This document shows positions 1 through 64,000 of a stretch of DNA of 64,000 bases, one piece after another; the first letter of the stretch is position 1; every line of letters begins with the position of its first letter. The DNA is taken from NCBI GenBank assembly GCA_903885375.1, contig CAISIK010000219.1, positions 1 through 64,000 of the forward strand, in the 5' to 3' direction. Position numbers and translations under genes: made by a program. This DNA comes from an uncultured Pseudomonadota bacterium. GTDB lineage: Bacteria; Myxococcota_A; UBA796; SXON01. The notes under the pieces are model-generated. The model ran no database searches. It was not told the origin of the DNA and saw only the letters and a list, made by a program, of their open reading frames with translations.

Positions 1-659
1 CGCCGCCTCCTTCGCCGGCGCCGGTGGCCGCCGAGGTCGCGGTGGAGGCGCCGCCGGAGCCCGCGCCGGAGCCCACGCCGGAAGCGCCGCAGGCGGCGCC
101 GGTGCCAAGCGCCCCGGAGCCGGAGGCCGTGGCGGCCGAAGCCACGGAGGCCGCCGAGGCCGAGGTCGCCGAGGCGTCCGCCGAGGTGGCCGATGCGGAG
201 GCGGCGGTGGAGCCCGCTGCCGAGGAGAACCCCCACCGCCAGGGCAAGAACTTCACGCCGAGCGGGCGCCGCCCGGCTGGCAAGGGCAAGCGCCGCTCGT
301 GCCCCACGGTGGCAGACGATGGCGTGGAGCGGCTCTCCCCGACCGAGTGGAACGTGCGCCGCGACGTGGTGGAGCACTACGCCGGCAACCTCAAGGAGCT
401 CATGAAGCTGGGCTCGGTGCGCCCCCACCGCGCCGAGGATGGCAAGCTCCGCGGCTTCCGCGTGGCGGTGGCGCGCTGCAGCATCCTCCGCGACACGGGC
501 CTCCGCAGCGGCGACATCGTGCAGAGCATCAATGGCATCGAGGTACACGACCTCTTCGGCGCCCTCGGCGCCTACTTCAAGCTGCGGAAGGAAACGCACA
601 TCGACGTGCGGATCACCCGCCGCGGGCGTCCGCTCACCTTCAGCTACGACCTGATCTGA
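1..659 (+). CDS. gspC: GspC-type PDZ protein of type II secretion, 5' end outside window
   Basis: The frame is open from base 3 with no upstream stop, so the gene begins before the window. Visible are an Ala/Pro/Glu-rich linker of about 70 residues, a short basic stretch, and about 110 C-terminal residues ending in a PDZ fold (SGDIVQSINGIEV, then a region rich in charged residues and a final beta strand). A proline-rich linker followed by a PDZ domain at the extreme C-terminus is the order found in GspC, the inner-membrane protein that links the type II secretion platform to the secretin. The transmembrane helix and most of the HR region are not in view, so another PDZ-ended envelope protein cannot be excluded. 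The stop faces glnN, which is convergent. Confidence 0.6.
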   Translation, partial: PPPSPAPVAAEVAVEAPPEPAPEPTPEAPQAAPVPSAPEPEAVAAEATEAAEAEVAEASAEVADAEAAVEPAAEENPHRQGKNFTPSGRRPAGKGKRRSCPTVADDGVERLSPTEWNVRRDVVEHYAGNLKELMKLGSVRPHRAEDGKLRGFRVAVARCSILRDTGLRSGDIVQSINGIEVHDLFGALGAYFKLRKETHIDVRITRRGRPLTFSYDLI

Positions 660-684
660 GCGGGGGCGCGAGGGGGCGGCTGCA

Positions 685-718
685 CTGTCGGCCCGCCATG
701 CGGCCGGCCCCCCGACAG
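685..718. terminator. Hairpin between convergent gspC-like gene and glnN
   Basis: Perfect 7-bp arms CTGTCGG (685-691) and CCGACAG (712-718) enclose a GC-rich 20-nt loop that can pair further. It lies between two convergent stops, so a bidirectional terminator is likely. There is no T-run on either side, so it is not a classical intrinsic terminator. Confidence 0.35.
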
Positions 719-721
719 CGC

Positions 722-771
722 GCAAACCGCACCTGCCCACGCCCGACCCGCGTACGGTCGCGGCGGTTTGC
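722..771. terminator. Second inverted repeat in the same convergent gap
   Basis: GCAAACCGC (722-730) and GCGGTTTGC (763-771) are perfect 9-bp arms around a 32-nt loop, ending 9 nt before the glnN stop. It follows directly on the first hairpin. It is probably part of the same transcription-end region; a protein-binding site is the alternative. Confidence 0.3.
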
Positions 772-779
772 CCAGACCC

Positions 780-2930
780 CTACCCGTTGACGAACAGCAT
801 CTCGCGGTACTTCGGCAGGCTCCAGCGGTGGTCGGCCACGATGCGCTCGGCGGCATCGCAGGCGTTGCGGAGCGTCTGGAGCGCGGGCACCACGGAGGCG
901 CAGTAGTAGCTGGCCACCGCCATGAGCCCCTCGCCGGATGCGCCGGCCACCGCCGCATCCACGGCGTTGCGCGCCGCGAGGAGGTCCGCACCCGCCGCCG
1001 CCACCGCGCCCGAACGGCTCGCCGCGAGGGTGCCCGAAGCACCCACGAGCGCCTGCTCCTCGGCGATGAGCGAGGGGATCACGTAGGTGTCCACGAGCTC
1101 CTTGAGCACGTCGGACTCGATCTCCACCTTCTTGTTGTAGAGCTCGAGCCGCACGTCGTAGCGGCTGTGCAGCTCGTCCTTGCTCAGCACGCCGGTGCGC
1201 TCGAACAGGGTGCGGGCGGCCTCGGTGTTGAGCAGGCCGAGCGCGGAGGGCGTGTTGCGTGCGTGCGGGAGGCCGCGGCGCTCTGCCTCGACCACCCACT
1301 CGGCGCTGTAGCCGTTGCCATCGAAGCGCACGGGGGTGCTCTCCGTGAGCGCGCGGCGCACGGCGGTCATCACATCGTCGCCGCCTTCGATCCAGCGGAT
1401 GAGCTGCTCCACGCCGTCGGTCACGGCGGCGTTGAGGCAGGCGGTGGGGAAGCTGATGCTGGCCGAGGAGCCGACCGCGCGGAACTCGAACTTGTTGCCG
1501 GTGAACGCGAAGGGCGAGGTGCGGTTGCGGTCGGTGTTGTCCTGCGCGATGGCCGGGAGCCGGCTCACGCCGAGCTCGATCATCGCCTGGCCGGGCGCGA
1601 GGTTGGCCACCTGGCCGCTCACGATGCCGTCGGCGATCTTCGTGAGGAAATCACCGAGGAAGACCGAGATGATCGCCGGGGGGGCTTCGTTGGCGCCGAG
1701 GCGGAAGTCGTTGCCGTGGCTGGCGATCGAGGCGCGGAGCACGCCCGAGTGGCGGTACACGCCGAGGAGGGTGGCCGCGAGGAAGGCGAGGAAGCGGAGG
1801 TTTTCGGCGGGGTTGTGGCCGGGGTCCAGCAGGTTCTCGCCGGAGCTGGTCTGCATCGACCAGTTCACGTGCTTGCCGGAGCCGTTCACGCCGGCGAAGG
1901 GCTTCTCGTGGAGCAGCATGGCGAAGCCGTGCCGGTCGGCCACGCTGCGGAGCGTGCGCATCACGAGCTGGTTGTGGTCGGCGGCCACGTTGGCCTCGGT
2001 GAACACGGGCGCGAGCTCGAACTGGCCGGGCGCCACTTCGTTGTGGCGCGTCTTCGCCCACACGCCGAGCGCGTAGAGCTCGAACTCCACCTCCTCCATG
2101 AGCGCGAGCACGCGGGTGGGGATGGAGCCGAAGTAGTGATCTTCGAGGCTCTGGCCCTTCGGCGCCGAGGCGCCGAGCACGGTGCGGCCGGCCACGGTGA
2201 GGTCGGGGCGGAGCGCGGCCCACGCCTTGTCCACCACGAAGTACTCCTGCTCGGGGCCGACGGTGGCGGTGATGCGGGCGGCGGGCTTGCCGAGGAGGGT
2301 GCAGAGCTTGGACGACGCTTTGCTCAGGCACTCCATCGAGCGGAGGAGCGGCGCCTTCTCGTCGAGCGATTCGCCGTGGTAGCCGAGGAAGGCGCTGGGG
2401 ATGACCAGCGTGCGCCCGGAGGGGCCTTCCATGAGGAACATGGGGGAGGTCGGGTCCCAGGCGGTGTAGCCGCGGGCCTCGAAGGTGGAGCGCATTCCGC
2501 CGGAGGGGAAGCTCGACGCGTCGGGCTCGCTCTGAAGGAGCATGCCGCCGGTGAACTTCTCGATGGGGCGGCCGTTGTTGTCGAACCACAGGAAGCTGTC
2601 GTGCTTCTCGGCGGTGCTCCCGGTCATCGGGTGGAACCAGTGGCAGAAGTGGCTGGCGCCCTGCTCGAGCGCCCATTCCTTCACGGCGTGGGCGATGGCA
2701 TCGGCCACGGGGCGGTCGAGGCGGTGGCCGGCTTCGACCGTCTCCGACCAGCGGGCGAAGATTTCGGGGGGCAGGCGCTGCTTCATGCGCTCGCCGTGGA
2801 ACACCCGGGAAGCGAAGGTCTGCGACACGCGCGCGGGGCGCCCTTCGGCATCGACCTGGCGGGGCAGGCTGCGTACGGTGCGGGAGGTGGCGGTCTGGAT
2901 GGCTACACGACGAGCACTGGCCTCGGACAT
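780..2930 (-). CDS. glnN: Type III glutamine synthetase
   Basis: Predicted 716-residue enzyme that condenses glutamate and ammonium to glutamine with ATP. The length (type I is about 470) and the motifs mark the large GSIII class: GPEQEYFVVDKAW for the glutamate/metal site, NEVAPGQFELAP with the following AADHNQL segment, NGSGKHVNWSM for ATP binding, RLGANEAPPAI, and NRTSPFAFTGNKFEFRAVGS near the C-terminal active-site loop. I place the start at the ATG giving MSEASARR, because AGGGAG lies 7 nt upstream; the longer frame back to 3167 reads through the promoter region. A sigma-54-like promoter sits at 2997-3012. GSIII enzymes are dodecamers found in Bacteroides, cyanobacteria and some deltaproteobacteria. 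No truncation or missing catalytic residue was seen. Confidence 0.95.
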   Translation of the reverse strand: MSEASARRVAIQTATSRTVRSLPRQVDAEGRPARVSQTFASRVFHGERMKQRLPPEIFARWSETVEAGHRLDRPVADAIAHAVKEWALEQGASHFCHWFHPMTGSTAEKHDSFLWFDNNGRPIEKFTGGMLLQSEPDASSFPSGGMRSTFEARGYTAWDPTSPMFLMEGPSGRTLVIPSAFLGYHGESLDEKAPLLRSMECLSKASSKLCTLLGKPAARITATVGPEQEYFVVDKAWAALRPDLTVAGRTVLGASAPKGQSLEDHYFGSIPTRVLALMEEVEFELYALGVWAKTRHNEVAPGQFELAPVFTEANVAADHNQLVMRTLRSVADRHGFAMLLHEKPFAGVNGSGKHVNWSMQTSSGENLLDPGHNPAENLRFLAFLAATLLGVYRHSGVLRASIASHGNDFRLGANEAPPAIISVFLGDFLTKIADGIVSGQVANLAPGQAMIELGVSRLPAIAQDNTDRNRTSPFAFTGNKFEFRAVGSSASISFPTACLNAAVTDGVEQLIRWIEGGDDVMTAVRRALTESTPVRFDGNGYSAEWVVEAERRGLPHARNTPSALGLLNTEAARTLFERTGVLSKDELHSRYDVRLELYNKKVEIESDVLKELVDTYVIPSLIAEEQALVGASGTLAASRSGAVAAAGADLLAARNAVDAAVAGASGEGLMAVASYYCASVVPALQTLRNACDAAERIVADHRWSLPKYREMLFVNG

Positions 2931-2996
2931 GGTCGACTCCCTGGGGGTGGCGCGGCGGGAGCTAACGAGGCCACGATCCCGCTGCACCCCCAAAAA

Positions 2997-3012
2997 AGCC
3001 AAGCCGGTGCCC
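2997..3012 (-). promoter_or_regulatory. Candidate sigma-54 promoter of glnN
   Basis: Read on the minus strand the site is GGGCACCGGCTTGGCT. This keeps the invariant GG-N10-GC of -24/-12 promoters and matches 9 of the 11 fixed positions of TGGCAC-N5-TTGCW. The start of transcription would fall near 2986, giving a leader of about 55 nt before the glnN ATG. Nitrogen-controlled glutamine synthetases are classic sigma-54 targets, so context supports it. Confidence 0.45.
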
Positions 3013-3042
3013 CACCCGATCGAGCAAGCTACGGGTCCTGCG

Positions 3043-5061
3043 ATGCTGCCGCTTCTGCTCCTCGCCGCCTGCGCTCCCGCCGACGATTCGGCCGCCGCTG
3101 GCGCGGCGCCGCCTCCGCCCTGGGCCGAGCTCGAGACCGAGCTCGATCCCTTCCGCGCCATGCTCACCGTGGACGTGGGGGCCGAAGCGCGGCACCTCGC
3201 TGCAGTGGCGGGCGCGCCGTCGCTCGCGGTCTGGCCAGGCCCGCGGGGCGGGGCAGCGCTTCTCGATGGCCGCTACCGGCTCGACAGCCAGGCACGTTGT
3301 CTCGACCCCTCGCCCTTCCCGCGCGTGGAGGATGGGACCGACCGGCAGGGCGCCTGCCCCGAGGGGGAGGTGGAGCTCGACCGCACTGCGCTGGGCCCGG
3401 GCCGGGAGGTGCTCGGCGTGGCCGACGATCCCGTCCTCCACGAGGTGTCCGTGCTGTTCGAGGGCGGCGGGGTGGCGGTAGCGAGCACCGAGCTCCTCGA
3501 GGGCAACCCGCTCGACTGGCTGCGCCTCCGCCCGGCCGTCACACTGGAGTTGGCGTCGGGCGCGGCCCCGCAGGTGTTCGCGGCGCTGCCGGGCGGCGGC
3601 TGGGTTGCGGCGTCGGGCCGCGAGGTGGCCAGCTTCGGTCGCGATGGCGTTCGGCTCGACAGCGCCGATGTGGTGGACGATGTGTCCGCCCTCGTGGTGT
3701 CGGGCAGCGAGGTGTGGGCGGCCACCTCCGGCGGGGCCGCTTCGCTCGGCGGGGCGGGCCTCGCGTGCGGGGGCGGGGCCGGGCTGGCGGCGGATGGGGC
3801 GGGCGGCGTGTGGGTGTCCTGCGCGGCGGCGGGCCGCGTGAGCCACGTCAACGCGAGCGGGACGGTGCAGGAGGAGGTGGCCGTGGACGGGCTCGTCGGT
3901 GCGGTCGCGCTCAACGGGGAGACGGGCGTGGTCTACGTGGCGGTGGAGGAGGGCGTGGCGGAGCTTCGCGGCGGCGCGGAGGTGGCCCGGCACGCGGTCG
4001 GAAGGCCCGAGGCGCTCGTGATCAACGCCGTCGGCGAGCTCGGCGTGCTCCGCGAGGGCACCGTGGAGGTGTACGTGGACGAGACTGCGCTCGTGGGGCG
4101 CCCGCCGCTCTCGATGTGGATTGCGGCCTTCGTGGAGAACCCCCGCGCCGAGGCCAGCCGCGTGGCCTGTTCCGGCGCGGCGGACGGCATGGAGGAGCGG
4201 GCCGCCCGCGCGATCGGCAACCGAGCCCTCCTCGACGACCTCCCCCCCTTCGTGGCCCTCGCCGTCTCCCCCCCGGTGGCCGCCCACGCCCGGCGCTGCA
4301 AGGTGGCCGACGAGCTGGCGGAGGCGATCCGCGGCCCGCGCATCGAGGACGGCGCGCTCTTCCACGATCCCCCCGACTGCGCCGATCAGGATTGCCTCGA
4401 TGCGGCCGTGGCCCAGGAGGTGGCCGCGCTCGCCGACCTCGACGTGTCCCCGCGGTTCGCCGCCGGTGCGGCCGGCTGGGAAGCCGGGGGCGACTGGGTG
4501 CTGGCCGTGGAGCGCGCCGGCCTCGACCGGCACGCCTTCGTTGGCCTCTCCGCGCTGCCCGGGGTGGGCATCGACGACCCGCGCGGCAAGGAGGCCGCCC
4601 CCTGGTCCGGCGAGGTGGCCTCCCGCCCCTGGCGCACGGCGTCGGCCGACATCACGCTCGACGACGACCCGGCGGGTGGCTTCCTCCTCATCCCGGGCTC
4701 CACGTTGGCGATCTTCAACGCCGCCGACTGCCCGGGCGCGCTTCAGGCCGAGTGCCGGATGATGGACGTGGGCGGCGGCAGCGTGATCGACGCCGACGAC
4801 GTGGCGGTGGCCGACCTCCTCCTGCACCGCGCCGCCGGCCGTCGCGAAAGCTCGGGCGCGTCCACCTGGTACTTCCACCTCCCGGCGATCGAGGAGTTCA
4901 GCTACGTGGAGGGGTGCACCCGCAGCGAGGCCGGGAGCTGGTCGGGGAGCGGCTGCCAGGCCGAGCCGCTCCAGGGCTGGCTCTACGATGTGCACGCCCG
5001 GCTGGTGAACGCGGGTGTGGTGCGCTGGGGGTGTCCGAGTGACACGGAGGTGGGGGCGTGA
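3043..5061 (+). CDS. Large lipoprotein of unknown function
   Basis: 672 residues starting MLPLLLLAACAP, a very short signal with a lipobox (LAAC, Cys10). The N-terminal half is rich in short Gly/Ala/Val beta-strand patterns with repeating V-A-A-S-G type elements, as in beta-propeller or repeat proteins. The C-terminal third contains many Cys residues (PDCADQDCLDAA, DCPGALQAEC, VEGCTRSEAGS), suggesting disulfides outside the cytoplasm. I recognise no enzyme motif. The start was chosen because the longer frame back to 2542 lies antisense to glnN. A TACGGG element 7 nt before the ATG and no Shine-Dalgarno suggest a leaderless or near-leaderless mRNA. It is divergent from glnN and shares a 112-bp promoter gap. 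Confidence 0.75.
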   Translation: MLPLLLLAACAPADDSAAAGAAPPPPWAELETELDPFRAMLTVDVGAEARHLAAVAGAPSLAVWPGPRGGAALLDGRYRLDSQARCLDPSPFPRVEDGTDRQGACPEGEVELDRTALGPGREVLGVADDPVLHEVSVLFEGGGVAVASTELLEGNPLDWLRLRPAVTLELASGAAPQVFAALPGGGWVAASGREVASFGRDGVRLDSADVVDDVSALVVSGSEVWAATSGGAASLGGAGLACGGGAGLAADGAGGVWVSCAAAGRVSHVNASGTVQEEVAVDGLVGAVALNGETGVVYVAVEEGVAELRGGAEVARHAVGRPEALVINAVGELGVLREGTVEVYVDETALVGRPPLSMWIAAFVENPRAEASRVACSGAADGMEERAARAIGNRALLDDLPPFVALAVSPPVAAHARRCKVADELAEAIRGPRIEDGALFHDPPDCADQDCLDAAVAQEVAALADLDVSPRFAAGAAGWEAGGDWVLAVERAGLDRHAFVGLSALPGVGIDDPRGKEAAPWSGEVASRPWRTASADITLDDDPAGGFLLIPGSTLAIFNAADCPGALQAECRMMDVGGGSVIDADDVAVADLLLHRAAGRRESSGASTWYFHLPAIEEFSYVEGCTRSEAGSWSGSGCQAEPLQGWLYDVHARLVNAGVVRWGCPSDTEVGA

Positions 5062-5094
5062 AGGGGGCGGCGGTTGCGGCGGCGGCCAGTCCGG

Positions 5095-5463
5095 TCAGGT
5101 GAGCGTGTACGGGACGAAGACGCCAGCCGTTGCAGGTGGAAAATCGCGCGTGTTCCGCGTGGCGAGCTGCCGGCCGTGGACGCGGGCCGTCGCCAGAATG
5201 ATCGCGTCCGGGAGCTTCACGCCGAGCTCACGGCGCACGCGGACAGCGGCTTCGGCGACCGCTTCGTCAATCGCGAGGACTGCGTAGGCGGAAAGGAATG
5301 CCCGAATCGCCTGCTCCTCGCGAGCGTCCCGCGCGCCGACGAGCAGTTCCGTCCAGGTCATCGTGCTGATCGCCGCCGCGGGTAGCGTGGCCAGAAATCG
5401 TGTGTAAGGCTCGACGTTCCGCAGGTGGTCGACCAGGACGCAGGTGTCGAGGACGAAGCTCAC
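5095..5463 (-). CDS. vapC: VapC-like PIN-domain toxin
   Basis: 122-residue PIN-domain ribonuclease. The four acidic residues expected of the Mg2+ site are present: D6 (FVLDT), E39 (TWTEL), D86 (KLPDAIILATA) and D107 (RNTRDF). The length is normal for VapC, which cleaves tRNA or rRNA and is held inactive by its antitoxin. The GTG start at 5463 overlaps the antitoxin stop as GTGA, so the two are translationally coupled and made in the order antitoxin then toxin. The ATG 12 nt further upstream lies inside the antitoxin gene and is less likely. The gene looks intact. Confidence 0.88.
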   Translation of the reverse strand: MSFVLDTCVLVDHLRNVEPYTRFLATLPAAAISTMTWTELLVGARDAREEQAIRAFLSAYAVLAIDEAVAEAAVRVRRELGVKLPDAIILATARVHGRQLATRNTRDFPPATAGVFVPYTLT

Positions 5464-5690
5464 TGCCCCTCCCACTCCCCGCGCATCCGCTTCTGGTACG
5501 CCAGCCCGTCTTCTTCGCGGTCGGCCCAGAGGCCCCGGGCCGCGAGGATCGCTGCGCGTCGTACCGGCTCGTCGTCGAGGAGTCGAGCGACGGCGCGGCG
5601 AACGGCCTCGGCGCGACTGACCCCGTTGGCGGCGCGCCAGGCTTCGAGCGCGGCGAGCTGATCGTTCGGGAGATCGATGATGGTGCGCAT
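5460..5690 (-). CDS. vapB: Ribbon-helix-helix antitoxin of the VapC-like toxin
   Basis: 76 residues beginning MRTIIDLPNDQLAALEAW. The first strand (RTIIDLP) and the two helices that follow (AEAVRRAVARLL) match the ribbon-helix-helix antitoxins often paired with PIN toxins; the acidic and basic C-terminal tail (RMRGEWEG) would wrap the toxin. Such proteins bind DNA as dimers and repress their own operon. An in-frame ATG 24 nt upstream is an alternative start; I prefer 5690 because the RHH strand begins immediately there. The symbol vapB is used for the partner role; the fold is CopG/RHH. Confidence 0.82.
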   Translation of the reverse strand: MRTIIDLPNDQLAALEAWRAANGVSRAEAVRRAVARLLDDEPVRRAAILAARGLWADREEDGLAYQKRMRGEWEGQ

Positions 5691-5691
5691 G

Positions 5692-5711
5692 GCGTCATTA
5701 TTTCGCGTCAT
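5692..5711 (-). promoter_or_regulatory. Direct repeat upstream of vapB, candidate RHH operator
   Basis: Read on the plus strand, GCGTCAT occurs at 5692-5698 and again at 5705-5711, a 13-bp period, immediately before the antitoxin start. Short spaced repeats at this place are where RHH antitoxins bind to autoregulate. The area is AT-richer than its surroundings. Confidence 0.35.
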
Positions 5712-5809
5712 CACTGGAGCCGGGGGCGATTCGACCGCGCCGCAACGCGCCCGCGACGCCCTTGCGACGAGTCGCCGGGCAGACGCGCGTTGCCCAAACC
5801 TCCTCCCTC

Positions 5810-6655
5810 CTATTTCCCCTTCCCCGCGAAGTGTACCCGCATCCTCGCCGACGCCCCCCAGTTGGTCTCGCCCGCGTACGCCGCGGTGACGTCGAGGTTG
5901 CCGAGGTCCGCGATCGGAATGGTCGGCGAGACGAACACCCCATCGGCCGACATCCCCGCGCGCACCCGGAACGGCTCCCACCGGTTTCCCAGCCGCGGGA
6001 AGGCGATGCCCGCGGCCACCTCCAGGATCGGACCGGGCATCGGCGCCGGCGAGACGTCGAAGAGGTTTCCGTCGATGAAGAAGCTGTCCCGCGGCCCGAG
6101 GCGCAGCGTAGCGGTCGGCAGGATCGGGACGTTGGTGCCGCTCGCCTCGCGCCGCAGCGCCCCGGCCATCAGGCCGACAGAGCCGCCTACCCAGTGGTGG
6201 TCGAGCCCCACGGAGCCGCGGACGCCGCCGCTCGGGTGGAGCTTCGAGTTGCCCAGCAAGCCGACGACCGCACCGTAGGCGCCGCCGGTGACCGTCAGGT
6301 TCGTCTCGCGGCTGATCGGTTTGGAGTAGCGGTAGAGCGCGCCGGCGTCCGCGTAGTGGTTCACACCGGCACAGCTCGGAAACTGTCCACCGCCAACGCC
6401 GAACTCAATCGTGTGCCGCTCCGGGATGGCGGCGTGGGGGAGCCGCGAAGTCGCGTTGGGCAGCGGCAGCGGTTCGCCGTTGTGGGCAGGCGGGGGCGCT
6501 TCGCCGGGATCGGGCTGGGAAGTCTCGCCCGCGTCGGCCGCCATGAGCGGCACGCCGAGGAGGATCAGCCAGCCGCGGTGCAGCGGGCCAGGCCGCCGAC
6601 GCACGAGCCAGGTGGCGAAGGGCACGAGCAGCAGAATGACGACGACGCCGATCAT
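5810..6655 (-). CDS. Envelope protein with N-terminal membrane segment, probable beta-barrel C-terminus
   Basis: 281 residues. A hydrophobic helix (MIGVVVILLLVPFATWLV) and a second one (GWLILLGVPLMAA) open the protein, followed by a Pro/Glu-rich linker. About 190 residues of alternating polar/aliphatic strands with Gly/Asn turns then run to the C-terminus (for example LTVTGGAYGAVVGLLGN and ARMRVHFAGKGK). The strand pattern resembles small outer-membrane beta-barrels or porin-like surface proteins, but I cannot name a family. The start at 6655 was chosen because upstream codons in the frame read the intergenic DNA. Transcribed towards vapBC, with 119 bp between. Confidence 0.65.
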   Translation of the reverse strand: MIGVVVILLLVPFATWLVRRRPGPLHRGWLILLGVPLMAADAGETSQPDPGEAPPPAHNGEPLPLPNATSRLPHAAIPERHTIEFGVGGGQFPSCAGVNHYADAGALYRYSKPISRETNLTVTGGAYGAVVGLLGNSKLHPSGGVRGSVGLDHHWVGGSVGLMAGALRREASGTNVPILPTATLRLGPRDSFFIDGNLFDVSPAPMPGPILEVAAGIAFPRLGNRWEPFRVRAGMSADGVFVSPTIPIADLGNLDVTAAYAGETNWGASARMRVHFAGKGK

Positions 6656-6959
6656 CGCGGCCACGCCTCCATCGCATCGACATCCGGCGCCAACGCCGGA
6701 AGAGGCGGCATCCGCGTGGACGGGCGTCGGGGTGTGTAGCCAGCGGGTTGGTTGCCGTGCAGCAGACGCGCCTCGCGCCCCACCACGGTACCCCCGCTGA
6801 CCGAGCCACCGCAAGCCCATCGGCGTTGAACGGTCCTCGAACTCCAAGCCGCACACCCCGCCGGTTGCGGCCTCGCCCCCGCCTTCCGGCCGCGCCGGAG
6901 GGAAACGAGCGCGGCGGACCGAACGGCGTGGCGTGATAGCGCGCGAAGGGAGGTTGACC
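6656..6959. other. Divergent intergenic region with two hairpins
   Basis: About 300 bp without a gene, between an envelope gene leaving on the minus strand and a phosphatase gene on the plus strand. It holds TCCGGCG-CCAA-CGCCGGA (6683-6700, 7-bp stem, tetraloop) in the minus-strand leader and TCCGGC-CGC-GCCGGA (6885-6899) in the plus-strand leader. I see no convincing -10/-35 pair. Confidence 0.4.
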
Positions 6960-8015
6960 TTGACTCCTCGCTTCCCCCTGCTCCTGTGCGTCGTCGTGGC
7001 CTGCTCCGACCCCGGCGCCGGCGGCACTGTCCTCAAGGCGAGCGACACCGCCGCACCCGGCGAGGACACCGACACCGACACCGACACCGCCTCGCCGATC
7101 GACAGCGGCAACACGGACAGCGCCGGCGATTCCGGGGCCGACAGCGGCGGGGGCGACACCGGCGAGGAGCCCGAGCCCACCGTGCGGTTCGTGGCCCTCG
7201 GCGACGCCGGGGAGGGCAACACCGAGCAGTTCGCCGTGGCCGACGCCATCGGTGCGGTGTGCCTCCGGGATGGGTGCGACTTCGCCCTCTACCTCGGCGA
7301 CAACTTCTACGACTCCGGGGTGGACGACACCGGCGACTCCCAGTGGGACGCCAAGTTCGAGCTGCCCTATGCGGAGCTGGACTTCCCGTTCTACCCCGTG
7401 CTCGGCAACCACGACTACGGCGGGGAGGGCATTGGCTGGGAGCTCTGGAAGGGCTCGATCTACGTGGACTACACGGCCCAATCCGACAAGTGGACCATGC
7501 CGGACCTCTACTACACGCACGTCCATGGCGATGCGACCTTCTTCGGGCTCGACACCACGCAGGTCTTCTGGGGGTTCGGCGCGGACCAGGCCGACTGGCG
7601 GGCCGACGAGCTGGCGCGGGTCTCCACCACTTGGACGGTGGCGTACGGTCACCACCCCTACCTGAGCAACGGCCCGCACGGCAACGCGGGCAGCTACGAG
7701 GGGCTCGACTGGGTGCCGATCGTCAACGGGGCGGCCATCCAGGACTTCGTGGAGGACGGCCTCTGCGGGCGGGTGGACCTCTACATCGATGGGCACGACC
7801 ACTCCCTGCAGTGGCCGCAGTCCACCTGCGCCGGCACGGAGTTCATGGTGTCGGGCGCCGGCGCCAAGACGACCGAGCTCGATGGCGGCAACGGCACATG
7901 GTTCGAGGCCGAGATCGAGGGCTTCGTATGGGTGGAGTTGAAGGGCCGCACCCTCACGGGTGTGTTCTACGATCTCAATGGAGTCGAGCTTTTCCGCAGG
8001 ACCGTCGTAAAGTAG
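6960..8015 (+). CDS. Lipid-anchored acid-phosphatase-like metallophosphoesterase
   Basis: 351-residue exported calcineurin-like phosphoesterase of the tartrate-resistant acid phosphatase (ACP5) type. The metal-site motifs appear in order: ALGDAGEG, YLGDNFYDSG, VLGNHDYGG, VAYGHHPYLS and IDGHDHSLQ, which supply Asp, Asp/Tyr, Asn-His, His and His-x-His ligands of a di-metal centre. It would hydrolyse phosphomonoesters outside the cell. The N-terminus is a lipoprotein signal (LLLCVVVAC) followed by an Asp-Thr repeat linker. I chose the TTG at 6960 because AAGGGAGG ends 6 nt before it; the GTG at 6933 has no ribosome binding site. First gene of a tightly spaced run of exported proteins to 14276. 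Confidence 0.88.
   Translation: MTPRFPLLLCVVVACSDPGAGGTVLKASDTAAPGEDTDTDTDTASPIDSGNTDSAGDSGADSGGGDTGEEPEPTVRFVALGDAGEGNTEQFAVADAIGAVCLRDGCDFALYLGDNFYDSGVDDTGDSQWDAKFELPYAELDFPFYPVLGNHDYGGEGIGWELWKGSIYVDYTAQSDKWTMPDLYYTHVHGDATFFGLDTTQVFWGFGADQADWRADELARVSTTWTVAYGHHPYLSNGPHGNAGSYEGLDWVPIVNGAAIQDFVEDGLCGRVDLYIDGHDHSLQWPQSTCAGTEFMVSGAGAKTTELDGGNGTWFEAEIEGFVWVELKGRTLTGVFYDLNGVELFRRTVVK
7065..7088 (+). repeat. Hexanucleotide repeat (GACACC)4 encoding Asp-Thr
   Basis: Four perfect GACACC units within the linker of the phosphatase lipoprotein. As the unit is six bases, slippage would change linker length without shifting the frame. Confidence 0.9.
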
Positions 8016-8019
8016 GCGG

Positions 8020-9822
8020 ATGCTCGCGCTCCTCCTCGCCCCGGCGCTCGCTGCCGATCCCTCCGTGCTCTTCGCGGGGGAGGTGCGCGGGGGGCTCGCG
8101 GTGGATGGCTCGGGCGTGGCCACGCCGCACAACGGCTCCTCCACGTACTACGGCGGCCCCGACTTCCACCTCGCCATGCCGCCCGGGGCCGTGGTGGAGG
8201 AGGCGTGGCTGGTGCTCGTGTCGAAGAACGGAGGTTTTCCCTCCCAGCCGGAAACGCGCGTGCTCGTCAACGGCGTCTCGCTGGCGCTCGCCGACCTCGT
8301 GGCTTCCGGCGAACGTTACCTCGCCTACGCGCTGCCCCAGGCCGACTTCGGGATCGCCGCGGCCGGCGACTACGCCTACGAGGAGGCCGGGTCGGCGGAG
8401 GAGGAGGTGCGCGACGGCGCGGGCATCGGCGGCGCCACGCTCGCGGTGCGGTTCTCGGAGCCCGATGGGCGGGCGCGGCGGCGGTTGGCGTTCCTCGCGG
8501 GGTACGTGAGCGCCGTGGGCGGCTCGTTGCGGGCCGACGACTTCAGCACGGCCAGCGTGCCGGCGGGCGAGGACCTGCTGGTCTCCGTCGGGGTGGCGTG
8601 GGAGTGCGCCGAGGAGCAGGACGGCGTGGTGGAGGTGTCGGGCGATCCGACGGGGCAGGACGTGGGCGGGCGGGACGACGGCGGCGGGGCCGCCACGAGC
8701 TGCGCGGGCGATTGGAACTCCCTCTGGACGCAGGGCTCCTTCGGGGCCGACGAGGCGGGCCTCCTCGTGGGGGTGGACGGCGACGACCCCGACAGCGAGC
8801 CCACCGAAGGGGTGCCGAGCAACTCGCGCCTCTCCGATGAGCTCTGGCGCGTTCCCTACGGGGGAGAGTCCGAACCGGAGGTGGAGTACCGCTCGGGGAC
8901 GTCGGACTCCTGGATGTCGATCGTGGCCCTCTCCCTGGACCTGGACCACGATGGGGATGGCCTCCTCGATGAAGCCGACGGCTGCACCGACCTCGATGGG
9001 GATGGCTTCGGCAACGCCGACTACAACCCCGACTGCACGGTGGACTGCAACGATGCCGACACGCGCGTGGGCGCGCCCAAGGGCTACGCCGACCGCGATG
9101 GGGATGGGTACGGCAACCGTCGCGACTACGTGTGCGTGGAGACCGCCGGCTTCATCGACGACGACACCGATTGCGACGACACCCGCGCCGACGTGAACCC
9201 CGCCGGCGAGGAAGTGTGCGACGCAGACGACGTGGACGAGGACTGCGACTCGCTCGCCGATAACGCCGACCCCGACGCGCGCGGCACCACCAACTGGTTC
9301 GTGGATGCCGACGCCGACGGCTACGGCGATCCCAACGCGCTCGTGGCCGCGTGCGATGCCGAGCCCGGCTCCTGGTCCGGCGATGACTCGGATTGCGACG
9401 ACACCCGCGCCGACGTCAACCCGGCCGCGCTGGAGGTCTGCGACGACGCCGACACCGACGAGGACTGCGACACCCTCCGCGATGATGCCGACCCCGAAAC
9501 CACCGCCGAGCACTTCTGGTACCGCGACGAGGATGGCGATGGGTACGGCGACCCCGATCGTGTCCGCACCGCCTGCGACCTCGCCGAAGGCGAGGTGGCC
9601 GACCGCACCGATTGCGACGACGCCGACGCCGACATCTTCCCCGGCGCCCCCGACGCCTTCTTCGATGGTGTCGACTCCGACTGCAACGGGGATGACGCCC
9701 CCGCCCCCGAGGACCCCTCGGACTGCGGCTGCACCACGGGGACGCCCGGCGCTCCCCTCTGGGGGGTATTCCTCGGATTGTTGTGGGCATCTCGGCGTGG
9801 TTCCCGGCCGGGATTGCGGTAG
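8020..9822 (+). CDS. Surface protein with MopE-type metal-binding repeats and MYXO-CTERM-like tail
   Basis: 600 residues. Signal peptide (MLALLLAPALAADP), then about 300 residues of beta-rich domain of unknown type. Three tandem repeats of the putative metal-binding motif follow, each with an R/ADxDGDGYGD core and a later DDTDCDDTRADVNP-type element, ending in DADIFPGAPD. These Asp-dense loops resemble calcium-binding loops. The C-terminus is DCGCTTGTPGAPLW, a hydrophobic stretch and RRGSRPGLR: a Cys-x-Cys, membrane segment and Arg cluster like MYXO-CTERM signals for cell-surface sorting. It starts 4 nt after the phosphatase stop with GGCGG upstream, and is probably cotranscribed with the phosphatase. 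Confidence 0.85.
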   Translation: MLALLLAPALAADPSVLFAGEVRGGLAVDGSGVATPHNGSSTYYGGPDFHLAMPPGAVVEEAWLVLVSKNGGFPSQPETRVLVNGVSLALADLVASGERYLAYALPQADFGIAAAGDYAYEEAGSAEEEVRDGAGIGGATLAVRFSEPDGRARRRLAFLAGYVSAVGGSLRADDFSTASVPAGEDLLVSVGVAWECAEEQDGVVEVSGDPTGQDVGGRDDGGGAATSCAGDWNSLWTQGSFGADEAGLLVGVDGDDPDSEPTEGVPSNSRLSDELWRVPYGGESEPEVEYRSGTSDSWMSIVALSLDLDHDGDGLLDEADGCTDLDGDGFGNADYNPDCTVDCNDADTRVGAPKGYADRDGDGYGNRRDYVCVETAGFIDDDTDCDDTRADVNPAGEEVCDADDVDEDCDSLADNADPDARGTTNWFVDADADGYGDPNALVAACDAEPGSWSGDDSDCDDTRADVNPAALEVCDDADTDEDCDTLRDDADPETTAEHFWYRDEDGDGYGDPDRVRTACDLAEGEVADRTDCDDADADIFPGAPDAFFDGVDSDCNGDDAPAPEDPSDCGCTTGTPGAPLWGVFLGLLWASRRGSRPGLR

Positions 9823-9825
9823 ACT
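9820..9825 (+). promoter_or_regulatory. TANNNT element 5 nt before the PHP lipoprotein start
   Basis: TAGACT, then five bases, then GTG at 9831; no Shine-Dalgarno is present. The first three bases are also the stop of the preceding gene. Placement fits a -10 box of a leaderless transcript. Confidence 0.35.
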
Positions 9826-9830
9826 GGGGC

Positions 9831-11939
9831 GTGGTGGTGATTCCGCTGCTCCTCCTCGCCTGTGCGGGCCAGCCTTCGGGTGAGCGCCGTGAGGACTCCG
9901 ATCTGCCCGGGGACACTGCCCTCGAAGGCGACTCCGAGGTCGCTGAAACCGCGGAAGTGCCCGTTTCCACCGGCCCCACCTGCCGCCTGCACATCACGCC
10001 GAGCGCGGCAGCGGCGCCGGCGGATGGCCGTCCGGCCATCACCGTGCGGGTGCGGGCCACCGACCTCGATGGCGCCGCGCTTCCCGACGGCACGGTCGTT
10101 CGGCTGCATGCCAGCTCGGGGGCGCTGGAGCCGCTCCCGCCGCTGCAGGGGGGCGAAGCGAGCACGCGCCTCCACAGCGCCACGCGCCCCGGCCGGGTGT
10201 GGGTGGGCTCGCCCGACTGTGCGCTCGCGCAGCAGGTGGAGCTGGTGTTCACCCCGCTCGCCGCCTGGTCCGCCCAGCTTCACATCCACGGCAGCCTGTC
10301 CGAGGGCACCGGCACCATGCGCGGCTTCTCGCGCGCCGCCGATGAGGATGGGCTCGACCTCCTCTGGTGGACCGACCACGACCTGCTCTACCACAACAAC
10401 CCCGACCTCAGCCTGTCCACGCTCGACTGGGAGGAGGGTGGGCTCTCCGGCACGATCGCGGGAACGGCGGCGCTGGGTCCGTCGGAGTGGACGGTCAGCG
10501 ATCTCGGCGGGCTCGAGCGGGCGGAGCTCGTGGTGAACCCGTTCGCCGCGGCCCGCGGCGGGTACGGCCTCCGCGCGAGCGTCACGGGGGAGGACTTGCG
10601 CTCGCCCGATACGCGCCGGTGGCGCATCCACGCGAAGAACCTCAGCAGCGCGCGCGGCACCCTCGGCGGCGTCCAGATCTCGTTCAAGGTCCGTCGTCAG
10701 ATGGCCCTGGGCGCGCAGCTCCGTGTGGTGGTGCCGCTGAGCTCCAACGGCGGGCGCGCCGGGGCGGAGCGGCGCATCGTGTTCCATGACGGGGACACCC
10801 GGGAGCGGGACACCGCGGACACCCTGTGGGTGGCGATCGGGGGCGGGTCCGGCGAGTGGACGGAGGTGGTGGCGGACATCAGCGCGCTGGCCGATGCCAA
10901 CTGGCCCGACGACGAGCGCGATCTCTCCGCCGGCCTCGTGGACGTGGAGCTCGCGGCCAACCCCGGGGGCCGCGGCGCCTGGGACCTCGACGACTTCCGT
11001 TTCAGCCAGCGGGTGGTCGGCGATGACCTACGCGACGCCCAGCGCGATCTGCTCGATGAGTACGCCGCCGCCAACGGCATCGACACCCGCTCCTGGGTGG
11101 GCGCCGAGCTCAGCGGGTTCGGCGAGCCGCACCTCAACGCCTTCGGCTCCGATACCCTCCTGTTCGACTACGATCGTCCCGCCGGCTGGGGCCCCGCCGA
11201 CGCCGTGGCCGAGGTGCACGCCTCGGGCGGACTCGTGTCCTACAACCACATGTTCGGCGTGGAGATGGAGGCCTTCACCGACGCCGAGCGCGCCGAGCTG
11301 GTGCACGACCAGGTCGAGCTCCTCGCCGCCAACAACCGGTTCGGCGTGGACCTCCTCGAGGTGGGCTATCGGCATCGGGGCGGGCTGATCGGCGACTTCC
11401 TCGAGGTCTGGGATGCCCTCTCCATCCGGGGGCTCTACACCACGGGCATCGGCACCTCCGATGTGCACAACGACACGTCGTGGGCCACGACCGCCAACAA
11501 CTTCGTCACCTGGGTGGCCGCGGCCGAGCTCGACGAGGCCGAACTCCTCTGGAACCTGCGCCGGGGCGCGGCCTGGTTCGGCGACCCGCGGAAGTTCCGC
11601 GAAGGCGAGGTGTCCGTGTCGGTGCTGGTTCCCGCGGCGGGCGCCAGCCAGGGGCAGGTCGTGGTGGGGATGCAGGGCCCGGCGCAGGTGACGTTCGCGG
11701 CGAGCGAGCTCGAGCTCGGCTGGACGGTGCGGGCAATCGTGGACGGGGAGGAGCTCGAACGGACGCCGGTGCTCGCGAGCGGGCCGTTCGTGGGCGACGT
11801 GACCATCGACCCGCGCGGCGGCAAGGTGGTACGCTTCGAGGTGCTCGACGGTCAGGAGGACGGCATCCTCTACTCGAACCCGGTCTACTTCTCGGATACC
11901 GACGAAGGTGTGCCCGCCGAGCGGCTCCCCCGCCCATGA
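9831..11939 (+). CDS. PHP-domain lipoprotein (first of a tandem pair)
   Basis: 702 residues. Lipoprotein signal (VVVIPLLLLAC), an acidic linker, then a Big-1/invasin-like Ig domain (about residues 45-125, with DGTVVRLHASSGAL). The rest is a PHP-family metal-dependent hydrolase: HIHGSLSEGTG (His-x-His), LLWWTDHD, SYNHMFG and GIGTSDVH (Asp-x-His) supply the expected ligands. Between the first and later motifs lies an insertion of about 200 residues rich in beta strands ending in WDLDDFRFSQ, which looks like a carbohydrate-binding jelly-roll. Start is one of three consecutive GTG codons at 9831-9839; I use the first. The next gene is a paralogue beginning within this stop codon. The substrate is unknown; extracellular phosphoester or glycan ester is possible. 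Confidence 0.82.
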   Translation: MVVIPLLLLACAGQPSGERREDSDLPGDTALEGDSEVAETAEVPVSTGPTCRLHITPSAAAAPADGRPAITVRVRATDLDGAALPDGTVVRLHASSGALEPLPPLQGGEASTRLHSATRPGRVWVGSPDCALAQQVELVFTPLAAWSAQLHIHGSLSEGTGTMRGFSRAADEDGLDLLWWTDHDLLYHNNPDLSLSTLDWEEGGLSGTIAGTAALGPSEWTVSDLGGLERAELVVNPFAAARGGYGLRASVTGEDLRSPDTRRWRIHAKNLSSARGTLGGVQISFKVRRQMALGAQLRVVVPLSSNGGRAGAERRIVFHDGDTRERDTADTLWVAIGGGSGEWTEVVADISALADANWPDDERDLSAGLVDVELAANPGGRGAWDLDDFRFSQRVVGDDLRDAQRDLLDEYAAANGIDTRSWVGAELSGFGEPHLNAFGSDTLLFDYDRPAGWGPADAVAEVHASGGLVSYNHMFGVEMEAFTDAERAELVHDQVELLAANNRFGVDLLEVGYRHRGGLIGDFLEVWDALSIRGLYTTGIGTSDVHNDTSWATTANNFVTWVAAAELDEAELLWNLRRGAAWFGDPRKFREGEVSVSVLVPAAGASQGQVVVGMQGPAQVTFAASELELGWTVRAIVDGEELERTPVLASGPFVGDVTIDPRGGKVVRFEVLDGQEDGILYSNPVYFSDTDEGVPAERLPRP

Positions 11940-14050
11940 ACTGTCGCATGCTCCCCCTGCTGCTGGGTGCGGGACTCGCCGCCGGGTGCGGGCGTCCGGG
12001 CTCCGACGAGGAGGTCGGCGTGGGCCGCCGGGTGGGCAGCGTGGCGGGGCCGGACACGGCGCCGGAGGAGGACATCGCGCCTGCACCCCCGCTCGTCGGC
12101 GGCTGCCATGTGACCGTGCGCGCGGCCCGGTCGGGCATCCCCGCGGATGGGCACACCGCCGTGCCGCTCTCGCTCGTGGGCACCGACGATGCCGGTCGCC
12201 CGCTGCCCGATGGCACGGTGATCGGGGTGGTGGCCTCCAGCGGGCAGGTGTCGGGGGAGACCGCCCTGCGCGGGGGGCTCGCGGTGGCCGAGCTGCGCGC
12301 GTCTTCCTGGCCGGGCGACATCCAGCTCACCGCGCCACGCTGCCAGGTCGGCATGGCCGCGCCCCTCCGCTTCGAGCCGCTGCAGGCGGTGTCCGCGCAG
12401 TTGCACCTGCACGGCTCGCTCTCGGAGGGCACGGGCACCATGCGGGAGTTCAACGCCGACGCCGCTGCGGCCGGCCTCGATCTCCTCTGGTGGACCGATC
12501 ACGACTTCATCTTCCGTGAGCACCCGGAGCTCGACCTCGAGACCATCGACTGGGAGAACGGCACCGCGGAAGGTGAACTCCCCGGAACGATGGCCACGGG
12601 TAGCATCCCCTGGTCGATGGTGGACCGCGGTGGCACGCTGGGCGGGGCCTCGCTGTCCGTGCTGGCCGAGGCGGCGGCGGAGGGCTCCTACGGGGCGCGG
12701 GTGGAGGTGGGCGAGGTTCCCGCGGGCGGCGAGCACCACCGGTCGTGGGGGCTGTCCGTGCGGCAGATCTGGCAGCAGCGGCCCACGCTCGCGGGGCTTC
12801 AACTGTCCTTCCGGGTGCGCCGCAACGCGATGGCGGGCACCGCCACCTTCGCCGTGGTCGCCAACCTGAGCGGGGCCGGCGAGGGCGGGCGCGCCATCCA
12901 CTTCTACGATGGGCTCGCCGACTCCTCGGCCGGCAGCGATGAGCTCTGGGTGCCGATGGGGGCCCGGACCGGCGAGTGGGTGGAGGTGGTGGTCGACGTT
13001 TCCGCGCTCGCGGACGCCACGTGGCCCGAGCAGGAGCGCGACCTGAGCACCTCGATGTTCACGCTCGCACTCTCGGCCGAGGAGGGCGCCGAAGGCAGCT
13101 GGGACATCGACAGCGTCGAGTTCCGGCAGGCGCTCCGGGGGCAGGCGCTCCTCGACGCCCAGCGGGGCTTTCTCGCCGAGCTCGAGGGCGCGGGAGGGCC
13201 CGCCAACCTCGTGGGTCAGGAGATCACCGGCCTCGCCGAAGGGCACCTCAACGCCTTCGGGAGCAACGTGCCCCTGCCCGACTACCCCGGGCTCACAGGC
13301 GGCCTCGACGAGCTCGTGGCCGTGGCGCACGCCCATGGCGGCATCGTGGCCTTCAACCACCTGTTCGGCGTGGGGTGCACCCTCGCCGACGAGGCCAGCC
13401 GCGCGGAGCAGGTGGAGACCACGCTCGCGGAGCTGCTCGCCACCGAGGCCCACGGCTGCGACCTCCTCGAGGTGGGGTACCGGGAGCGGGTCGGCCAGAT
13501 CAGCGACTTCCTCCAGGTGTGGGATGGCCTCGCGCTCGAAGGCCAGCTCCTCACCGGCATCGGCTCCTCCGACATCCACGGCCGCGGCGAGTGGGGTGAG
13601 GCGCCGAACAACTTCATCACCTGGGTGGCCGCCGGCAGCGATGACGAGGCGGACCTCCTTCATGGGCTCCGTAGAGGGGCCGCATGGTTCGGCGATCCGA
13701 CCCTGTTCCCCGATGGCGAGGTGCAGGTGTCGTTCGAGGCGCCGGAGCTGCACGCGAGCACGGGCCAGGTGCTGGTGGGCGCCGCCGGCCCTGTACACAT
13801 GCGCTTCGCCGCCGACTGGCTCGATGCCACCTGGACCGTTCGGGTGATCGCCGACGGAGAGCTCCTCGCCGAGGTTCCCGTCGGCGAAACGGGCCCCTTC
13901 GCGACCGACTTCACCGTCAACGCCGAAGGGCTCCGCCTCGTGCGCGTGGAGGTGGTGGGCCCCGAGGCCTACCCGGTGCTCTACACCAACCCGATCTACT
14001 TCTTCGAGGAGGGTGCGGGCCTGGATCCCGATCGGTTGCCGGTGCCCTGA
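11936..14050 (+). CDS. PHP-domain lipoprotein (second of a tandem pair)
   Basis: 704 residues and collinear with the previous protein over its whole length: lipobox (LLGAGLAAGC), Ig-like domain (GRPLPDGTVIGVVASSG), HLHGSLSEGTG, LLWWTDHD, the inserted beta-rich domain ending WDIDSVEFRQ, AFNHLFG and GIGSSDIH. The ligand set of the PHP fold is therefore conserved in both copies, arguing that both are active. The ATG overlaps the previous stop as ATGA, so translation is coupled. The two proteins have diverged well beyond a recent duplication, with clear differences outside the motifs. Role unknown; probably an exported or surface metal-dependent hydrolase working beside its twin. Confidence 0.82.
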   Translation: MNCRMLPLLLGAGLAAGCGRPGSDEEVGVGRRVGSVAGPDTAPEEDIAPAPPLVGGCHVTVRAARSGIPADGHTAVPLSLVGTDDAGRPLPDGTVIGVVASSGQVSGETALRGGLAVAELRASSWPGDIQLTAPRCQVGMAAPLRFEPLQAVSAQLHLHGSLSEGTGTMREFNADAAAAGLDLLWWTDHDFIFREHPELDLETIDWENGTAEGELPGTMATGSIPWSMVDRGGTLGGASLSVLAEAAAEGSYGARVEVGEVPAGGEHHRSWGLSVRQIWQQRPTLAGLQLSFRVRRNAMAGTATFAVVANLSGAGEGGRAIHFYDGLADSSAGSDELWVPMGARTGEWVEVVVDVSALADATWPEQERDLSTSMFTLALSAEEGAEGSWDIDSVEFRQALRGQALLDAQRGFLAELEGAGGPANLVGQEITGLAEGHLNAFGSNVPLPDYPGLTGGLDELVAVAHAHGGIVAFNHLFGVGCTLADEASRAEQVETTLAELLATEAHGCDLLEVGYRERVGQISDFLQVWDGLALEGQLLTGIGSSDIHGRGEWGEAPNNFITWVAAGSDDEADLLHGLRRGAAWFGDPTLFPDGEVQVSFEAPELHASTGQVLVGAAGPVHMRFAADWLDATWTVRVIADGELLAEVPVGETGPFATDFTVNAEGLRLVRVEVVGPEAYPVLYTNPIYFFEEGAGLDPDRLPVP

Positions 14051-14061
14051 CCCGCGGGCGT

Positions 14062-14067
14062 TACGCT
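14062..14067 (+). promoter_or_regulatory. TANNNT element 5 nt before a small membrane-protein gene
   Basis: TACGCT, five bases, then ATG at 14073, with no Shine-Dalgarno. Fits a -10 element of a leaderless mRNA. Confidence 0.4.
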
Positions 14068-14072
14068 TCCAG

Positions 14073-14276
14073 ATGGACCTCTCTCCCGCCGCCCTCGCGT
14101 TCGGTGTCCTGTTCGGTCCGATCGGCCTCGCGATGGTGCAGATCGGGCGCAACCAGGCGCGGTTCCGCATGATCTTCGCGGGTGTCGCGCTGATGGGTTT
14201 CACCTTCTTCGCGGGCGGCGAGTGGTGGAGCTGGGTGGGCGGCGTCCTGCTCGTCGCGATCGGCGTCTGGAAGTAG
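14073..14276 (+). CDS. Small two-helix membrane protein
   Basis: 67 residues starting MDLSPAALAFGVLFGPIGLAM. Two hydrophobic segments (about residues 4-20 and 31-64, the latter possibly two short helices) are joined by a basic loop (RNQARFR), suggesting the loop faces the cytoplasm. I recognise no family. It is 22 bp after the PHP pair and ends 7 bp before the convergent metH stop. The longer frame from 14013 overlaps the PHP gene and is not needed. Confidence 0.6.
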   Translation: MDLSPAALAFGVLFGPIGLAMVQIGRNQARFRMIFAGVALMGFTFFAGGEWWSWVGGVLLVAIGVWK

Positions 14277-14283
14277 GCGCCGC

Positions 14284-17200
14284 CTACACCCGGAAGTAGC
14301 GGGCCTGCGGGTGGTGCACCACGATGGCGGCGGTGGACTGCTCCGGGAAGAGCTGCTCGTCGGCATCCATCGAAACGCCGATCCGGTCGGCGCCGAGGAG
14401 CCGCAGCAGGTGCTGCTGGTCGGCCATGTCGGGGCAGGCGGGGTAGCCGTAGGCGTAGCGGCAGCCCTGGTACTTCTTCCGGAAGAGGTCGGGCAGGTCG
14501 CGGGCGTCGTTGGCCGCGATGCCCAGCTCGGCGCGCATCTGCTTGTGCACGTACTCGGCGAGCGCCTCGGTGGCCTCCACCGCGAGGCCATGCAGGTAGA
14601 GGTACTCGGTGTAGCGGTTGGCCTCGAACCACTCCTGGCAGACCTCGGTGGCGCGCTGCCCCACGGTCACGAGCTGGAGGCCCACCACGTCCTCGTCGGG
14701 GCGCACGTAGTCGGCGAGGCAGAGGCCGGGCGTGCCATCGGGGCGGCGCTGGCGGGGGAACTGCAAGCGGAGGTCGTGGTCGAGGAAGACGAGCGCGTCG
14801 CCCTCGCTGCGCGCCCGGAAGAAGCCGTAGAGGGCCTGCGGGCGGAGGATGCCCTCCCGCGCGGCGCGGTCGGCGAGGTCCACGAGGATGGGGCGCACCA
14901 CGGTGCGGAGCTGCTCGGCGTGCTCCTCGGTGGTGAGGTTCTTGCGCAGGAAGCCCCACTGGAACTTGAAGAGCACGTCCTCGTTGAGCCACGGGAGGAG
15001 CGCCTTCAGGGGCACCTCGGCGAGGCGAGCCCCGAGGGTGGGCATCGGCGGCGCAGGCACGGGCTGGATGGGCTCGGCGTCGCGCGGATCGTAGGGGATG
15101 GGGCGCTCGGCGCGGCTCGGCAGGATCGGGCTGCCGTCGGGGGCGGCCTCCGCGGCATCGAGGGTGTCATCCCAGGTCGAGAGCTTCTCCATGAAGTGCA
15201 GGCCGGCGAAGGCATCTCGGGCGTAGCTCACCTTTCGCCCGTAGGTCTGGGAGCAGTCGTGCTCCACGTAGCTGCGCGTGAGCGCGGCGCCGCCGAGGAC
15301 CACGGGCGTCTTCCACCCCTGCCGCCGCATCTCCTCGAGGTTCTCCTTCATGATGACGGTGCTCTTCACGAGCAGGCCGCTCATGCCGATGACATCGGCC
15401 TGGTGCTCCGTCGCCGCCTTGAGGATCTGGTCGATGGGCTGCTTGATCCCGATGTTCACCACCTTGTAGCCGTTGTTGCTCAGGATGATGTCCACGAGGT
15501 TCTTGCCGATGTCGTGCACATCGCCGCGCACGGTGGCCAGCACCATCGTGCCCTTCGCCGGCCCCTGCACCTTCTCCATGTAGGGCTGCAGCCAGGCCAC
15601 GGCGGCCTTCATCGTCTCCGCGCTCTGGAGCACGAAGGGGAGCTGCATCTGGCCGGAGCCGAAGAGCTCGCCCACCACGCGCATGCCGTCGAGCAGGAGC
15701 TCGTTGATGATCACCAGCGGCGTGTAGGTCTTGAGCGCGTCCCCGAGGTCCACCTCGAGGCCGTTGCGGTCGCCCTCCACGATGCGCTCCTTGAGGCGCT
15801 CCTCCACCGTCTCCGCCACCTTCCGCACCGTCTTCTCCACGGTGCGATCGGCGAAGATCGCCAGGAGGCGCTTCAGCGGGTCGTAGCCCTCGCGCCGCCG
15901 GTCCCAGATGAGGTCCTCGCACACTTCGCGCACCTCGGGCTCAAGCTTGTAGAGCGGCGTGATCTTCTCGGCGTGCACGATGGCCGCGGTCATGCCGGCC
16001 TCCCGCGCGTGGTGCAGGAACACGGAGTTCAGCGCGTGTCGGGCGGCGGGGTTGAGGCCGAAGCTGATGTTCGAGAGGCCGAGCAGGATGCCGCAGCGGG
16101 GGAACCGTTCGGCGATGAGGCGGATGCCTTCGAGGGTCCACAGGCCGAGCTTGCGATCGTCTTCGTTGCCGGTGGCGATGGTGAAGGTGAGCGGGTCGAA
16201 CAGGATGTCGTCGGGCTGCATGCCGTGGCGGTTCACGGCGAGGTCGTACAGCCGCTCGGCCACGGCGAGCTTCTGGGCGGGGAGCTTGGCCATCCCCTCC
16301 TCGTCGATCGTGAGCGCGATGACCGCAGCGCCGTGCCGCTTGCAGAGGATGCACACCTGATCGAGGCGGGCCTCCCCATCCTCGAGGTTGATGCTGTTCA
16401 CGATGGGCTTGCCGCCGATGCGCTTCAGCGCGGCCTCCAACACCGGCACCTCCGTGGAGTCGATCACCAGCGGAGCCTGCACGCTCTGCACCATCCGGCG
16501 CACGAGCTCGTCCATGTCCACGACCTCGTTGCGGCCCACGAAGGCGGTGCACACGTCCACCGCGTGGCTGCCACCGCGCACCTGCTCCTTGCCCATGCCC
16601 ACCATGCCGTCCCAGTCCTGCGCGTCGAGCAGGCGCTTGAATTGGCGGGAGCCGTTGGCGTTGGTGCGCTCGCCGACCGCGAAGATGTCGGCCTGCTGGC
16701 GCATCGACACCGGTGAATAGAGGCTCGACGCGCTGGGGATGAACTCGGGCACCCGGTGCTTGGGCTTCATCCGGAGCACCTTCTCGGCCACGGCACGGAT
16801 GTGGTCGGGCGTGGTGCCGCAGCAGCCGCCCACCGCGTTCACGCCATCCTCCTTCACGAAGCGCACGTGCCAGTCGGCGAGCTCGGCGGGGCCGAGCGGG
16901 TAGTGGGTGCGCCCGTCCACGAGCTGGGGGAGCCCGGCGTTGGGGAGCACGCTGATGCGGGTGCGGCTGTGGCGGCCGAGGAAGGCGATGTGGCTCGCCA
17001 TCTCCTGCGGGCCGGTGGCGCAGTTGAGCCCGATGAGGTCGATGGGGTACTGCTCCAGCACGGTGAGCGCGGCGGCCATGTCGCTGCCGAGGAGCATCGT
17101 GCCGGTGGTCTCCATTGTGACCTGCGCCATGATGGGCACGTCGCGGCCCATGGCCTTGAGCTCATCCACGATGGCGGCCACGGCGCACTTGGTCTGCAGG

Positions 17201-17685
17201 AGGTCCTGGCACGTCTCCACGAGGAGCACATCGACGCCGCCTTCCACGAGGCCGCGCACCTGGCGCCGGTAGCCGGCGAACATCTCGTCCCAGTGGATGT
17301 GGCCGAGGGTGGGGAGCCGGGTGCCGGGGCCGATGGAGCCCGCCACGAAGCGCGGGCGTGCCTCGGTGGAGGCGGCCTCCGCGGCTTCGCGCGCCAGCTG
17401 CGCGGAGGCGCGGTTGATCTCCTCCGTTTGCCCTTCGAGGCCGAACTCGGCGAGCACCCAGGGGGCGCCGCCGAAGCTGTTGGTCTCCACGATGTCGGCG
17501 CCCGCCTCGAAGTAGCGGCGGTGGATGGCCGAGACCACGTCGGGACGGGTGAGGTTCAGGATCTCGGAGCAGTTCTCGAGCCCCTGGTAGTCCGACAACG
17601 GCAGGTCGAAGCCCTGAAGCTGCGTGCCCATGCCGCCGTCGAAGATGAGGACCCGATCGGAGAGTGCGTCACGGAAGATGGACAT
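14284..17685 (-). CDS. metH: Cobalamin-dependent methionine synthase
   Basis: 1133 residues with all four modules of MetH, which moves a methyl group from methyltetrahydrofolate to homocysteine through cobalamin. The homocysteine domain has its zinc cysteines in LNCATGP (near residue 220) and GGCCGTTPDH (near 285). The pterin domain has NANGSRQFK and NSINLEDG. The cap and B12 domain carries DVHDIGKN (about 717-724), whose His binds cobalt, and GMSGLLVKST. The C-terminal activation domain has RKKYQGCRYAYGYPACPD for S-adenosylmethionine binding. It is slightly shorter than the 1227-residue E. coli enzyme but complete. No Shine-Dalgarno precedes the ATG; instead a 20-bp palindrome lies 5 nt upstream. 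Confidence 0.97.
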   Translation of the reverse strand: MSIFRDALSDRVLIFDGGMGTQLQGFDLPLSDYQGLENCSEILNLTRPDVVSAIHRRYFEAGADIVETNSFGGAPWVLAEFGLEGQTEEINRASAQLAREAAEAASTEARPRFVAGSIGPGTRLPTLGHIHWDEMFAGYRRQVRGLVEGGVDVLLVETCQDLLQTKCAVAAIVDELKAMGRDVPIMAQVTMETTGTMLLGSDMAAALTVLEQYPIDLIGLNCATGPQEMASHIAFLGRHSRTRISVLPNAGLPQLVDGRTHYPLGPAELADWHVRFVKEDGVNAVGGCCGTTPDHIRAVAEKVLRMKPKHRVPEFIPSASSLYSPVSMRQQADIFAVGERTNANGSRQFKRLLDAQDWDGMVGMGKEQVRGGSHAVDVCTAFVGRNEVVDMDELVRRMVQSVQAPLVIDSTEVPVLEAALKRIGGKPIVNSINLEDGEARLDQVCILCKRHGAAVIALTIDEEGMAKLPAQKLAVAERLYDLAVNRHGMQPDDILFDPLTFTIATGNEDDRKLGLWTLEGIRLIAERFPRCGILLGLSNISFGLNPAARHALNSVFLHHAREAGMTAAIVHAEKITPLYKLEPEVREVCEDLIWDRRREGYDPLKRLLAIFADRTVEKTVRKVAETVEERLKERIVEGDRNGLEVDLGDALKTYTPLVIINELLLDGMRVVGELFGSGQMQLPFVLQSAETMKAAVAWLQPYMEKVQGPAKGTMVLATVRGDVHDIGKNLVDIILSNNGYKVVNIGIKQPIDQILKAATEHQADVIGMSGLLVKSTVIMKENLEEMRRQGWKTPVVLGGAALTRSYVEHDCSQTYGRKVSYARDAFAGLHFMEKLSTWDDTLDAAEAAPDGSPILPSRAERPIPYDPRDAEPIQPVPAPPMPTLGARLAEVPLKALLPWLNEDVLFKFQWGFLRKNLTTEEHAEQLRTVVRPILVDLADRAAREGILRPQALYGFFRARSEGDALVFLDHDLRLQFPRQRRPDGTPGLCLADYVRPDEDVVGLQLVTVGQRATEVCQEWFEANRYTEYLYLHGLAVEATEALAEYVHKQMRAELGIAANDARDLPDLFRKKYQGCRYAYGYPACPDMADQQHLLRLLGADRIGVSMDADEQLFPEQSTAAIVVHHPQARYFRV

Positions 17686-17690
17686 GGATT

Positions 17691-17710
17691 CGGCATATCA
17701 CGATATGCCG
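17691..17710. promoter_or_regulatory. 20-bp palindrome immediately upstream of metH
   Basis: CGGCATATCACGATATGCCG: nine paired bases on each side of a 2-nt centre, ending 5 nt before the metH ATG and far AT-richer than the surroundings. On the minus strand it contains TATGCC, which would be the -10 box of a leaderless metH mRNA, so a bound repressor would block RNA polymerase. An ATATC...GATAT core is typical of operators for small dimeric winged-helix regulators; an S-adenosylhomocysteine-responsive ArsR-type (SahR-like) repressor is one hypothesis. Confidence 0.55.
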
Positions 17711-17726
17711 ATAGATGTCGATTGGG

Positions 17727-17778
17727 CAATGCGCGTGTGCCCGGCAACTTGGGTTCGAAGGGCGTCGGCTGCGCATTG
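17727..17778. repeat. 8-bp inverted repeat in the metH upstream region
   Basis: CAATGCGC (17727-17734) and GCGCATTG (17771-17778) with 36 nt between. It could be a second binding site or a leader hairpin; nothing decides. Confidence 0.3.
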
Positions 17779-17837
17779 CGCGCCGTCGGAGACAATCTGC
17801 GACGGGCCCCGCTCCCCCGCCCCCGCTACGCCTTCGC

Positions 17838-18617
17838 GTGCACCTCTTCGTTGCCCTCGCCTTCGCCGACACCGCGGAGCCCCCCGACGTGGGGGTGCTG
17901 GAGGATCGGGGCCGCGTGGCCTTCGTGGCGCCGCCGGCGTGCGGCCGGTGGCGATGGGAGGTGGAGCAGACCGCCGAGCTGGTGGGTCTCGGCAAGGAGG
18001 CGCTCCGGGCGGAGGGCGAGGCCCGGCTGGCCAACGGCGTCTGGACGGAGGCCCGCTGGTCGGTGGTGTCGGACACGGCGCCCCGGTCCTCTGGGGGCCG
18101 CACCGTGGATGGCGCCGTCGTGCCCTTCGCGCCGCCCATCCTCGGCAAGCTGGTGGGCGTCGATCCCTCCATGCGCGGTCCGCCGAGCGACCCGGCCGAA
18201 GCCGACGAAGCGCCCGACACCGATGGCCGCGCGGCCTTCGAGCGCCTGATCACCGCGCTCTCGCAGGAGGTCGAGATCCTCGACGTGCAGGCCCACCCTG
18301 TGGAGGGCGAGCCCGGCTGGCTCGTGCAGCACTGGTTCCGGCTCGACACGCGTCCCGGCCCGCGCGACAACAGCGATGTCATCGGCTTCGGCTTCGATGC
18401 CTCGCTGCAACCCCGCACGCTCTCCGTGCGGGTTGGCAAACCCCGCGACGTGGGGCGCTCCACCCGCTCCTGGCGGCTCGTGCACCTCGACATCGACGCC
18501 AGCCTCGATGCGGAGGGCGGCCCCGTGCGGGAGGTGCTCTCGCTGGAGGGGGTGTGGGCGCTGTTCCGGTTCCGACTGGATCGCACCCTGCGGTATGCGC
18601 GGGTGGCGGGATGCTGA
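17838..18617 (+). CDS. Exported protein of unknown function
   Basis: 259 residues from the GTG at 17838. The first residues (VHLFVALAFADTAEP) look like a short signal peptide with an AxA-like cleavage site. The body has no motif I recognise; it contains a segment GWLVQHWFRLDTRPGP and the conserved-looking RSWRLVHLDIDASLD near the C-terminus. The start was preferred over ATG 17715 because codons before it read a low-complexity Arg/Pro run antisense to the metH promoter region. It lies 45 bp ahead of a small lipoprotein gene and then plsB, all in one direction. TACGCC 5 nt before the GTG may be a -10 box of a leaderless mRNA. Confidence 0.6.
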   Translation: MHLFVALAFADTAEPPDVGVLEDRGRVAFVAPPACGRWRWEVEQTAELVGLGKEALRAEGEARLANGVWTEARWSVVSDTAPRSSGGRTVDGAVVPFAPPILGKLVGVDPSMRGPPSDPAEADEAPDTDGRAAFERLITALSQEVEILDVQAHPVEGEPGWLVQHWFRLDTRPGPRDNSDVIGFGFDASLQPRTLSVRVGKPRDVGRSTRSWRLVHLDIDASLDAEGGPVREVLSLEGVWALFRFRLDRTLRYARVAGC

Positions 18618-18648
18618 GGCGATCGCCGCCCCGGCCGCGTGCGGGCGT

Positions 18649-18654
18649 TAGGCT
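18649..18654 (+). promoter_or_regulatory. TANNNT element 7 nt before a small lipoprotein gene
   Basis: TAGGCT, seven bases, then ATG at 18662, with no Shine-Dalgarno. Fits a -10 box for a leaderless transcript. Confidence 0.4.
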
Positions 18655-18661
18655 CCCTGCG

Positions 18662-18916
18662 ATGCGTTCCTTGTGGCTCGTCCTGGTCCTCGCGGGGTGC
18701 GATCTGATCCCCGACCTCTACAGCGCCGATGGTGACCGGGCGTGCGATCCGCGCTCCCGCTTCTACGAGGACCTCGATGCCGACGGCGCCGGCAACGATC
18801 GGTCGGTCTATGTGGGCTGCTCCGCCCCCGTCGACTTCGTGGAGGTCGGCGGCGATTGTGACGACGCCGATCCGGATGTCATCGCCGACTGCGACCCCGA
18901 CGACAGCGGAGCCTGA
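18662..18916 (+). CDS. Small lipoprotein with one MopE-type metal-binding repeat
   Basis: 84 residues. MRSLWLVLVLAGC is a lipoprotein signal (lipobox LAGC). The mature part is essentially one repeat of the same putative metal-binding unit found three times in the protein at 8020-9822: YEDLDADGAGN, then a spacer, then GGDCDDADPDVIADC. The Asp and Cys spacing is conserved, so a single calcium-type site with a disulfide is likely. It stops 6 bp before plsB, so the two are probably cotranscribed, though no functional link is obvious. Confidence 0.75.
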   Translation: MRSLWLVLVLAGCDLIPDLYSADGDRACDPRSRFYEDLDADGAGNDRSVYVGCSAPVDFVEVGGDCDDADPDVIADCDPDDSGA

Positions 18917-18922
18917 GCGCCG

Positions 18923-21439
18923 ATGAGCTCGCTCGTGGCCGCGCCCCACTCCTCGGCGATGCTCCCGGTGTCCGGGCCGCTGTACTGGCTCAGCGGCCTC
19001 CCGTGGTTCATGCGCCGACTCCGCATGGAGGATCACAGCGCCGAGCGCGTGCGTCGTGCGGCGGAGCGCGGCCCCGTCGTGTACGCCTTGCACACCCGCT
19101 CGCACGTGGACTGGCTCGCGCTCCAGAGCGTGCTCAACGAGCGCCGCCTGCCGCTCCCCGCCTTCACGGCCGGCTTCGATGCCCGGCGCTGGTCGCCCTT
19201 CGGCCAGCTCGGTCGCCTCTTCGGCTCGGCCGATCCGAGCGGGCCTGAGCAGCTCGGCCGCTTCGTGGCCAGCGGCAGCGCCACGTGCATCTTCCTCGGC
19301 ACCCCCTGGGATGTGCGGGAGCTCGTGGGGCTCGCGCCGCCAGAAGCGGATGTGATCCCCCACCTCATCGATGCGCAGTCCGCGTCGTCGCGTCCGGTGC
19401 AGGTTCTGCCGGTGGTGGTGATCTGGGACAAGTCGCCCGAGCCCACCCGCACGGAGGTGGGGCGCTTCCTGCTCGGAACCGAGGATTCGCCGGGGCCCGC
19501 GGGCAAGCTCCTCGCGCTGGCGCGCTCGCAGGGCGAGGCCATCGTGCAGGTGGGCGAGCCGATCACGCTCACCGAATGGACGGAGCGCTTCGCCGAGGAG
19601 ACCCCCGCCAAGCGGAGCCGGCGCCTCCGCCTCGTGCTGCGGCGCTTCCTCTACCGCGAGTCGCGGGTGGTGCGCGGCCCGCGCGCCCGCCCGCGCGGGT
19701 TCGTGCGGCGGCAGGTGCTGGAGAGCCACGAAATCCGGCAGCTCATCGAGCGGGAGTCTGCGGCTACGGGCCGGCCCCCCGGTGAGGTCCTCGAGAAGGT
19801 CGCCCGGAGCTTCGACAAGATCGCGGCGCGCTTCTCCTTCCCCTACGTGCGCTTCGCCGGGTGGGTGTGCTTCCAGATCTGGAACCGCATCTACAGCGGC
19901 ATCGATGTGCGCGACGAGGACCTCGAGCGCGTGCGCGCCGCCTTGCGCGATGGCACGCCCATCCTCGTCCCCTGCCACCGCAGCCACCTCGACTACCTGC
20001 TGATCTCCTCGCTGCTCCTCAGCAAGGACATCGTGATCCCGCACATCGTGGCCGGCGACAACCTCTCGTTCTTTCCGATCGGCGGTTTCTTGCGGCGGTG
20101 CGGCGCCTTCTTCATCAAGCGCAGCTTCCAGGGCGATCGCATCTTCCCGGTGGTGTTCGAGCGCTACCTTCGCGAGCTCGTGCGCATGGAAGTGCCCGTC
20201 GAGTTCTTCATCGAAGGCGGGCGCTCTCGAACGGGCAAGCTGCTTCCGCCCAAGACCGGCGTGCTGGGCATGATCATGGATGCCGCCGCCAACGCCCGCG
20301 AAGGGCGTGCAGTAACCTTCCTGCCGATCTACGTGGGCTACGAGCAGATCGCCGAGGAGCGCGTGTACGCGCGTGAGCTCGCCGGCGCGAAGAAGGAGAA
20401 AGAAACGGTGGGGCAGCTCGCCCGCGCCGCCGCGGTCATCCGCGAGCGCTACGGAAAGGTGTACCTGCGCGTGGGCGAGCCCATCCGCGCCGACAGCCTC
20501 GGCACCGCCCCCGAGTGGCACGCGCTCCCCCGCGCCAAGCGCGCGGAGGCCCTCCAGGGCCTCGGCGAGCGCATCCTCCACCGCATCAACGGCGAGGCCG
20601 TGCTGCTGCCCACCGCGCTCGTGGCGCTCGCGCTGCTCGCGCACCCGCGCCGGGGCGTGCGGGTGGAGGAGCTCCGCGCCCGCGTGGACCGGCTGCGGGC
20701 GTTCCTGAAGGTGGCGGGCGTGAACGAGGGGCGGGCCGTATCGCACGTGGACGGCATCCTCGGCGAGGCCATCGCCCGCTTCTTGAAGGGGCGGATGCTC
20801 ACCGAGGTGAAGGAGGGCGCCGAGACCATCTACATCGTGGAGTCCGACCGCCGGCTCACCCTCGAGTACTACAAGAACGCCGTGCTTCACGCGTTCGCGC
20901 CCGCGGCCTACTTTGCCGCGGCGGTTCGCGCGCTCGGCCGCGACGAGATCGACCTCCAGGAGGTCACCCGCCTGCTCACCGTGCAGCAGTTCCTCTTGCG
21001 GTACGAGTTCATCCTCGACCCCGATGCGGTGGCGGCGGAGCACGAGCGCCGCGCCGTGGCCGAGCTGGTGGCCTACGGGGCGGTCGAGCTTCGGGGCACG
21101 CAGGTCATCGTGTGCGATCGGCCCCGGGTGAGCGAGATCGCCAACCTCACCGCGAACTTCCTCGAGTCCTACCTCCTGCTCCTCCTCACGGCGGCCGACG
21201 GTCGCTCCACCTGGAAGTCGTTGCCCGCCGATGCGCTCACCCGTGGGCGGGTGATGCTCGCCGCCGACGAGCTGTCGCGCCCCGAGGCGCTGAACATCGT
21301 GAACCTCCAGAACGCCGCGCGGGCCTTCCGCGAGGACAACGTGCTGCTCGTGGGCGCCGATGGCGCCGTCACCGTGGATGCCGAGGGCGCCCGCAGCTAC
21401 CGCGAGGACCTCCTCGCGCTCCTCTCCCGGAGCAACTAG
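18923..21439 (+). CDS. plsB: Glycerol-3-phosphate 1-O-acyltransferase
   Basis: 838 residues, close to the 807 of E. coli PlsB, and alignable along the whole length by eye. This membrane-bound enzyme transfers a fatty acyl group from acyl-CoA or acyl-ACP to position 1 of glycerol-3-phosphate, the first step of phospholipid synthesis. The acyltransferase motifs are present in order: CHRSHLDYLLI (HX4D, near residue 353), GAFFIKRSF, FIEGGRSRTGKLLPPKTG (near 431) and FLPIYVGYE. The N-terminal domain has the PlsB-type imperfect copy of the fold (YALHTRSHVDWLAL), where the catalytic His position is Thr. The C-terminal helical domain is complete. The next gene starts at the base after its stop. Confidence 0.95.
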   Translation: MSSLVAAPHSSAMLPVSGPLYWLSGLPWFMRRLRMEDHSAERVRRAAERGPVVYALHTRSHVDWLALQSVLNERRLPLPAFTAGFDARRWSPFGQLGRLFGSADPSGPEQLGRFVASGSATCIFLGTPWDVRELVGLAPPEADVIPHLIDAQSASSRPVQVLPVVVIWDKSPEPTRTEVGRFLLGTEDSPGPAGKLLALARSQGEAIVQVGEPITLTEWTERFAEETPAKRSRRLRLVLRRFLYRESRVVRGPRARPRGFVRRQVLESHEIRQLIERESAATGRPPGEVLEKVARSFDKIAARFSFPYVRFAGWVCFQIWNRIYSGIDVRDEDLERVRAALRDGTPILVPCHRSHLDYLLISSLLLSKDIVIPHIVAGDNLSFFPIGGFLRRCGAFFIKRSFQGDRIFPVVFERYLRELVRMEVPVEFFIEGGRSRTGKLLPPKTGVLGMIMDAAANAREGRAVTFLPIYVGYEQIAEERVYARELAGAKKEKETVGQLARAAAVIRERYGKVYLRVGEPIRADSLGTAPEWHALPRAKRAEALQGLGERILHRINGEAVLLPTALVALALLAHPRRGVRVEELRARVDRLRAFLKVAGVNEGRAVSHVDGILGEAIARFLKGRMLTEVKEGAETIYIVESDRRLTLEYYKNAVLHAFAPAAYFAAAVRALGRDEIDLQEVTRLLTVQQFLLRYEFILDPDAVAAEHERRAVAELVAYGAVELRGTQVIVCDRPRVSEIANLTANFLESYLLLLLTAADGRSTWKSLPADALTRGRVMLAADELSRPEALNIVNLQNAARAFREDNVLLVGADGAVTVDAEGARSYREDLLALLSRSN

Positions 21440-21802
21440 TTGGCGGTCGACGATCTCTTCGACGGCAAGTCGCCCTCCGACCGGCCCGATCCCATCCCGC
21501 GGCTCCGGCTGTGGCTGGGCGTGGCTGGCGTGCTCGTGGCGCTCGGCCCCTTCTGCTGTACGAGCCCCTTCGGGGGCGCCGCGGCCATCCTCGTGTGGAT
21601 GCGCGCGGGCGACGAGGAGGCGCGCGCGGCCCAGGGCGTGGGCGGGCCGGGGGTGGCGAGCGCGGCCCGGCGCATCCGCAACCTCGCCTTCGGCCTGATG
21701 TCCGCGTCGATCACCCTCCTCTGTCTCCAGTCCCTCGCCTGGCCGTGGATCGAGGGCATGGTGATCGATCTCGTGTCCTGGCTGGCCTCCGCGGCGGCCT
21801 GA
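21440..21802 (+). CDS. Small membrane protein downstream of plsB
   Basis: 120 residues from a TTG directly abutting the plsB stop, with CGGAG 7-8 nt upstream. Two hydrophobic helices (LRLWLGVAGVLVALGPFCC... and LMSASITLLCLQSLAWPW) flank a cytoplasmic-looking charged loop containing RAGDEEARAAQG. It resembles small two-helix proteins of DUF4190-like type only in layout; no family is claimed. Coupling to plsB suggests a membrane or lipid setting. Confidence 0.6.
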   Translation: MAVDDLFDGKSPSDRPDPIPRLRLWLGVAGVLVALGPFCCTSPFGGAAAILVWMRAGDEEARAAQGVGGPGVASAARRIRNLAFGLMSASITLLCLQSLAWPWIEGMVIDLVSWLASAAA

Positions 21803-21861
21803 CCGGAAGGTTTTTGCCCGCGATGGGCGGGTGTGCGCGGCGCTCGTGGCACCCGGTTGCA

Positions 21862-21873
21862 CCGATCGATCGG
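21862..21873. promoter_or_regulatory. 12-bp perfect palindrome ahead of the FHA operon
   Basis: CCGATCGATCGG, 22 bp before the ATG of the first FHA gene, in a locally AT-rich patch (a GAATTC and ATTAG follow). Possible operator; no regulator is known. Confidence 0.25.
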
Positions 21874-21894
21874 AATTCGGATTAGCGGCCTTGC

Positions 21895-22881
21895 ATGGAT
21901 CCGGTGCCGGTACTCGTTGGGGTGGAAGGGGCCCTGGTTGGCCAGCGGTTCGTGGTCACGACGCAGGGCCTCCGGCTCGGGCGTGAGCCCGGCAACGAGG
22001 TGTGCCTGGATGACAACGGCGTGTCGCGTCAGCACGCCCGGGTCATCCTTCACAACGCCGCGGTCTGGGTGCAGGACGCCGGCTCGCGCAACGGGGTCTT
22101 CGTCAACGGCGAGCGGGTGGCCGATCACCGCGCGCTCAAGCCCGGCGATCGCGTCTCCGTAGGGAGCCACTTCTTCGAGCTGCACTACGTTTCTCCCGGC
22201 GATTCCCAGCCCCCCTCCTCCGCGCTCCGGGCGCCGCCGGCCGAGCCGCGGGTCACGCGGAAGGTCGTTGCGGGAGAGCCGGCTGAGCGGAAGTGGAAGG
22301 CCTGGCCCTTCGTGCTCGCGCTCTTCGCGGTAGTGAGCTGTGTGGGCTGCTTCGGCGCCTACGGGCACTTCCGGGGCGGCGGCGAGGGCACCGCGGCGGC
22401 CCCCGCGCCCTCGTATTCGCTGAGCACGGTGCTGCCGGCCGATGGCCTGCCCCCCAACCCGGCGGGGGCGCCGGGCGCCCCGGCGCTCAGCGAGGCGCTC
22501 GCGGTTGCTGCCGGCCAGGATGCCGCCGCCCAGCGCGCGCAGCTCCCCGAACCTCCCGCCGGCAGCAGCGCCACCGAGCTCGTGGAGCGCGCGCACGCCC
22601 AGTACGAAACCGGCCGCCTCAACGACGCCCGCACCACCTACCAGATGGCGCTCAAGCTCGACCCCGCCTGCGAGATCTGCAGCGTGCGCATCGAGCGCCT
22701 CAACGGGGAGATCGCCGAGCGCGCGCAAACGCAGCTCGATGCCGGCATGCGCTACTGGGACAGCATGCAGGTCCAGCAGGCCATCGCCGCCTGGGAAACC
22801 GTGGTGCTCCTCGTGCCCGATCCGGCCGACCCGCTGCACCAGCGGGCCGCCGAAGCCCTCGCCCGGGCCCGCAAGCCGTGA
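21895..22881 (+). CDS. FHA-TPR membrane protein
   Basis: 328 residues. An N-terminal FHA domain (about 1-100) shows the phosphothreonine-binding signature: LRLGREPGNEV, SRQHARV and SRNGVFVNG. A Pro-rich linker and one transmembrane helix (WPFVLALFAVVSCVGCFG, about 142-160) follow, then an Ala/Pro linker and C-terminal TPR-like helices (ELVERAHAQYETGRLNDARTT). FHA domains read Thr phosphorylation made by Ser/Thr kinases, which are abundant in myxobacteria. The FHA end would be cytoplasmic and the TPR end periplasmic. It overlaps the next gene by GTGA. Confidence 0.82.
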   Translation: MDPVPVLVGVEGALVGQRFVVTTQGLRLGREPGNEVCLDDNGVSRQHARVILHNAAVWVQDAGSRNGVFVNGERVADHRALKPGDRVSVGSHFFELHYVSPGDSQPPSSALRAPPAEPRVTRKVVAGEPAERKWKAWPFVLALFAVVSCVGCFGAYGHFRGGGEGTAAAPAPSYSLSTVLPADGLPPNPAGAPGAPALSEALAVAAGQDAAAQRAQLPEPPAGSSATELVERAHAQYETGRLNDARTTYQMALKLDPACEICSVRIERLNGEIAERAQTQLDAGMRYWDSMQVQQAIAAWETVVLLVPDPADPLHQRAAEALARARKP

Positions 22882-24914
22882 GTCAGGTGGAGCTCCACAT
22901 CCTGCAGGCGGGCCGCCCTGAGCGGCGGCTGGTGCTGCACGAGGGCGTGGTGCACATCGGTCGGGCTGAGGACAACGAGGTGGTCCTCGCCGACGTGGGC
23001 GTGTCCCGGCGGCACGCGCGCCTGGAGGTGGGCGCGGATGCTGTCGTGGTGGAGGATCTCGGCAGTGGCAACGGCACCTGGTTCCGCGGCCAGTCCGTGC
23101 GCCGACAGGTCCTGGGCGATGGCGAAGAGGTCGCGATCGACCCGTTCACGCTCCGCGTCACCGTGCAGGGTGGGCTCGATACCCACGAGGTCACCGCGGG
23201 CCGCGACTCCACGGCCTCCGAACCCGAGCCGGCGCCGCTCGCCATGCTCACGGTCACGAGCGCGCACCGCATGCCGGTGCGGCACTTCCCGCTGCCGGCG
23301 GAGGGGGTGCTCACCCTCGGCCGCTCCGAGCGCAACGCGATCGTGCTGCCCGAGCCGGCCTCCTCGCGCGTGCATGCCGAGGTGCGCTGCGAGGCCGGGC
23401 GCTTCACCCTGCGCGATCACGGATCGAGCAACGGCACGTTCGTGAATGGGCGTCGGGTCAAGGAGCGGCAGCTCGAAGAGGGCGACCGCATCCGCATCGG
23501 CACCGTCGAGCTCCGCTTCGCCTACATCAGCGAGGGCGAAGGTACCGAGGCGTTCGCGGAGCCGCTGGTGGCGGCGCCCGAAGTGCGCACGCTCCCGCCG
23601 CCTCCGCCGCCCCCGCCCGCCACCGCGGCCTTCGCCGCGCCGCTTCCGCCCGCGCCCAGCGAGGAGGCCCAGCCGGTCGCGGCCGAGGAGCTGCAGGTGA
23701 ATCCCCAGCGGGCCAGCGGCAAGCGGCTCCGCACCGCCGGGCGCGCCCGCAGCAACGGGTTCCTCTCGCGGCCCATCAACCAGATATCGATGGGCGTGCT
23801 CGCGCTCACCTTCGTGATGGTGGGCGGCAAGGTGGCGAGCGAGGTCCTCGTGGGCTTCCTGCGCGCACGCACTGATGCGACCGAGGCCGCGGCGGCGCCG
23901 GCCCCGGCGGCCGGGGCCCCGGTGGCGGCGCCCTCGCCTACCGGCGGCGCCCCGGCCGCGCCCACTGCTGCCCCCACGGTGGCGGCTCCGGGCGGCGCCG
24001 CCGCGCCGAGCGCGGATACCGCGGCCACCGCGCCGCTCATGGCCGAGGGCATGCGCCACTTCGCCGAGGGGCGCTACTTCGAGGCCGCGGGCTCGTTCTA
24101 CCGGGTGTTGCAGCTCGACCCCAACCACGTGGATGCCCGCCGCATGGGGTACGTGGCCTGCGAGTTCATCACCCTGGCGGAAGTTCGCTCCACGCTGGTG
24201 CTCCGGAGCACCAGCGAGGCGGCGAAGGCCAGCGCCAAGACCGCCGCGCTGGAGGCGGTGGTGAAGGTCTCCGCCCGCGAGCTGAGCCCGGCCGAGGCGG
24301 CGCCGCTCGTGGAGAGCGCGCTGGCGCTCGCCCCCGACGATCCCGAGCTGCTCGCCGCGCGGGATGCCGTCTCCGCCGCAACGGCTTCCGTGGCCCGGGC
24401 GGTCACGGCGGGCCGTGCCGCCGCGGCCACGCGCGACCTCGAGGGGCGCCTCGGCGAAGCACAGTCCGACCTCGCGCAGGGCCGCTACAGCCGCGCGGTG
24501 CGTGGCTTCGAGGCTGTCATGGCCGCCGACCCGGGGCGCGTGTCGCCGCAGTACCACGCCGCCCAGGAGGGGGTCTCCGAGGCGAAGGACAAGATGAAGG
24601 CGGCGTCGAAAGCCGCCTGGACCGAAGCCAACGCCGCGCTCAAGGCCGGCAACGACCTCACGGCGCGGAAGCTCCTCCTCGAGGTGGTGAGCACCGACCC
24701 GTACAACGAGTCCGCCGTGGCCAAGCTCGCGGAGGCGCGGGCCTCGCTCAAGGAGCAGGCGAGCGAGATCTACAAGGAAGCGCGTACGCTGGAGGGGCTC
24801 GGTCAGAACGAGAAGGCCATCGCGCTGTACCACAAGGTGCAGCTCTACGTGGGCGACGACGCCGACCCGCTCTCGCAGAAGGCGAAGACCCGGACGGACG
24901 CGCTCCTGCGCTGA
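22878..24914 (+). CDS. Double-FHA membrane protein with TPR C-terminus
   Basis: 678 residues from a GTG that overlaps the preceding stop. Two FHA domains in a row: the first (about 1-95) with HIGRAEDNEV, SRRHARL and GSGNGTWFRG, the second (about 125-220) with LGRSERNAI, SSRVHAEV and SSNGTFVNGR. A Pro-rich linker, a single membrane helix (SMGVLALTFVMVGGK, about 300), a long Ala/Pro linker and about 300 residues of TPR-type helices follow (EGMRHFAEGRYFEAAGSF, QSDLAQGRYSRAVRGF). The same plan as the upstream protein but larger; the pair probably form one complex. Likely a phosphothreonine-reading scaffold across the inner membrane. A kinase partner is not in the window. Confidence 0.83.
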   Translation: MSQVELHILQAGRPERRLVLHEGVVHIGRAEDNEVVLADVGVSRRHARLEVGADAVVVEDLGSGNGTWFRGQSVRRQVLGDGEEVAIDPFTLRVTVQGGLDTHEVTAGRDSTASEPEPAPLAMLTVTSAHRMPVRHFPLPAEGVLTLGRSERNAIVLPEPASSRVHAEVRCEAGRFTLRDHGSSNGTFVNGRRVKERQLEEGDRIRIGTVELRFAYISEGEGTEAFAEPLVAAPEVRTLPPPPPPPPATAAFAAPLPPAPSEEAQPVAAEELQVNPQRASGKRLRTAGRARSNGFLSRPINQISMGVLALTFVMVGGKVASEVLVGFLRARTDATEAAAAPAPAAGAPVAAPSPTGGAPAAPTAAPTVAAPGGAAAPSADTAATAPLMAEGMRHFAEGRYFEAAGSFYRVLQLDPNHVDARRMGYVACEFITLAEVRSTLVLRSTSEAAKASAKTAALEAVVKVSARELSPAEAAPLVESALALAPDDPELLAARDAVSAATASVARAVTAGRAAAATRDLEGRLGEAQSDLAQGRYSRAVRGFEAVMAADPGRVSPQYHAAQEGVSEAKDKMKAASKAAWTEANAALKAGNDLTARKLLLEVVSTDPYNESAVAKLAEARASLKEQASEIYKEARTLEGLGQNEKAIALYHKVQLYVGDDADPLSQKAKTRTDALLR

Positions 24915-24930
24915 GAGGGGGGCCTCCCTC

Positions 24931-26571
24931 ATGGGTGGGCGGAGGCGATCCGATCGGCCCGATGTGGACCGCCCTGCCGCCGCCCCCGTTCGCCGAGCCC
25001 CGCGAGGCAATCCGCTGGCCCCTCGGCAAGGCATGCTGTGCGCCGCCGGCTCGATCGTGCTCCTGGCCGGGCTCGGGGCCTGGTTGTGGCACGACGCCAC
25101 CGCCCGGGTCCGGGACGATGCGGCCACCGCGGCCTACGCCGCCGCCCGCGAGCTGAGCGACGATGCCCCGCTGGTGCGGGCGGTGGGCCTCGCGGCGCTC
25201 TTCCCGACCCGGACCGACGTCTGGTCGTGGACGGCGCACGGCGAGTCCCTCTCCCAGACCCACGCCCAGTTCGTGCGCACCGCCGAGCTGCACGGCGAGG
25301 ACGCGGTTCGGTTGATCGTGCCCGAGACGGAGTCGGGGTACGCCGTGCCCGGCGATCGGCACGCCGAGCGGTTCGTGGCGACGATTTCGAGCCGACCCTC
25401 ACCCCGCTGGCTGGAGCCGGTGCGGGAGAAGGAGGGCCTCATGGCGGCCTGGGAGACCGGCAAGGGCCACCACCTGCTCGACGACGCCTCCGGGCGGGTG
25501 ATCACCTGGTCGCCTGTGCTCGACGAACACGGTCATCCCGTGGGCGTGCTGGAGCTGACCCGCACGGTGGCCGACCCGCTCTTCGCCGCGAGGCAGGAAG
25601 CGGGCTTCGTGCTGGCCGCGGTCGGGGCGCTGCTCGCCGCCGTCTCGGTGGCGGTGGTGGGCATGGCCCGGGCGCAGGACGCCGAGCTCGCAGGCGGGAT
25701 GGCGGCCATCCGGCGACTCCGCTCGGGCGAGCGCGGCGTGGCCATCCGGCGGGGCACCGCGCTCGCGGGCGCCGTTGAGCGCCTGCGCCAAACGCTCGTG
25801 GAGGAGGCGGCCGAGGCGGCGCGCCGGGCGGCCGAACTCCAGGCCAGGCTCGGTGCGGCGGAGCTGCTGCTGGATGCGGACACCGTCGCGCGTCGGAAGG
25901 CGCTCGGTACGCGGGTCGGCGCCCACCGCATCCTCGTGCGGGCGGGCGAGGTGGTGGCCGAGGAGGTGGAGCTGGTCGACCTCACCTACGGCGTGGTGCA
26001 CGTGCGGGTTGGCGCCATCAGCGCGCTGGACCTCGCGGTGGGGATGCCGCTCCTGGTCGGATGGAGCCGTGAGCGGCCGAGCCTCAACCCCGTCTGGGTG
26101 CGGCGCCGGATCGAGACGGACGCCGGCGTGGAGTACGTGCTCGGCGGCGACGAGGACATGGAGCTCACGGGAACGCCGAGCGCGCTGCGGTCCTCGGCCT
26201 ACCCGCCGCGCGCGCCGAGGATGTCGATGCTCAACTCGGGGGCCACGGCCCGGCTCCTCCGCGTTGGTTCCGAAGGGGAGTCGTGTACGCTCATGGACCT
26301 GTCCGCGTATGGCGCCCAGGTGCTCGCTTTGCAAGGCAGCGCCGCCATCCTGGAGATGGGCACCCGCTTCGCGCTGGAGCTCGTGCTCCCCGGCGAGGCC
26401 GCGCCGGTGGTCGTGCTGGCGTGCCTGCGCCGCGTGGGCGAGCTCCAGGCCGGAACGACCCTGCACCTGGAGTTCGAACGCACGGGGGCGGGCGCGGCGG
26501 GCCAGCGGCAGGTGGCGGCCTGGCTCATCACCCAGAACTCCGCCGCCCTGGCCCCGCTCAGCGCGGCGTAG
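24931..26571 (+). CDS. Two-helix sensor protein with C-terminal PilZ-like domain
   Basis: 546 residues; a purine-rich AGAGGGGGG lies 8 nt before the ATG. A basic N-terminus precedes helix 1 (about 35-53). A periplasmic region of about 165 residues holds EKEGLMAAWETGKGHHL and WSPVLDEHGHPVGVLELTR, the last being typical of the end of extracellular CHASE/Cache-like sensor folds. Helix 2 is near 223-244, then a coiled coil rich in Ala/Glu/Arg. The C-terminal part has LMDLSAYGAQVLAL, matching the D-x-S-x-x-G half of PilZ domains that bind cyclic di-GMP. The preceding basic motif reads R-L-L-R rather than R-x-x-x-R, so binding is uncertain. Its last 14 bases overlap the convergent gene. Confidence 0.7.
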   Translation: MGGRRRSDRPDVDRPAAAPVRRAPRGNPLAPRQGMLCAAGSIVLLAGLGAWLWHDATARVRDDAATAAYAAARELSDDAPLVRAVGLAALFPTRTDVWSWTAHGESLSQTHAQFVRTAELHGEDAVRLIVPETESGYAVPGDRHAERFVATISSRPSPRWLEPVREKEGLMAAWETGKGHHLLDDASGRVITWSPVLDEHGHPVGVLELTRTVADPLFAARQEAGFVLAAVGALLAAVSVAVVGMARAQDAELAGGMAAIRRLRSGERGVAIRRGTALAGAVERLRQTLVEEAAEAARRAAELQARLGAAELLLDADTVARRKALGTRVGAHRILVRAGEVVAEEVELVDLTYGVVHVRVGAISALDLAVGMPLLVGWSRERPSLNPVWVRRRIETDAGVEYVLGGDEDMELTGTPSALRSSAYPPRAPRMSMLNSGATARLLRVGSEGESCTLMDLSAYGAQVLALQGSAAILEMGTRFALELVLPGEAAPVVVLACLRRVGELQAGTTLHLEFERTGAGAAGQRQVAAWLITQNSAALAPLSAA

Positions 26572-27511
26572 CCGCCGCCGGCGCGGCGCCGGTGGTGATC
26601 GCGGCCAGCGACCCGGAGGGGTCGGACGTCAACAGCGCGGCCACCCAGAGGGCGGGCACGAGCAACGCGAGCGCGCCGCCGAGCCAGCGCAGGGCGGAGG
26701 GGGAGGTGCCCGGCGCGAGCACTTCTTCTTCCGTGAGCTCCGCCGCGGGGCGGAGGAGCGCGATGACCGCGGGCACGGCGGCGAGGGCCACGGCGGCCCA
26801 GCTGAACGTGGCCAGGTCGCCCATTTCGCCGACGCCGGCCTCTACCAGCGCCAAGCGCGACCCGGGGTCGACGAACGCGAGCGCGCTGAAGAGCTTCGAC
26901 CATGCGCCGCCCATGACCATGGACTCGCACGCGGCCACCAGCGTGGCGAACGCCACGGCCGCCACGAGGCCCCCCTCGCGGCTGCTGTCGAGCGCGTGGT
27001 GGCCCGAGAGGGCGATGGCGGCGGCGAGGCCGGCGATGCCGTAGAGGACGACACGCGCTCCCACGAAGACGGGGTCGGCGTGGGCGGTGAGGGAGGCGCC
27101 GACGGCCACCACGGCCAGGAGCACCGTGAAGAACGCGGCGGCCGGCGCACCCCAGGCCCGACGCCCGCGCACACCCGAGAGCAGGCCGGCCAGCACCAGC
27201 GTGGCGGCGGTGGGGATGGCGAACGCGGCGAGCTGGGCGTGCCCGAGCACCTCCGCGATCCCGGCGGCGGTGATCGTGGCCCGGTCGGCCGGGTCGGCCC
27301 CGGAAACGGCGTTGGTGACCTGCCCGGTGCCCATCATGGTGCCGACGATCACGGCCAGCGCATGGGCGCCCAGCGGCGCCACGGCCACCACGGGCGGTAC
27401 CTTCCAACGGAGGCCGTACAGCGCACAACAAACCATCGCCCAGAGCAGGCCGCCCACCATGAGCGCGACCTGGACGTAGGCGAGAGGACCGGTTTCGAAG
27501 AACAGTTGCAT
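26558..27511 (-). CDS. Multi-pass membrane protein of unknown function
   Basis: 317 residues from the ATG at 27511. The sequence is almost entirely hydrophobic, with seven or eight predicted membrane helices separated by short loops (for example VQVALMVGGLLWAMVCCALYGL near the start and LRWLGGALALLVPALWVAALL near the end). The N-terminus (FFETGPLAYVQV) faintly recalls the start of MotA/TolQ/ExbB channel proteins, but the later layout does not fit and I do not assign it. It is divergent from the M28 peptidase and overlaps the PilZ gene tail to tail by 14 bp. Confidence 0.65.
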   Translation of the reverse strand: MQLFFETGPLAYVQVALMVGGLLWAMVCCALYGLRWKVPPVVAVAPLGAHALAVIVGTMMGTGQVTNAVSGADPADRATITAAGIAEVLGHAQLAAFAIPTAATLVLAGLLSGVRGRRAWGAPAAAFFTVLLAVVAVGASLTAHADPVFVGARVVLYGIAGLAAAIALSGHHALDSSREGGLVAAVAFATLVAACESMVMGGAWSKLFSALAFVDPGSRLALVEAGVGEMGDLATFSWAAVALAAVPAVIALLRPAAELTEEEVLAPGTSPSALRWLGGALALLVPALWVAALLTSDPSGSLAAITTGAAPAAATPR

Positions 27512-27567
27512 GTTGGATCTGGAGGCGCGCGCGCTATCCGGACGCACCGGAATACGCCAGATACATC

Positions 27568-27597
27568 TTGACACTTTTTGCGCCGAGGGGCTAAGCG
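27568..27597 (+). promoter_or_regulatory. Candidate sigma-70-type promoter of the M28 peptidase gene
   Basis: TTGACA (27568-27573), an 18-nt spacer, and TAAGCG (27592-27597), in a locally AT-rich 30-bp patch of a GC-rich genome. If used, transcription would begin at about the ATG at 27603. Confidence 0.45.
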
Positions 27598-29099
27598 TGG
27601 CCATGCGGATGGTCTGGGGGGCGGTCGGGATGTTCGGGCTGGGCGCCGCCCTCGCGTGGCCGCGCGTGCCCGAACCCCTCGCCGTGGATGCGCCGGCCGG
27701 TCGGTTCTCGGCCGGGCGCGCGCTCCGCGCCCTCGCGCCGCTGATGGGCGCCCCCCGGGTGAGCGGTTCACCGGCCCAGCGTGCGGCGGTCGAGGGCCTC
27801 GTGGACCGCTTGGGCGCGCTCGGCTTTCCGGTTGCGCGCAAGGAGCACGGCACGCTCTGGAACGTGGAGGCCGGCGGGGATCGCGGTGCTGGCGTGTGGC
27901 TCGTGGCCCACAGCGACTCGGCGCGGCGCTCGCCGGGCGGCGCCGACGATGGGCTCGGCCTCGCCGTGCTCCTCGAGGCCGCGCGGGTGCTCGCTGTCGA
28001 GGGGGTGCCCGATGGGTTGCACCTCCTCGTGACCGACGGGGAGGAGCAGGGCCTCCTCGGCGCGGAGGCGTTCGTGGAGAGCGCCCCGGCCGCACGCCGG
28101 CTCGTGATCAACGTCGAGGCCCGCGGCAGCGAGGGGCCGGCGTACATGTTCCAGACCGCGGGAGATGCGGCGGCCCTGCTCGCGGCGTGGCGCTCGGCCG
28201 GGTGCACGGCCCAGGCCGGATCGCTCGCCCGGCGGGTGTACGAGCTCCTCCCGAACGACACCGACTTCTCCGTTTTCCGGCGGGCGGGAGCCGAGGGCTA
28301 CGACTTCGCCCTCATCCACGGCGCCTGGCGCTACCACACCCCCGACGACACCTTCGCGGCGCTCGATCCGGCGGCGGTCCAGCAGGTGGGGGACTGCGTG
28401 GTGGGGCTCGCCCGCGCCTGGCTGGCGGGGCGGCCAGTGGGCGACGGTAGCGCGCTGGCCTGGCAGCAGGTCGGCCCGGTCATGGTAGCGCTCCCCGCGT
28501 GGCTCGTTCGGCTCGGGGGCGCGGCCGGCCTCGTGCTCCTTGCGGTGGGAGCGCGAGGCCGGCCGCTCCTCGCGGGGGTCCTCGCTTGGATCGGCGGCGT
28601 CGTGCTCGCCGGCCTGTCGGGCATGGCGCTCCTGGTGCTGCTCGTGGCCGCCTGGCCGGGCTTCCTCTCCCGGCCGGCGGAGGTGGAGGGCGCCGGCTCG
28701 GTGTACGCCTCGGCGTGGGCGCTCGCCGCCGCGGCGGCGGGGGCCGCCCGGGCGGTGGCGGCGCGCTTCGCGACGGGCGGAGGCCAGGGCTTCGGTGGCG
28801 GCTGGCTCCTTGCCGGAGCGGGGGTGTCCGGGCTGGTGGCGGTGACCGTCCCCGAGGTGGGCCTCGTCGTGCTCCCGGGCGTGTTCGCGGCGGCGGCCCG
28901 CCTTTGGGGCAGGGGTGTGCCGGCGGGGGTGGTGCAGCTGGGGGCGGCCGGTCTCGCGGGGGCGCTGCTGGGCCCTGTCCTCCTCGCTCTCCCCGAAGCG
29001 CTCACCTCGCGGGCCCTACCCGTCCTCGCGGTCGTTCCCCTCGTCGTGCTCGGCTGGCTCGCCCCCTTCGGGGTCGGTGCGCGCGAGAAAACCCCGTAG
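27597..29099 (+). CDS. M28-family metallopeptidase with membrane-spanning C-terminus
   Basis: 500 residues. After an N-terminal hydrophobic helix comes a zinc aminopeptidase domain of the M28 type: LVAHSDSARRSPGGADDGLG (His and bridging Asp), TDGEEQGLLGAEAF (catalytic Glu pair), NVEARGSEGP (third-ligand position, Glu) and HGAWRYHTPDDTF (last His). About 200 residues with five or six membrane helices follow. The catalytic domain should lie outside the cytoplasm. Start is either the GTG at 27597 (GAGGGG 6 nt upstream) or the ATG at 27603 if the mRNA is leaderless. The last 84 bases overlap the convergent trmH gene. Confidence 0.83.
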   Translation: MAMRMVWGAVGMFGLGAALAWPRVPEPLAVDAPAGRFSAGRALRALAPLMGAPRVSGSPAQRAAVEGLVDRLGALGFPVARKEHGTLWNVEAGGDRGAGVWLVAHSDSARRSPGGADDGLGLAVLLEAARVLAVEGVPDGLHLLVTDGEEQGLLGAEAFVESAPAARRLVINVEARGSEGPAYMFQTAGDAAALLAAWRSAGCTAQAGSLARRVYELLPNDTDFSVFRRAGAEGYDFALIHGAWRYHTPDDTFAALDPAAVQQVGDCVVGLARAWLAGRPVGDGSALAWQQVGPVMVALPAWLVRLGGAAGLVLLAVGARGRPLLAGVLAWIGGVVLAGLSGMALLVLLVAAWPGFLSRPAEVEGAGSVYASAWALAAAAAGAARAVAARFATGGGQGFGGGWLLAGAGVSGLVAVTVPEVGLVVLPGVFAAAARLWGRGVPAGVVQLGAAGLAGALLGPVLLALPEALTSRALPVLAVVPLVVLGWLAPFGVGAREKTP

Positions 29100-29678
29100 G
29101 GCGGCGGCCTCCTCCTCGAGCCAGGCGGCGAGGAAGCGGGCGCGCTCTGCCGGGTCGAGATCGGCGCCCACGAGGGCGCGGCGCCGCTCGGACACCGTTC
29201 GCAGCGCGATCGCGGCGCTCACGCTCACGTTCAGCGACTCGGTGAGCCCGTGCATCGGCACCTGGAGCACGCCGTCGGCGAGGGCGCGGGCCCGGTCGCT
29301 CACGCCGCGCATCTCGCTGCCGAAGATCAGCGCCACCGGGCTGTCCACGGGGAGGGTCTCCGGCGACCAGGCGCCGGGCGAGAGGTCGGCCACGTACACG
29401 CGGAAGCCGCGCGCGCGGAGGTCGAGGATGGAGTCCTCCACGTGATCGAAGCGGCGGCGCAGCACCCAGCGCTCGGCCCCGCGGGCGGCCCCGCGCACGG
29501 GCTTGAAGCCCTGCGTGACGAGGTGGACCTCGTGCACGCCGAAGGCCTCGGCGCTCCGGAGGATGGCGCTCACGTTGTGGCGGCGGCGCACCGCCTCGCA
29601 CACGGCCACCACGCTGCCCAGCCGGCGATCGAGGGCGGCGGAGATCCGGGCGATGCGGTCGGCGCTGGCGGGGAGCAC
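29016..29678 (-). CDS. trmH: SpoU/TrmH-family tRNA 2'-O-ribose methyltransferase
   Basis: 220 residues (E. coli TrmH 229). The protein aligns by eye with TrmH, which methylates the ribose of G18 in tRNA using S-adenosylmethionine. The three SPOUT motifs are present: RHNVSAILRSAEAFGVHEVH (motif 1), ALIFGSEMRGVSDRA (motif 2) and HGLTESLNVSVSAAIAL (motif 3), forming the trefoil-knot cofactor site. The GTG at 29678 was chosen because it starts just before the helix matching the TrmH N-terminus. TAGAAC 5 nt upstream overlaps the stop of the preceding gene. The acidic C-terminal tail (about 28 residues) is the part encoded opposite the M28 gene. Confidence 0.9.
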   Translation of the reverse strand: MLPASADRIARISAALDRRLGSVVAVCEAVRRRHNVSAILRSAEAFGVHEVHLVTQGFKPVRGAARGAERWVLRRRFDHVEDSILDLRARGFRVYVADLSPGAWSPETLPVDSPVALIFGSEMRGVSDRARALADGVLQVPMHGLTESLNVSVSAAIALRTVSERRRALVGADLDPAERARFLAAWLEEEAAALRGFLARTDPEGGEPAEHDEGNDREDG

Positions 29679-29686
29679 GCCGCGTT

Positions 29687-30652
29687 CTACCCCGGCGCGC
29701 GCGGCGAGGCGCCCAGGATGACGGGCACGGGTTCGAAGCCGTCGATGTGGCGGCGGGCGCCCGGAACGTCGAGCCAGAGGCTCGTGGAGGCGCCGCCATC
29801 GAAGGCCATGCCGTCCACACACCCGAGGCCGCCCATCACGGTGGCGAGCTCGGAGAGCGAGAGGCCGCTCGTCCAGGTGTCGGTGGCCATCACGAGGAGA
29901 TGGCCGCGGGTGTCGGTGCAGGCGGCCGTGCGGCGATCGACCTCCGAGACGGAGAAGCCCCGGCCCCCCGTGCGCAGGTAGCCGAAGGTGCGCCCGGAGC
30001 TCATCATCGCGGGGAAGCCCTGGAAGCCCTGGTCGATGTCGGCCACGGTGGCCCGGCGCTCGTTCACGATGCGGGGGCGGCGACCGGGCCCATCCACGAG
30101 GAAGTGGGCCGAGCGCCGGGTGCCCTGGCGGTTGCGCACCACGCCATCGCTCACCACGAGGCCGAGGGGGCCATCCTCCGCAAAGTAGGGCCCGTTCACG
30201 GCCCACACGAGGCCGGCCTCGTCGGCGAGGGTGGCCACGTCGTCGCGCGACCAGTCATCGCGGCCCCACACCCGCAATCGCCAGAGCGTCGGCTCCACAT
30301 CGAGGATCACGAGCTTGACGGCGCGCGGGTCGGGGGGACGCAGGAACTGCAGCTCGGCCGTGGCCAGTCCCGCGGCCACCTGCTCCCAGCGCGGGGTGAG
30401 GAAGTGGTCGCTCGGGCCCCAGAGCCGGCGCAGCTCCACCGTGAGCGGCACCTTCTCCCAGGGCGAAACGCCATCGCTCCAGTGGAGGACCCCGCCCGAG
30501 GCGACACGCCGGCCGAGCGCCACCGCGGTCACGGCGAGGGTCTCGCCGGTGGCCGCGAGCGCGAGGAGGAGCACGAGCAGCACGAGCACGCCGCCTACCC
30601 AGAGGTGGCGCGTGGGCGCGGGGTTCGGGGTGGGGTCGGTCACCTGTGCCAC
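29687..30652 (-). CDS. Membrane-anchored phosphodiester glycosidase (NAGPA) domain protein
   Basis: 321 residues with an N-terminal signal anchor (VLVLLVLLLALAATG, about 20-36). The following domain shows the pattern of the phosphodiester glycosidase / NAGPA family: VWAVNGPYFAEDGPLGLVVSDG, then VNERRATV, ending in the typical MAFDGGASTSLWL. Relatives act on sugar-phosphate diesters in cell-wall or exopolysaccharide metabolism. The start is the GTG at 30652; a GTG at 30643 is an alternative, and neither has a good Shine-Dalgarno. An 18-bp palindrome lies 8 nt upstream. The stop is 8 bp before trmH, so the two are probably cotranscribed. Confidence 0.8.
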   Translation of the reverse strand: MAQVTDPTPNPAPTRHLWVGGVLVLLVLLLALAATGETLAVTAVALGRRVASGGVLHWSDGVSPWEKVPLTVELRRLWGPSDHFLTPRWEQVAAGLATAELQFLRPPDPRAVKLVILDVEPTLWRLRVWGRDDWSRDDVATLADEAGLVWAVNGPYFAEDGPLGLVVSDGVVRNRQGTRRSAHFLVDGPGRRPRIVNERRATVADIDQGFQGFPAMMSSGRTFGYLRTGGRGFSVSEVDRRTAACTDTRGHLLVMATDTWTSGLSLSELATVMGGLGCVDGMAFDGGASTSLWLDVPGARRHIDGFEPVPVILGASPRAPG

Positions 30653-30660
30653 CGGAGCGA

Positions 30661-30678
30661 GCGCGTTATCGAACGCGC
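30661..30678. promoter_or_regulatory. 18-bp palindrome/hairpin in a divergent promoter gap
   Basis: GCGCGTT-ATCG-AACGCGC: 7-bp perfect arms and a 4-nt centre, 8 bp from the start of the phosphodiester glycosidase gene. It may be an operator serving the divergent pair. An imperfect GGAAAGCGG / CCGCTTTCC inverted repeat (30694-30702 and 30750-30760) flanks the other side of the gap. Confidence 0.35.
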
Positions 30679-30783
30679 AGGCCGCCGCAGCCCGGAAAGC
30701 GGAGCTTGGAGGCCGGAGGGAATGACCCGGCAGGGGAAGTGGCGGCGAGCCGCTTTCCCGGTTTCTTGATAGCCCTCGCGGCC

Positions 30784-32124
30784 GTGTCCCGCCCCGCCAA
30801 CATCGTGATCATCATCGCCGACTCCCTGCGTTGGGACTCGGTGTACGGAGGCGATGGGGCGCGGCTGCCCTGGGTGCAGAAGAACGCCGTGGAATTCACG
30901 GCGGCCCGGAGCGCCGGCTGCTGGACGTTGCCCGCCACCGCCTCGATGTTCACCGGGCTCCTGCCACATCAGCACGGGGCGGACACCCAGAGCCGCCGCG
31001 GCCTCGATCCGGCGGTGCCCACGCTCGCGGAGCGGCTCCGGGCGGTGGGCTACGCCACCCATCAGGTCACCGCCAACGTGGCCACCACCGACATCTTCGG
31101 GCTCGACCGCGGGTTCGACGAGGTGGTGCGCATCTGGAAGGAAGTACCGCCGCAGCACCGTAAGCTGCATGAGTTGATGGTGCTGGTGGGCAAGCCGCGC
31201 CTGCGCCGCAAGGTGCTCTCCACCGACTGGATCCGCGGCAAGCTCTCGGAGGACATCGAGGCGGGCACCGTGTGGCTGCAGGACACCGTGGCCGAGATTC
31301 TCGACCGGTGCCGCCAGATCCTCGCGCAGAACGCGCGCCGCGGCCGCCCGAGCTTCGTGTTCCTCAACCTGATGGAGACCCACTTCCCCTACCACGTGTC
31401 GCCCATCTTCCAGACGCTGGGCTCGGGGGTGGAGGCCGTTCGCGAGCTCGTGGCGCTCTACCACCTCGTCAACCAGACCTTCATGGCCACGGGCGAGCAG
31501 CCCACCTCTGCCGCCACCATGGCGCGCCTCCGCAGCCGGCAGCGGATCGCGTGGGAGCGCATCGCAGGCCAGATCGACGAGTTCGTGCGCGAGCTGCACG
31601 AGGGCACCGAGAACCTCGTGGTGCTCGGCTCCGACCACGGCGAGTGTTTCGGCGAGATGGGCTGGTCCTATCACTTCGCCAACGTGACCGACGGCGGCAC
31701 GCGCGTGCCCCTGTTCTGGCTGGAGCCCGGTCGCGCGCCGGCCACGGTCGAAACCCCCGTGAGCGCCCGCGACCTCTTCGGCGCCGTCCTCTCCACGGCC
31801 GGAGTGGATGTGCAGCCGGGCCTGGTTCGTGCGCCCGAAGAGAGCCTCGCCGTGATGGAGAGCGCCTGGTACGACGCGCAGGGCCGCACGTTGCGCCGTT
31901 TCAAGTACAATCAGCTCTGCTTCGTGGCGGGTCGGATGCGGTGGTTGCGTCGAGATGGTCGCTGGTACAGCGCGCCGCCCTCCACCCTCGCGGGTGAGCC
32001 CGAGTTCCAGCCCCTCCCCGGTGGGATCGACCCGGTCGAGGAGCTGGCTCCCGAGGCTGCCGACCGGACCCGCCTCCGCCGGCTCGTGAGCGACTTCGAA
32101 GCGTACTCCACCCGAATTTCCTAG
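30784..32124 (+). CDS. Sulfatase-superfamily hydrolase/transferase with threonine nucleophile
   Basis: 446 residues from GTG 30784 (VSRPANIVIIIADSLRWDSV); a TTG at 30766 is an alternative start. Alkaline-phosphatase-fold features are clear: IIIADSLRWD (metal Asp), the nucleophile segment CWTLPATASMFTG, and VLGSDHGECFGEMG plus YHFANVTDGGTRVP for the other metal ligands. In true sulfatases the nucleophile motif is C/S-x-P-S-R with formylglycine; here the aligned position is Thr and the Arg is also Thr, as in the group with W-T-x-P-S/A. It is therefore likelier a phosphodiesterase or phospho-transferase than a sulfatase. No signal peptide is obvious, so it may be cytoplasmic. Confidence 0.78.
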   Translation: MSRPANIVIIIADSLRWDSVYGGDGARLPWVQKNAVEFTAARSAGCWTLPATASMFTGLLPHQHGADTQSRRGLDPAVPTLAERLRAVGYATHQVTANVATTDIFGLDRGFDEVVRIWKEVPPQHRKLHELMVLVGKPRLRRKVLSTDWIRGKLSEDIEAGTVWLQDTVAEILDRCRQILAQNARRGRPSFVFLNLMETHFPYHVSPIFQTLGSGVEAVRELVALYHLVNQTFMATGEQPTSAATMARLRSRQRIAWERIAGQIDEFVRELHEGTENLVVLGSDHGECFGEMGWSYHFANVTDGGTRVPLFWLEPGRAPATVETPVSARDLFGAVLSTAGVDVQPGLVRAPEESLAVMESAWYDAQGRTLRRFKYNQLCFVAGRMRWLRRDGRWYSAPPSTLAGEPEFQPLPGGIDPVEELAPEAADRTRLRRLVSDFEAYSTRIS

Positions 32125-32132
32125 GAACTGCC

Positions 32133-32588
32133 ATGTCCCGTTCCCTCCTGCTGCTCTGCCTCCTCGCCTGCGATGGTGCTGCCGACTCCGCGGGGGGCGG
32201 TCCCGGCGCCGACGCCGACACCGACACCGATGCCGACACCGACGCCGACACCGACACCGGCGGCATCAGCCCCGACGCGCCGGTGGTCACCATCACGGGC
32301 GTGCAGTGCGCGCCGAACTCGGACAGCAACCCGATGTGGGTGATCGACGGGACGGTGACCGACCCCCAGGGCGAGGACAACATCAGCGTGATGGACAACT
32401 ACGCGGTGATCGTCCAGGAAGGGCAGGAAGGCGAGCGCCACGCCGCCGTGGTGGCCGGCGGCGCGCTCACCGCGTCGTGGACGGGCAGCCCCGAGGGCGA
32501 GCCCTGCGAGCTCAAGGGCACCGTGCGCGCCGTGGCGACCGACGACGAGGGCCACGCCTCCGCCGCCGCAGAGTGGGAGATCGAGTAG
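32133..32588 (+). CDS. Small lipoprotein with Asp-Thr/Asp-Ala repeat
   Basis: 151 residues; AGGAA 7 nt before the ATG. Lipoprotein signal MSRSLLLLCLLAC, then a Gly/Asp linker with eight Asp-x dipeptides, then one beta-sandwich-like domain of about 100 residues (VVTITGVQCAPNSDSN ... LKGTVRAVATDDEGHAS) that looks like an Ig/cadherin-type fold with a Cys pair. Function unknown; the fold suggests a surface structural or binding role. It follows the hydrolase gene by 8 bp and is convergent with the next gene. Confidence 0.72.
   Translation: MSRSLLLLCLLACDGAADSAGGGPGADADTDTDADTDADTDTGGISPDAPVVTITGVQCAPNSDSNPMWVIDGTVTDPQGEDNISVMDNYAVIVQEGQEGERHAAVVAGGALTASWTGSPEGEPCELKGTVRAVATDDEGHASAAAEWEIE
32211..32258 (+). 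repeat. Degenerate hexanucleotide repeat (GAC[AG]CC)8
   Basis: Eight six-base units GACGCC, GACACC or GATGCC coding for Asp-Ala/Asp-Thr in a lipoprotein linker, the same design as at 7065-7088. In-frame length changes are possible by slippage. Confidence 0.85.
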
Positions 32589-32600
32589 GCGAGCGGCGGC

Positions 32601-34700
32601 TCAGGGCGCGGCGTCGCCCCCCACGAAGGGCCGCACCTGCTTGATGATGAGCCGCCCGTCGGCGAGCACCTTCTGCTCGGTGTCCCACACGCGCGCGGCG
32701 CCGTCGTCGGGGTGATCCCACGGCATCACGCCGTCCACCTCCCAGAGGAGGCTGCCCACCGCGCCGAGCTGGGCATCGCTGAGGACGGCGAAGCCGGGGT
32801 CGACCTCGCTGGAGGCTTCGAGGCGCACGATGTCCACCACCTCGCCCGCCTCCACGGTGAGCAGGGAGCGCTCGGGGGTGATGCCGGCCTCCGCGCTCAC
32901 CACGTCGAGGTCGCCCACCTGCGCCTCCACCAGCCAGCCGGGGGAGCTCCCGAGCGGGTTGCCGGTGAACGCGACCAGGTTCGCGCGCTCCCCCTCCGCC
33001 TGGTCGTTCACCAGCACCGCCATCGCCACGCCGAGCTGGTCGATGCCGTACCACTCGCGCTCCTCCCACGCGCCGGTCGCCCAGAGGCTCGCCCAAACCG
33101 TGCGCAGCGCGCTCTCGATGGACTTCTCGCTCGACTTGTCGTCGTCGCAGGCGCTGGGGCCCGCCTCGTCGGCGTCGAGGTCGTCGGCGAGGCAGGCGCT
33201 GGCGCTCTCGTAGAGGCCGGCGCCGGAGAACTCGAGGCCATCCTCCGCGTTTGACGAGCTGCGGAAGCGCAGCATGATGGTGTCGGTGCCGAAGGCGGCG
33301 CGGATGGCATCGGCAACGGAGGAGAGGTCCTCCGGCGCAACGGGCGCCGCCAGCATCGCCTCGCGGAGCGCGGCCAGGCGCTCGGCCCGCACGCCGCTGT
33401 CGGCGAGGAACTCGGGGTCGGCGTGCCAGGCCACGAGCGTGTCGGCGAACGTGAGCGCCGCGGTGCCGCCGGCCACGGGGGCGCTCCACCCGTTTTCCCG
33501 CACGAAACGGTCGTAGTAGGAGAAGGGGACGACGAAGCCATCGAGCTGCACCTCGGGCCCGATGCGCTGGTAGAGCGTGGCGAGGTTGGCCCCCTTGGCG
33601 CCGAAGCGGGCGAGGGCGGCGGCGCGCTCCTCGGCATCCGCGGTGGGCACCTCGAGGAGGGGGAGCGGCGTGGGCCAGTCGAGGTCGGGGGCCGGCACCG
33701 CAACGGGCGCGGGGCGCAGGGCCTCCCACCACGCGGAGGCTTCGGCGGCGGTGGCCGAGCGAACGTCGAGCCGGTCGGCGCCACACTCCAGCCGCACGAG
33801 CTGGCCCTCCCAGGCGGCGAGGCGGGTCCATGGCTCGGCAGTAAAGCAGTTCGGCGTGCCGCGGCTCGACATGCGCACGTTGAGGTGGCTCAGCGCGGCC
33901 TGACGGCTGCCGGTCACGACGCCGCTCACCACGCGGTCGAGGTCCATCGGCGCCTCGTCGAGCACGAGGAGGTCCTGGTAGCCGAAGGCGCCGGCCGTGC
34001 TGTCCTCGGCCAGTGTGGCGAGCGACTGGAAGCGGACGGTGCCGAACCCCGCCGCCACGGTGTAGGCCTCGTAGGTGACGTTGCTCTCGCCGCGGATCGG
34101 GAAGGGGGCATCGGTCCACCCGACCACCGCCTCGCGCTGGGCGGAGGAGGAGGGGGAGAAGGCGAGGTCGCCGAGCGCGAAGCGCGGCTGCAGCTCCCGC
34201 CAGACGGTGAGGACCTCCTCGTAGGTGGGGGCGCTGCTCGGCACGGCGGGGTCGTCCCACACGATGAACCCGAAGCGGTGGGAGCCGTCGACCTCGATGT
34301 ACTCCGACACGTCGCCGCCCCAGTAGTCCCGGCGGTCGGGCTCGATGATCATGGCCACGTAGGCCATCCAGCCGAGTTCGCCGTAGTGCTCGGGGAAGAC
34401 CTCGCGGAGAAAGTCGTAGTGGAGCGCGTAGCGCTGCGAGTTCACGAACATCGCCGGCAGCGGACGATCCGGGGCCACGGGCACGAGGTACTTCACCGCG
34501 CGTGCCTGGTCGATCACGTCGGCTTCCACGCTCAATGTGAGCCAGGTGGCCTCGTCGAGGATGGCCTCTTCGCACACGGTGGTGCCGAAGCGGTCGTTGG
34601 CGAGGTCGCAGGTGGTGGGGTCGGCGGGCGGCGTGGCGGAGTCGCAAGCCGCGAGGGGCAGCAGCAGCAGGAGCGCCGCTCGCCACCGGCGCAAGCTCAC
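32601..34700 (-). CDS. Lipoprotein with PEP/pyruvate-dikinase N-terminal (ATP-grasp-like) domain
   Basis: 699 residues. The GTG at 34700 gives VSLRRWRAALLLLLPLAAC, a lipoprotein signal. The N-terminal 320 residues are unfamiliar. The C-terminal 300 resemble the nucleotide-binding part of pyruvate phosphate dikinase / PEP synthase: ARFGAKGANLATLYQRI, GFVVPFSYYDRFV, the hallmark MLRFRSSSNAEDGLEFSGAG, SALRTVWASLWATGAWEE and the closing GRLIIKQVRPFVGG. The catalytic phospho-His domain is absent. An ATP-grasp fold on an exported lipoprotein is odd, since ATP is scarce outside. The GTG overlaps the upstream stop as GTGA, so it is coupled to the MYXO-CTERM protein before it. Confidence 0.78.
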   Translation of the reverse strand: MSLRRWRAALLLLLPLAACDSATPPADPTTCDLANDRFGTTVCEEAILDEATWLTLSVEADVIDQARAVKYLVPVAPDRPLPAMFVNSQRYALHYDFLREVFPEHYGELGWMAYVAMIIEPDRRDYWGGDVSEYIEVDGSHRFGFIVWDDPAVPSSAPTYEEVLTVWRELQPRFALGDLAFSPSSSAQREAVVGWTDAPFPIRGESNVTYEAYTVAAGFGTVRFQSLATLAEDSTAGAFGYQDLLVLDEAPMDLDRVVSGVVTGSRQAALSHLNVRMSSRGTPNCFTAEPWTRLAAWEGQLVRLECGADRLDVRSATAAEASAWWEALRPAPVAVPAPDLDWPTPLPLLEVPTADAEERAAALARFGAKGANLATLYQRIGPEVQLDGFVVPFSYYDRFVRENGWSAPVAGGTAALTFADTLVAWHADPEFLADSGVRAERLAALREAMLAAPVAPEDLSSVADAIRAAFGTDTIMLRFRSSSNAEDGLEFSGAGLYESASACLADDLDADEAGPSACDDDKSSEKSIESALRTVWASLWATGAWEEREWYGIDQLGVAMAVLVNDQAEGERANLVAFTGNPLGSSPGWLVEAQVGDLDVVSAEAGITPERSLLTVEAGEVVDIVRLEASSEVDPGFAVLSDAQLGAVGSLLWEVDGVMPWDHPDDGAARVWDTEQKVLADGRLIIKQVRPFVGGDAAP

Positions 34701-35491
34701 CTTCGGCGCCGGGCAGCGGCGAGGAGGGCCGCCACTGCGGCCGCGGCCCCGCCGGCCCCCGCGCCCGTGCCGTTGCAGGCGCACTCGGTGGCCCCCGGGG
34801 TGGAGTTCGTCAGCACCTCGACCGGCTCGCACCGCGCCTCGCTGGCCGCCCAATCGCCATTGAACTCACGCACCGAAACGGCCGCGCACCACTCCGGGGG
34901 CTCGGCCTCCGAGGTGCCCGTTTCCCACGCGCGGCTGGTCTCCGTTCCCGCCGCCGCCATGCCGTAGGCCACGAGGGTGAGGTCGGTGCCCGGCCCATCC
35001 TGCCAGCGTACGGCGAGGTCCTCGCCGGGGATGCTGCCGAAGCCGGCGATGGCATCCGCCTGCACCACGAAGCTGTCCTGCACGGTGGTGGGCACCAGCT
35101 CGAGCAGCTCGGGCGTGATGCCCACCGTACGCGTGGCCTCGGTGCCCGTGGTAAACGCCACGGTCGACTCCTCGCTGCTCCCATCGGTGGCCACCATGGT
35201 GAGCGTGTAGAGGGTTTCCGGCTCCAGCGGGGCCGATGGTTCGAGCTCCCCGATGCGCCGGGTGACCTGCACCACGGCCTCCGCAACGACGCCGGCGTCG
35301 TTGCTCAGCGTGAGCGACCACTCATCCCCGCCGCAGCCCCCCTCGCTGAAGAACACGGCGGGCACCACATCGAGCGGCACGTTCACCGCGCTCGCGGCCG
35401 GATGGCTCCCGACGGGCTCGCTGACGTTGCAGATGTCCATCGCGGGGGCGGCATCGGCGAGGGCGAGCTGGGAGATCAGGAAGAGCTGCAT
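34697..35491 (-). CDS. Exported Ig-like protein with MYXO-CTERM-type tail
   Basis: 264 residues. Signal peptide (MQLFLISQLALADAAPA), two beta-sandwich-like segments (LTLSNDAGVVAEAVVQV and LYTLTMVATDGSSEESTVAF suggest fibronectin-III or Ig repeats), then a C-terminus of CACNGTGAGAGG, a hydrophobic Ala/Leu stretch and RRRR. Cys-x-Cys, membrane helix and Arg cluster make a MYXO-CTERM-like sorting signal, processed by myxosortase in myxobacteria and leaving the protein on the cell surface. No Shine-Dalgarno was found. It overlaps the dikinase-fold lipoprotein gene, so both are probably on the surface together. Confidence 0.75.
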   Translation of the reverse strand: MQLFLISQLALADAAPAMDICNVSEPVGSHPAASAVNVPLDVVPAVFFSEGGCGGDEWSLTLSNDAGVVAEAVVQVTRRIGELEPSAPLEPETLYTLTMVATDGSSEESTVAFTTGTEATRTVGITPELLELVPTTVQDSFVVQADAIAGFGSIPGEDLAVRWQDGPGTDLTLVAYGMAAAGTETSRAWETGTSEAEPPEWCAAVSVREFNGDWAASEARCEPVEVLTNSTPGATECACNGTGAGAGGAAAAVAALLAAARRRR

Positions 35492-35522
35492 GGGTGGGGC
35501 TCGGGGTGGGGACGACGTGCGC

Positions 35523-36722
35523 TCAGGCGGGGACCACTTCCACGGCCACGTCGACGGAGTAGGCGCCCCCCTTCGCAGGGAAGCGCGCATCGCGCAGGGC
35601 GCGCTCGACGTGTTCGAAGAGGAGCTCGTAGCCGGCGTAGGCCTTCTGGGAGGTGGGCACGCCATCGTCGCCGACCACCACCCGCGCCGTCACGATGGAC
35701 TTTGGCAGTTCGTAGGGAACGGCGATCTCCGGCAGGCCGGTGATGAACAGCGGCTTCATTCCGAGGGTGGCGAACTCCACCAGCGGGGCGGTGCCGTCGG
35801 CGGCGGGGACGGGGTCGGCGCGCTTCACGGCCCGCTGCGCCACCACCGAGATCGGCTCGCCGTGCTCGGGCAGGAAGTTGGCCACGCGCTGCACCGCCGC
35901 GCGCTGGGCGATGTACTGCACGTTGGCGGCGCCCGCCGCCGAAGCCACGAAGCGCCCGTCGGTGGAGAACCCGGAGAACAGGATCTGGCCGGCCGCCGGG
36001 TCGATCCACGCTTCGCCGCCGGCGCGCAGGTCCACCAGGCCGCCGTTGGCGGAGGACTCCACCGCGCCGCCGGGCGCCACCGTGGCCCGACCCGACACGT
36101 CGATCAGCGCGAGCCCGAGCCGATCGTCGACATGCGCGTACTTCACCGTGCCGGCGCCGGCCGTACCGGTGCCGGTGGGGAGCTGCACCATGAGCCCCAC
36201 GTCGGTGCGCTTCCATCCCCGGATCCAGTCCTTGGGATCGGTGGGCGTGGTGACATCGAGCGGCGAGAACATCGCCCGCAGGAAGGAGCGCATCTGGTCG
36301 GAGAGCTGGCCCTCGGTGATGTTCCCCTCGGGGAGGCCGTTCACGTCGAAGTCGCGGATGCGGCCATCGGGGGTGACGAGGTAGTCGATCCCGACCGGCC
36401 GGGTGAAGTCCATCCAGTCGGCCATCACCGAATCCACCCGCTCCTGCGAGTCGTTCTGCGGGTCGCCCGTGAGGTGGAACCATGCCAGCGTGCACTTGAT
36501 CTCGGTGTTCTTGCCGAGCGGCTTGGCGATGCACTCCGCCTCGGCGCGCATGCGGATGCCCTGCACGCGGGTGCTGATGTTCTTCCGAGCGGAGGCACGG
36601 ATGCCCGCCCCCCAGAAGAGCTCGTTGTCCATGTAGTAGCGAATGGTCTCGCCCGCGGTGTAGCGGAACGTGGGTGTTTCCGCGTGAGCAAGCGCGAGCA
36701 TGAAGAGGGCGGAGCCAAGCAT
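35523..36722 (-). CDS. Exported protein with TonB-C-like C-terminal domain
   Basis: 399 residues with a signal peptide (MLGSALFMLALAHAETP). The body has no family I recognise; it carries RYYMDNELFWGAGI near the start and a long central beta-rich region. The last 65 residues (VVVGDDGVPTSQKAYAGYEL, then HVERALRDARFPAKGG) have the strand-helix-strand order of the TonB C-terminal / energy-transducer-like domain. TACAGT stands 6 nt before the ATG with no Shine-Dalgarno. It is followed by 31 bp and then the MYXO-CTERM protein gene. Confidence 0.68.
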   Translation of the reverse strand: MLGSALFMLALAHAETPTFRYTAGETIRYYMDNELFWGAGIRASARKNISTRVQGIRMRAEAECIAKPLGKNTEIKCTLAWFHLTGDPQNDSQERVDSVMADWMDFTRPVGIDYLVTPDGRIRDFDVNGLPEGNITEGQLSDQMRSFLRAMFSPLDVTTPTDPKDWIRGWKRTDVGLMVQLPTGTGTAGAGTVKYAHVDDRLGLALIDVSGRATVAPGGAVESSANGGLVDLRAGGEAWIDPAAGQILFSGFSTDGRFVASAAGAANVQYIAQRAAVQRVANFLPEHGEPISVVAQRAVKRADPVPAADGTAPLVEFATLGMKPLFITGLPEIAVPYELPKSIVTARVVVGDDGVPTSQKAYAGYELLFEHVERALRDARFPAKGGAYSVDVAVEVVPA

Positions 36723-36728
36723 GGGCTC

Positions 36729-36734
36729 ACTGTA
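36729..36734 (-). promoter_or_regulatory. TANNNT element 6 nt before an exported-protein gene
   Basis: On the minus strand TACAGT, six bases, ATG at 36722; no Shine-Dalgarno. Fits a -10 element of a leaderless mRNA. Confidence 0.4.
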
Positions 36735-36736
36735 GC

Positions 36737-36752
36737 GCGGGCTTCCGCCCGC
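36737..36752 (-). terminator. Intergenic hairpin with GNRA-type tetraloop
   Basis: On the minus strand GCGGGC-GGAA-GCCCGC, a 6-bp GC stem capped by GGAA, lies between the stop at 36770 and the start at 36722. It could end transcription from upstream or protect the 3' end; there is no U-run. Confidence 0.35.
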
Positions 36753-36769
36753 CGCCCGGCACGGTTTGT

Positions 36770-38263
36770 CTACAGGCCGCTGCCGAATCCGATGCGCAAC
36801 GAGGCCATGGAGGTGGGCGTTCCGGGCGCCGCGAAGTCATCGAACTGGGTGCCGCGGTACAGGTCGATCGTGAGGCGGAGCCAGGTCTGGCCGTCGTTCT
36901 TCATGGGGATGCCCACGGAGAGCCGGGCGCCGGGGCCCAGGCTGGCCGGCGCGAACCAGCCGTAGGTGCCGCCGAGCAGGAAGAACACCTTGCCGGGCAG
37001 CGGGCGCGGCAGGTACACGCCCACGCCGCCGTTGGGCCGGAAGAAGGCGCTGGTCTGCTGGTTGTCCTCGGGCGTGGTGCCGCCGTCGGTGCCGAAGGCC
37101 ATCTGCACGGCCGGGGCGAGCGCCATGTCGCCGGAGGCGAAGATCGCGGCGTTGTAGATGCCCAGCTCGAGACCGAGCGAGCCGCCGAACTGGTAGGTGA
37201 GCTCCTCGACACCCTTGTTGCCGGAGAAGCCGCTCGATTGGAGCACGCCGCCGCCGAGCTCGCCCACGAAGAGCAGGGTGACCGGCCGCTTCTTCTCCAC
37301 GATCGCGCCGCCGGAGAACGCCGCGAGCCGGGGGCGCCCCTTGGCATCGAGCGTACCGAGGAAGACGCGGGGCTCGCCACCCGCGCGACCGGCCAGCGAG
37401 CGAACCGCCGCCGCCATGTCGGGAGGTACATCCGCGGAGCCCAACGCCACCGCGGCCGATGAACTGGCGAGCACCTCGGGAGAGATGGCCGCGCGGAGAT
37501 TGACCGTGTCGTTGGGGGCGGAGTCGAACTCCATCCGCTCGGCCACCGTGCCGCTCACGAGCACGTGGGCGTAGTGGTGGCCGGGCGCGAGATCGACGCT
37601 CCGCGTTTCGGCAGGGACGGGCACGCCATCCACCACCACCTGGCAGCCGGGGGGCAGCGTGTCGATCGCGAGGTGGCCCGGCGGGAGGAGTGCGAGCTCC
37701 GCCTGCAGCGCCGTCACCTTCGCGAGCGACTGCCCATCGGGCAGATCGGACCGCTCGAACACGTGCCGCGGGTCGAGCGCGATGGCATCCACCCAGGGGC
37801 GAACTGCGCTGCGCCCGGCCACGCTCACCCGAAAGGGCGCGGTGTCCTGGAGGCTCGGGAAGAGGTTGTCGGGGTAGCCGCGGGTGATGCCCGCTCCCTC
37901 CCACAGGAGCGCCGTGCGGAGCTGATCGCGCTGGACGGCATCGGCGAGGAGCGAGATGGGATCGACCGCGCTGGCGAGGGCCCGGGCCACGCCCGCCTCG
38001 GATTCGAACTCCTCCCACCGCGCGCGCCCTTCCTTCAGCACCGTGGCGAGCGCGGTGAGGCGCTGCTCGTCGGCGGCGGTGACGGGCTCGGCCGCAAAGG
38101 CCACATCGGCCCAGGCGCGGTGTTGCGCCGGGCCGGTTTCGCGCTCGGCCAGCTTGACGACCTCCGCGGACGGCGGGCTGGGCTGCATCCAGACGACGAG
38201 GGCGGCGGGCGCCTGGGCAGGCGCCGCGAGCACCGGAGACAGCAGCCAGAGGAAGGGGAGCAT
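36770..38263 (-). CDS. Exported PEGA-like protein with beta-barrel C-terminus
   Basis: 497 residues. Signal peptide (MLPFLWLLSPVLAAPA), an alpha-helical N-terminal part, then a PEGA-like domain around residues 190-235 (GHLAIDTLPPGCQVVVDGVP ... VDLAPGHHYAHVLV). The last 170 residues are beta strands with Gly-rich turns ending in SMASLRIGFGSGL, a C-terminus typical of outer-membrane barrels. It may sense or bind sugar through the PEGA part. The start is 14 bp after the previous stop, in a run of eight G:C pairs, and has no Shine-Dalgarno. Same operon as the gene at 38278-40248. Confidence 0.68.
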   Translation of the reverse strand: MLPFLWLLSPVLAAPAQAPAALVVWMQPSPPSAEVVKLAERETGPAQHRAWADVAFAAEPVTAADEQRLTALATVLKEGRARWEEFESEAGVARALASAVDPISLLADAVQRDQLRTALLWEGAGITRGYPDNLFPSLQDTAPFRVSVAGRSAVRPWVDAIALDPRHVFERSDLPDGQSLAKVTALQAELALLPPGHLAIDTLPPGCQVVVDGVPVPAETRSVDLAPGHHYAHVLVSGTVAERMEFDSAPNDTVNLRAAISPEVLASSSAAVALGSADVPPDMAAAVRSLAGRAGGEPRVFLGTLDAKGRPRLAAFSGGAIVEKKRPVTLLFVGELGGGVLQSSGFSGNKGVEELTYQFGGSLGLELGIYNAAIFASGDMALAPAVQMAFGTDGGTTPEDNQQTSAFFRPNGGVGVYLPRPLPGKVFFLLGGTYGWFAPASLGPGARLSVGIPMKNDGQTWLRLTIDLYRGTQFDDFAAPGTPTSMASLRIGFGSGL

Positions 38264-38277
38264 CAGGGGGGGGCCTA

Positions 38278-40248
38278 TCAGAGCGTGGTGCCGATGCCAG
38301 CCGTGATCGCGACGATCGGGCTCACGGGAACCGGGGATTTGCTGGATCCGCCCCCTGCGGCCCACGCGAGGCTCGAGGCGAAGGGGAATACCGCGCCCAC
38401 GCGGCCGTCCAAATCCACGTAGGGGCGCACCCGCGGGAGCTCCTTCTTCATGGGGATGGCGAAGTTCCAGCCGAAGTGGGCGGTGGTGTTCAGGGCGTAG
38501 GGCATGTTGGACCACCCCACCCGCAACATGATGCGCGGCCCGAGGCCGAGACCGGCATCCCGACCGAGCACCACGCCGCCCGTGAGGTACATCGAGCGGT
38601 TCACGAAGTCGGTGTGCACGACCTGCTGCCATTCCGGCGGCTTCTCGCCCTTCTCGGTCTCTTCACCCTCGTAGCTGAAGGTGTCGCCCGCTTCGGGGTT
38701 GTTGAACTTGTCGTCCTCGTCGTTGTAGACCACGCCATCGAGGTTGCCATCGAGGAAGTAGCGCTCCACGAAAACGCCCTCGGGCAGAAAACCCGCCTCG
38801 GCGCCGATGCCGAGGGCCAAGCGGTTGTAGTGGGCGCGCAGCTCGAGCGTGAGCGGGATCAGGGCCGGCTTGGCCTCCAAGGAGGCGAGGCTGGAAGGGT
38901 CGACCTCGAAGCTGCTCGACGCCGCGGCGGAGGCTGCATCCGAGCCGTCGGGGAGGTTGTAGACCGGGGTGGCCGTGGAGTAGGCGAGGCCGCCCGCGAT
39001 CTGCACGGCGAAGTGCACCGGGAAGGAGTCATCTCCGCCCTGGACCTTCGACAGGCTCGCGGTGGGGCGGTCGTAGCGCCACATCGCGGTCTTGTTCGGG
39101 TTTCCTTCCTTGGGCACGGCGATGTAGATCTCGGCCTTCTCGTGGATCTTCGCGTAGATCGCGAGGTAGTTGAGGATGACGCCCTCGAGCTGGGGCGAGC
39201 ACTCGTTGAGGTGCAGGAAGAGCTGCTCGATGAGGTCGAGGCCCATCTTCTTCCGCGCCACGTCGCGCACGAAGTACCGCTTGCCTTCGAGCTTGGTGAC
39301 CTCGAGGCGCTCGCTGAGGCCGTGCCCGTTGTCCACCCGCTTGAGGTAGATGTCGGTACGACCGAGGAAGATGTCGATCTCGCCCTGATCGTCGGGGTCG
39401 GACTTGATGCCGTTGAGGTAGATCTCGTAGCGGGTGGCGAACTCCGCGGGGTCGAAGTCCACGCCATCCTGCTCGAAGTTGATCTTCAAGGTCGGGAAGC
39501 CGCCCTGCTGCATCATGGACAGGTACGCCTGGATGCTGGCGTTGAGGTCCTGATCGGTGAGCTTCGACATGAGCGAGGGGTCCTGGTTCGCCAGCACCGC
39601 CGCCATGTAGTAGTAGTAGTTCACGGCTTGGAACCCTACCTGCTCGTAGAACGGCGGGATCATTTCGTTCTGGTTCTCCGCCGCGCGCCCCACCTGGGCG
39701 TACAGGAGGAAGAGGGGCTCACGGAGCTCCACGCGGTCGACGAACCACAGGAGCTCCACCATCTCCTGGAGCTCCTTGGCCTTGAGGCCCCACTGCGAGG
39801 GGCTCCAGCCGTTGTACGGAACGGCCGACACCTCGGCCACCGCCTCCATCACGCGGGCGATGTTCTGCGAGGGCACCACGGCCGGCTGCATGGCGGGCAC
39901 GACGGTCTGGTCCTTGACCTTGCGGCCTTCCTGGTAGAGGTCGACATCGGGGTAGAACTCGGCGTCGGGACGCTGGATCCGCGACTTCACGATGCGCTGG
40001 ACGTCGGGGTCGGAGAAGTCGGTGTCGGTGCCCTGCCACTTCAGCACGATCACGCGGGCGAGCCGCTCCTTGCGCTTCTGCTCGGCGGCCTTCTCCGCAT
40101 CGGTGATCTGCTTTTCTTTCTCCTCCGCGGACTTCTCCTTGTCCTTGTGCAGGGCCTCCGCGCTCTCGCCCCCCACGGCGCTGATGGGCTCCGCGGCGGC
40201 ACGCCCCGAAAGGAACAGCGAAAGCGCAAGACAGCACAACCAGCGCAT
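38278..40248 (-). CDS. Exported outer-membrane protein with charged coiled-coil N-terminus
   Basis: 656 residues; CGGAG 8 nt before the ATG. Signal peptide (MRWLCCLALSLFLSGRAAAEP), then a strongly charged Glu/Lys helix (about 30-65, SAEEKEKQITDAEKAAEQKR) likely to form a coiled coil. A globular region of about 300 residues with several aromatic motifs (AVNYYYYMAAVLAN) follows, then a C-terminal 200 residues of beta strands (LTLELRAHYNRLALGIGAEA ... IMLRVGWSNMPYAL) that read as an outer-membrane barrel. I cannot name a family. It is the first gene of a run ending at the MYXO-CTERM and dikinase-fold proteins. Confidence 0.68.
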   Translation of the reverse strand: MRWLCCLALSLFLSGRAAAEPISAVGGESAEALHKDKEKSAEEKEKQITDAEKAAEQKRKERLARVIVLKWQGTDTDFSDPDVQRIVKSRIQRPDAEFYPDVDLYQEGRKVKDQTVVPAMQPAVVPSQNIARVMEAVAEVSAVPYNGWSPSQWGLKAKELQEMVELLWFVDRVELREPLFLLYAQVGRAAENQNEMIPPFYEQVGFQAVNYYYYMAAVLANQDPSLMSKLTDQDLNASIQAYLSMMQQGGFPTLKINFEQDGVDFDPAEFATRYEIYLNGIKSDPDDQGEIDIFLGRTDIYLKRVDNGHGLSERLEVTKLEGKRYFVRDVARKKMGLDLIEQLFLHLNECSPQLEGVILNYLAIYAKIHEKAEIYIAVPKEGNPNKTAMWRYDRPTASLSKVQGGDDSFPVHFAVQIAGGLAYSTATPVYNLPDGSDAASAAASSSFEVDPSSLASLEAKPALIPLTLELRAHYNRLALGIGAEAGFLPEGVFVERYFLDGNLDGVVYNDEDDKFNNPEAGDTFSYEGEETEKGEKPPEWQQVVHTDFVNRSMYLTGGVVLGRDAGLGLGPRIMLRVGWSNMPYALNTTAHFGWNFAIPMKKELPRVRPYVDLDGRVGAVFPFASSLAWAAGGGSSKSPVPVSPIVAITAGIGTTL

Positions 40249-40304
40249 GGGGGGACTCCGATGGGGCCGCTTATGACGTTGTCGGCTGGTCGTCGCGTGC
40301 GGAG

Positions 40305-43300
40305 TCAGAACCGGAACTTGCGGTACGAGGAGATGGCCGTGACCCCGTGATCGCCCGTCTCCACGGAGAGGTACCAGCGGTAGGGCAACGCCAGCTCCAC
40401 CTGGACGGAGAAGCTGTTTTCGGTGGTGGGGTCGGCGAGCGGATCGTAGGCGGTCGTGAGGAAGAGGTTGCGCCCGAGCGCCACGCTCACGCGTGTGGAG
40501 CCGGTGGTGTCGAGCTCGAGGCTCTCGAGCTGGAACAGGGTCTGCCCGGTGGAGGCGAGGTCATCGGCGAGCATCCCGGCCACGAGGCCGAGCAGCGCGT
40601 CCTGGCTGGCGGCGTCGGCATCGGCATCGCCGGGGCAACTGCCCAGCACGAGGGCGCGGAGGATGGCGTCCTGGTCGGTGAGCTCGCCCTCGCCGGAGAA
40701 CGCGAGCTCCGGCGCGCCCGGAACGCCGCTGATGGCCACGCGCACGAGCGAGGCCTCGCCGTCGCAGTTCACGCTGTAGTCGGCGGTGAGGTCGAGGATG
40801 GGGCGGGCGAGGTCGGCGCCGGTGAAGGCGATGGTCCCGCCGGTGAGGTCGAATGGTCGCCCGAGGATGTCGGCCGTGCCGCGCGTCGTCTCCAGCTCGC
40901 CGGTGAGCCGCAGCACGCCGCCCTTGTGGGTGAGGTCCACCTCGCCATCGAGCTCCGCATCCACCCGGACGGTGCTCAGCGAGCGCGCGAGGTCGCCGTA
41001 GGCGCCCTGGAGCGGCAGCGATGCCGAGATCCGCATGTGCCGAGCGAGGTTCACGTGCACCTTCGGGCGCACCGTGAATGCGGGCGCCATCGCGGCCTCC
41101 GGCGCCTCCACCGCCTGCTCCGCGCCGCCCCGGAGGATGTGGATGTCGGGGTGGAGCCCGCGTTCGCCGTCGGCGGCGAAGAAGCGGGAGGGGAAGTTGA
41201 GGAAACCTTCATCCACCTCCAGCCGCCCGGCCACGTCCAGCGCCCGGTCCTTGCCCGAGACCTCCAGCTCGCCGGAAACCTGCACGGCCCGGTCGGCGCG
41301 AGCGATGAGCCAGGCGTGCTCGAGCGTCACCCGGCCCTCGACCGCGGCGGGGACGATCCCGTCGAGGGTCACGGAGCCGCTGCCGTGCAGGCCGCTCGTG
41401 GCGCCATCCAGCCGCGGGCGGCCGCTGTTGGTGCGGAGGCTGAACTGATCCACCACGAGGCGCCCTTCCTGGAAGCGCCCGTCGAGGTCCATGTCCTCGA
41501 GGCGAACGCCGAGGGGCACCACGGTGGCGGAGCCGTGTTGCAGCGCGATGCCCACGGCCACGGAAGGGTCCTTCAGGGTGCCGCCCACCTGCCCGCCGAT
41601 CGCGAAGCAGCCGGCGGTCTCCGTCACCGAGGGCACGAAGGCCTCGATGGCGGCGAGGGGGACCCCCGCCCCCGAAAGCTCCAGGGCGAGGCCGGGCCGG
41701 TCGAGCGCGAAGCTGTCGTCGAGCGGCAGGAACCCGCTCAGGCGCAGGCTTCCGGCCGGCTCCCCCTCCTTCCGGGCGCACGACTCGCGCCGTTCGGCGC
41801 CGGCGAGCTCCGCGAACCCGAAGGCGGTGTCCACCTTGTACCCCAGTGGGAGCGGCGTGAGGTCGAGGGTGGCGGGCGCCACGCTCAGCGTTCCCACGCG
41901 CGCCCCAAGCACGTTGATTCCGCCCTGCAGCCGCGGCGACCGGGGGTTGCCGCTCACCACGAAGGCCCCCGCCAGCGCGCCGTCCACGTCGCCCTCGAAG
42001 GGCACCACCCTACGGATGGTGGCGATGGGCAGCTGTTTGAGCACGATCGCGCCGCCGAGGCCGCTCAGGAGCGCATCCACCTCGGGGAGGGCCTCGCCGT
42101 GCGTGAGCCGGCGAACCACCCGCGGGGTGTCCACCCGCACGCCGAGGTTCGCCTCCATCCGCGACTGGAACGACTGGTTGAGCACGACGCGCGCCTTCGC
42201 CACCCCGTCGGTCAGGCCCCCTTCCAGCCACACCCGCGCGGTGGGCCCGTCGGTGGCGAGCGGGAGGTCGGCCGAGGCGGTGAGGCCGAGCACCGGCGCG
42301 AGGAGCGAGCCCGAGAGCCGCAGCTCGGCGCTCAGCCGCGCTTCGGGCAGCTTCCGGCCGGCGAGCAGCTCGGCGAGCGGGGCGGTGTCGGTGGGGGCGA
42401 GCACCACACGGGCCTCCACCGCGCCGGACTCCTCCCACCGCACGCCCTCCGCGCCGAGCTGGACCGGCAGCGTGGCGGTGATGCTCAGGTGCTCGGCGGT
42501 GGCGCCGCCCACCTCGCCGGTGAGCGCGGCCCGCGAGCCGTCGCCCTCGAACGCGAGGTTGGCGCTCAGCCCATCCACCTGCCCGGGGAGCACGAACCCG
42601 GCGAGGCGCAGGTCGCCCTCCCAGTGGGGGGCCGTGAGGGTGCCGACGAGGCCGAGGTGCGTGTGCACGATCCCCTGCCACCCCGGGAGCTTGCCGGGGA
42701 GCGCGGTGTCCACGTCGTGGAGGTCGAGGCCTTCGATCGCCACCACGAGGGTGTCGTGGGTGCGCTTGTTGATGCCGCCCGTGGCGCCGAGGCGGGCCTC
42801 GCCGAGGCGGAGATGCAGGTCGGCGTCGGCGAGGCCATCGTCGAGGATGCGCACCGTCTGCACGCCCTCCGCGACGAGGCCGAGGCCGGGGGCGACCTCC
42901 GCGCGGAGGGCATCGAGGCGAAGGAGCCGGTCCTCGAGGCGGAACGCGCCCTCGGCGAAGGCGACCTCCGCGTCGGGGTTGGCGAGGCGGAGCGCGAAGG
43001 TGGCGGAGTCGCCCAGCTCCACCGTCCCGTGCGCGGTGGCGGCGCGGCGGTCTCCGTACTGGAGCGAGGTGGCGTCGAAGGTGGCGGCGCCCGATGCGGC
43101 GCGGCCGTCCCACCCCACCTTCACGTCGGCGTCGAGGGTGGCCGTCGAAAACCCGCGGTAGTTCAGGTTGGCAGCGGCGAGCTTGCCGGCCACCGCTACG
43201 GAGGTGCGCTCCCCCCAGCCCACCTCGACCTCGCCGGCGAACCGGGCTGCGCCCCCCGCCTTGAAGCGCGCGAGCGTGCCATTGGCGCGGTGCACGGTGA

Positions 43301-44537
43301 GGGTGGCGCGCCGGCCCACGAGGTCCACCTCGCCGGAGAGCGAGGCGTCGGCGCCGTACCCGCCGGCGTCGAGGTGGTCGAGGCGGAGGACGCCGTGGTC
43401 GAGGTGGACGGGGCCCCGGGCCGAGAGGGCCTCGCCGCGAAGCGTAAGGGCGGCGTCGAGCGTGCCGTCGAGCGAGAGGTCGTCGGGCCAGGTCCAGCCG
43501 TGGCCGGTGGCGTCGAGCTCGCCCGCGAAGCGCAGCGGCTCGAGCGAAGGCATCACCGGGAGCGTGTCGAACCCGGTCGACTGCACCTTGAGCGACCAGG
43601 TTCGTTCGGTTGGCACGACGGAGGCGCTCACCACGAGCGGCCCCCCGGCGGACTGGACGTCGAGGGCGACGACCGGCTCGTGCAGCGTGCCGGACACCTT
43701 GCCGGTGATGTCCAGCGGGGTGGTGACGGGAACGCTGGCCACGGCCGGCACGAACCCGGTGAGGGCGGGGAAGTCGAGGTGGAGGGCGTCGAGATCGATG
43801 GCGAGCCGATCGTCGGCGAGGGCACCGTGTAGCAACACGCGGTTTTCGCCGCCCCCCTCGACCGCGCGCAGCAGCAGCGTGGTGGGCTCCAGCACCGTGC
43901 GCTCCGGCGACCACGCGCCGGCACCGACGAGCTCCACAGGCCCGCCGGCCGCGGTGGCGCGCAGCACGAGGCGGGTCCACGACACCTGCTTCTTGCGGGC
44001 GGTGACCGATGCGCTCAGCTGCACCGCTTCCAGCGTCTGGCCGCTCACGCTCAGCCGGCCCGACAGCGCGAGCTCCTCCACCAGCACGTCGATCGGCAGG
44101 CCGGCCCAGGGCGCGGACGGCACGGTCGGGTCGGAGGGCCACATGCGCCCGAACACGGCCGGGTCGTCGAGCTGCACGTCGAGGCCCTCCACGCGGAGCG
44201 ACCGCACGGGCGCCACCCGTCCCAAGAGCGACTGGAGCGCCACGTCGGCATCGAGCCGGCCCACCCGGATCAGCGCCACGCCTTCCGGGTCGCGCACCAC
44301 GAGGTCCTCCACGGCCACCCGATCCCAGACGTCCGTACGGAGCCGGCCCACCTCGATCCGGCCGGCGGTGGGCTGCAAGAGCGGCAGCACCTGGCCGAGC
44401 AGCCAGTCGTTGCCGGCCTCCGTGCGGAGCCACAGCCACGCGAGGCCGGTCACCGCCACGGCCGCGAGCGCGGTTCCGGGGATGAGCCACACGAAGAAGC
44501 GGGCCACGCCGCGACCGAACCGCCCGAGGCGCCCCAT
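40305..44537 (-). CDS. tamB: TamB-like inner-membrane/periplasm-spanning protein
   Basis: 1410 residues. One N-terminal membrane helix (RFFVWLIPGTALAAVAVTGL), then more than 1200 residues of repetitive beta strands in which short aliphatic strands alternate with Gly/Asp turns. The closing domain (STRVSVALGRNLFLTTAYDP ... NSFSVQVELALPYRWYLSVE) is the conserved DUF490 end of TamB. TamB-family proteins form long hydrophobic grooves that carry phospholipids towards the outer membrane and work with the Omp85 protein TamA. The ATG shares one base with the stop of the upstream Omp85 gene (TGATG), so the two are coupled. E. coli TamB is 1259 residues. No break was seen. Confidence 0.9.
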   Translation of the reverse strand: MGRLGRFGRGVARFFVWLIPGTALAAVAVTGLAWLWLRTEAGNDWLLGQVLPLLQPTAGRIEVGRLRTDVWDRVAVEDLVVRDPEGVALIRVGRLDADVALQSLLGRVAPVRSLRVEGLDVQLDDPAVFGRMWPSDPTVPSAPWAGLPIDVLVEELALSGRLSVSGQTLEAVQLSASVTARKKQVSWTRLVLRATAAGGPVELVGAGAWSPERTVLEPTTLLLRAVEGGGENRVLLHGALADDRLAIDLDALHLDFPALTGFVPAVASVPVTTPLDITGKVSGTLHEPVVALDVQSAGGPLVVSASVVPTERTWSLKVQSTGFDTLPVMPSLEPLRFAGELDATGHGWTWPDDLSLDGTLDAALTLRGEALSARGPVHLDHGVLRLDHLDAGGYGADASLSGEVDLVGRRATLTVHRANGTLARFKAGGAARFAGEVEVGWGERTSVAVAGKLAAANLNYRGFSTATLDADVKVGWDGRAASGAATFDATSLQYGDRRAATAHGTVELGDSATFALRLANPDAEVAFAEGAFRLEDRLLRLDALRAEVAPGLGLVAEGVQTVRILDDGLADADLHLRLGEARLGATGGINKRTHDTLVVAIEGLDLHDVDTALPGKLPGWQGIVHTHLGLVGTLTAPHWEGDLRLAGFVLPGQVDGLSANLAFEGDGSRAALTGEVGGATAEHLSITATLPVQLGAEGVRWEESGAVEARVVLAPTDTAPLAELLAGRKLPEARLSAELRLSGSLLAPVLGLTASADLPLATDGPTARVWLEGGLTDGVAKARVVLNQSFQSRMEANLGVRVDTPRVVRRLTHGEALPEVDALLSGLGGAIVLKQLPIATIRRVVPFEGDVDGALAGAFVVSGNPRSPRLQGGINVLGARVGTLSVAPATLDLTPLPLGYKVDTAFGFAELAGAERRESCARKEGEPAGSLRLSGFLPLDDSFALDRPGLALELSGAGVPLAAIEAFVPSVTETAGCFAIGGQVGGTLKDPSVAVGIALQHGSATVVPLGVRLEDMDLDGRFQEGRLVVDQFSLRTNSGRPRLDGATSGLHGSGSVTLDGIVPAAVEGRVTLEHAWLIARADRAVQVSGELEVSGKDRALDVAGRLEVDEGFLNFPSRFFAADGERGLHPDIHILRGGAEQAVEAPEAAMAPAFTVRPKVHVNLARHMRISASLPLQGAYGDLARSLSTVRVDAELDGEVDLTHKGGVLRLTGELETTRGTADILGRPFDLTGGTIAFTGADLARPILDLTADYSVNCDGEASLVRVAISGVPGAPELAFSGEGELTDQDAILRALVLGSCPGDADADAASQDALLGLVAGMLADDLASTGQTLFQLESLELDTTGSTRVSVALGRNLFLTTAYDPLADPTTENSFSVQVELALPYRWYLSVETGDHGVTAISSYRKFRF

Positions 44538-46588
44538 CAGAACGCCTCGCCGATGCCGAAGTGGAAGGCGTAGCCGGGCTCGTCGGCGAAATAGTCGTCG
44601 GGCACGGGCACCCAGCCGAAGTCGAGCCGGATCGGGCCGATGGGCGAGCGGTAGCGGAGGCCCACGCCCACGGTCCACTGCAACCCCGCGGGGTTCACGT
44701 TGGGCAGCGCGTTCCACACGCGGCCGGTGTCGACGAAGAGGGCGAGCCGGAGGTTGAAGGGCAGGTCCTGGCGCAGCTCCGCGTTCGCGAACGCGGAGAG
44801 CACGCCGCCCACGCCTTCGATCGTCACGTCGGAGATGCCGTCGCCGTCGGTGTCGCCGCCGCAGAGCATGGCGCCCGACTCGGGGTCGGTGTTGATCTTG
44901 CCGTCGAGGTAGCAGAGGTGCGGACCGAGGCGCCCCTCCGGCCACCCGCGAACCGTGGTGCTGCCCCCGAGGTACAGGGCCTCGTCGATGTCGATGCCCT
45001 TGTCGGGATCGTAGGGGAGCGCGATGCCCCCGCCGATGCGCCCGGCGAGCACGGTGTGGGGCTCACCCCGGCCGAAGCGGATGGAGCGATAGGCGCGCAC
45101 CTCGCTGAGCGCGCGGAAGAAGTCGAGGTCGCCGCCGAGGGGCCCGCCCGCCTCGGTGAGCACGAGGGAGAGGTAGTAGTTCCGGGTGGGTGCGAGCTTG
45201 TCGTCGCGGGCATCCCACACCATCGACTGCTCCACGGCGGAGAGGAGGTTCTCGGCGGAGATGGTGGAGGAGAGGCGGGTCTTGCGGATCTGGGCGAGGT
45301 CGCTGAAGTCGAAGTAGCGGTGGTACTTGAGGCGGTAGCTGAGCGAAACGCTGATGCGATCGTCGGGAGTCCAGGTGAGGCCCGGTTGCGCTTCGGCCTC
45401 GAACTCCCGGTAGCTGGGGAGCCGGTCGAACCGGACGCCCGTGGAGGTGGTGAGCGCGATGTGGTCGCCGAGGATCGCGGGGACCGTGAAGGACTGGTGG
45501 ACATCACCCACGGGGGTGAGGGTGTCGGTGATCTGCCCGCCCAGGTCGGAGGGCTGCGACACGTCCACCGCGGTCGCCACGCCGCCGGTGGCCTCCACCT
45601 CCCAGCGCCAGAGGCGCTTGAGGGCGTCGTCGTCCTGGTAGATCGCGGCGAGCGCGATCTCCTGGGTGTTGGTCTGCACGTCGAGCCGGGGGCCGAGCGC
45701 CAGCTGGCGGCTGGGCCGGCGGCTGAGGCGGATCTCGATGGGCACTTCGCGCGACTCGGGGTTGGAGAGGTCGGGCACCACCTCCACGAGCGAGTACACA
45801 CCGAGGCCGTAGAGGCGCTGACGCGCGGCGAGGAGCTTGCTCGCGCGGAAGCCCTCGCCCTCCACGAGCGCCGCTTCGAGCCGCAGCCGCCTCAGGAACT
45901 GTTTCGCCTCGCCCGTGAACCGGATGGCGCCCACGACGCACGGGCGGCCGGGAACCACGGTGTAGCGGATCACGGCCTCGTGCAGCTCGGGGCGCACATC
46001 CACGCTGCCCGTCACCTGCGCGTAGGCGTACCCGCGTTCGCGCAGGCGAGCCTGGATGCTCTCCAGCCCGGCGGTGTAGCCCTCGAGGCTGAAGACGTCG
46101 CCCTTGCCCATGCCCAACAGCTTGTGCACGCTGTCGCGAAGTGGCCGGGACAGGGATTCGAGACCGGTGATCTCCGCGGGGCCCACCAGGCGGGTGGGCT
46201 CGCCACGAACGATGTGCCCCACGAGGTCGACTCCCTTCGCCCCGGCCGGGCCCGGCCGCAAGCGCGGGATGCGCTCCCAGCGTTCGAAACGGGCATCGAA
46301 CCAGCCGTGGTGGGCGTACCAGGTCTCGATCCGCCGGGCATCCTCGGCGAGCACCGTGTCGTCGACGAGGCCGATGTCGCCGACATAACCGAACGCGTCG
46401 ATGCGGCCGGGGAGGTCGATCAGCCGGCGGGAGGGGCGGGTGTCGATGGTGTCGGCGAGCACGCTCGTGCCGTCGGAGGCGAAGGGGCCCCAACCGTTGC
46501 CTTCGAAGCGGATGTCTTCCACCACCGTCTGCCCGAGCGGAATGGCCGGCTTCGGGCAGCCAGCGAGCAGCAGGAGGATGGCGAACAC
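44537..46588 (-). CDS. Lipidated Omp85 protein (TamL-like), partner of TamB
   Basis: 683 residues from the GTG at 46588. POTRA-type repeats fill the N-terminal 300 residues (for example VVEDIRFEGNGWGPF and VVGAIRFTGEAKQFLRRLRL). A C-terminal 16-strand barrel follows, with the Omp85 hallmark LGGSTTVRGWPEGRLG near residue 550 and a final strand ending in FHFGIGEAF. The N-terminus VFAILLLLAGCPKP is a lipobox, so this Omp85 protein would be lipid-anchored, as described for TamL of Bacteroidetes. A TACCGT element 7 nt before the GTG supports this start. A longer TTG start at 46648 exists but would put a non-signal sequence in front. The gene is divergent from an RND efflux operon. Confidence 0.82.
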   Translation of the reverse strand: MFAILLLLAGCPKPAIPLGQTVVEDIRFEGNGWGPFASDGTSVLADTIDTRPSRRLIDLPGRIDAFGYVGDIGLVDDTVLAEDARRIETWYAHHGWFDARFERWERIPRLRPGPAGAKGVDLVGHIVRGEPTRLVGPAEITGLESLSRPLRDSVHKLLGMGKGDVFSLEGYTAGLESIQARLRERGYAYAQVTGSVDVRPELHEAVIRYTVVPGRPCVVGAIRFTGEAKQFLRRLRLEAALVEGEGFRASKLLAARQRLYGLGVYSLVEVVPDLSNPESREVPIEIRLSRRPSRQLALGPRLDVQTNTQEIALAAIYQDDDALKRLWRWEVEATGGVATAVDVSQPSDLGGQITDTLTPVGDVHQSFTVPAILGDHIALTTSTGVRFDRLPSYREFEAEAQPGLTWTPDDRISVSLSYRLKYHRYFDFSDLAQIRKTRLSSTISAENLLSAVEQSMVWDARDDKLAPTRNYYLSLVLTEAGGPLGGDLDFFRALSEVRAYRSIRFGRGEPHTVLAGRIGGGIALPYDPDKGIDIDEALYLGGSTTVRGWPEGRLGPHLCYLDGKINTDPESGAMLCGGDTDGDGISDVTIEGVGGVLSAFANAELRQDLPFNLRLALFVDTGRVWNALPNVNPAGLQWTVGVGLRYRSPIGPIRLDFGWVPVPDDYFADEPGYAFHFGIGEAF

Positions 46589-46595
46589 GGGTTTG

Positions 46596-46601
46596 ACGGT
46601 A
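46596..46601 (-). promoter_or_regulatory. TANNNT element 7 nt before the TamL-like gene
   Basis: On the minus strand TACCGT, seven bases, GTG at 46588; the only AAGGAG nearby (46615-46620) is too far away to serve it. This placement favours the 46588 start. Confidence 0.4.
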
Positions 46602-46656
46602 TCGGTACGCGGCGCTCCTTGCCATTCCACTGACGCTCGTTTAGCCAATGCGCCCC

Positions 46657-47712
46657 ATGTTGCAGGTCCGTTCCGCGTCCGTCCTCCTTCTGGCTGTGAT
46701 GACGTCGGGGTGCGGGCGGGAGGCTGCGGCCCCTCCGGCTGCCTCCGCGGCGGTGGCCGATCTCAAGCGCGTGGCGGTGGCCGAAGCGGCGTGGACGCCC
46801 GAGATCACCTTCGATGGCACCCTCGAGCCGGTGGCCAGCGTGCAGCTCGGCTTCGATGTGCCCGGTCGCATCGAGCGGCTCGTGGTGCAGCGGGGCGCGT
46901 CGGTGGGTGCCGGCGAGGCGGTGGCCACGCTCGACGATGCGATGGCCCGCGCGCAGTCTGCCCAGGCCGAGGCCGCCGTGCGTGGCGCCGAGGCGCAGCT
47001 CGCGGCCGGCGAGGCGGGGTTCCTCCGCGCGCAGAGCCTGAAGGCGGCCGGGGGGCTCTCCGAGCAGCAGTTCAAGGATGCCGAAGCGGCCGTGCTCGCC
47101 GGGCGGGCCGGGGTCGAGCAGGCCCGCGCCGCCGCGCTGCTCGCGCGCACGCACCTCCAGAACCACACCCTACGCGCCCCCATCACCGGCACGCTCACCA
47201 ACGGCCCCGACAACGCCGGCATGATGGTGGGCGCGGGCACGCCGCTCTTCCTGCTGGAGGACCTCTCGGCGCTCCAGATTCGCGGCAGCGTGTCCGAGTC
47301 GGACACCTGGATTCGTGAGGGCATGCCCGTCACCGTTTCGGCCGGCTCCCCGGGCAGCGATGCGAAGGTGGAGGCCAAGGTCACCCGGGTGATCCCCGCG
47401 CTCGACCCGGCCACCCGCCGCCTCCCGGTAGAGGTTCGCCTCGAAGGGGCTCCTCCCGGCTTCCTCGCCCACGGCTACGCCCGCGCCACCATCCGTGCCT
47501 CCGAGCCGGTCACCGTCTTCTCCGTGCCGCGCGCGGCCATCGTGGCCCGCCCCGACTTCTCGGTGGTCGTGGCCCGCGAGGGTGGGCGCTACGAGCGCGT
47601 GTCCGTCGAGGTGGTGGAGGAGCGCGGCGAAGAGCGCCTCGTGCGCGGCCACCTCGTGATGGGCGACCAGGTGGTGCTGTACCCCCCCAGCGGGCTGGGC
47701 GGCGAGGGATGA
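46657..47712 (+). CDS. RND efflux periplasmic adaptor lipoprotein
   Basis: 351 residues from ATG 46657 (an ATG at 46648 is also possible). Lipoprotein signal ending MTSGC. The order is that of membrane-fusion adaptors of the AcrA/MexA type: a first lipoyl half (PGRIERLVVQRGASVGAGEAVATLDD), a long coiled-coil hairpin (AVRGAEAQLAAGEAGFLRAQ ... EQARAAALLARTHLQ), the second lipoyl half (NHTLRAPITGTLTNGP), a beta-barrel and membrane-proximal domain. Adaptors link the inner-membrane pump to an outer-membrane channel. TAGCCA 9 nt before 46657 may be a -10 element. The gene overlaps the pump gene as ATGA. No outer-membrane channel gene lies nearby. Confidence 0.9.
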   Translation: MLQVRSASVLLLAVMTSGCGREAAAPPAASAAVADLKRVAVAEAAWTPEITFDGTLEPVASVQLGFDVPGRIERLVVQRGASVGAGEAVATLDDAMARAQSAQAEAAVRGAEAQLAAGEAGFLRAQSLKAAGGLSEQQFKDAEAAVLAGRAGVEQARAAALLARTHLQNHTLRAPITGTLTNGPDNAGMMVGAGTPLFLLEDLSALQIRGSVSESDTWIREGMPVTVSAGSPGSDAKVEAKVTRVIPALDPATRRLPVEVRLEGAPPGFLAHGYARATIRASEPVTVFSVPRAAIVARPDFSVVVAREGGRYERVSVEVVEERGEERLVRGHLVMGDQVVLYPPSGLGGEG

Positions 47713-50700
47713 GCGCCGAGGGCGGCGGCGGCCTCGGGCTGTCCGATGTGGCGATCAACCGGCCGGTCTTCACGGCGATGCTCTCGCTGGCGATCGTGGT
47801 GCTCGGGCTCCTCGGCTATTCCAAGCTCGCGACCGACCTCTACCCGCCGGTGAACTTCCCGTTCCTGCTGGTGCAGACGGTGTACCCGGGCGCCTCGCCC
47901 ACCGACATCGAGCGCGACGTCACCGACCCGCTCGAGGATGCCGTGGGCGGCATCAGCGGCATCCAGAAGCTGCAGAGCTTCTCCCGCGATTCGGTCTCGC
48001 TGCTCATGATCCAGTTCGATCTGGGCACCGACATCGACGAGGCCACCAACACCGTCCGCGACCGCGTGGGGGCCGCCGCGCAGCGCCTCCCCGACGCGGC
48101 CGACGCGCCGCTCCTCCGCCAGATCGACATCGGCGCCCTCCCGGTGGTGGTCATCGCCGTCACCAGCGAAGGCACGGTGAACGACACCCGCCAGCTTGCC
48201 GAGGATCGCCTCAAGCCGCTGCTCGAGCAGGTGGAAGGCGTGGGGTCGGTGAACATCGTCGGAGGCCAGCGGCGCGAGGTGCAGGTCGACCTCGACCTCG
48301 ACAAGCTCACCGCCCTCGGCGTGAACCCGCGGCAGGTGGCCGAGCGGATCGGCTACGAAAACCTGTCCGTTCCAGTCGGGCAGTTCCGCAGCAGCGACTA
48401 CTCCATCGGCGTGCGCGCCACGGGCCAGTTCAAGTCGGTGGCCGACCTCGGCACGGCGGTGGTGCACAACACGAACGACGGCCGCACCGTGCGGCTCAGC
48501 GAAGTGGCCGCCGTGGTCGATGGCTTCACCCGCCCCGACCGCTACGTGCGCAACAACCTCCAGGACGCCGTCACCGTCGAGATCGTGAAGAAGTCTGCGG
48601 CCAACACGGTGGCGGTGTCGCACAAGGTGCAGGCCGTGCTCGCCGATGCCGTGCCCCGTATCGGCTCCGGGGCCGCCTACGAGATCATCGCCGACCAGGC
48701 CACCGAGGTGGAGGCCAACGCCCACGAGGTGTGGATCGCCATCTACTACGGCGGCGCGATGGCGATCCTCGTCATCCTGTTCTTCCTCCTGGACTGGCGC
48801 GGCACGCTCATCAGCGCGCTCGCCCTCCCCACCTCCATCATCGGCACCTTCGCGATGATGCAGCTCATGGGCTTCTCGCTCAACACCATGACGCTCATGG
48901 GCATGAGCCTCGCCATCGGCCTCCTCATCGACGATGCCGTGGTCGTTCGTGAAGCCATCAACCGCCGGCTGGAGCTCGGGGAGGACCCGAAGACCGCTGC
49001 CTCGCGGGGCACCGCCGAAATCTCCCTCGCGGTGCTCGCCACCACGCTCTCGCTCGTGGCGGTGTTCGTGCCCGTGGCCTTCATGAGCGGCATGGTGGGG
49101 CAGTTCTTCAAGCAGTTCGGCCTGACCATCTCGGTGGCGGTGCTGCTCTCGCTGTTTGTGGCCTTCACGCTCGACCCGATGCTGAGCGCGCGCTTCTCCG
49201 TGGCGCATCACGGCGCCCGCACCGGGCTGGCCGGCCGCATCGAACGTTTCCTCGACGGGGTGGACCGCGCCTACCGCGCCATCCTCAACGGCGTGCTCCG
49301 CTACCAGAAGACCACCGCGCTCCTCACCGTGCTGGTGCTGATCGCCACCGCCGGCGTGGCCTACACCCTCCCGGCCGAGTTCGTGCCCAAGCAGGACCGC
49401 GGCGAAATCCTCGGCGACGTGCGCCTGCCCGTCGGCACCTCGCTGCAGGTCACCAACGAGATGGCCCGCGGGGTGGAGGCGGAGCTGCTCGCCCTGCCCG
49501 GCGTGCGTCGCGTCTACACGATCGTGGGCCACGAGGATCAGCCGCACCGCGCGCGCTTCCGCGTGTCCATCGTGCCCAAGGAGGAGCGCGACCGTTCCTT
49601 CGTGGAGTACGGAAACGACGTCCGGACCGTGCTCGGCCACGTTCCCAACGGCGATGCCGCCCTGCAGGAGCCCTCCATGATCGAGGGCCTCGGCGACTGG
49701 CCGCCGTTCATGATCATCGTGCAGGGCCCCTCGGTGGAGGGCGTGCACGAGGCCGGCCGCAAGGTGGAGGCCATGCTCGAGGCCATTCCCGGCACGAGCG
49801 ACGTTCGCCTCACCCAGGAGCCGGGCCGCCCCGAGCTGGTGATCGACGTGGACCGTGGCGTGGCCGCCGATCGCGGAGTGCCCACCGGCCTCGTGGGGAT
49901 CACCGCCCGCTCGCTGGTGGAGGGCAACATCGTGGGGGCGCTCCGCGATGGGGGCCCCGAGGCGGAAATCCGCGTGCGGGCGGCGCCTCGCTTCTCCGCG
50001 AACGTCGAGGCCATCAAGCGGCTGCCGCTGCCCTCGCCGCGCGGAAAGGTCACGCTCGCCGACGTGGCCGAGGTCTCCATGGGCGCCGGAGCCAGCGCGA
50101 TCATGCACCACCAGCGGATGCGGGCCGCCACCATCTGGTCGCAGGTCGCGCCCGGCCACGCGCTCGGGGATGTGCTCACCCAGACCAAGGCCGCGCTCGC
50201 CGCCGACCCGCTCCCCGAGGGCTACACCTGGGAGATCGACGGGCAGGCCCGCGACATGGAGGAGACCGCCGCCGCCATGGGGCTCGCCGTGGGCGTGGCG
50301 TTCATCTTCATCTTCATGGTGCTCGCCTCCCAGTTCGAGAGCCTGCTGCACCCCTTCACCCTGATGCTGTCGGTGCCGCTGGCCATGGTGGGCGCCTTCC
50401 TCGGCCTCGCCATCGGCGGCCACTCCATCTCGATGGGCAGCCAGATCGGCATCATCCTGCTCATGGGGCTCGTCACCAAGAACGCCATCCTGCTCGTGGA
50501 CGGCGCCATCGTGAACCTGCGCGAGGGGATGGACGCCGTCTCGGCCATGGCGGCGGCGGGCCCGCGGCGGCTCCGCCCCATCCTCATGACCTCCTCCGCG
50601 ATGGCGCTGGGCATGCTGCCGGTGGCGCTGGGCACCGGCGTGGGCAGCGAATTCCGCGCCCCGATGGGCGTGGCGGTCATCGGCGGCGTCATCAGCTCCA

Positions 50701-50825
50701 CGGTGCTCACGCTGCTCGTGGTGCCGGTGGGTTTTGTGTGGATGGAGGGCGTCCGCGGCTGGTTCAGTCGCAAGCCGAAGCGCGCGGCGGCCCAGGTGGA
50801 CGACGTGGAGCTCGACGAGCCCTAG
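47709..50825 (+). CDS. RND-family efflux transporter, AcrB/MexB type
   Basis: 1038 residues, the usual length for the hydrophobe/amphiphile exporters. TM1 begins at [18 protein letters not shown]. The periplasmic porter region carries [20 protein letters not shown] and [10 protein letters not shown]4 (about residue 402) has [13 protein letters not shown] with the Asp pair that carries protons. Later helices include [19 protein letters not shown] and [13 protein letters not shown]. These pumps are trimers driven by the proton gradient; likely substrates are drugs, bile-like compounds or lipids, but the sequence does not say which. Start overlaps the adaptor stop (ATGA), so the two are one operon. 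About 440 bp without a gene follow. Confidence 0.93.
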
Positions 50826-51056
50826 GGCGGAGTCGGGCCGGCGCGCCGCGTCCGACCGCTCGGGTTCACGTGGGCGGGCGCGCGCCGGGGGCCGCCGCGG
50901 CGGGGGCGCTCGTGGGGCGGCGACTCGCCGCCGGGGGTGGCGCCATGGGGTGCGGCGGGGCGCGGTTGGGGGTGGCGCTCGGGAGGGCGAGCGGCCCGCC
51001 GTTGGGGGTGGCGCTCGGGGGGGCGAGGCGTGGCGGGGCGTGGCGAGGCGTGACGA
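50826..51056 (+). repeat. GC-rich degenerate tandem repeat region after the RND gene
   Basis: No gene. A 36-bp unit starting GTTGGGGGTGGCGCTCGGG begins at 50965 and again at 51001, and weaker GGCG/GTGGC relatives fill the DNA on both sides (for example GGCGAGGCGTGGCGGGGCG near 51023). Probably a slippage-prone microsatellite-like stretch bordering the palindrome array. Confidence 0.5.
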
Positions 51057-51101
51057 GCAACCGAACTCGCTGTTCAGCGTGCGGAGGGCGAGTTCGGTTG
51101 C
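51057..51101. repeat. REP-like palindrome, unit 1
   Basis: Perfect 14-bp arms GCAACCGAACTCGC and GCGAGTTCGGTTGC around a 17-nt loop that begins with its own small hairpin (GCTG-TT-CAGC, sharing the last arm bases). The best-conserved copy of the family. Confidence 0.8.
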
Positions 51102-51106
51102 GATTT

Positions 51107-51152
51107 GCAACCGAACTCGCTGCACAGCGGCGTCAACATCGAATTCGGTTGC
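51107..51152. repeat. REP-like palindrome, unit 2
   Basis: Same left arm (51107-51120) as unit 1; right arm 51139-51152 pairs at 12 of 14 positions. The inner hairpin reads GCTG-CA-CAGC. It is separated from unit 1 by exactly 5 nt (GATTT). Confidence 0.78.
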
Positions 51153-51157
51153 ATTTC

Positions 51158-51203
51158 GCAACCGAACTCCCGCTTCAGGTTCCTGAACATCGACTTCGGT
51201 TGC
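51158..51203. repeat. REP-like palindrome, unit 3
   Basis: Left arm GCAACCGAACTCCC, right arm ending CGACTTCGGTTGC, with an inner TTCAGG-TT-CCTGAA palindrome. It is separated from unit 2 by 5 nt (ATTTC). Ends 62 nt before the transposase ATG. Confidence 0.75.
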
Positions 51204-51265
51204 AAGCGAAAAACCTGCTCCGACCGTGCTTGCCACCCGGCGGTGGGTGCCTTCCCTCCGCGCCC

Positions 51266-52120
51266 ATGAAGATTGTCCACCGCACCTGGGCCACCGAGGG
51301 CCGACAGCCGGCGTTCCCAGCGGAAGAAGCGAGAAGGCGGGTGCTGCGCGCGCTGGCGTCCGTCGCCGGCGGCGCCATCGTGTTGTTCGCCGTGGTCGAC
51401 GACCACGTGCACCTCGTGCTCTCCCTGCCGCCCTCCCCCCTCCACCGGTTGCAGGCCTCGATCACCAAGGTGTTGAACCACCGCTCGGCGGTGCGGTTCT
51501 CGCCGCCGTTCCTCCGGCCCGTCGTCACGCGAACCCACCTGGAGTCGCTGGTGGGCTACTGCCTCAACCAGACCCGACATCACGGCCTTGCGGAGGACCC
51601 GGCGATGGCCACGGGCTCCTGCTTCGCCGATCTGATCGGCGCGCGGCGCATCCCAGGGCTGGCGCTGCCGCTCCCGGCGGTGTTGCCGCGCTTCCAGATG
51701 GCGACGGCCTTCGCAGCGGTTGATCTCCCCGTCGACCTCCAGGCCGCGGATGCTGGCGCGTTGCGGCATCTCGGCGCCGCTCGGCTCGCGGAGGTGGTGG
51801 CAGAAACGTTGTGCGTCGGACCGGGCTTCTCCGGCAACGCGGCGAGAGTTGCGGAGGCGCGTCGCGTGGCCGCGCGGCTGGCGATCGACGTGGGGTTTCG
51901 CCCGCGCGACATCGCCGAGCCACTGGAGGTCACGCCGATCGCGGTTGCCCGTCTCGCGAATCGGCCGGTCGAGGAGGCGGACCTCCGCTCGGTCCGGGAA
52001 CGGGTGGCGTTGCTGGCGGCCGTCTCCGGGCGGCGGTTGTCGCCCGAGCTGGTCCGCGAGCGACCGCCCTTGGCCTATCGGGTAGGCGAGTCGGTCGGCG
52101 AGTCGGTCGGCCTGGCCTGA
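51266..52120 (+). CDS. REP-associated HUH/Y1 transposase (RAYT-like)
   Basis: 284 residues. Single-strand-specific Y1 transposase fold: VVDDHVHLVLS gives the HUH pair (H47, H49) that holds Mg2+, and LVGYCLNQTRHHGLAEDP matches the Y-x3-N/Q...R-x-G-L helix with catalytic Y98. The C-terminal 130 residues contain EARRVAARLAIDVGFRPRDI followed by a DnaA-type helix-turn-helix pattern, common in REP-associated transposases. This class nicks palindromic REP sequences and is usually a single domesticated copy. Four related palindromes flank this gene, three before and one after, which is direct support. The last residues contain a 12-bp tandem duplication (52085-52108). No Shine-Dalgarno is visible. 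It looks intact. Confidence 0.85.
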   Translation: MKIVHRTWATEGRQPAFPAEEARRRVLRALASVAGGAIVLFAVVDDHVHLVLSLPPSPLHRLQASITKVLNHRSAVRFSPPFLRPVVTRTHLESLVGYCLNQTRHHGLAEDPAMATGSCFADLIGARRIPGLALPLPAVLPRFQMATAFAAVDLPVDLQAADAGALRHLGAARLAEVVAETLCVGPGFSGNAARVAEARRVAARLAIDVGFRPRDIAEPLEVTPIAVARLANRPVEEADLRSVRERVALLAAVSGRRLSPELVRERPPLAYRVGESVGESVGLA

Positions 52121-52152
52121 GGCGCTGCCGGCCCACGTCGCCGGGATGATTC

Positions 52153-52198
52153 GCAACCTAACTCGCTGTTGTCCTGGCTGAACATCGAGTTCGGTTGC
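52153..52198. repeat. REP-like palindrome, unit 4 (downstream of the transposase)
   Basis: Left arm GCAACCTAACTCGC (one change from unit 1), right arm TCGAGTTCGGTTGC, same 46-bp length, 32 bp after the transposase stop. Its right half shares CTGAACATCGA with unit 3. A CGCTCCG-rich simple repeat follows to about 52260. Confidence 0.78.
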
Positions 52199-52261
52199 TT
52201 CGGCCGCGCTCCGCCGCTCCGCGGCGCGCGCCGCTCCGCTCCGCGCGCCGCTCCGCTCGCC

Positions 52262-52858
52262 TCAGCGGCGGCCCGCCCAGCGCGCCATGCCTTCGAGGTT
52301 GCCACGCAGCACCCGCGAGGCGGCGGCGTCGGCGCCGGCGGTGAGCGCCTTCCACTTCAGGAGGCCCACGTCCTCCCGGCGCGGGCAGGAGGCGAGCGCG
52401 TAGCCGATGTAGCCGGGCATCGCGAGCCAGGCGCCCTGGCTGTAGTCGCTGCGGGCGCCTTCCTTGGCCGAGAGCGCGTCGGTTTCGGGGCGCAGGATGT
52501 CCCACGCGGCCACGGCGTAGCCCTTCCGTTCGCCCATGCGGCGGAGCACCAGCTCGTGGTGCACCGAGCCGAGGAGCGGCACGTCGATGCGCTGGTAGAA
52601 GCGGGTGGATTCGGGCGGGGAGAACCGGGCGTCCCGCACCGAGCGGCACACCTTCACGTGGTCCACGTTGCCGACGTAGCGGTCCACGTCCATCACCGCG
52701 TCGATCACCCTGGCGGGGTCGAGCCCGGGCACCGGCAGCAGGCCGAAGCCCTCCTCGGTGGACCGGCCCCCGTGGCTCCAGTGGAACCAGGTGAACTCGC
52801 GGGGCGGCGAGGCGGGGAGGCGGGCGAAGACACGGTCGAGGAAGGCGGCGAGGTCCAT
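52262..52858 (-). CDS. SRPBCC (START/polyketide-cyclase-like) fold protein
   Basis: 198 residues, no signal peptide. The pattern PARVIDAVMDVDRYVGNVDH near residue 45 is the helix-strand opening of the SRPBCC ligand-binding fold, followed by alternating strands (STRFYQRIDVPLLGSVHHEL) and a long C-terminal helix (LLKWKALTAGADAAASRVL). These proteins hold hydrophobic ligands such as lipids or polyketides in a deep cavity. Nothing indicates which. TAGAGC 6 nt before the ATG suggests a near-leaderless mRNA. It is convergent with the transposase gene and unrelated to it. Confidence 0.68.
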   Translation of the reverse strand: MDLAAFLDRVFARLPASPPREFTWFHWSHGGRSTEEGFGLLPVPGLDPARVIDAVMDVDRYVGNVDHVKVCRSVRDARFSPPESTRFYQRIDVPLLGSVHHELVLRRMGERKGYAVAAWDILRPETDALSAKEGARSDYSQGAWLAMPGYIGYALASCPRREDVGLLKWKALTAGADAAASRVLRGNLEGMARWAGRR

Positions 52859-53016
52859 CCTTCGGCTCTATCGTCCCGCCGCGGCGGGGGCGTCGTCCGG
52901 GGCGATTGTTGCCCGGCGGCGCGGGCGGTGCACCCTTCCCGGGGGAAGCGCCGTTCGGTCGCACCCCGCTCGTCTCCCCGTCCCCGCGCGTCGTCCCGGC
53001 GCTGTGTGCTCTTGCG

Positions 53017-53460
53017 ATGCTCACGCACTCCCGCCCGTGGGGCGGCGCCCTCGACCGCCTCGCCGATGCCGCCAGCCGTCCCTGGTAAAGCTCACCCAAG
53101 GGCAAGTGCTACCGCGCCGTCGCCGGCTTCGACTCCAGCGCCTGCATGAATCGGGCAGGCGGGCGGTGGAAGCAGCTCGCCGATCGCATCCCGAGCGACC
53201 ACGGCATGTGGTCCGTGAGCTTCGCCCACTGGCTCCGGGAAACGAGCCACGGGCGCCGGGCTGCCACGGAGCTGGGGTTCACCATCCTCGAGTCCGACGG
53301 GAAGACCCGGCTCGGCGACTTCCTCGCCGCGCGGCCCGAGCTGCGCGGCTCCGTCGTGGTGGTGCCCTTCGGGCAGGAGGGCACGGCCTCGCAGGAGTGG
53401 AACGCCGCCGCACACTACGGCGAGAAGTGGGGCCGCGGGGCGGCTCCGGCATCCTCGTCC
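53017..53460 (+). pseudogene. Broken gene with in-frame stop, function unknown
   Basis: From ATG 53017 the frame reads MLTHSRPWGGALDRLADAAS and hits TAA at 53086. The same frame then continues as a protein-like stretch (GKCYRAVAGFDSSACMNRAG, then GMWSVSFAHWLRE and LGDFLAARPELRGSVVVVPF) to about 53440. There it loses protein character; the +2-shifted frame (GGSGILVPCP) looks like its continuation. Downstream of the TAA the first start is ATG 53146. An internal nonsense codon plus a probable frameshift suggests a decaying gene. The layout with a C-terminal VVVVPFGQEG segment vaguely recalls secreted cell-wall enzymes, but not enough to name. Confidence 0.5.
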
Positions 53461-53461
53461 C

Positions 53462-54611
53462 GTGCCCCTCCTTCTCCTGCTGGCCTGCGTCCCCGCTCCC
53501 CGCCCCACGGAGGGAGCCGACACGTCCTCCGGGGTCGACAGCACCGCGGATTTCGTGGCGTTGCCGACCGGCTGCACCGAGGGCGCGGGTGGAACCGACC
53601 CCGTCACCCTCACGGGCAGCCTCGCGGTACCGTCCAGCGACCCCGGGCAGGCGTTCATGGAGCTCGTGGACGTGGACATCGTGGGCAACGTGGCCTACGC
53701 CGTGGGCCAGGGGGGGCTCCTCGTCGGCGAGATCGGGGCCGACGGCACGCTCACGCAGCTCCACCGCGACATCGGCGTCGAATACCGGGCGCTGAGCAAC
53801 CGCGGGGGCTTGGAGTCCCGCTTTGGGCGCCGGGGCGATGAGGGGATGGCCCTGGTCGGCGAGCGGCTCTACGTCGCGAACCGCACCGACGGCACCGTGG
53901 TGTACGACATCCGCGACCCCGCCCACCCGATCGTAGGGGCCGCGGGGGGCGGGGGCACCGCCACCTGGGAGCTGGTCGCCGTCGAGAGAAGCCTCCTCTA
54001 CGGCGCCGACAACATCGCCGGACTCGTGGTCATCGACATCCGGGAACCCGACTCCCCGCGGCTCCTCGAGGGCGTGCCGGGTGTGGGCGGCCTGTACGAC
54101 GTGGCGGTGGACGAGGCCTACGCCTACGGCGCCGCCGGCGGGGACAGGGTCGTGGTGTTCGATCTCGCCAACCCCGCGGCGCCCGTGGCGGTGGCGTGGC
54201 TGGTCACCGGCGGCTCGGCGGTGTCGGTCGCGGTGGAGAACGATGTCCTCGGGGTGGCGGACCACGAGGCGGTGAGCGTCTGGGATGTCCGGGACCCCCT
54301 GCGCCCCAGCCCCATCGGGTGGGAGGAGGTGCAGCAGTTCGCCCTCGCGCTGGATGCGCACGCGACCGGCGCGGTGGTCGGCGACTGGGGCTACTTCGAG
54401 TCGTGGAGCGCGGACACCTCGGCGACCGCGCCCGCGTTCGACACCCCGCTGGACACGCTGCGCGCCGGGAACGGCGTGGTCGAGGCGGTCATCACCAACC
54501 GCGGCAACGGCGCCCTCACGCTCACCGACGCGCTCACCGAAGGCGGCGAGGTGTGGGTGTCGCCGTCGGCCACGCTGGCGCCCGGCGAGTCGGCCACGCT
54601 CCGTACCCCCG
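53462..54611 (+). CDS. Beta-propeller (LVIVD-type) lipoprotein, runs into redoxin by a frame change
   Basis: About 380 residues. GTG start giving MPLLLLLAC (lipobox), an acidic Ser/Thr linker, then six repeats of the LVIVD type, each with a strand like LYVANRTDGTVVYDIRDPAH or VVVFDLANPAAPVAVAWLV. The last part (VITNRGNGALTLTDALTEGG ... TLAPGESATLR) is the first half of an ASH/HYDIN-like domain and stops abruptly. In this frame no stop follows until 56263, but the protein character moves to the +1 frame at about 54605-54611, inside a run of five C, where the redoxin begins. I read this as one ancestral protein (propeller, ASH, redoxin) with a deletion or indel at the junction, not as a 933-residue protein. 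Confidence 0.65.
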
Positions 54612-54620
54612 ATCGGCGAG

Positions 54621-55157
54621 GTGGCGCCGGACTTCTCGCTGCCGACCACCACCGGCGAGACGGTCCGACTCTCCGAGCAGCTCGGCTCGCCCGTGATGCT
54701 CGCGTACTTCGCCCCCTGGTGACCCGTCTGCCCGTCCGAGGTCTCGGACATCCAACGAAGCATCTGGCAGGGGTACCGCGAGCGGGGCGTGGTGGTGTGG
54801 GCGGTGGCCTCCGACGAACACGACAACGGCGAGGCGCTCGCCGCCTTCATCGAGTACTGCGGCGTCGAGATGCCGGTGCTGGTGGACGAGGGCGGCGAGG
54901 TGCACCGCCTCTACGAGCAGGAGAATCCTTTTCCGCCCGGCCCTTTCCCGCAGCAGTGGATCGTCGGCGCCGACGGCCGCATCGCCTACCGCCACAACGA
55001 GTTCGAGTACGATGCCGTCGTGGCGGTGCTCGAAGCGGAGCTGGCCGAGCAGGTCGGGCCGGCGCGCCGCGACCGGCAGCGGGGTCGGGCGCAAGCAGGC
55101 GCGCGCCGGGCGCGATCGGTGCTATCCTTGCCTGGGCGCGAGGAGGAACTGTCATGA
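54621..55157 (+). CDS. Selenocysteine-containing redoxin (thioredoxin-fold) protein
   Basis: 178 codons from GTG 54621, read through TGA at 54720-54722. Before the TGA: APDFSLPTTTGETVRLSEQ then PVMLAYFAPW; after it: PVCPSEVSDIQRSIWQGYRE, VVVWAVASDEHDN, VEMPVLVDEGGEVHRLY, PQQWIVGADGRIAYRHN. This is a continuous TlpA/AhpC-type redoxin, and the TGA is codon 34 in W-x-P-V-C, replacing the first catalytic Cys of W-C-x-x-C. Sec there gives a normal, more reactive redox centre. A SECIS-like hairpin begins 12 nt after the TGA. If fused to the propeller upstream the domain is periplasmic; GTG 54621 alone would make it cytoplasmic. The stop overlaps the ferritin-like gene as ATGA. A nonsense-mutated pseudogene is the alternative. 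Confidence 0.72.
54734..54749 (+). promoter_or_regulatory. Bacterial SECIS-like hairpin after the in-frame TGA
   Basis: GTCCGAGGTCTCGGAC folds into a perfect 6-bp stem (GTCCGA/TCGGAC) with a GGTC loop; a seventh G:C pair would leave a 2-nt loop. The loop begins 17 nt after the TGA and starts with G, matching the known rule for bacterial SECIS (16-37 nt from UGA, G among the first loop bases, read by SelB). Confidence 0.65.
55123..55128 (+). promoter_or_regulatory. Possible extended -10 element before the ferritin-like gene
   Basis: TG-C-TATCCT (TG at 55120) lies in the 3' end of the redoxin frame, 26 nt before the ATG with a strong AGGAGG between. It could give the ferritin-like gene its own transcript. 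No -35 is visible. Confidence 0.3.
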
Positions 55158-56263
55158 GCAGGATGGAAGCCGTCGATCTGCGCAACCGCACCTTGCTGGT
55201 GCTCGGGCTCCTGCCCCTCTGGGGCTGCGGCGAACCCGCCACCGAATGCATGGCCGTGCCCGCCAACGGGGAATGCCCCTCCGCCGCCGAGGCCAGCGAC
55301 ACCCTCCTCGGGGATCACTGCGGCTACACGGTGAACGCCGTGACCGGCGAGGGCGAGCTCACCGAGGTGCCCACGTGGGACACCGGCGCCGGCCAGGGCA
55401 CCCGCGAGGAGTGCTGCTACCCCACCCTCGAGGCCGTGCCCGTGGGCACCAGCTGCGTCGTGGGGCGCCCCTACATCGATGCCACTGGCGAGAAGGTGGC
55501 CCCGGCGCGCAGCGGCCGCGGCTGGGCCCGCGGGCGTCGCCCCGACGTGCGGCGCCTCACCGCGGCGGAGCGGGCGGTGCTCGCGGCCGCCTGGACGGAG
55601 GATGCGCTGGTGGAGCACGCGAGCGTGGCCGCCTTCGCGCGCACCACGCTGGAGCTGATGGCGCTCGGCGCCCCGGCCGAGCTCCTCGCCGGCGCCCAGG
55701 CCGCCGCTGCCGACGAGGTCCGCCACGCCCGCCTGAGCTTCGCCCTCGCCTCGGCTTACGCTGGCCGCGAGGTGGAGCCGGCGGGCTTCCCGGTGGGCGC
55801 GCGTGTGGAGGTGAACGCCGACCCGGCCGCGGTGGCGGCGGCCACCTTCCGCGAGGGCTGCGTGGGCGAAACGGTGGTGGCGCTGCTCTCCGCGCGCGCC
55901 GCGGAGGCAGCCTCCGACCCCGCTGCGCGCGGCCTGCTGGCGCTGATCGCCCGCGACGAGGCGCGGCACGCCGAGCTCGCGTGGCGCACGCTCGGCTGGC
56001 TCGTGCGTACGCATGGCGCCCCCGTGCGAGCGGCCTTGGCGGCCGAGGTCGCGGCGCTACGCGAGCGCGGGGTGCGGCTCACGCAGGTCACGTCCGGCGC
56101 CCCCGATGCGGTGCTCGCCGCCCACGGGCGGATTCGTCCCCACGCGGCCGAGGAGGTTCGTCGCGCGGCGGTCGAGGAGGTGATCCTGCCCTGCGTAGAG
56201 CTTCTCCTCCTGCAGGCGGCGGAGGGCGGCGCGGAGGACGCTTCGGCGGGCGCCACGGCCTGA
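55154..56263 (+). CDS. Lipid-anchored ferritin-like di-iron protein
   Basis: 369 residues; AGGAGG 7 nt before the ATG is the best ribosome binding site in the window. A lipoprotein signal (LLVLGLLPLWGC) leads to a Cys-rich segment (GDHCGYTVNAVTGEG ... EECCYPTLEAVPVGTSC), then a four-helix ferritin-like domain from about residue 140. Iron ligands are EHASVAAF (E..H), DEVRHARL (near 185) and DEARHAEL (near 270), two E-x-x-R-H motifs as in ferritin-like oxidases. It probably binds a di-iron site and acts in oxidation, iron handling or peroxide removal at the envelope. The start overlaps the redoxin stop, so the two are likely one module. Confidence 0.82.
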   Translation: MSRMEAVDLRNRTLLVLGLLPLWGCGEPATECMAVPANGECPSAAEASDTLLGDHCGYTVNAVTGEGELTEVPTWDTGAGQGTREECCYPTLEAVPVGTSCVVGRPYIDATGEKVAPARSGRGWARGRRPDVRRLTAAERAVLAAAWTEDALVEHASVAAFARTTLELMALGAPAELLAGAQAAAADEVRHARLSFALASAYAGREVEPAGFPVGARVEVNADPAAVAAATFREGCVGETVVALLSARAAEAASDPAARGLLALIARDEARHAELAWRTLGWLVRTHGAPVRAALAAEVAALRERGVRLTQVTSGAPDAVLAAHGRIRPHAAEEVRRAAVEEVILPCVELLLLQAAEGGAEDASAGATA

Positions 56264-56273
56264 CGGGGGGCGC

Positions 56274-57068
56274 CTACTCCGCGGTGAGCGGGCCTTCCCA
56301 GAGGGCGCCGCCGCCTTCATCGTCCACGAGCAGCAGGAAGCCGTCGGCGCTGCCGGCGGTGTCGGGGGCGATCCAGTCGAGGCGGGCCTCGAGGCGGGCG
56401 TTGGGCCGATCGGAGGGGCGCTCGAACCCGCCGGCCGTGGCGTAGCCCCACACGCGGGCCTCGCTGCCGAGCTCGCCGGTGATGGCCACCTCCACCTCCA
56501 CGCTCCCGCCCGGCTTCACGCTGGGCGCCTCGGGCGAAACCGTGATCGTCGGGTTCACGTGCCGGGTGTCGGCCGAACGGGTGCTCACCTGCACGGAGGA
56601 GAGCGCCAGGCTCGTTCCTTCGATGGGCAGCTCGCTCATCCAGTCGGTGGGGTTTGCCCACACGTCGGCGTCGATCGTGTCGCCGCGCTCGACCTCGTCG
56701 AGGAGCGGGCAGGCGTCGTCCGCGCAGGCGAGCGCCCAGACGCTCACCAGCGGGAGCGGCGAGTCGGAGGCCACCGCCGCGAGCGCCATCGAGGCCGTGA
56801 TCGGGACCGCGGCACGTCCGGCCTCGACCGTGGCCAGGGCGGCGGTGCGCCCCTCCTCGTCTTCGAGGCAGTCCTCGCCGAGGCGCGTGCACGTCCACAC
56901 GAGGGCCCGGTAGCCGACGGCGTCGGGGTCCACGATGCGGACGTCGATCGTGGTGGTCTCGCCGGGCGCGATCTCGGGGGCCTGCGGGAGCATGGACAGC
57001 ACCCGGAGCTCGTCGAGGAGCGTCTCGTCGTTGGCGCCGCCACAGGCGGTGAGCAGCAGGACTACCAC
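56274..57068 (-). CDS. Lipoprotein coupled to a TonB-dependent receptor
   Basis: 264 residues from the GTG at 57068 (GGAGG 4 nt upstream), giving VVVLLLTACGG, a lipoprotein signal. The mature protein is beta-rich with two sandwich-like halves (TTIDVRIVDPDAVGYRALVW and GSVEVEVAITGELGSEARVW) and two disulfide-like Cys pairs (WTCTRLGEDC, LACADDACP). It starts inside the last codons of the receptor gene (7-nt overlap), so it is made with it. By analogy with SusD-like or other receptor partners it may capture a ligand at the surface, but it has no SusD features. Confidence 0.72.
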   Translation of the reverse strand: MVVLLLTACGGANDETLLDELRVLSMLPQAPEIAPGETTTIDVRIVDPDAVGYRALVWTCTRLGEDCLEDEEGRTAALATVEAGRAAVPITASMALAAVASDSPLPLVSVWALACADDACPLLDEVERGDTIDADVWANPTDWMSELPIEGTSLALSSVQVSTRSADTRHVNPTITVSPEAPSVKPGGSVEVEVAITGELGSEARVWGYATAGGFERPSDRPNARLEARLDWIAPDTAGSADGFLLLVDDEGGGALWEGPLTAE

Positions 57069-59620
57069 TTCGCCTCCAGTCCGAATGTGGGGAAGATGGG
57101 CAACCCGGTGACCGGGTCGGCGGTGCGGTAGTCGTACGACCACGACTGCACCTCCACGTTCTGCGCGTTCGTGGCGTTCTGCACATCGAGGTAGAGTGAG
57201 AACTCGCCCCAGGACCGCACCCAACGCTTGTCCACCCGCACATCCAGGCTGAAGAAGTCGGGGAGCCGGTCGGAGGCGCTGTCGGCGTACAAGGGGAGGA
57301 AGGAGCGCGAGCCCATGTCGTACACGCGGTTGGTGACGGGCGTGTATGGGTTGCCCGAGCCGAAGCGTACCCGCGCGCCGATCCGCCAGTCGCGGGGCAG
57401 CTTCTGGCTGCCCAGCACGCTGAGGACCACGGGCTGGTCGTAGGGGAAGAGCACCTCGTCGCCGCCGGGGCGCTTGACGCGCGTGGACTTTGAGACGGTG
57501 AGGCTCGCCAGCGCGAGGGTGGTGGGCGCGTCGAGGCGCACCAGCAGCTCGCCGCCGTACACGCGGCCCGTGCCGTCGTTGGCGTAGGGGTCGATGTCCT
57601 GGGGACCGCCGAGGGGGGGGCCCGTGAAGAACGCGATGCGGTCCTCGCGGCCCACCACCAGATCGCTCAGGTCGTTGTAGAAGCCGGTGGCTTCGATCCG
57701 AAGCAGGCCGAGCAGCTCCTGATCGACGCCCACGCTGGTCTGCAGCGCGCTCGCGGCGTGAAGATCGGGGTTGCCGTCGCCGTCGGGCAGCAGCTGGCGA
57801 ATCGTGGGGAACTGGCTGTACCGACCGACACCCACGCGAACGGTGGTGGATTCGGTGGCCGCCCATCGCCCACTGAAGCGCGGATCAACAGCCACGTTCG
57901 CGTAGTCGCTGTCGAGCAGGAGGCCATCCACCCGGAGGCCCGGGATGAGCCGCACGGGGCCCAGCTGGATGGTGGACTCCGCGTACGCCGCTGGCGCAAA
58001 GCGGAACGCCTCGCCCTCCTCCTTCGCGCCGAACGCCGGTACGTCGTAGAGGAAGGCCTGCGGGCCGGAGTCGAGGTCGAGGCCGATCCGCCAGCCCACG
58101 CGGCGGCCATCGGCCACGGGCAGGGCGAGCTCCTCGCGCAGCGAGAAGGCGGTGTTCGTCTCCCGGGCCGTGCCGGTCGTGTCGAAGCGGAACTCCTGCG
58201 CGTCGTAGCCGGTGCTGAAGCGCAGCTCGTTCGTCCACCCCCCGGTCAGCTCCGTGAGCGCGCTCAAGCGGCCCCGCCAGAAGTTGGTGGAGAGGCCGAT
58301 CTGCACGGCGCCGTCCTCCTCGCCGATGAGGGCGAAGGTGTCGTCGCTCAGCGTGAGCATCGTCTCGAGCCGTGTGGCGCCGGCGCGGGCCTGCCCACGC
58401 GCCTGGATGTCGAAGAAGCGCGGCGCCTGGATGTCGAAGTCGGGGATGGCCGCGAAGACCGGTACCAGCACGGCGTCGGCGTAGGAGCGGCGCAGCGAGA
58501 GGGTGAGGCCAGCGTCGGGGGCGATGGCGCTCTCGGCGAAGAGGGTGGCCTGGTACAGGTCGATCTGCACGGTGCCGTGCTGGCCTTCGGGCGCCTCGTC
58601 GCGCGTGCCGAGCTCCACCATGCCGCCGAGGAAACGTCCGTACCGCGCGGAGGCGTTGCCGGGAACGAAGCTCACCTCGTCGAGCAGCCCGCCGTTGATC
58701 ACCGTGGTGAGCCCGCCGAAGTGGAAGACGACGGGGATGCGGCTGCCATCGAGGAACGCGGCGCTGTCTTCCGGCGCGGTGCCGCGAATGATGAGGTTGC
58801 CGGTGCCCAGCGGCGGGCGCGCCACGCCGGGAAGGTTCTGCACGGCCTTCACCACATCGCCGTTGGTGCCCGGCAGGAACGCGATCTCGTCGGCGCTCAG
58901 CGTACGCTCGGAGACCTCGCTGGAGATGGCGCGGCCCTCGATCACCACCACCTCGCCGGGCACGCCCCCGCGCTCGGGCGTTTCGATCCGGGTGCGCAGC
59001 TCGGCGAGCGTGACGGTGCCCGCCGTGACGGTGAGCGGGGTGGTGACGGTGGCGAGCGGGGGCGACTCTAGGACGAGCGTCCAGGCGCCGTCGGCGAGGT
59101 CGGCGAACCGGAACTCGCCGGTTTCGCTGGTGGTGGCGAAGCGGGCCTCCCCCGCGGCCCCCACGATCTTCAGGGACACGCCGGCCACCGCCGAGTCGTC
59201 GGCGAGCACCACGCGCCCTTGCACGGACACCTTGGCCACGCGGGCGAGGGTGTAGCGGTAGCGGTACAGGATGACGGTGGCGACCGGTTCGCCAGCCGTG
59301 TCGGTGCCGGGCGTGAAGCGGGCGGCGCGGAGGGCGGCGAGGGCGCCGGCATCGAACTCGGGGCCGGCGGACTCGACCACGGCCGCGCCGGACACCTCGC
59401 CGGTGGAGGTTACGGCCACCTCGAGCAGTACGCTCGCTTCCTGGCCGGCCGCGAGCGCCGCCTCCGGGTAGGGCGCGCCTGGCACGCTGATCGGCGAGGG
59501 CAGCGAGGCCCGCGTGGCCGCCGGTGCTTCCGGAGCCGCCGGCGCGGGCGCTGCCGGAGCCGCCGGCGCAGACGCTGCGGGGGGATCAGCGGCGAGGGCG
59601 GCGGCGAGACAGAGGAGCAT
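57062..59620 (-). CDS. TonB-dependent receptor with N-terminal TonB-C-like and carboxypeptidase-regulatory domains
   Basis: 852 residues. Signal peptide (MLLCLAAALAADP), an Ala/Pro linker, then a TonB C-terminal-type domain (about 45-115: PYPEAALAAGQEASVLLEVA ... FDAGALAALRAARFTPG). A carboxypeptidase-regulatory-like domain follows (VSVQGRVVLADDSAVAGVSL), then a plug (GDVVKAVQNLPGVARPPLGT, IIRGTAPEDSAAFLDGSRIP) and a 22-strand-type barrel ending in IFPTFGLEAKW. Such outer-membrane receptors import scarce nutrients with energy from TonB. The N-terminal TonB-type domain on the receptor itself is the odd point. TAGCCC 8 nt before the ATG may be a -10 element. The ligand cannot be told from sequence. 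Confidence 0.87.
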   Translation of the reverse strand: MLLCLAAALAADPPAASAPAAPAAPAPAAPEAPAATRASLPSPISVPGAPYPEAALAAGQEASVLLEVAVTSTGEVSGAAVVESAGPEFDAGALAALRAARFTPGTDTAGEPVATVILYRYRYTLARVAKVSVQGRVVLADDSAVAGVSLKIVGAAGEARFATTSETGEFRFADLADGAWTLVLESPPLATVTTPLTVTAGTVTLAELRTRIETPERGGVPGEVVVIEGRAISSEVSERTLSADEIAFLPGTNGDVVKAVQNLPGVARPPLGTGNLIIRGTAPEDSAAFLDGSRIPVVFHFGGLTTVINGGLLDEVSFVPGNASARYGRFLGGMVELGTRDEAPEGQHGTVQIDLYQATLFAESAIAPDAGLTLSLRRSYADAVLVPVFAAIPDFDIQAPRFFDIQARGQARAGATRLETMLTLSDDTFALIGEEDGAVQIGLSTNFWRGRLSALTELTGGWTNELRFSTGYDAQEFRFDTTGTARETNTAFSLREELALPVADGRRVGWRIGLDLDSGPQAFLYDVPAFGAKEEGEAFRFAPAAYAESTIQLGPVRLIPGLRVDGLLLDSDYANVAVDPRFSGRWAATESTTVRVGVGRYSQFPTIRQLLPDGDGNPDLHAASALQTSVGVDQELLGLLRIEATGFYNDLSDLVVGREDRIAFFTGPPLGGPQDIDPYANDGTGRVYGGELLVRLDAPTTLALASLTVSKSTRVKRPGGDEVLFPYDQPVVLSVLGSQKLPRDWRIGARVRFGSGNPYTPVTNRVYDMGSRSFLPLYADSASDRLPDFFSLDVRVDKRWVRSWGEFSLYLDVQNATNAQNVEVQSWSYDYRTADPVTGLPIFPTFGLEAKW

Positions 59621-59707
59621 CTGGATGGGGGCTAACCGCAGGCGCCCGGGTGGTGACGCGAATCATCCGATGTCGTCGCGATCGTAGGCGGTCGGCGCGC
59701 GCAGGGT

Positions 59708-60802
59708 TCAGACGTTGAACCTGAAATGCATCACATCCCCATCCTGCACCACATATTCCTTCCCTTCCACCCGCATCTTGCCTACCGCCTTGAGGCTGGC
59801 CTCGCTGCCGGCGGCGATGAGGTCGGGCACCGTGTACACCTCGGCGCGGATGAAGCCGCGCTCGAAGTCGGTGTGGATGACGCCGGCGGCCTGGGGGGCG
59901 CGAGCGCCGACCGGGATCGTCCAGGCGCGGATCTCCTTCACGCCGGCGGTGAAGTAGGTCTGGAGGCCGAGCAGGGCGTAGACCCCGCGAGCGAGCTTGG
60001 CGAGGCCGGGCTCGGGGAGGCCCATGTCCGCGAGGAACACCGCGCGGTCTTCGAGTGGGAGCTCCTGGATTTCGGCTTCGATCTTCGCGCAGAGCACCAC
60101 CACCTGGGCGCCCTCCTGCGCCGCGTGGGCGCGCACGAGCTTCACGTAGGCGTTGTCGCCGCCGAGCCCGCTCTCATCGACGTTGCAGACGTAGAGCACC
60201 GGCTTGGCGGTGATGAGCTGGGCGTCGCGGACGCTGACCCACTCCTCTTCCGTCCACCCGCCGTTGCGGGCGGCCTTGCCGGTGTTGAGCATCTTCTCGA
60301 GGCGTTCGCTCACGCCAAGGTGGAAGGTGGCCTCCTTGTCGCCGGTCTTGGCGGCCTTGCGGAAGCGGTCGGTGCGGCGATTGAGGCTGTCGAGGTCGGC
60401 GAGGGCGAGCTCGGTGTCGATGGTCTCGATGTCGCGGATGGGGTCGGGGTCGCCATCCACGTGCACCACGTCGGCATCATCGAAGCAGCGCACCACGTGG
60501 AGCACCGCATCCACGCTGCGGATGTGGCCGAGAAACTTGTTGCCGAGACCGGCGCCCTGCGAGGCGCCTCGCACCAGACCGGCGATGTCGAGCACCTCCA
60601 CCGAAGCCGGGATGATCACGTTGGTCTTGATGATGGCGTGCAGCTGCTCGAGCCGGGGATCAGGGACGGGAACCACGCCCACGTTCGGATCGATCGTGCA
60701 GAAGGGGAAGTTCGCCGCCGTGGCGCCCGCTGCCGTGAGCGCGTTGAAGAGCGTGCTCTTTCCCACGTTGGGGAGACCGACGATGCCTGCCTGGAGCGCC
60801 AT
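59708..60802 (-). CDS. ychF: YchF/OLA1-family ribosome-associated GTPase/ATPase
   Basis: 364 residues, the standard length. GLPNVGKSTLFNALT is the P-loop (residues 8-22), followed by NFPFCTIDPNVG (switch I), DIAGLVRGASQGAGLGNKFL (switch II) and a coiled-coil insertion. The C-terminal TGS domain (about 280-364) ends VVQDGDVMHFRFNV, nearly invariant in YchF. The family prefers ATP to GTP, binds ribosomes and has roles in stress responses. It is transcribed after the TPR gene with a 52-bp gap and looks like normal core-genome content. Confidence 0.97.
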   Translation of the reverse strand: MALQAGIVGLPNVGKSTLFNALTAAGATAANFPFCTIDPNVGVVPVPDPRLEQLHAIIKTNVIIPASVEVLDIAGLVRGASQGAGLGNKFLGHIRSVDAVLHVVRCFDDADVVHVDGDPDPIRDIETIDTELALADLDSLNRRTDRFRKAAKTGDKEATFHLGVSERLEKMLNTGKAARNGGWTEEEWVSVRDAQLITAKPVLYVCNVDESGLGGDNAYVKLVRAHAAQEGAQVVVLCAKIEAEIQELPLEDRAVFLADMGLPEPGLAKLARGVYALLGLQTYFTAGVKEIRAWTIPVGARAPQAAGVIHTDFERGFIRAEVYTVPDLIAAGSEASLKAVGKMRVEGKEYVVQDGDVMHFRFNV

Positions 60803-60854
60803 GAATACCTCGAAGGCGCGCGGGCTATCAAGAAACAGGGGAACGTGTCGGCCG

Positions 60855-62021
60855 CTACGGGAGGTAGCCGCGCCCGACGATCAACGCCCGGATGGGGTGG
60901 CTCGCGTGGAAGCCCACCAGCCGGCGGAGGAGGTCATCGAGCCCGTCGATGCGGGCGCGCCCGAGGTCCAGGTTGTACGTCACGCCGAAGCCATCGCGCT
61001 TCACCTCGGGGTCGCTCACGTAGTGGAAGCGCTGCGCGTCGCGCGTGCCGAACGCGCCGTCCCAGCCGGCGCGGTACCAGTCGCCGATGAGGCCGTCGAC
61101 CGCCTCGACGCTGTCGCGCCGCTCGAAGCGCATCGAGAGGGGGAGCTGGTCCCACGGCGACTGGCTGGAGATGTGGAGGGTGAACGGAAGGCCCCCCACG
61201 GGGAAGAGCGCCGGCGCGCGGGCGAGGGTTTGGAACTCGGCGAGGGCCACGACCATGGGCTGATCGCCCACCTGGCCCACCTGCGAGGTCTGCGGGTTCA
61301 CGAGGTCCACCCGCACGGCGGCGTAGGGACGCGCGCCTTCGGGGATCATGGGCACGACCCGGCCATCCGGCGCGCGCATCATGCGGGCGGCCTCCGCGAT
61401 CCACCCCTCGGAGGCCTGCTCGGCCTCGTAGTGGTCGAACATCTCCACGTAGGACTCACGGTGGGCGACGAGGAACTCGCGCGGCTGGATGTTGCGCTGG
61501 ATGAACGCCTCCACCTCATCGGCGTAGGCCGCGGCCCCCTCGATGAACGCGTCCTCGTCGAGGTTTTCGCGCACGTAGGTGCGCAGCTCCTCGAGGCCGG
61601 CCGCGAGCTCGCCGCGGGCCAGCAGGAGGTGGGCGAGGCCCTGTCGGGCCCGGGGCTGGCCGGGGCTGTCGCCGAGCACGCGGCGGTACTCGCGCGCGGC
61701 GCCGTCGGGATTGTCGAGGTCCTCGAGCGCGGCGGCGAGCGAGAGGCGGAAGCCATCGCGCATCGCGGTGAGGTGATCGCGCTCGGCGGGGCGCTGGAGC
61801 ACGAGCGCATCCACCCGGGAGACGGCCTCCTCGATGAGCCGGATCGCCAGCTCGGGCTCGCCGAGCTGCAGGTGCACCACGCCGAGGGCGTTGAGGAGGT
61901 CCACCCGGTCGGGGGCGGCCTCGACGGCGCGGAGCAGAAGCTCGCGGGCGCCGCGTGGATCTTCGTCCCTCAGCTTGGCGAGGGCGGCGTCGGCGAGCTC
62001 TTCGGGGGTCAGGTCGGGCAT
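60855..62021 (-). CDS. TPR-repeat protein of unknown function
   Basis: 388 residues, no signal peptide. The N-terminal 165 residues are TPR helices (ELADAALAKLRDEDPRGARE, LLNALGVVHLQLGEPELAIR, RQGLAHLLLARGELAAGLEE). The C-terminal half is a globular domain with the segments PMIPEGARPYAAVRVDL, PFTLHISSQSPWDQLPLSM and ARIDGLDDLLRRLVGFHA that I do not recognise. Probably a cytoplasmic adaptor. TAAGCT 7 nt before the ATG, no Shine-Dalgarno. Divergent from the aminotransferase gene, with 86 bp between. Confidence 0.7.
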   Translation of the reverse strand: MPDLTPEELADAALAKLRDEDPRGARELLLRAVEAAPDRVDLLNALGVVHLQLGEPELAIRLIEEAVSRVDALVLQRPAERDHLTAMRDGFRLSLAAALEDLDNPDGAAREYRRVLGDSPGQPRARQGLAHLLLARGELAAGLEELRTYVRENLDEDAFIEGAAAYADEVEAFIQRNIQPREFLVAHRESYVEMFDHYEAEQASEGWIAEAARMMRAPDGRVVPMIPEGARPYAAVRVDLVNPQTSQVGQVGDQPMVVALAEFQTLARAPALFPVGGLPFTLHISSQSPWDQLPLSMRFERRDSVEAVDGLIGDWYRAGWDGAFGTRDAQRFHYVSDPEVKRDGFGVTYNLDLGRARIDGLDDLLRRLVGFHASHPIRALIVGRGYLP

Positions 62022-62028
62022 GGCCGCG

Positions 62029-62034
62029 AGCTTA
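62029..62034 (-). promoter_or_regulatory. TANNNT element 7 nt before the TPR gene
   Basis: On the minus strand GATAAGCT, seven bases, ATG at 62021. Fits a -10 box of a leaderless mRNA. Confidence 0.4.
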
Positions 62035-62095
62035 TCGGCCGTGGCGCAGCGTACCAGTCGACGGACACGCCTTGTTCCGGCGTGGCGCGCCCGGC

Positions 62096-62101
62096 TACGC
62101 T
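62096..62101 (+). promoter_or_regulatory. TANNNT element 6 nt before the aminotransferase gene
   Basis: TACGCT, six bases, GTG at 62108, no Shine-Dalgarno. Together with 62029-62034 it forms a compact divergent promoter pair. Confidence 0.4.
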
Positions 62102-62107
62102 CGCGCC

Positions 62108-63253
62108 GTGCGACTCAACCCGCGGCTCGACACCCTGCCCAGCTACCCCACCGTCGTGCTCGATGAGAAGCGCGCGGCGCTCCTCGCTTCGGGCAAGCGG
62201 GTCTTCGACTTCGGCACGGGCGACCCCACCGAACCCACGCCCGAGTTCATCCGGGCCCAGGTGGCCCCGGCCATCCCGGACAACTGCCGCTACCCGACCG
62301 TGCTCGGCGGCGCCGCGGTCCGCGAGGCGTTCTGCGGCTGGGCGCACCGTCGCTTCGGCGTTTCGCTGAACCCGGCCACGCAGGTCCTCCCCAGCTCGGG
62401 TTCGAAGGAGGCGGTGTTCCACCTTCCGCTCCTCGTGGTCGACCCCGACGCACCCGACCGCACCGTCGTTTTCCCCGACCCGGGGTACAGCGTCTACCAC
62501 CGGGGCGCCGTGCTCGCGGGTGGCGTGCCGCACCCCCAGCGCCTCGCGGGCGACTTCAAGCAGCGCGTGTGGGAGCTTCCGCCGGAGGTGCTTCGGCAGA
62601 CGCGCCTCGTGTGGATCAACTCGCCGCACAACCCCACGGGCGCCGTGCTCACCCGTGCGGACCTGCGCCGAACCTGGGAGGTGTGTCGGGAGTACGACAT
62701 CCTCCTCGCCTCCGACGAGTGCTACGCCGACACCTGGTTCGGCGAGCCCCCGCCCTCGATCCTCGAGGTCGCGCAGGAAGGCGTGATCGCCATCTTCTCG
62801 TTGAGCAAGCGGAGCGGAATGACCGGCTACCGCACCGGGATGATCGCGGGCGACCCGGCCTGGATGCGGAAGCTCCGCGAGCTGCGGGTGAACCCGGGCC
62901 TCGCGCCGCAGGACTTCGTGAACGCCGCCGCCGCCGCCGCCTGGAACGACGACGCGCACGCCGATGAACGCCGGGCCATCTTCAAGGCCAAGCGCGACGT
63001 GATGGTGGCATTCCTGGAGCGCGCCGGGCTCGAGATCGTAGCCAGCGAGGCGAGCTTCTACCTGTGGGTGCGCGCGCCCGAGGGCCACACCGGCCAGACC
63101 TACGCCGAGCGCCTCCTCGAAGCCGGGATCATGACGAACCCCGGCAGCGCCTTCGCCGTGACCGACTCCGCCGACCCCTACGTGCGGCTCGCGCTCGTGC
63201 CCGACGTGGAGACCTGTCGGGAGGCCTGCGCGGCCTGGGAAGCCGTGCTCTGA
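62108..63253 (+). CDS. dapC: PLP-dependent aminotransferase, probably N-succinyl-diaminopimelate aminotransferase
   Basis: 381 residues from GTG 62108. Class I/II aminotransferase: FGTGDPTEPTPEFIR at the N-terminus, LPSSGSKEAVFHLPL, FPDPGYSVYHRGAVLAGG, INSPHNPTGAVL, DECYADTWFG and the PLP lysine in SLSKRSGMTGYRTGMIAG. This set, especially GSKEAIF-type and SLSKRS-x-MTGYR-x-G, is typical of DapC, which makes N-succinyl-LL-diaminopimelate for lysine and peptidoglycan synthesis. Related LL-diaminopimelate or other aminotransferases cannot be fully excluded. No other dap gene is in the window. Confidence 0.85.
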   Translation: MRLNPRLDTLPSYPTVVLDEKRAALLASGKRVFDFGTGDPTEPTPEFIRAQVAPAIPDNCRYPTVLGGAAVREAFCGWAHRRFGVSLNPATQVLPSSGSKEAVFHLPLLVVDPDAPDRTVVFPDPGYSVYHRGAVLAGGVPHPQRLAGDFKQRVWELPPEVLRQTRLVWINSPHNPTGAVLTRADLRRTWEVCREYDILLASDECYADTWFGEPPPSILEVAQEGVIAIFSLSKRSGMTGYRTGMIAGDPAWMRKLRELRVNPGLAPQDFVNAAAAAAWNDDAHADERRAIFKAKRDVMVAFLERAGLEIVASEASFYLWVRAPEGHTGQTYAERLLEAGIMTNPGSAFAVTDSADPYVRLALVPDVETCREACAAWEAVL

Positions 63254-63367
63254 CGGCGCGCGGCGCGCGGCCGAGCGCGCCCGCCCCGAGGTGGGGCAAA
63301 CGCGCGCCGCCCCGATTTCCCGGAACCTGGCCCGGGGACGGATGTCGATGGGGGAAGAGGTCCGATC

Positions 63368-63613
63368 ATGCTTCTTCTCCTCGCCACCGCTTTCGCCCAG
63401 GGCACCGAAACCCTCACCGACGAGGCGCAGCCCCGGGTGCGCTTCCAGGCCATCACCACGCTGGAGTTCGACCGCGTCACGGTCGGCGCATCGGTGGAAC
63501 GCCCCGGCATCGAGATCACCATCGAGCCGCCGCGCCCCGTGCACATTCCGCTGTTCCAGATCCGCGTCAGCTTCGATGACGAGATGGCGGAGTCGGCCCG
63601 CGAAATCCGCTGA
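63368..63613 (+). CDS. Small exported protein
   Basis: 81 residues; a purine-rich GGGGGAAGAGG lies 8 nt before the ATG. MLLLLATAFAQGTE is a short signal peptide with an AxA-type site (AFAQ). The mature 65 residues form a beta-rich stretch (RFQAITTLEFDRVTVGASVE ... PLFQIRVSFDDEM). No family recognised. It ends 2 bp before the convergent gene. Confidence 0.6.
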   Translation: MLLLLATAFAQGTETLTDEAQPRVRFQAITTLEFDRVTVGASVERPGIEITIEPPRPVHIPLFQIRVSFDDEMAESAREIR

Positions 63614-63615
63614 CG

Positions 63616-64000
63616 TCAGTGAGCGTCGTGCGCGTCGGGCTCGGCCGTGCCGACCGAGGAGCGGAGGATCATCCGCACGAGGAAGGCGGCGAGCGCGGCG
63701 AGCAGGAGCCCGGGCACGAGCACCGTGGGGTGGGTGCGGTTGTAGGTGAGGCGGTGCATGAGCATCACCGCGAAGCTGCGATCCGCCTCGGCCTCGGGCG
63801 CCACGGTGAAGCCCGTGAGGACGGCGCGCACGGCAGTGCCGAGCTCCGCATCCCGGGAGGCAACGCCGCTGGCCCAGACCACCTGCATGCCGGTCGCCAC
63901 GGGGAAGCCACCCACCCAGAGCCCGTCGTTGGCGTGGAGCAGGACCGCCGACTCCTCGCCACGCGCCACCGCCTCCGGCGGCCGCAACTTCGCGGCCGCG
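63616..64000 (-). CDS. 3' part of a membrane-anchored protein, start outside window
   Basis: The frame is open to the window edge on the minus strand, so only the last 128 codons or so are seen. A soluble part (AVLLHANDGLWVGGFPVATG) is followed by a C-terminal membrane helix (PTVLVPGLLLAALAAFLVRMI) and an acidic/His tail (GTAEPDAHDAH). The His/Asp tail could bind metal. Not enough is visible to name it. Confidence 0.5.
   Translation of the reverse strand, partial: AAAKLRPPEAVARGEESAVLLHANDGLWVGGFPVATGMQVVWASGVASRDAELGTAVRAVLTGFTVAPEAEADRSFAVMLMHRLTYNRTHPTVLVPGLLLAALAAFLVRMILRSSVGTAEPDAHDAH

Follow-up and report, generated by a model that had tools for sequence, protein, structure and literature searches.

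A putative selenocysteine codon in a family of propeller–redoxin fusion genes

Described relatives and the domain architecture

ResA and TlpA are extracytoplasmic proteins. Their structures (PDB 4nmu, 1st9 and 1jfu) combine a thioredoxin fold with a W-C-x-x-C active site, and both features recur in the gene family described here, which differs from ResA/TlpA in that the first cysteine is predicted to be replaced by selenocysteine (Sec, U) and in that the redoxin domain is fused to an N-terminal propeller and an Ig-like domain. Our alignment of the family (alignment A3, 20 rows) has an invariant glutamate six positions past the first residue of the active site, and 4nmu has this glutamate as well. 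Closer still in the active site are two entries in the available part of a 2026 prokaryotic selenoproteome catalogue, a ‘Redoxin family protein’ (PF08534, UxxC) and a ‘Prx-like thiol:disulfide oxidoreductase’ (PF00578, UxxC/UxxU) (PMC13188914), which share with the domain studied here the predicted Sec at the first cysteine position of the CxxC motif, the redoxin/AhpC-TSA fold and the same Pfam domains. This comparison is by description only, and the UxxC entries, in that part of the catalogue, are silent on a propeller, an Ig-like domain or a lipobox. An earlier note on this DNA had presented the protein as undescribed-looking, which holds for the fused architecture only, UxxC redoxin selenoproteins being catalogued already (PMC13188914).

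The NCBIfam model WAxxUGC_long (NF041054) also describes a longer, ResA-like protein and carries a Sec motif in its name. However, the protein encoded at our locus scores 31 bits against a cut-off of 300, and its motif is UPVC, not UGC, which rules out membership. Among the open-licence papers of PubMed Central, we found none that joins LVIVD with a selenoprotein or a redoxin, or a propeller with a bacterial selenoprotein, and no on-topic work on selenoproteins or selenocysteine in myxobacteria or Myxococcota.

The locus lies in a stretch of 64,000 nucleotides (hereafter the window) from a 6.0-Mb draft metagenome bin (224 contigs, 90.5% complete). A TGA at 54720..54722 (+ strand) falls within a redoxin (thioredoxin-fold) domain at 54612..55052 (+ strand, reading frame 0), where the translation reads ...LAYFAPW-U-PVC..., with U at the first Cys of W-C-P-V-C. 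The frame around the codon matches Pfam AhpC-TSA (82.4 bits) and Redoxin (52.4 bits), has a GC3 of 0.92–0.93, and from 54612 to about 55050 is 57% identical to the intact relative L091. The second, presumed resolving Cys of U-x-x-C (codon TGC, 54729..54731, + strand) is Cys in 20 of 20 rows of A3. The AhpC-TSA match and the aligned Cys relatives bear out the earlier assignment of this TGA to the first Cys of a W-C-x-x-C motif in a redoxin frame. The free-standing redoxin that had been proposed from 54621 onward has to be abandoned: 54621 is a codon within the gene and does not start it, and the redoxin forms the C-terminal part of a protein of about 600 residues. The TGA at 54720 very probably encodes selenocysteine and not a stop, and the joint explanation that we favor, with a probability of about 0.93, is a hairpin-directed insertion of Sec at this codon of an exported propeller–Ig–redoxin lipoprotein that would act as a thiol-disulfide reductase.

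Members of the family carry, in this order, a lipobox, an LVIVD beta-propeller, an Ig-like domain and a thioredoxin fold, in roughly 600 residues; the long relatives measure about 570–660 residues from the chosen starts, and the lipobox pattern is found in 13 of 16. The N-terminal part in the window (53462..54607, + strand, frame 2; GC3 0.93–0.96) comprises the lipobox LLLLAC, read by eye, the LVIVD beta-propeller and the start of the Ig-like domain. It is 43% identical to L091 over 403 columns and scores 36.4 bits for LVIVD against a Pfam gathering threshold of 20.2, with no single repeat significant alone. Among the relatives, L055 and L050 stay under the LVIVD cut-off and L074 gives no LVIVD match; the structure model of L091 matches beta-propellers. 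The label ‘Ig-like’ derives from a weak match to choice-of-anchor D, which at 18.7 of 45 bits in L055 falls short of the cut-off, and from strands 360–436 of the L091 model; in the relatives, this domain has an invariant Cys preceding DPD.

In an AlphaFold2 model of L091 made with 15 relatives (pLDDT 85.4, pTM 0.85), the N-terminal part is rich in strands and a thioredoxin fold begins at about residue 443; Sec, residue 479, sits directly ahead of helix 482–500. The modelled protein shows the combination that marks TlpA/ResA, a thioredoxin fold whose first helix starts at the UxxC motif. In a Foldseek search with this model, beta-propellers rank first and, among the top 50, the best match for the redoxin domain is the thioredoxin-like 2ls5 at rank 49 (TM 0.76, own length). 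Among solved structures, ResA 4nmu is the closest in sequence (84 bits). No NCBIfam model exceeds its cut-off for the window protein or for three long relatives; the ResA model, with a cut-off of 170 bits, gives 57.1 bits for the window and 28–64 bits for the three.

The hairpin downstream of the TGA

The putative bacterial SECIS hairpin, proposed on the basis of its fold, covariation, codon constraint and published rules, occupies 54734..54749 (+ strand), with the stem GTCCGA/TCGGAC at 54734–54739 and 54744–54749 and the loop GGTC (GGUC in the RNA) at 54740–54743. The perfect 6-bp hairpin with a G-starting loop that had been reported behind the TGA is thus present. The distance of 17 nt given for it is correct for the interval from TGA to loop, but not for the stem, which begins 11 nt past the TGA. 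Rules for bacterial SECIS elements, as stated in the available part of their source, are a loop of 3–9 nt, a stem of 4–16 bp, a G in the first two loop bases, a UGA-to-loop spacing of 16–37 nt, and an MFE at or below −7.5 (PMC13188914). Applied by hand, with the MFE computed over 40 nt, these published rules accommodate the window hairpin, as had been claimed (4-nt loop beginning with G, 6-bp stem, spacing of 17 nt, MFE −10.9).

The window hairpin alone is little proof, because such hairpins are common behind TGAs and shuffled sequences fold equally well. Its folding energy does not stand out (z −0.84, equalled or bettered by 40 of 200 shuffles), and a perfect hairpin of at least 6 bp lies in the allowed range behind 69 of the 964 TGAs on the two strands of the 64-kb window, with 4 of the 964 left under a stricter rule (loop of 3–4 nt, spacing of 16–18). 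An Rfam search of the hairpin region returned no SECIS family and one sub-threshold match, to an unrelated family. The SECIS element of E. coli formate dehydrogenase has an apical GGUC loop at nearly the same distance from its UGA, and differs from the window hairpin in its stem sequence and by a bulged U. What is above chance, in the sequences compared, is the conservation of codon and hairpin across relatives, not the hairpin by itself.

At either family register, at least five pairs can form at 53 of 54 distinct TGA sites, compared with 1 of 7 Cys fusions (L058); the sole TGA site that fails this count, L087, has another hairpin. For the alignment of the stem, the 41 TGA sites of the first set of relatives were split into the window's clade (22 sequences) and a second group (17 sequences), with 2 side-branch sites omitted. 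In the window's clade (21 distinct sequences), 99.2% of cells are paired and two pairs covary; columns 18 and 27, both of them third positions of Ser codons, are C-G in 18, G-C in 2 and U-A in 1. The second group, in which the stem is displaced by one base, has 97.5% of cells paired and likewise two covarying pairs. In both groups, the fraction of paired cells and the covariation score lay above those of all 500 shuffles, and the number of covarying pairs was reached by 7 of 500 in the window's clade and by 11 of 500 in the second group. Slid controls paired at most 51.6% and 56.3%, respectively, and their covariation scores rose to 0.027 against 0.119 for the true position in the window's clade, and to 0.074 against 0.113 in the second group.

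Codon choice within the stem departs from that of the surrounding genes. In the second group, the hairpin codons are AGT for Ser (14 of 14), GTT for Val (14 of 14) and CCA for Pro (15 of 17), whereas in the rest of the same frames these make up 3%, 3% and 5% of the codons for the amino acid; in the window's clade, the hairpin codon for Val is GTC in 22 of 22 sequences, against 42% elsewhere, and the P values attached to these codon-usage comparisons treat related sequences as independent. As judged from these alignments, the codons within the hairpin are those that the stem requires, not those that the genes favor, and the hairpin is under selection as RNA. Its hold on codon choice would provide a clean case of an RNA structure that overrides codon preference.

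Sec machinery and the distribution of Sec and Cys forms

The earlier note had proposed a search of the genome for sel genes, and selA (465 bits, cut-off 268), selB (297 bits, cut-off 242), selD (383 bits, cut-off 125) and tRNA-Sec (65 bits, cut-off 47) were all found; ARAGORN also reports the last as tRNA-SeC with anticodon TCA. The selD gene of this genome (L017, G000:C192) has one in-frame TGA, within HGGG-U-GCK, and is itself likely to be a selenoprotein gene; the SelD motif listed in the available part of the catalogue is UxxK (PMC13188914). Across the 58 genomes searched, selA is above cut-off in 48 and selB in 47. Of the 27 draft genomes in which a TGA form was checked, 22 have selA above cut-off (not G002, G008, G010, G015 and G040) and 25 have selB above cut-off (not G006 and G026), so that every carrier has selA or selB. 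Among the 31 non-carriers, also drafts, selA passes in 26 and selB in 22. The Sec machinery is widespread in the window's order and does not by itself single out the TGA carriers.

The first search covered the 58 genomes, i.e., the window's own and 57 relatives, and the regions then fetched were hand-picked. Of the 44 positioned matches, 41 have TGA as the site codon and three a Cys codon, one of the three (L088) being an ordinary redoxin outside the family; one further match lies off the site. Two of the 41 TGA sites (L065 at 3020, W-U-S-G-C; L087, W-U-T-S-C) fall on a side branch, together with ordinary redoxins. A second set has TGA in 11 of 14 positioned matches, four of the 11 being near-copies (L122, L125 and L126; L132 of L070), plus one match that does not cover the site, and a third set, again of hand-picked regions, has TGA in 6 of 8. 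Over the three sets, there are 54 distinct TGA sites.

Across 377 genomes of the phylum, which were not hand-picked, we searched with a profile of 19 TGA rows and one Cys row, so that the ranking is tilted toward the TGA type. The threshold of E 1e-22 was passed by 82 matches from 66 genomes; 44 of them have one TGA, and the 38 that have none are mostly short frames of ordinary redoxins. Of the best 33 of these 82 matches, 30 have one TGA, with the codon checked in 30 of 30; the others are two with Cys (L124, which is the L058 site, TGC; and the L068 site, TGT) and one that starts past the site. The TGA forms are found in 14 family-level groups, from the window's own family through other classes of the phylum. 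The relatives do not show the random disruptions that had been named beforehand as grounds for doubt, nearly all of them keeping the TGA and a long open frame; an exception is L081.

Full-length fusions with Cys at the TGA position are L058, L068, L133–L135 (near-copies of each other), L142 and L143, and their Cys aligns with TGA 54720, the outcome that the Sec reading had called for. In L143, 4 of 6 hairpin pairs are left. L058, from the same genus as the window, has TGC at the site and has kept the hairpin, as a recent change would leave it. The Cys query from L133 shares 52% identity with L140, which has a TGA and the hairpin. A tree of 58 rows (48 Sec and 10 Cys) requires at least four Sec/Cys label changes, in either direction. 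These paired Sec and Cys versions, one pair of them within a single genus, would make a natural test of the benefit of Sec in a thiol-disulfide enzyme.

We considered whether the TGA could simply terminate the frame, or be a Cys codon misread in sequencing, as the TGC of L058, in the same genus and with the hairpin kept, might suggest. This is highly improbable, since draft genomes of the 14 family-level groups have a TGA at this very codon and the hairpin accompanies TGA but is mostly missing in the Cys versions. Both AhpC-TSA and Redoxin match the domain, and the solved relatives, mostly ResA and thioredoxin-family proteins, include several peroxiredoxins; the domain might thus be a peroxiredoxin, with Sec as the peroxidatic residue that reduces peroxides. 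Peroxiredoxins, however, have the active-site motif PxxxTxxC, which A3 does not contain (an invariant Leu stands at −7 and an invariant Ala at −3), the top solved relatives are mostly of the ResA and thioredoxin type, and W-U-x-x-C with its second Cys suits disulfide exchange. We regard a peroxiredoxin as unlikely, and the protein as most likely an extracytoplasmic (exported) thiol-disulfide reductase in which Sec would be the attacking residue.

Other decodings of TGA were also examined. Its use as a Trp codon or as a general Cys codon was rejected, as the relatives show Cys, not Trp, at the site, and TGA also terminates many genes of this family.

For the proposed reductase, the sequence itself shows the codon and its conservation, the machinery, the conserved and covarying hairpin and the domain order, and we infer the insertion of Sec, the location of the protein and its substrate. 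SelB with Sec-tRNA-Sec would be recruited by the hairpin, whose GGUC loop lies 17 nt past the UGA, and Sec would be inserted at W-U-P-V-C. Sec would then attack a disulfide (or a peroxide), the Cys three residues after it would resolve the selenenylsulfide, and the propeller may position the redox partner.

On the whole, we incline to the view that these genes constitute an uncatalogued family of exported propeller–Ig–selenoredoxin lipoproteins, present in many families of what is suggested to be Myxococcota and in multiple copies in several genomes, in which the hairpin imposes rare codons and fixes the residues that follow the active site, and in which Sec and Cys have replaced each other on several occasions, the hairpin being lost in most of them. 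If so, an exported multi-domain selenoprotein family would be added to a phylum in which selenoproteins are hardly described, and Myxococcota would be an overlooked Sec-using phylum, with Sec at the cell surface.

The window copy, its neighborhood and further redoxins

GC3 places the coding signal in frame 2 until about 54600 and in frame 0 between 54612 and 55050; from 55051 to 55153 the signal is unclear, and from 55154 it is back in frame 2. By GC3 and by alignment to L091, the change of frame between the propeller/Ig part and the redoxin part is at 54600..54612 (+ strand), where about 30 linker residues, including the ‘CLATNDPD’ motif of the relatives, are missing. The window copy is consequently not one open frame even with the TGA read as Sec, and no second copy of the family stretch was found in the genome bin. 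Past the redoxin domain, a frame-0 tail (55053..55157, + strand) runs to a TGA stop at 55155–55157; it is absent from the relatives and has no clear coding signature, the last 35 or so codons of the redoxin frame being not coding-like by GC3. From U to the end, the window frame has 145 codons, compared with 105–114 in the TGA-type relatives. Frame 2 is open from 53462 to 56263 (933 codons) across the propeller, the out-of-frame redoxin and a ferritin-like gene, so that a gene caller could report a false protein of 933 residues; gene callers are likely to cut or misname propeller–selenoredoxin genes in general. We note that L081 (G008:C30, site 4359, reverse strand), a copy of the TGA type, is open for only 148 codons ahead of the site, and is perhaps a second frame-broken copy.

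The window copy is broken or misassembled, and between decay and a fault of the assembly we lean to the latter. An assembly or consensus error in this draft metagenome bin, with an intact propeller–Ig–selenoredoxin gene in the living organism, has by our estimate an even chance. The genome is a draft of 224 contigs at 90.5% completeness, both halves of the gene retain a coding signature, and members that are not cut by a contig end have at least 478 open codons before the site, with the exceptions of L081 and the side-branch L087; the loss of some 90–100 bases relative to L091, however, exceeds the usual single-base consensus error. Within a true selenoprotein family, the window copy might instead have become a decaying pseudogene, a deletion having removed the linker so that no full-length product is made, which we consider somewhat less likely. 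The passage of the coding frame from 2 to 0 at 54600–54612 with about 30 residues gone, the lack of a coding signature at the frame-0 end and the single copy in the genome are consistent with decay, as is L081, whose short upstream stretch of 148 open codons suggests that broken copies may occur elsewhere. Yet the redoxin, the UGA and the hairpin are intact, there are no further stops, and GC3 is 0.92–0.93, which suggests recent selection or an assembly fault.

The ferritin-like gene (55154..56263, + strand) was named by eye and has no Pfam or NCBIfam match. Its ATG at 55154 overlaps the frame-0 stop, in agreement with the ATGA coupling described earlier, but the gene is not a conserved partner: tblastn found no match to it near the relatives in 58 loci with flanks, 15 of which repeat others. 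With a rough ORF caller, no convincing gene-family cluster, the family itself aside, was found in more than 3 of 43 loci, and no conserved neighbor that would indicate a redox partner was found among the loci examined. A neighbor cluster in five loci was dismissed, as it looks like an out-of-frame reading.

Some contigs hold multiple copies of the family, with three in L051 and two in L069. In L065, directly upstream of a propeller–selenoredoxin, a redoxin with W-U-S-G-C (2912–3340, + strand, TGA at 3020) ends a protein that by eye has calcium-binding-type repeats; its best fold differs from the family hairpin, and it is probably another selenoprotein. The L087 redoxin (76–507, − strand, TGA at 397–399) is small and lipoprotein-like and reads W-U-T-S-C; it has a 6-bp hairpin of its own, with a loop of 3 nt, and is a candidate selenoprotein.
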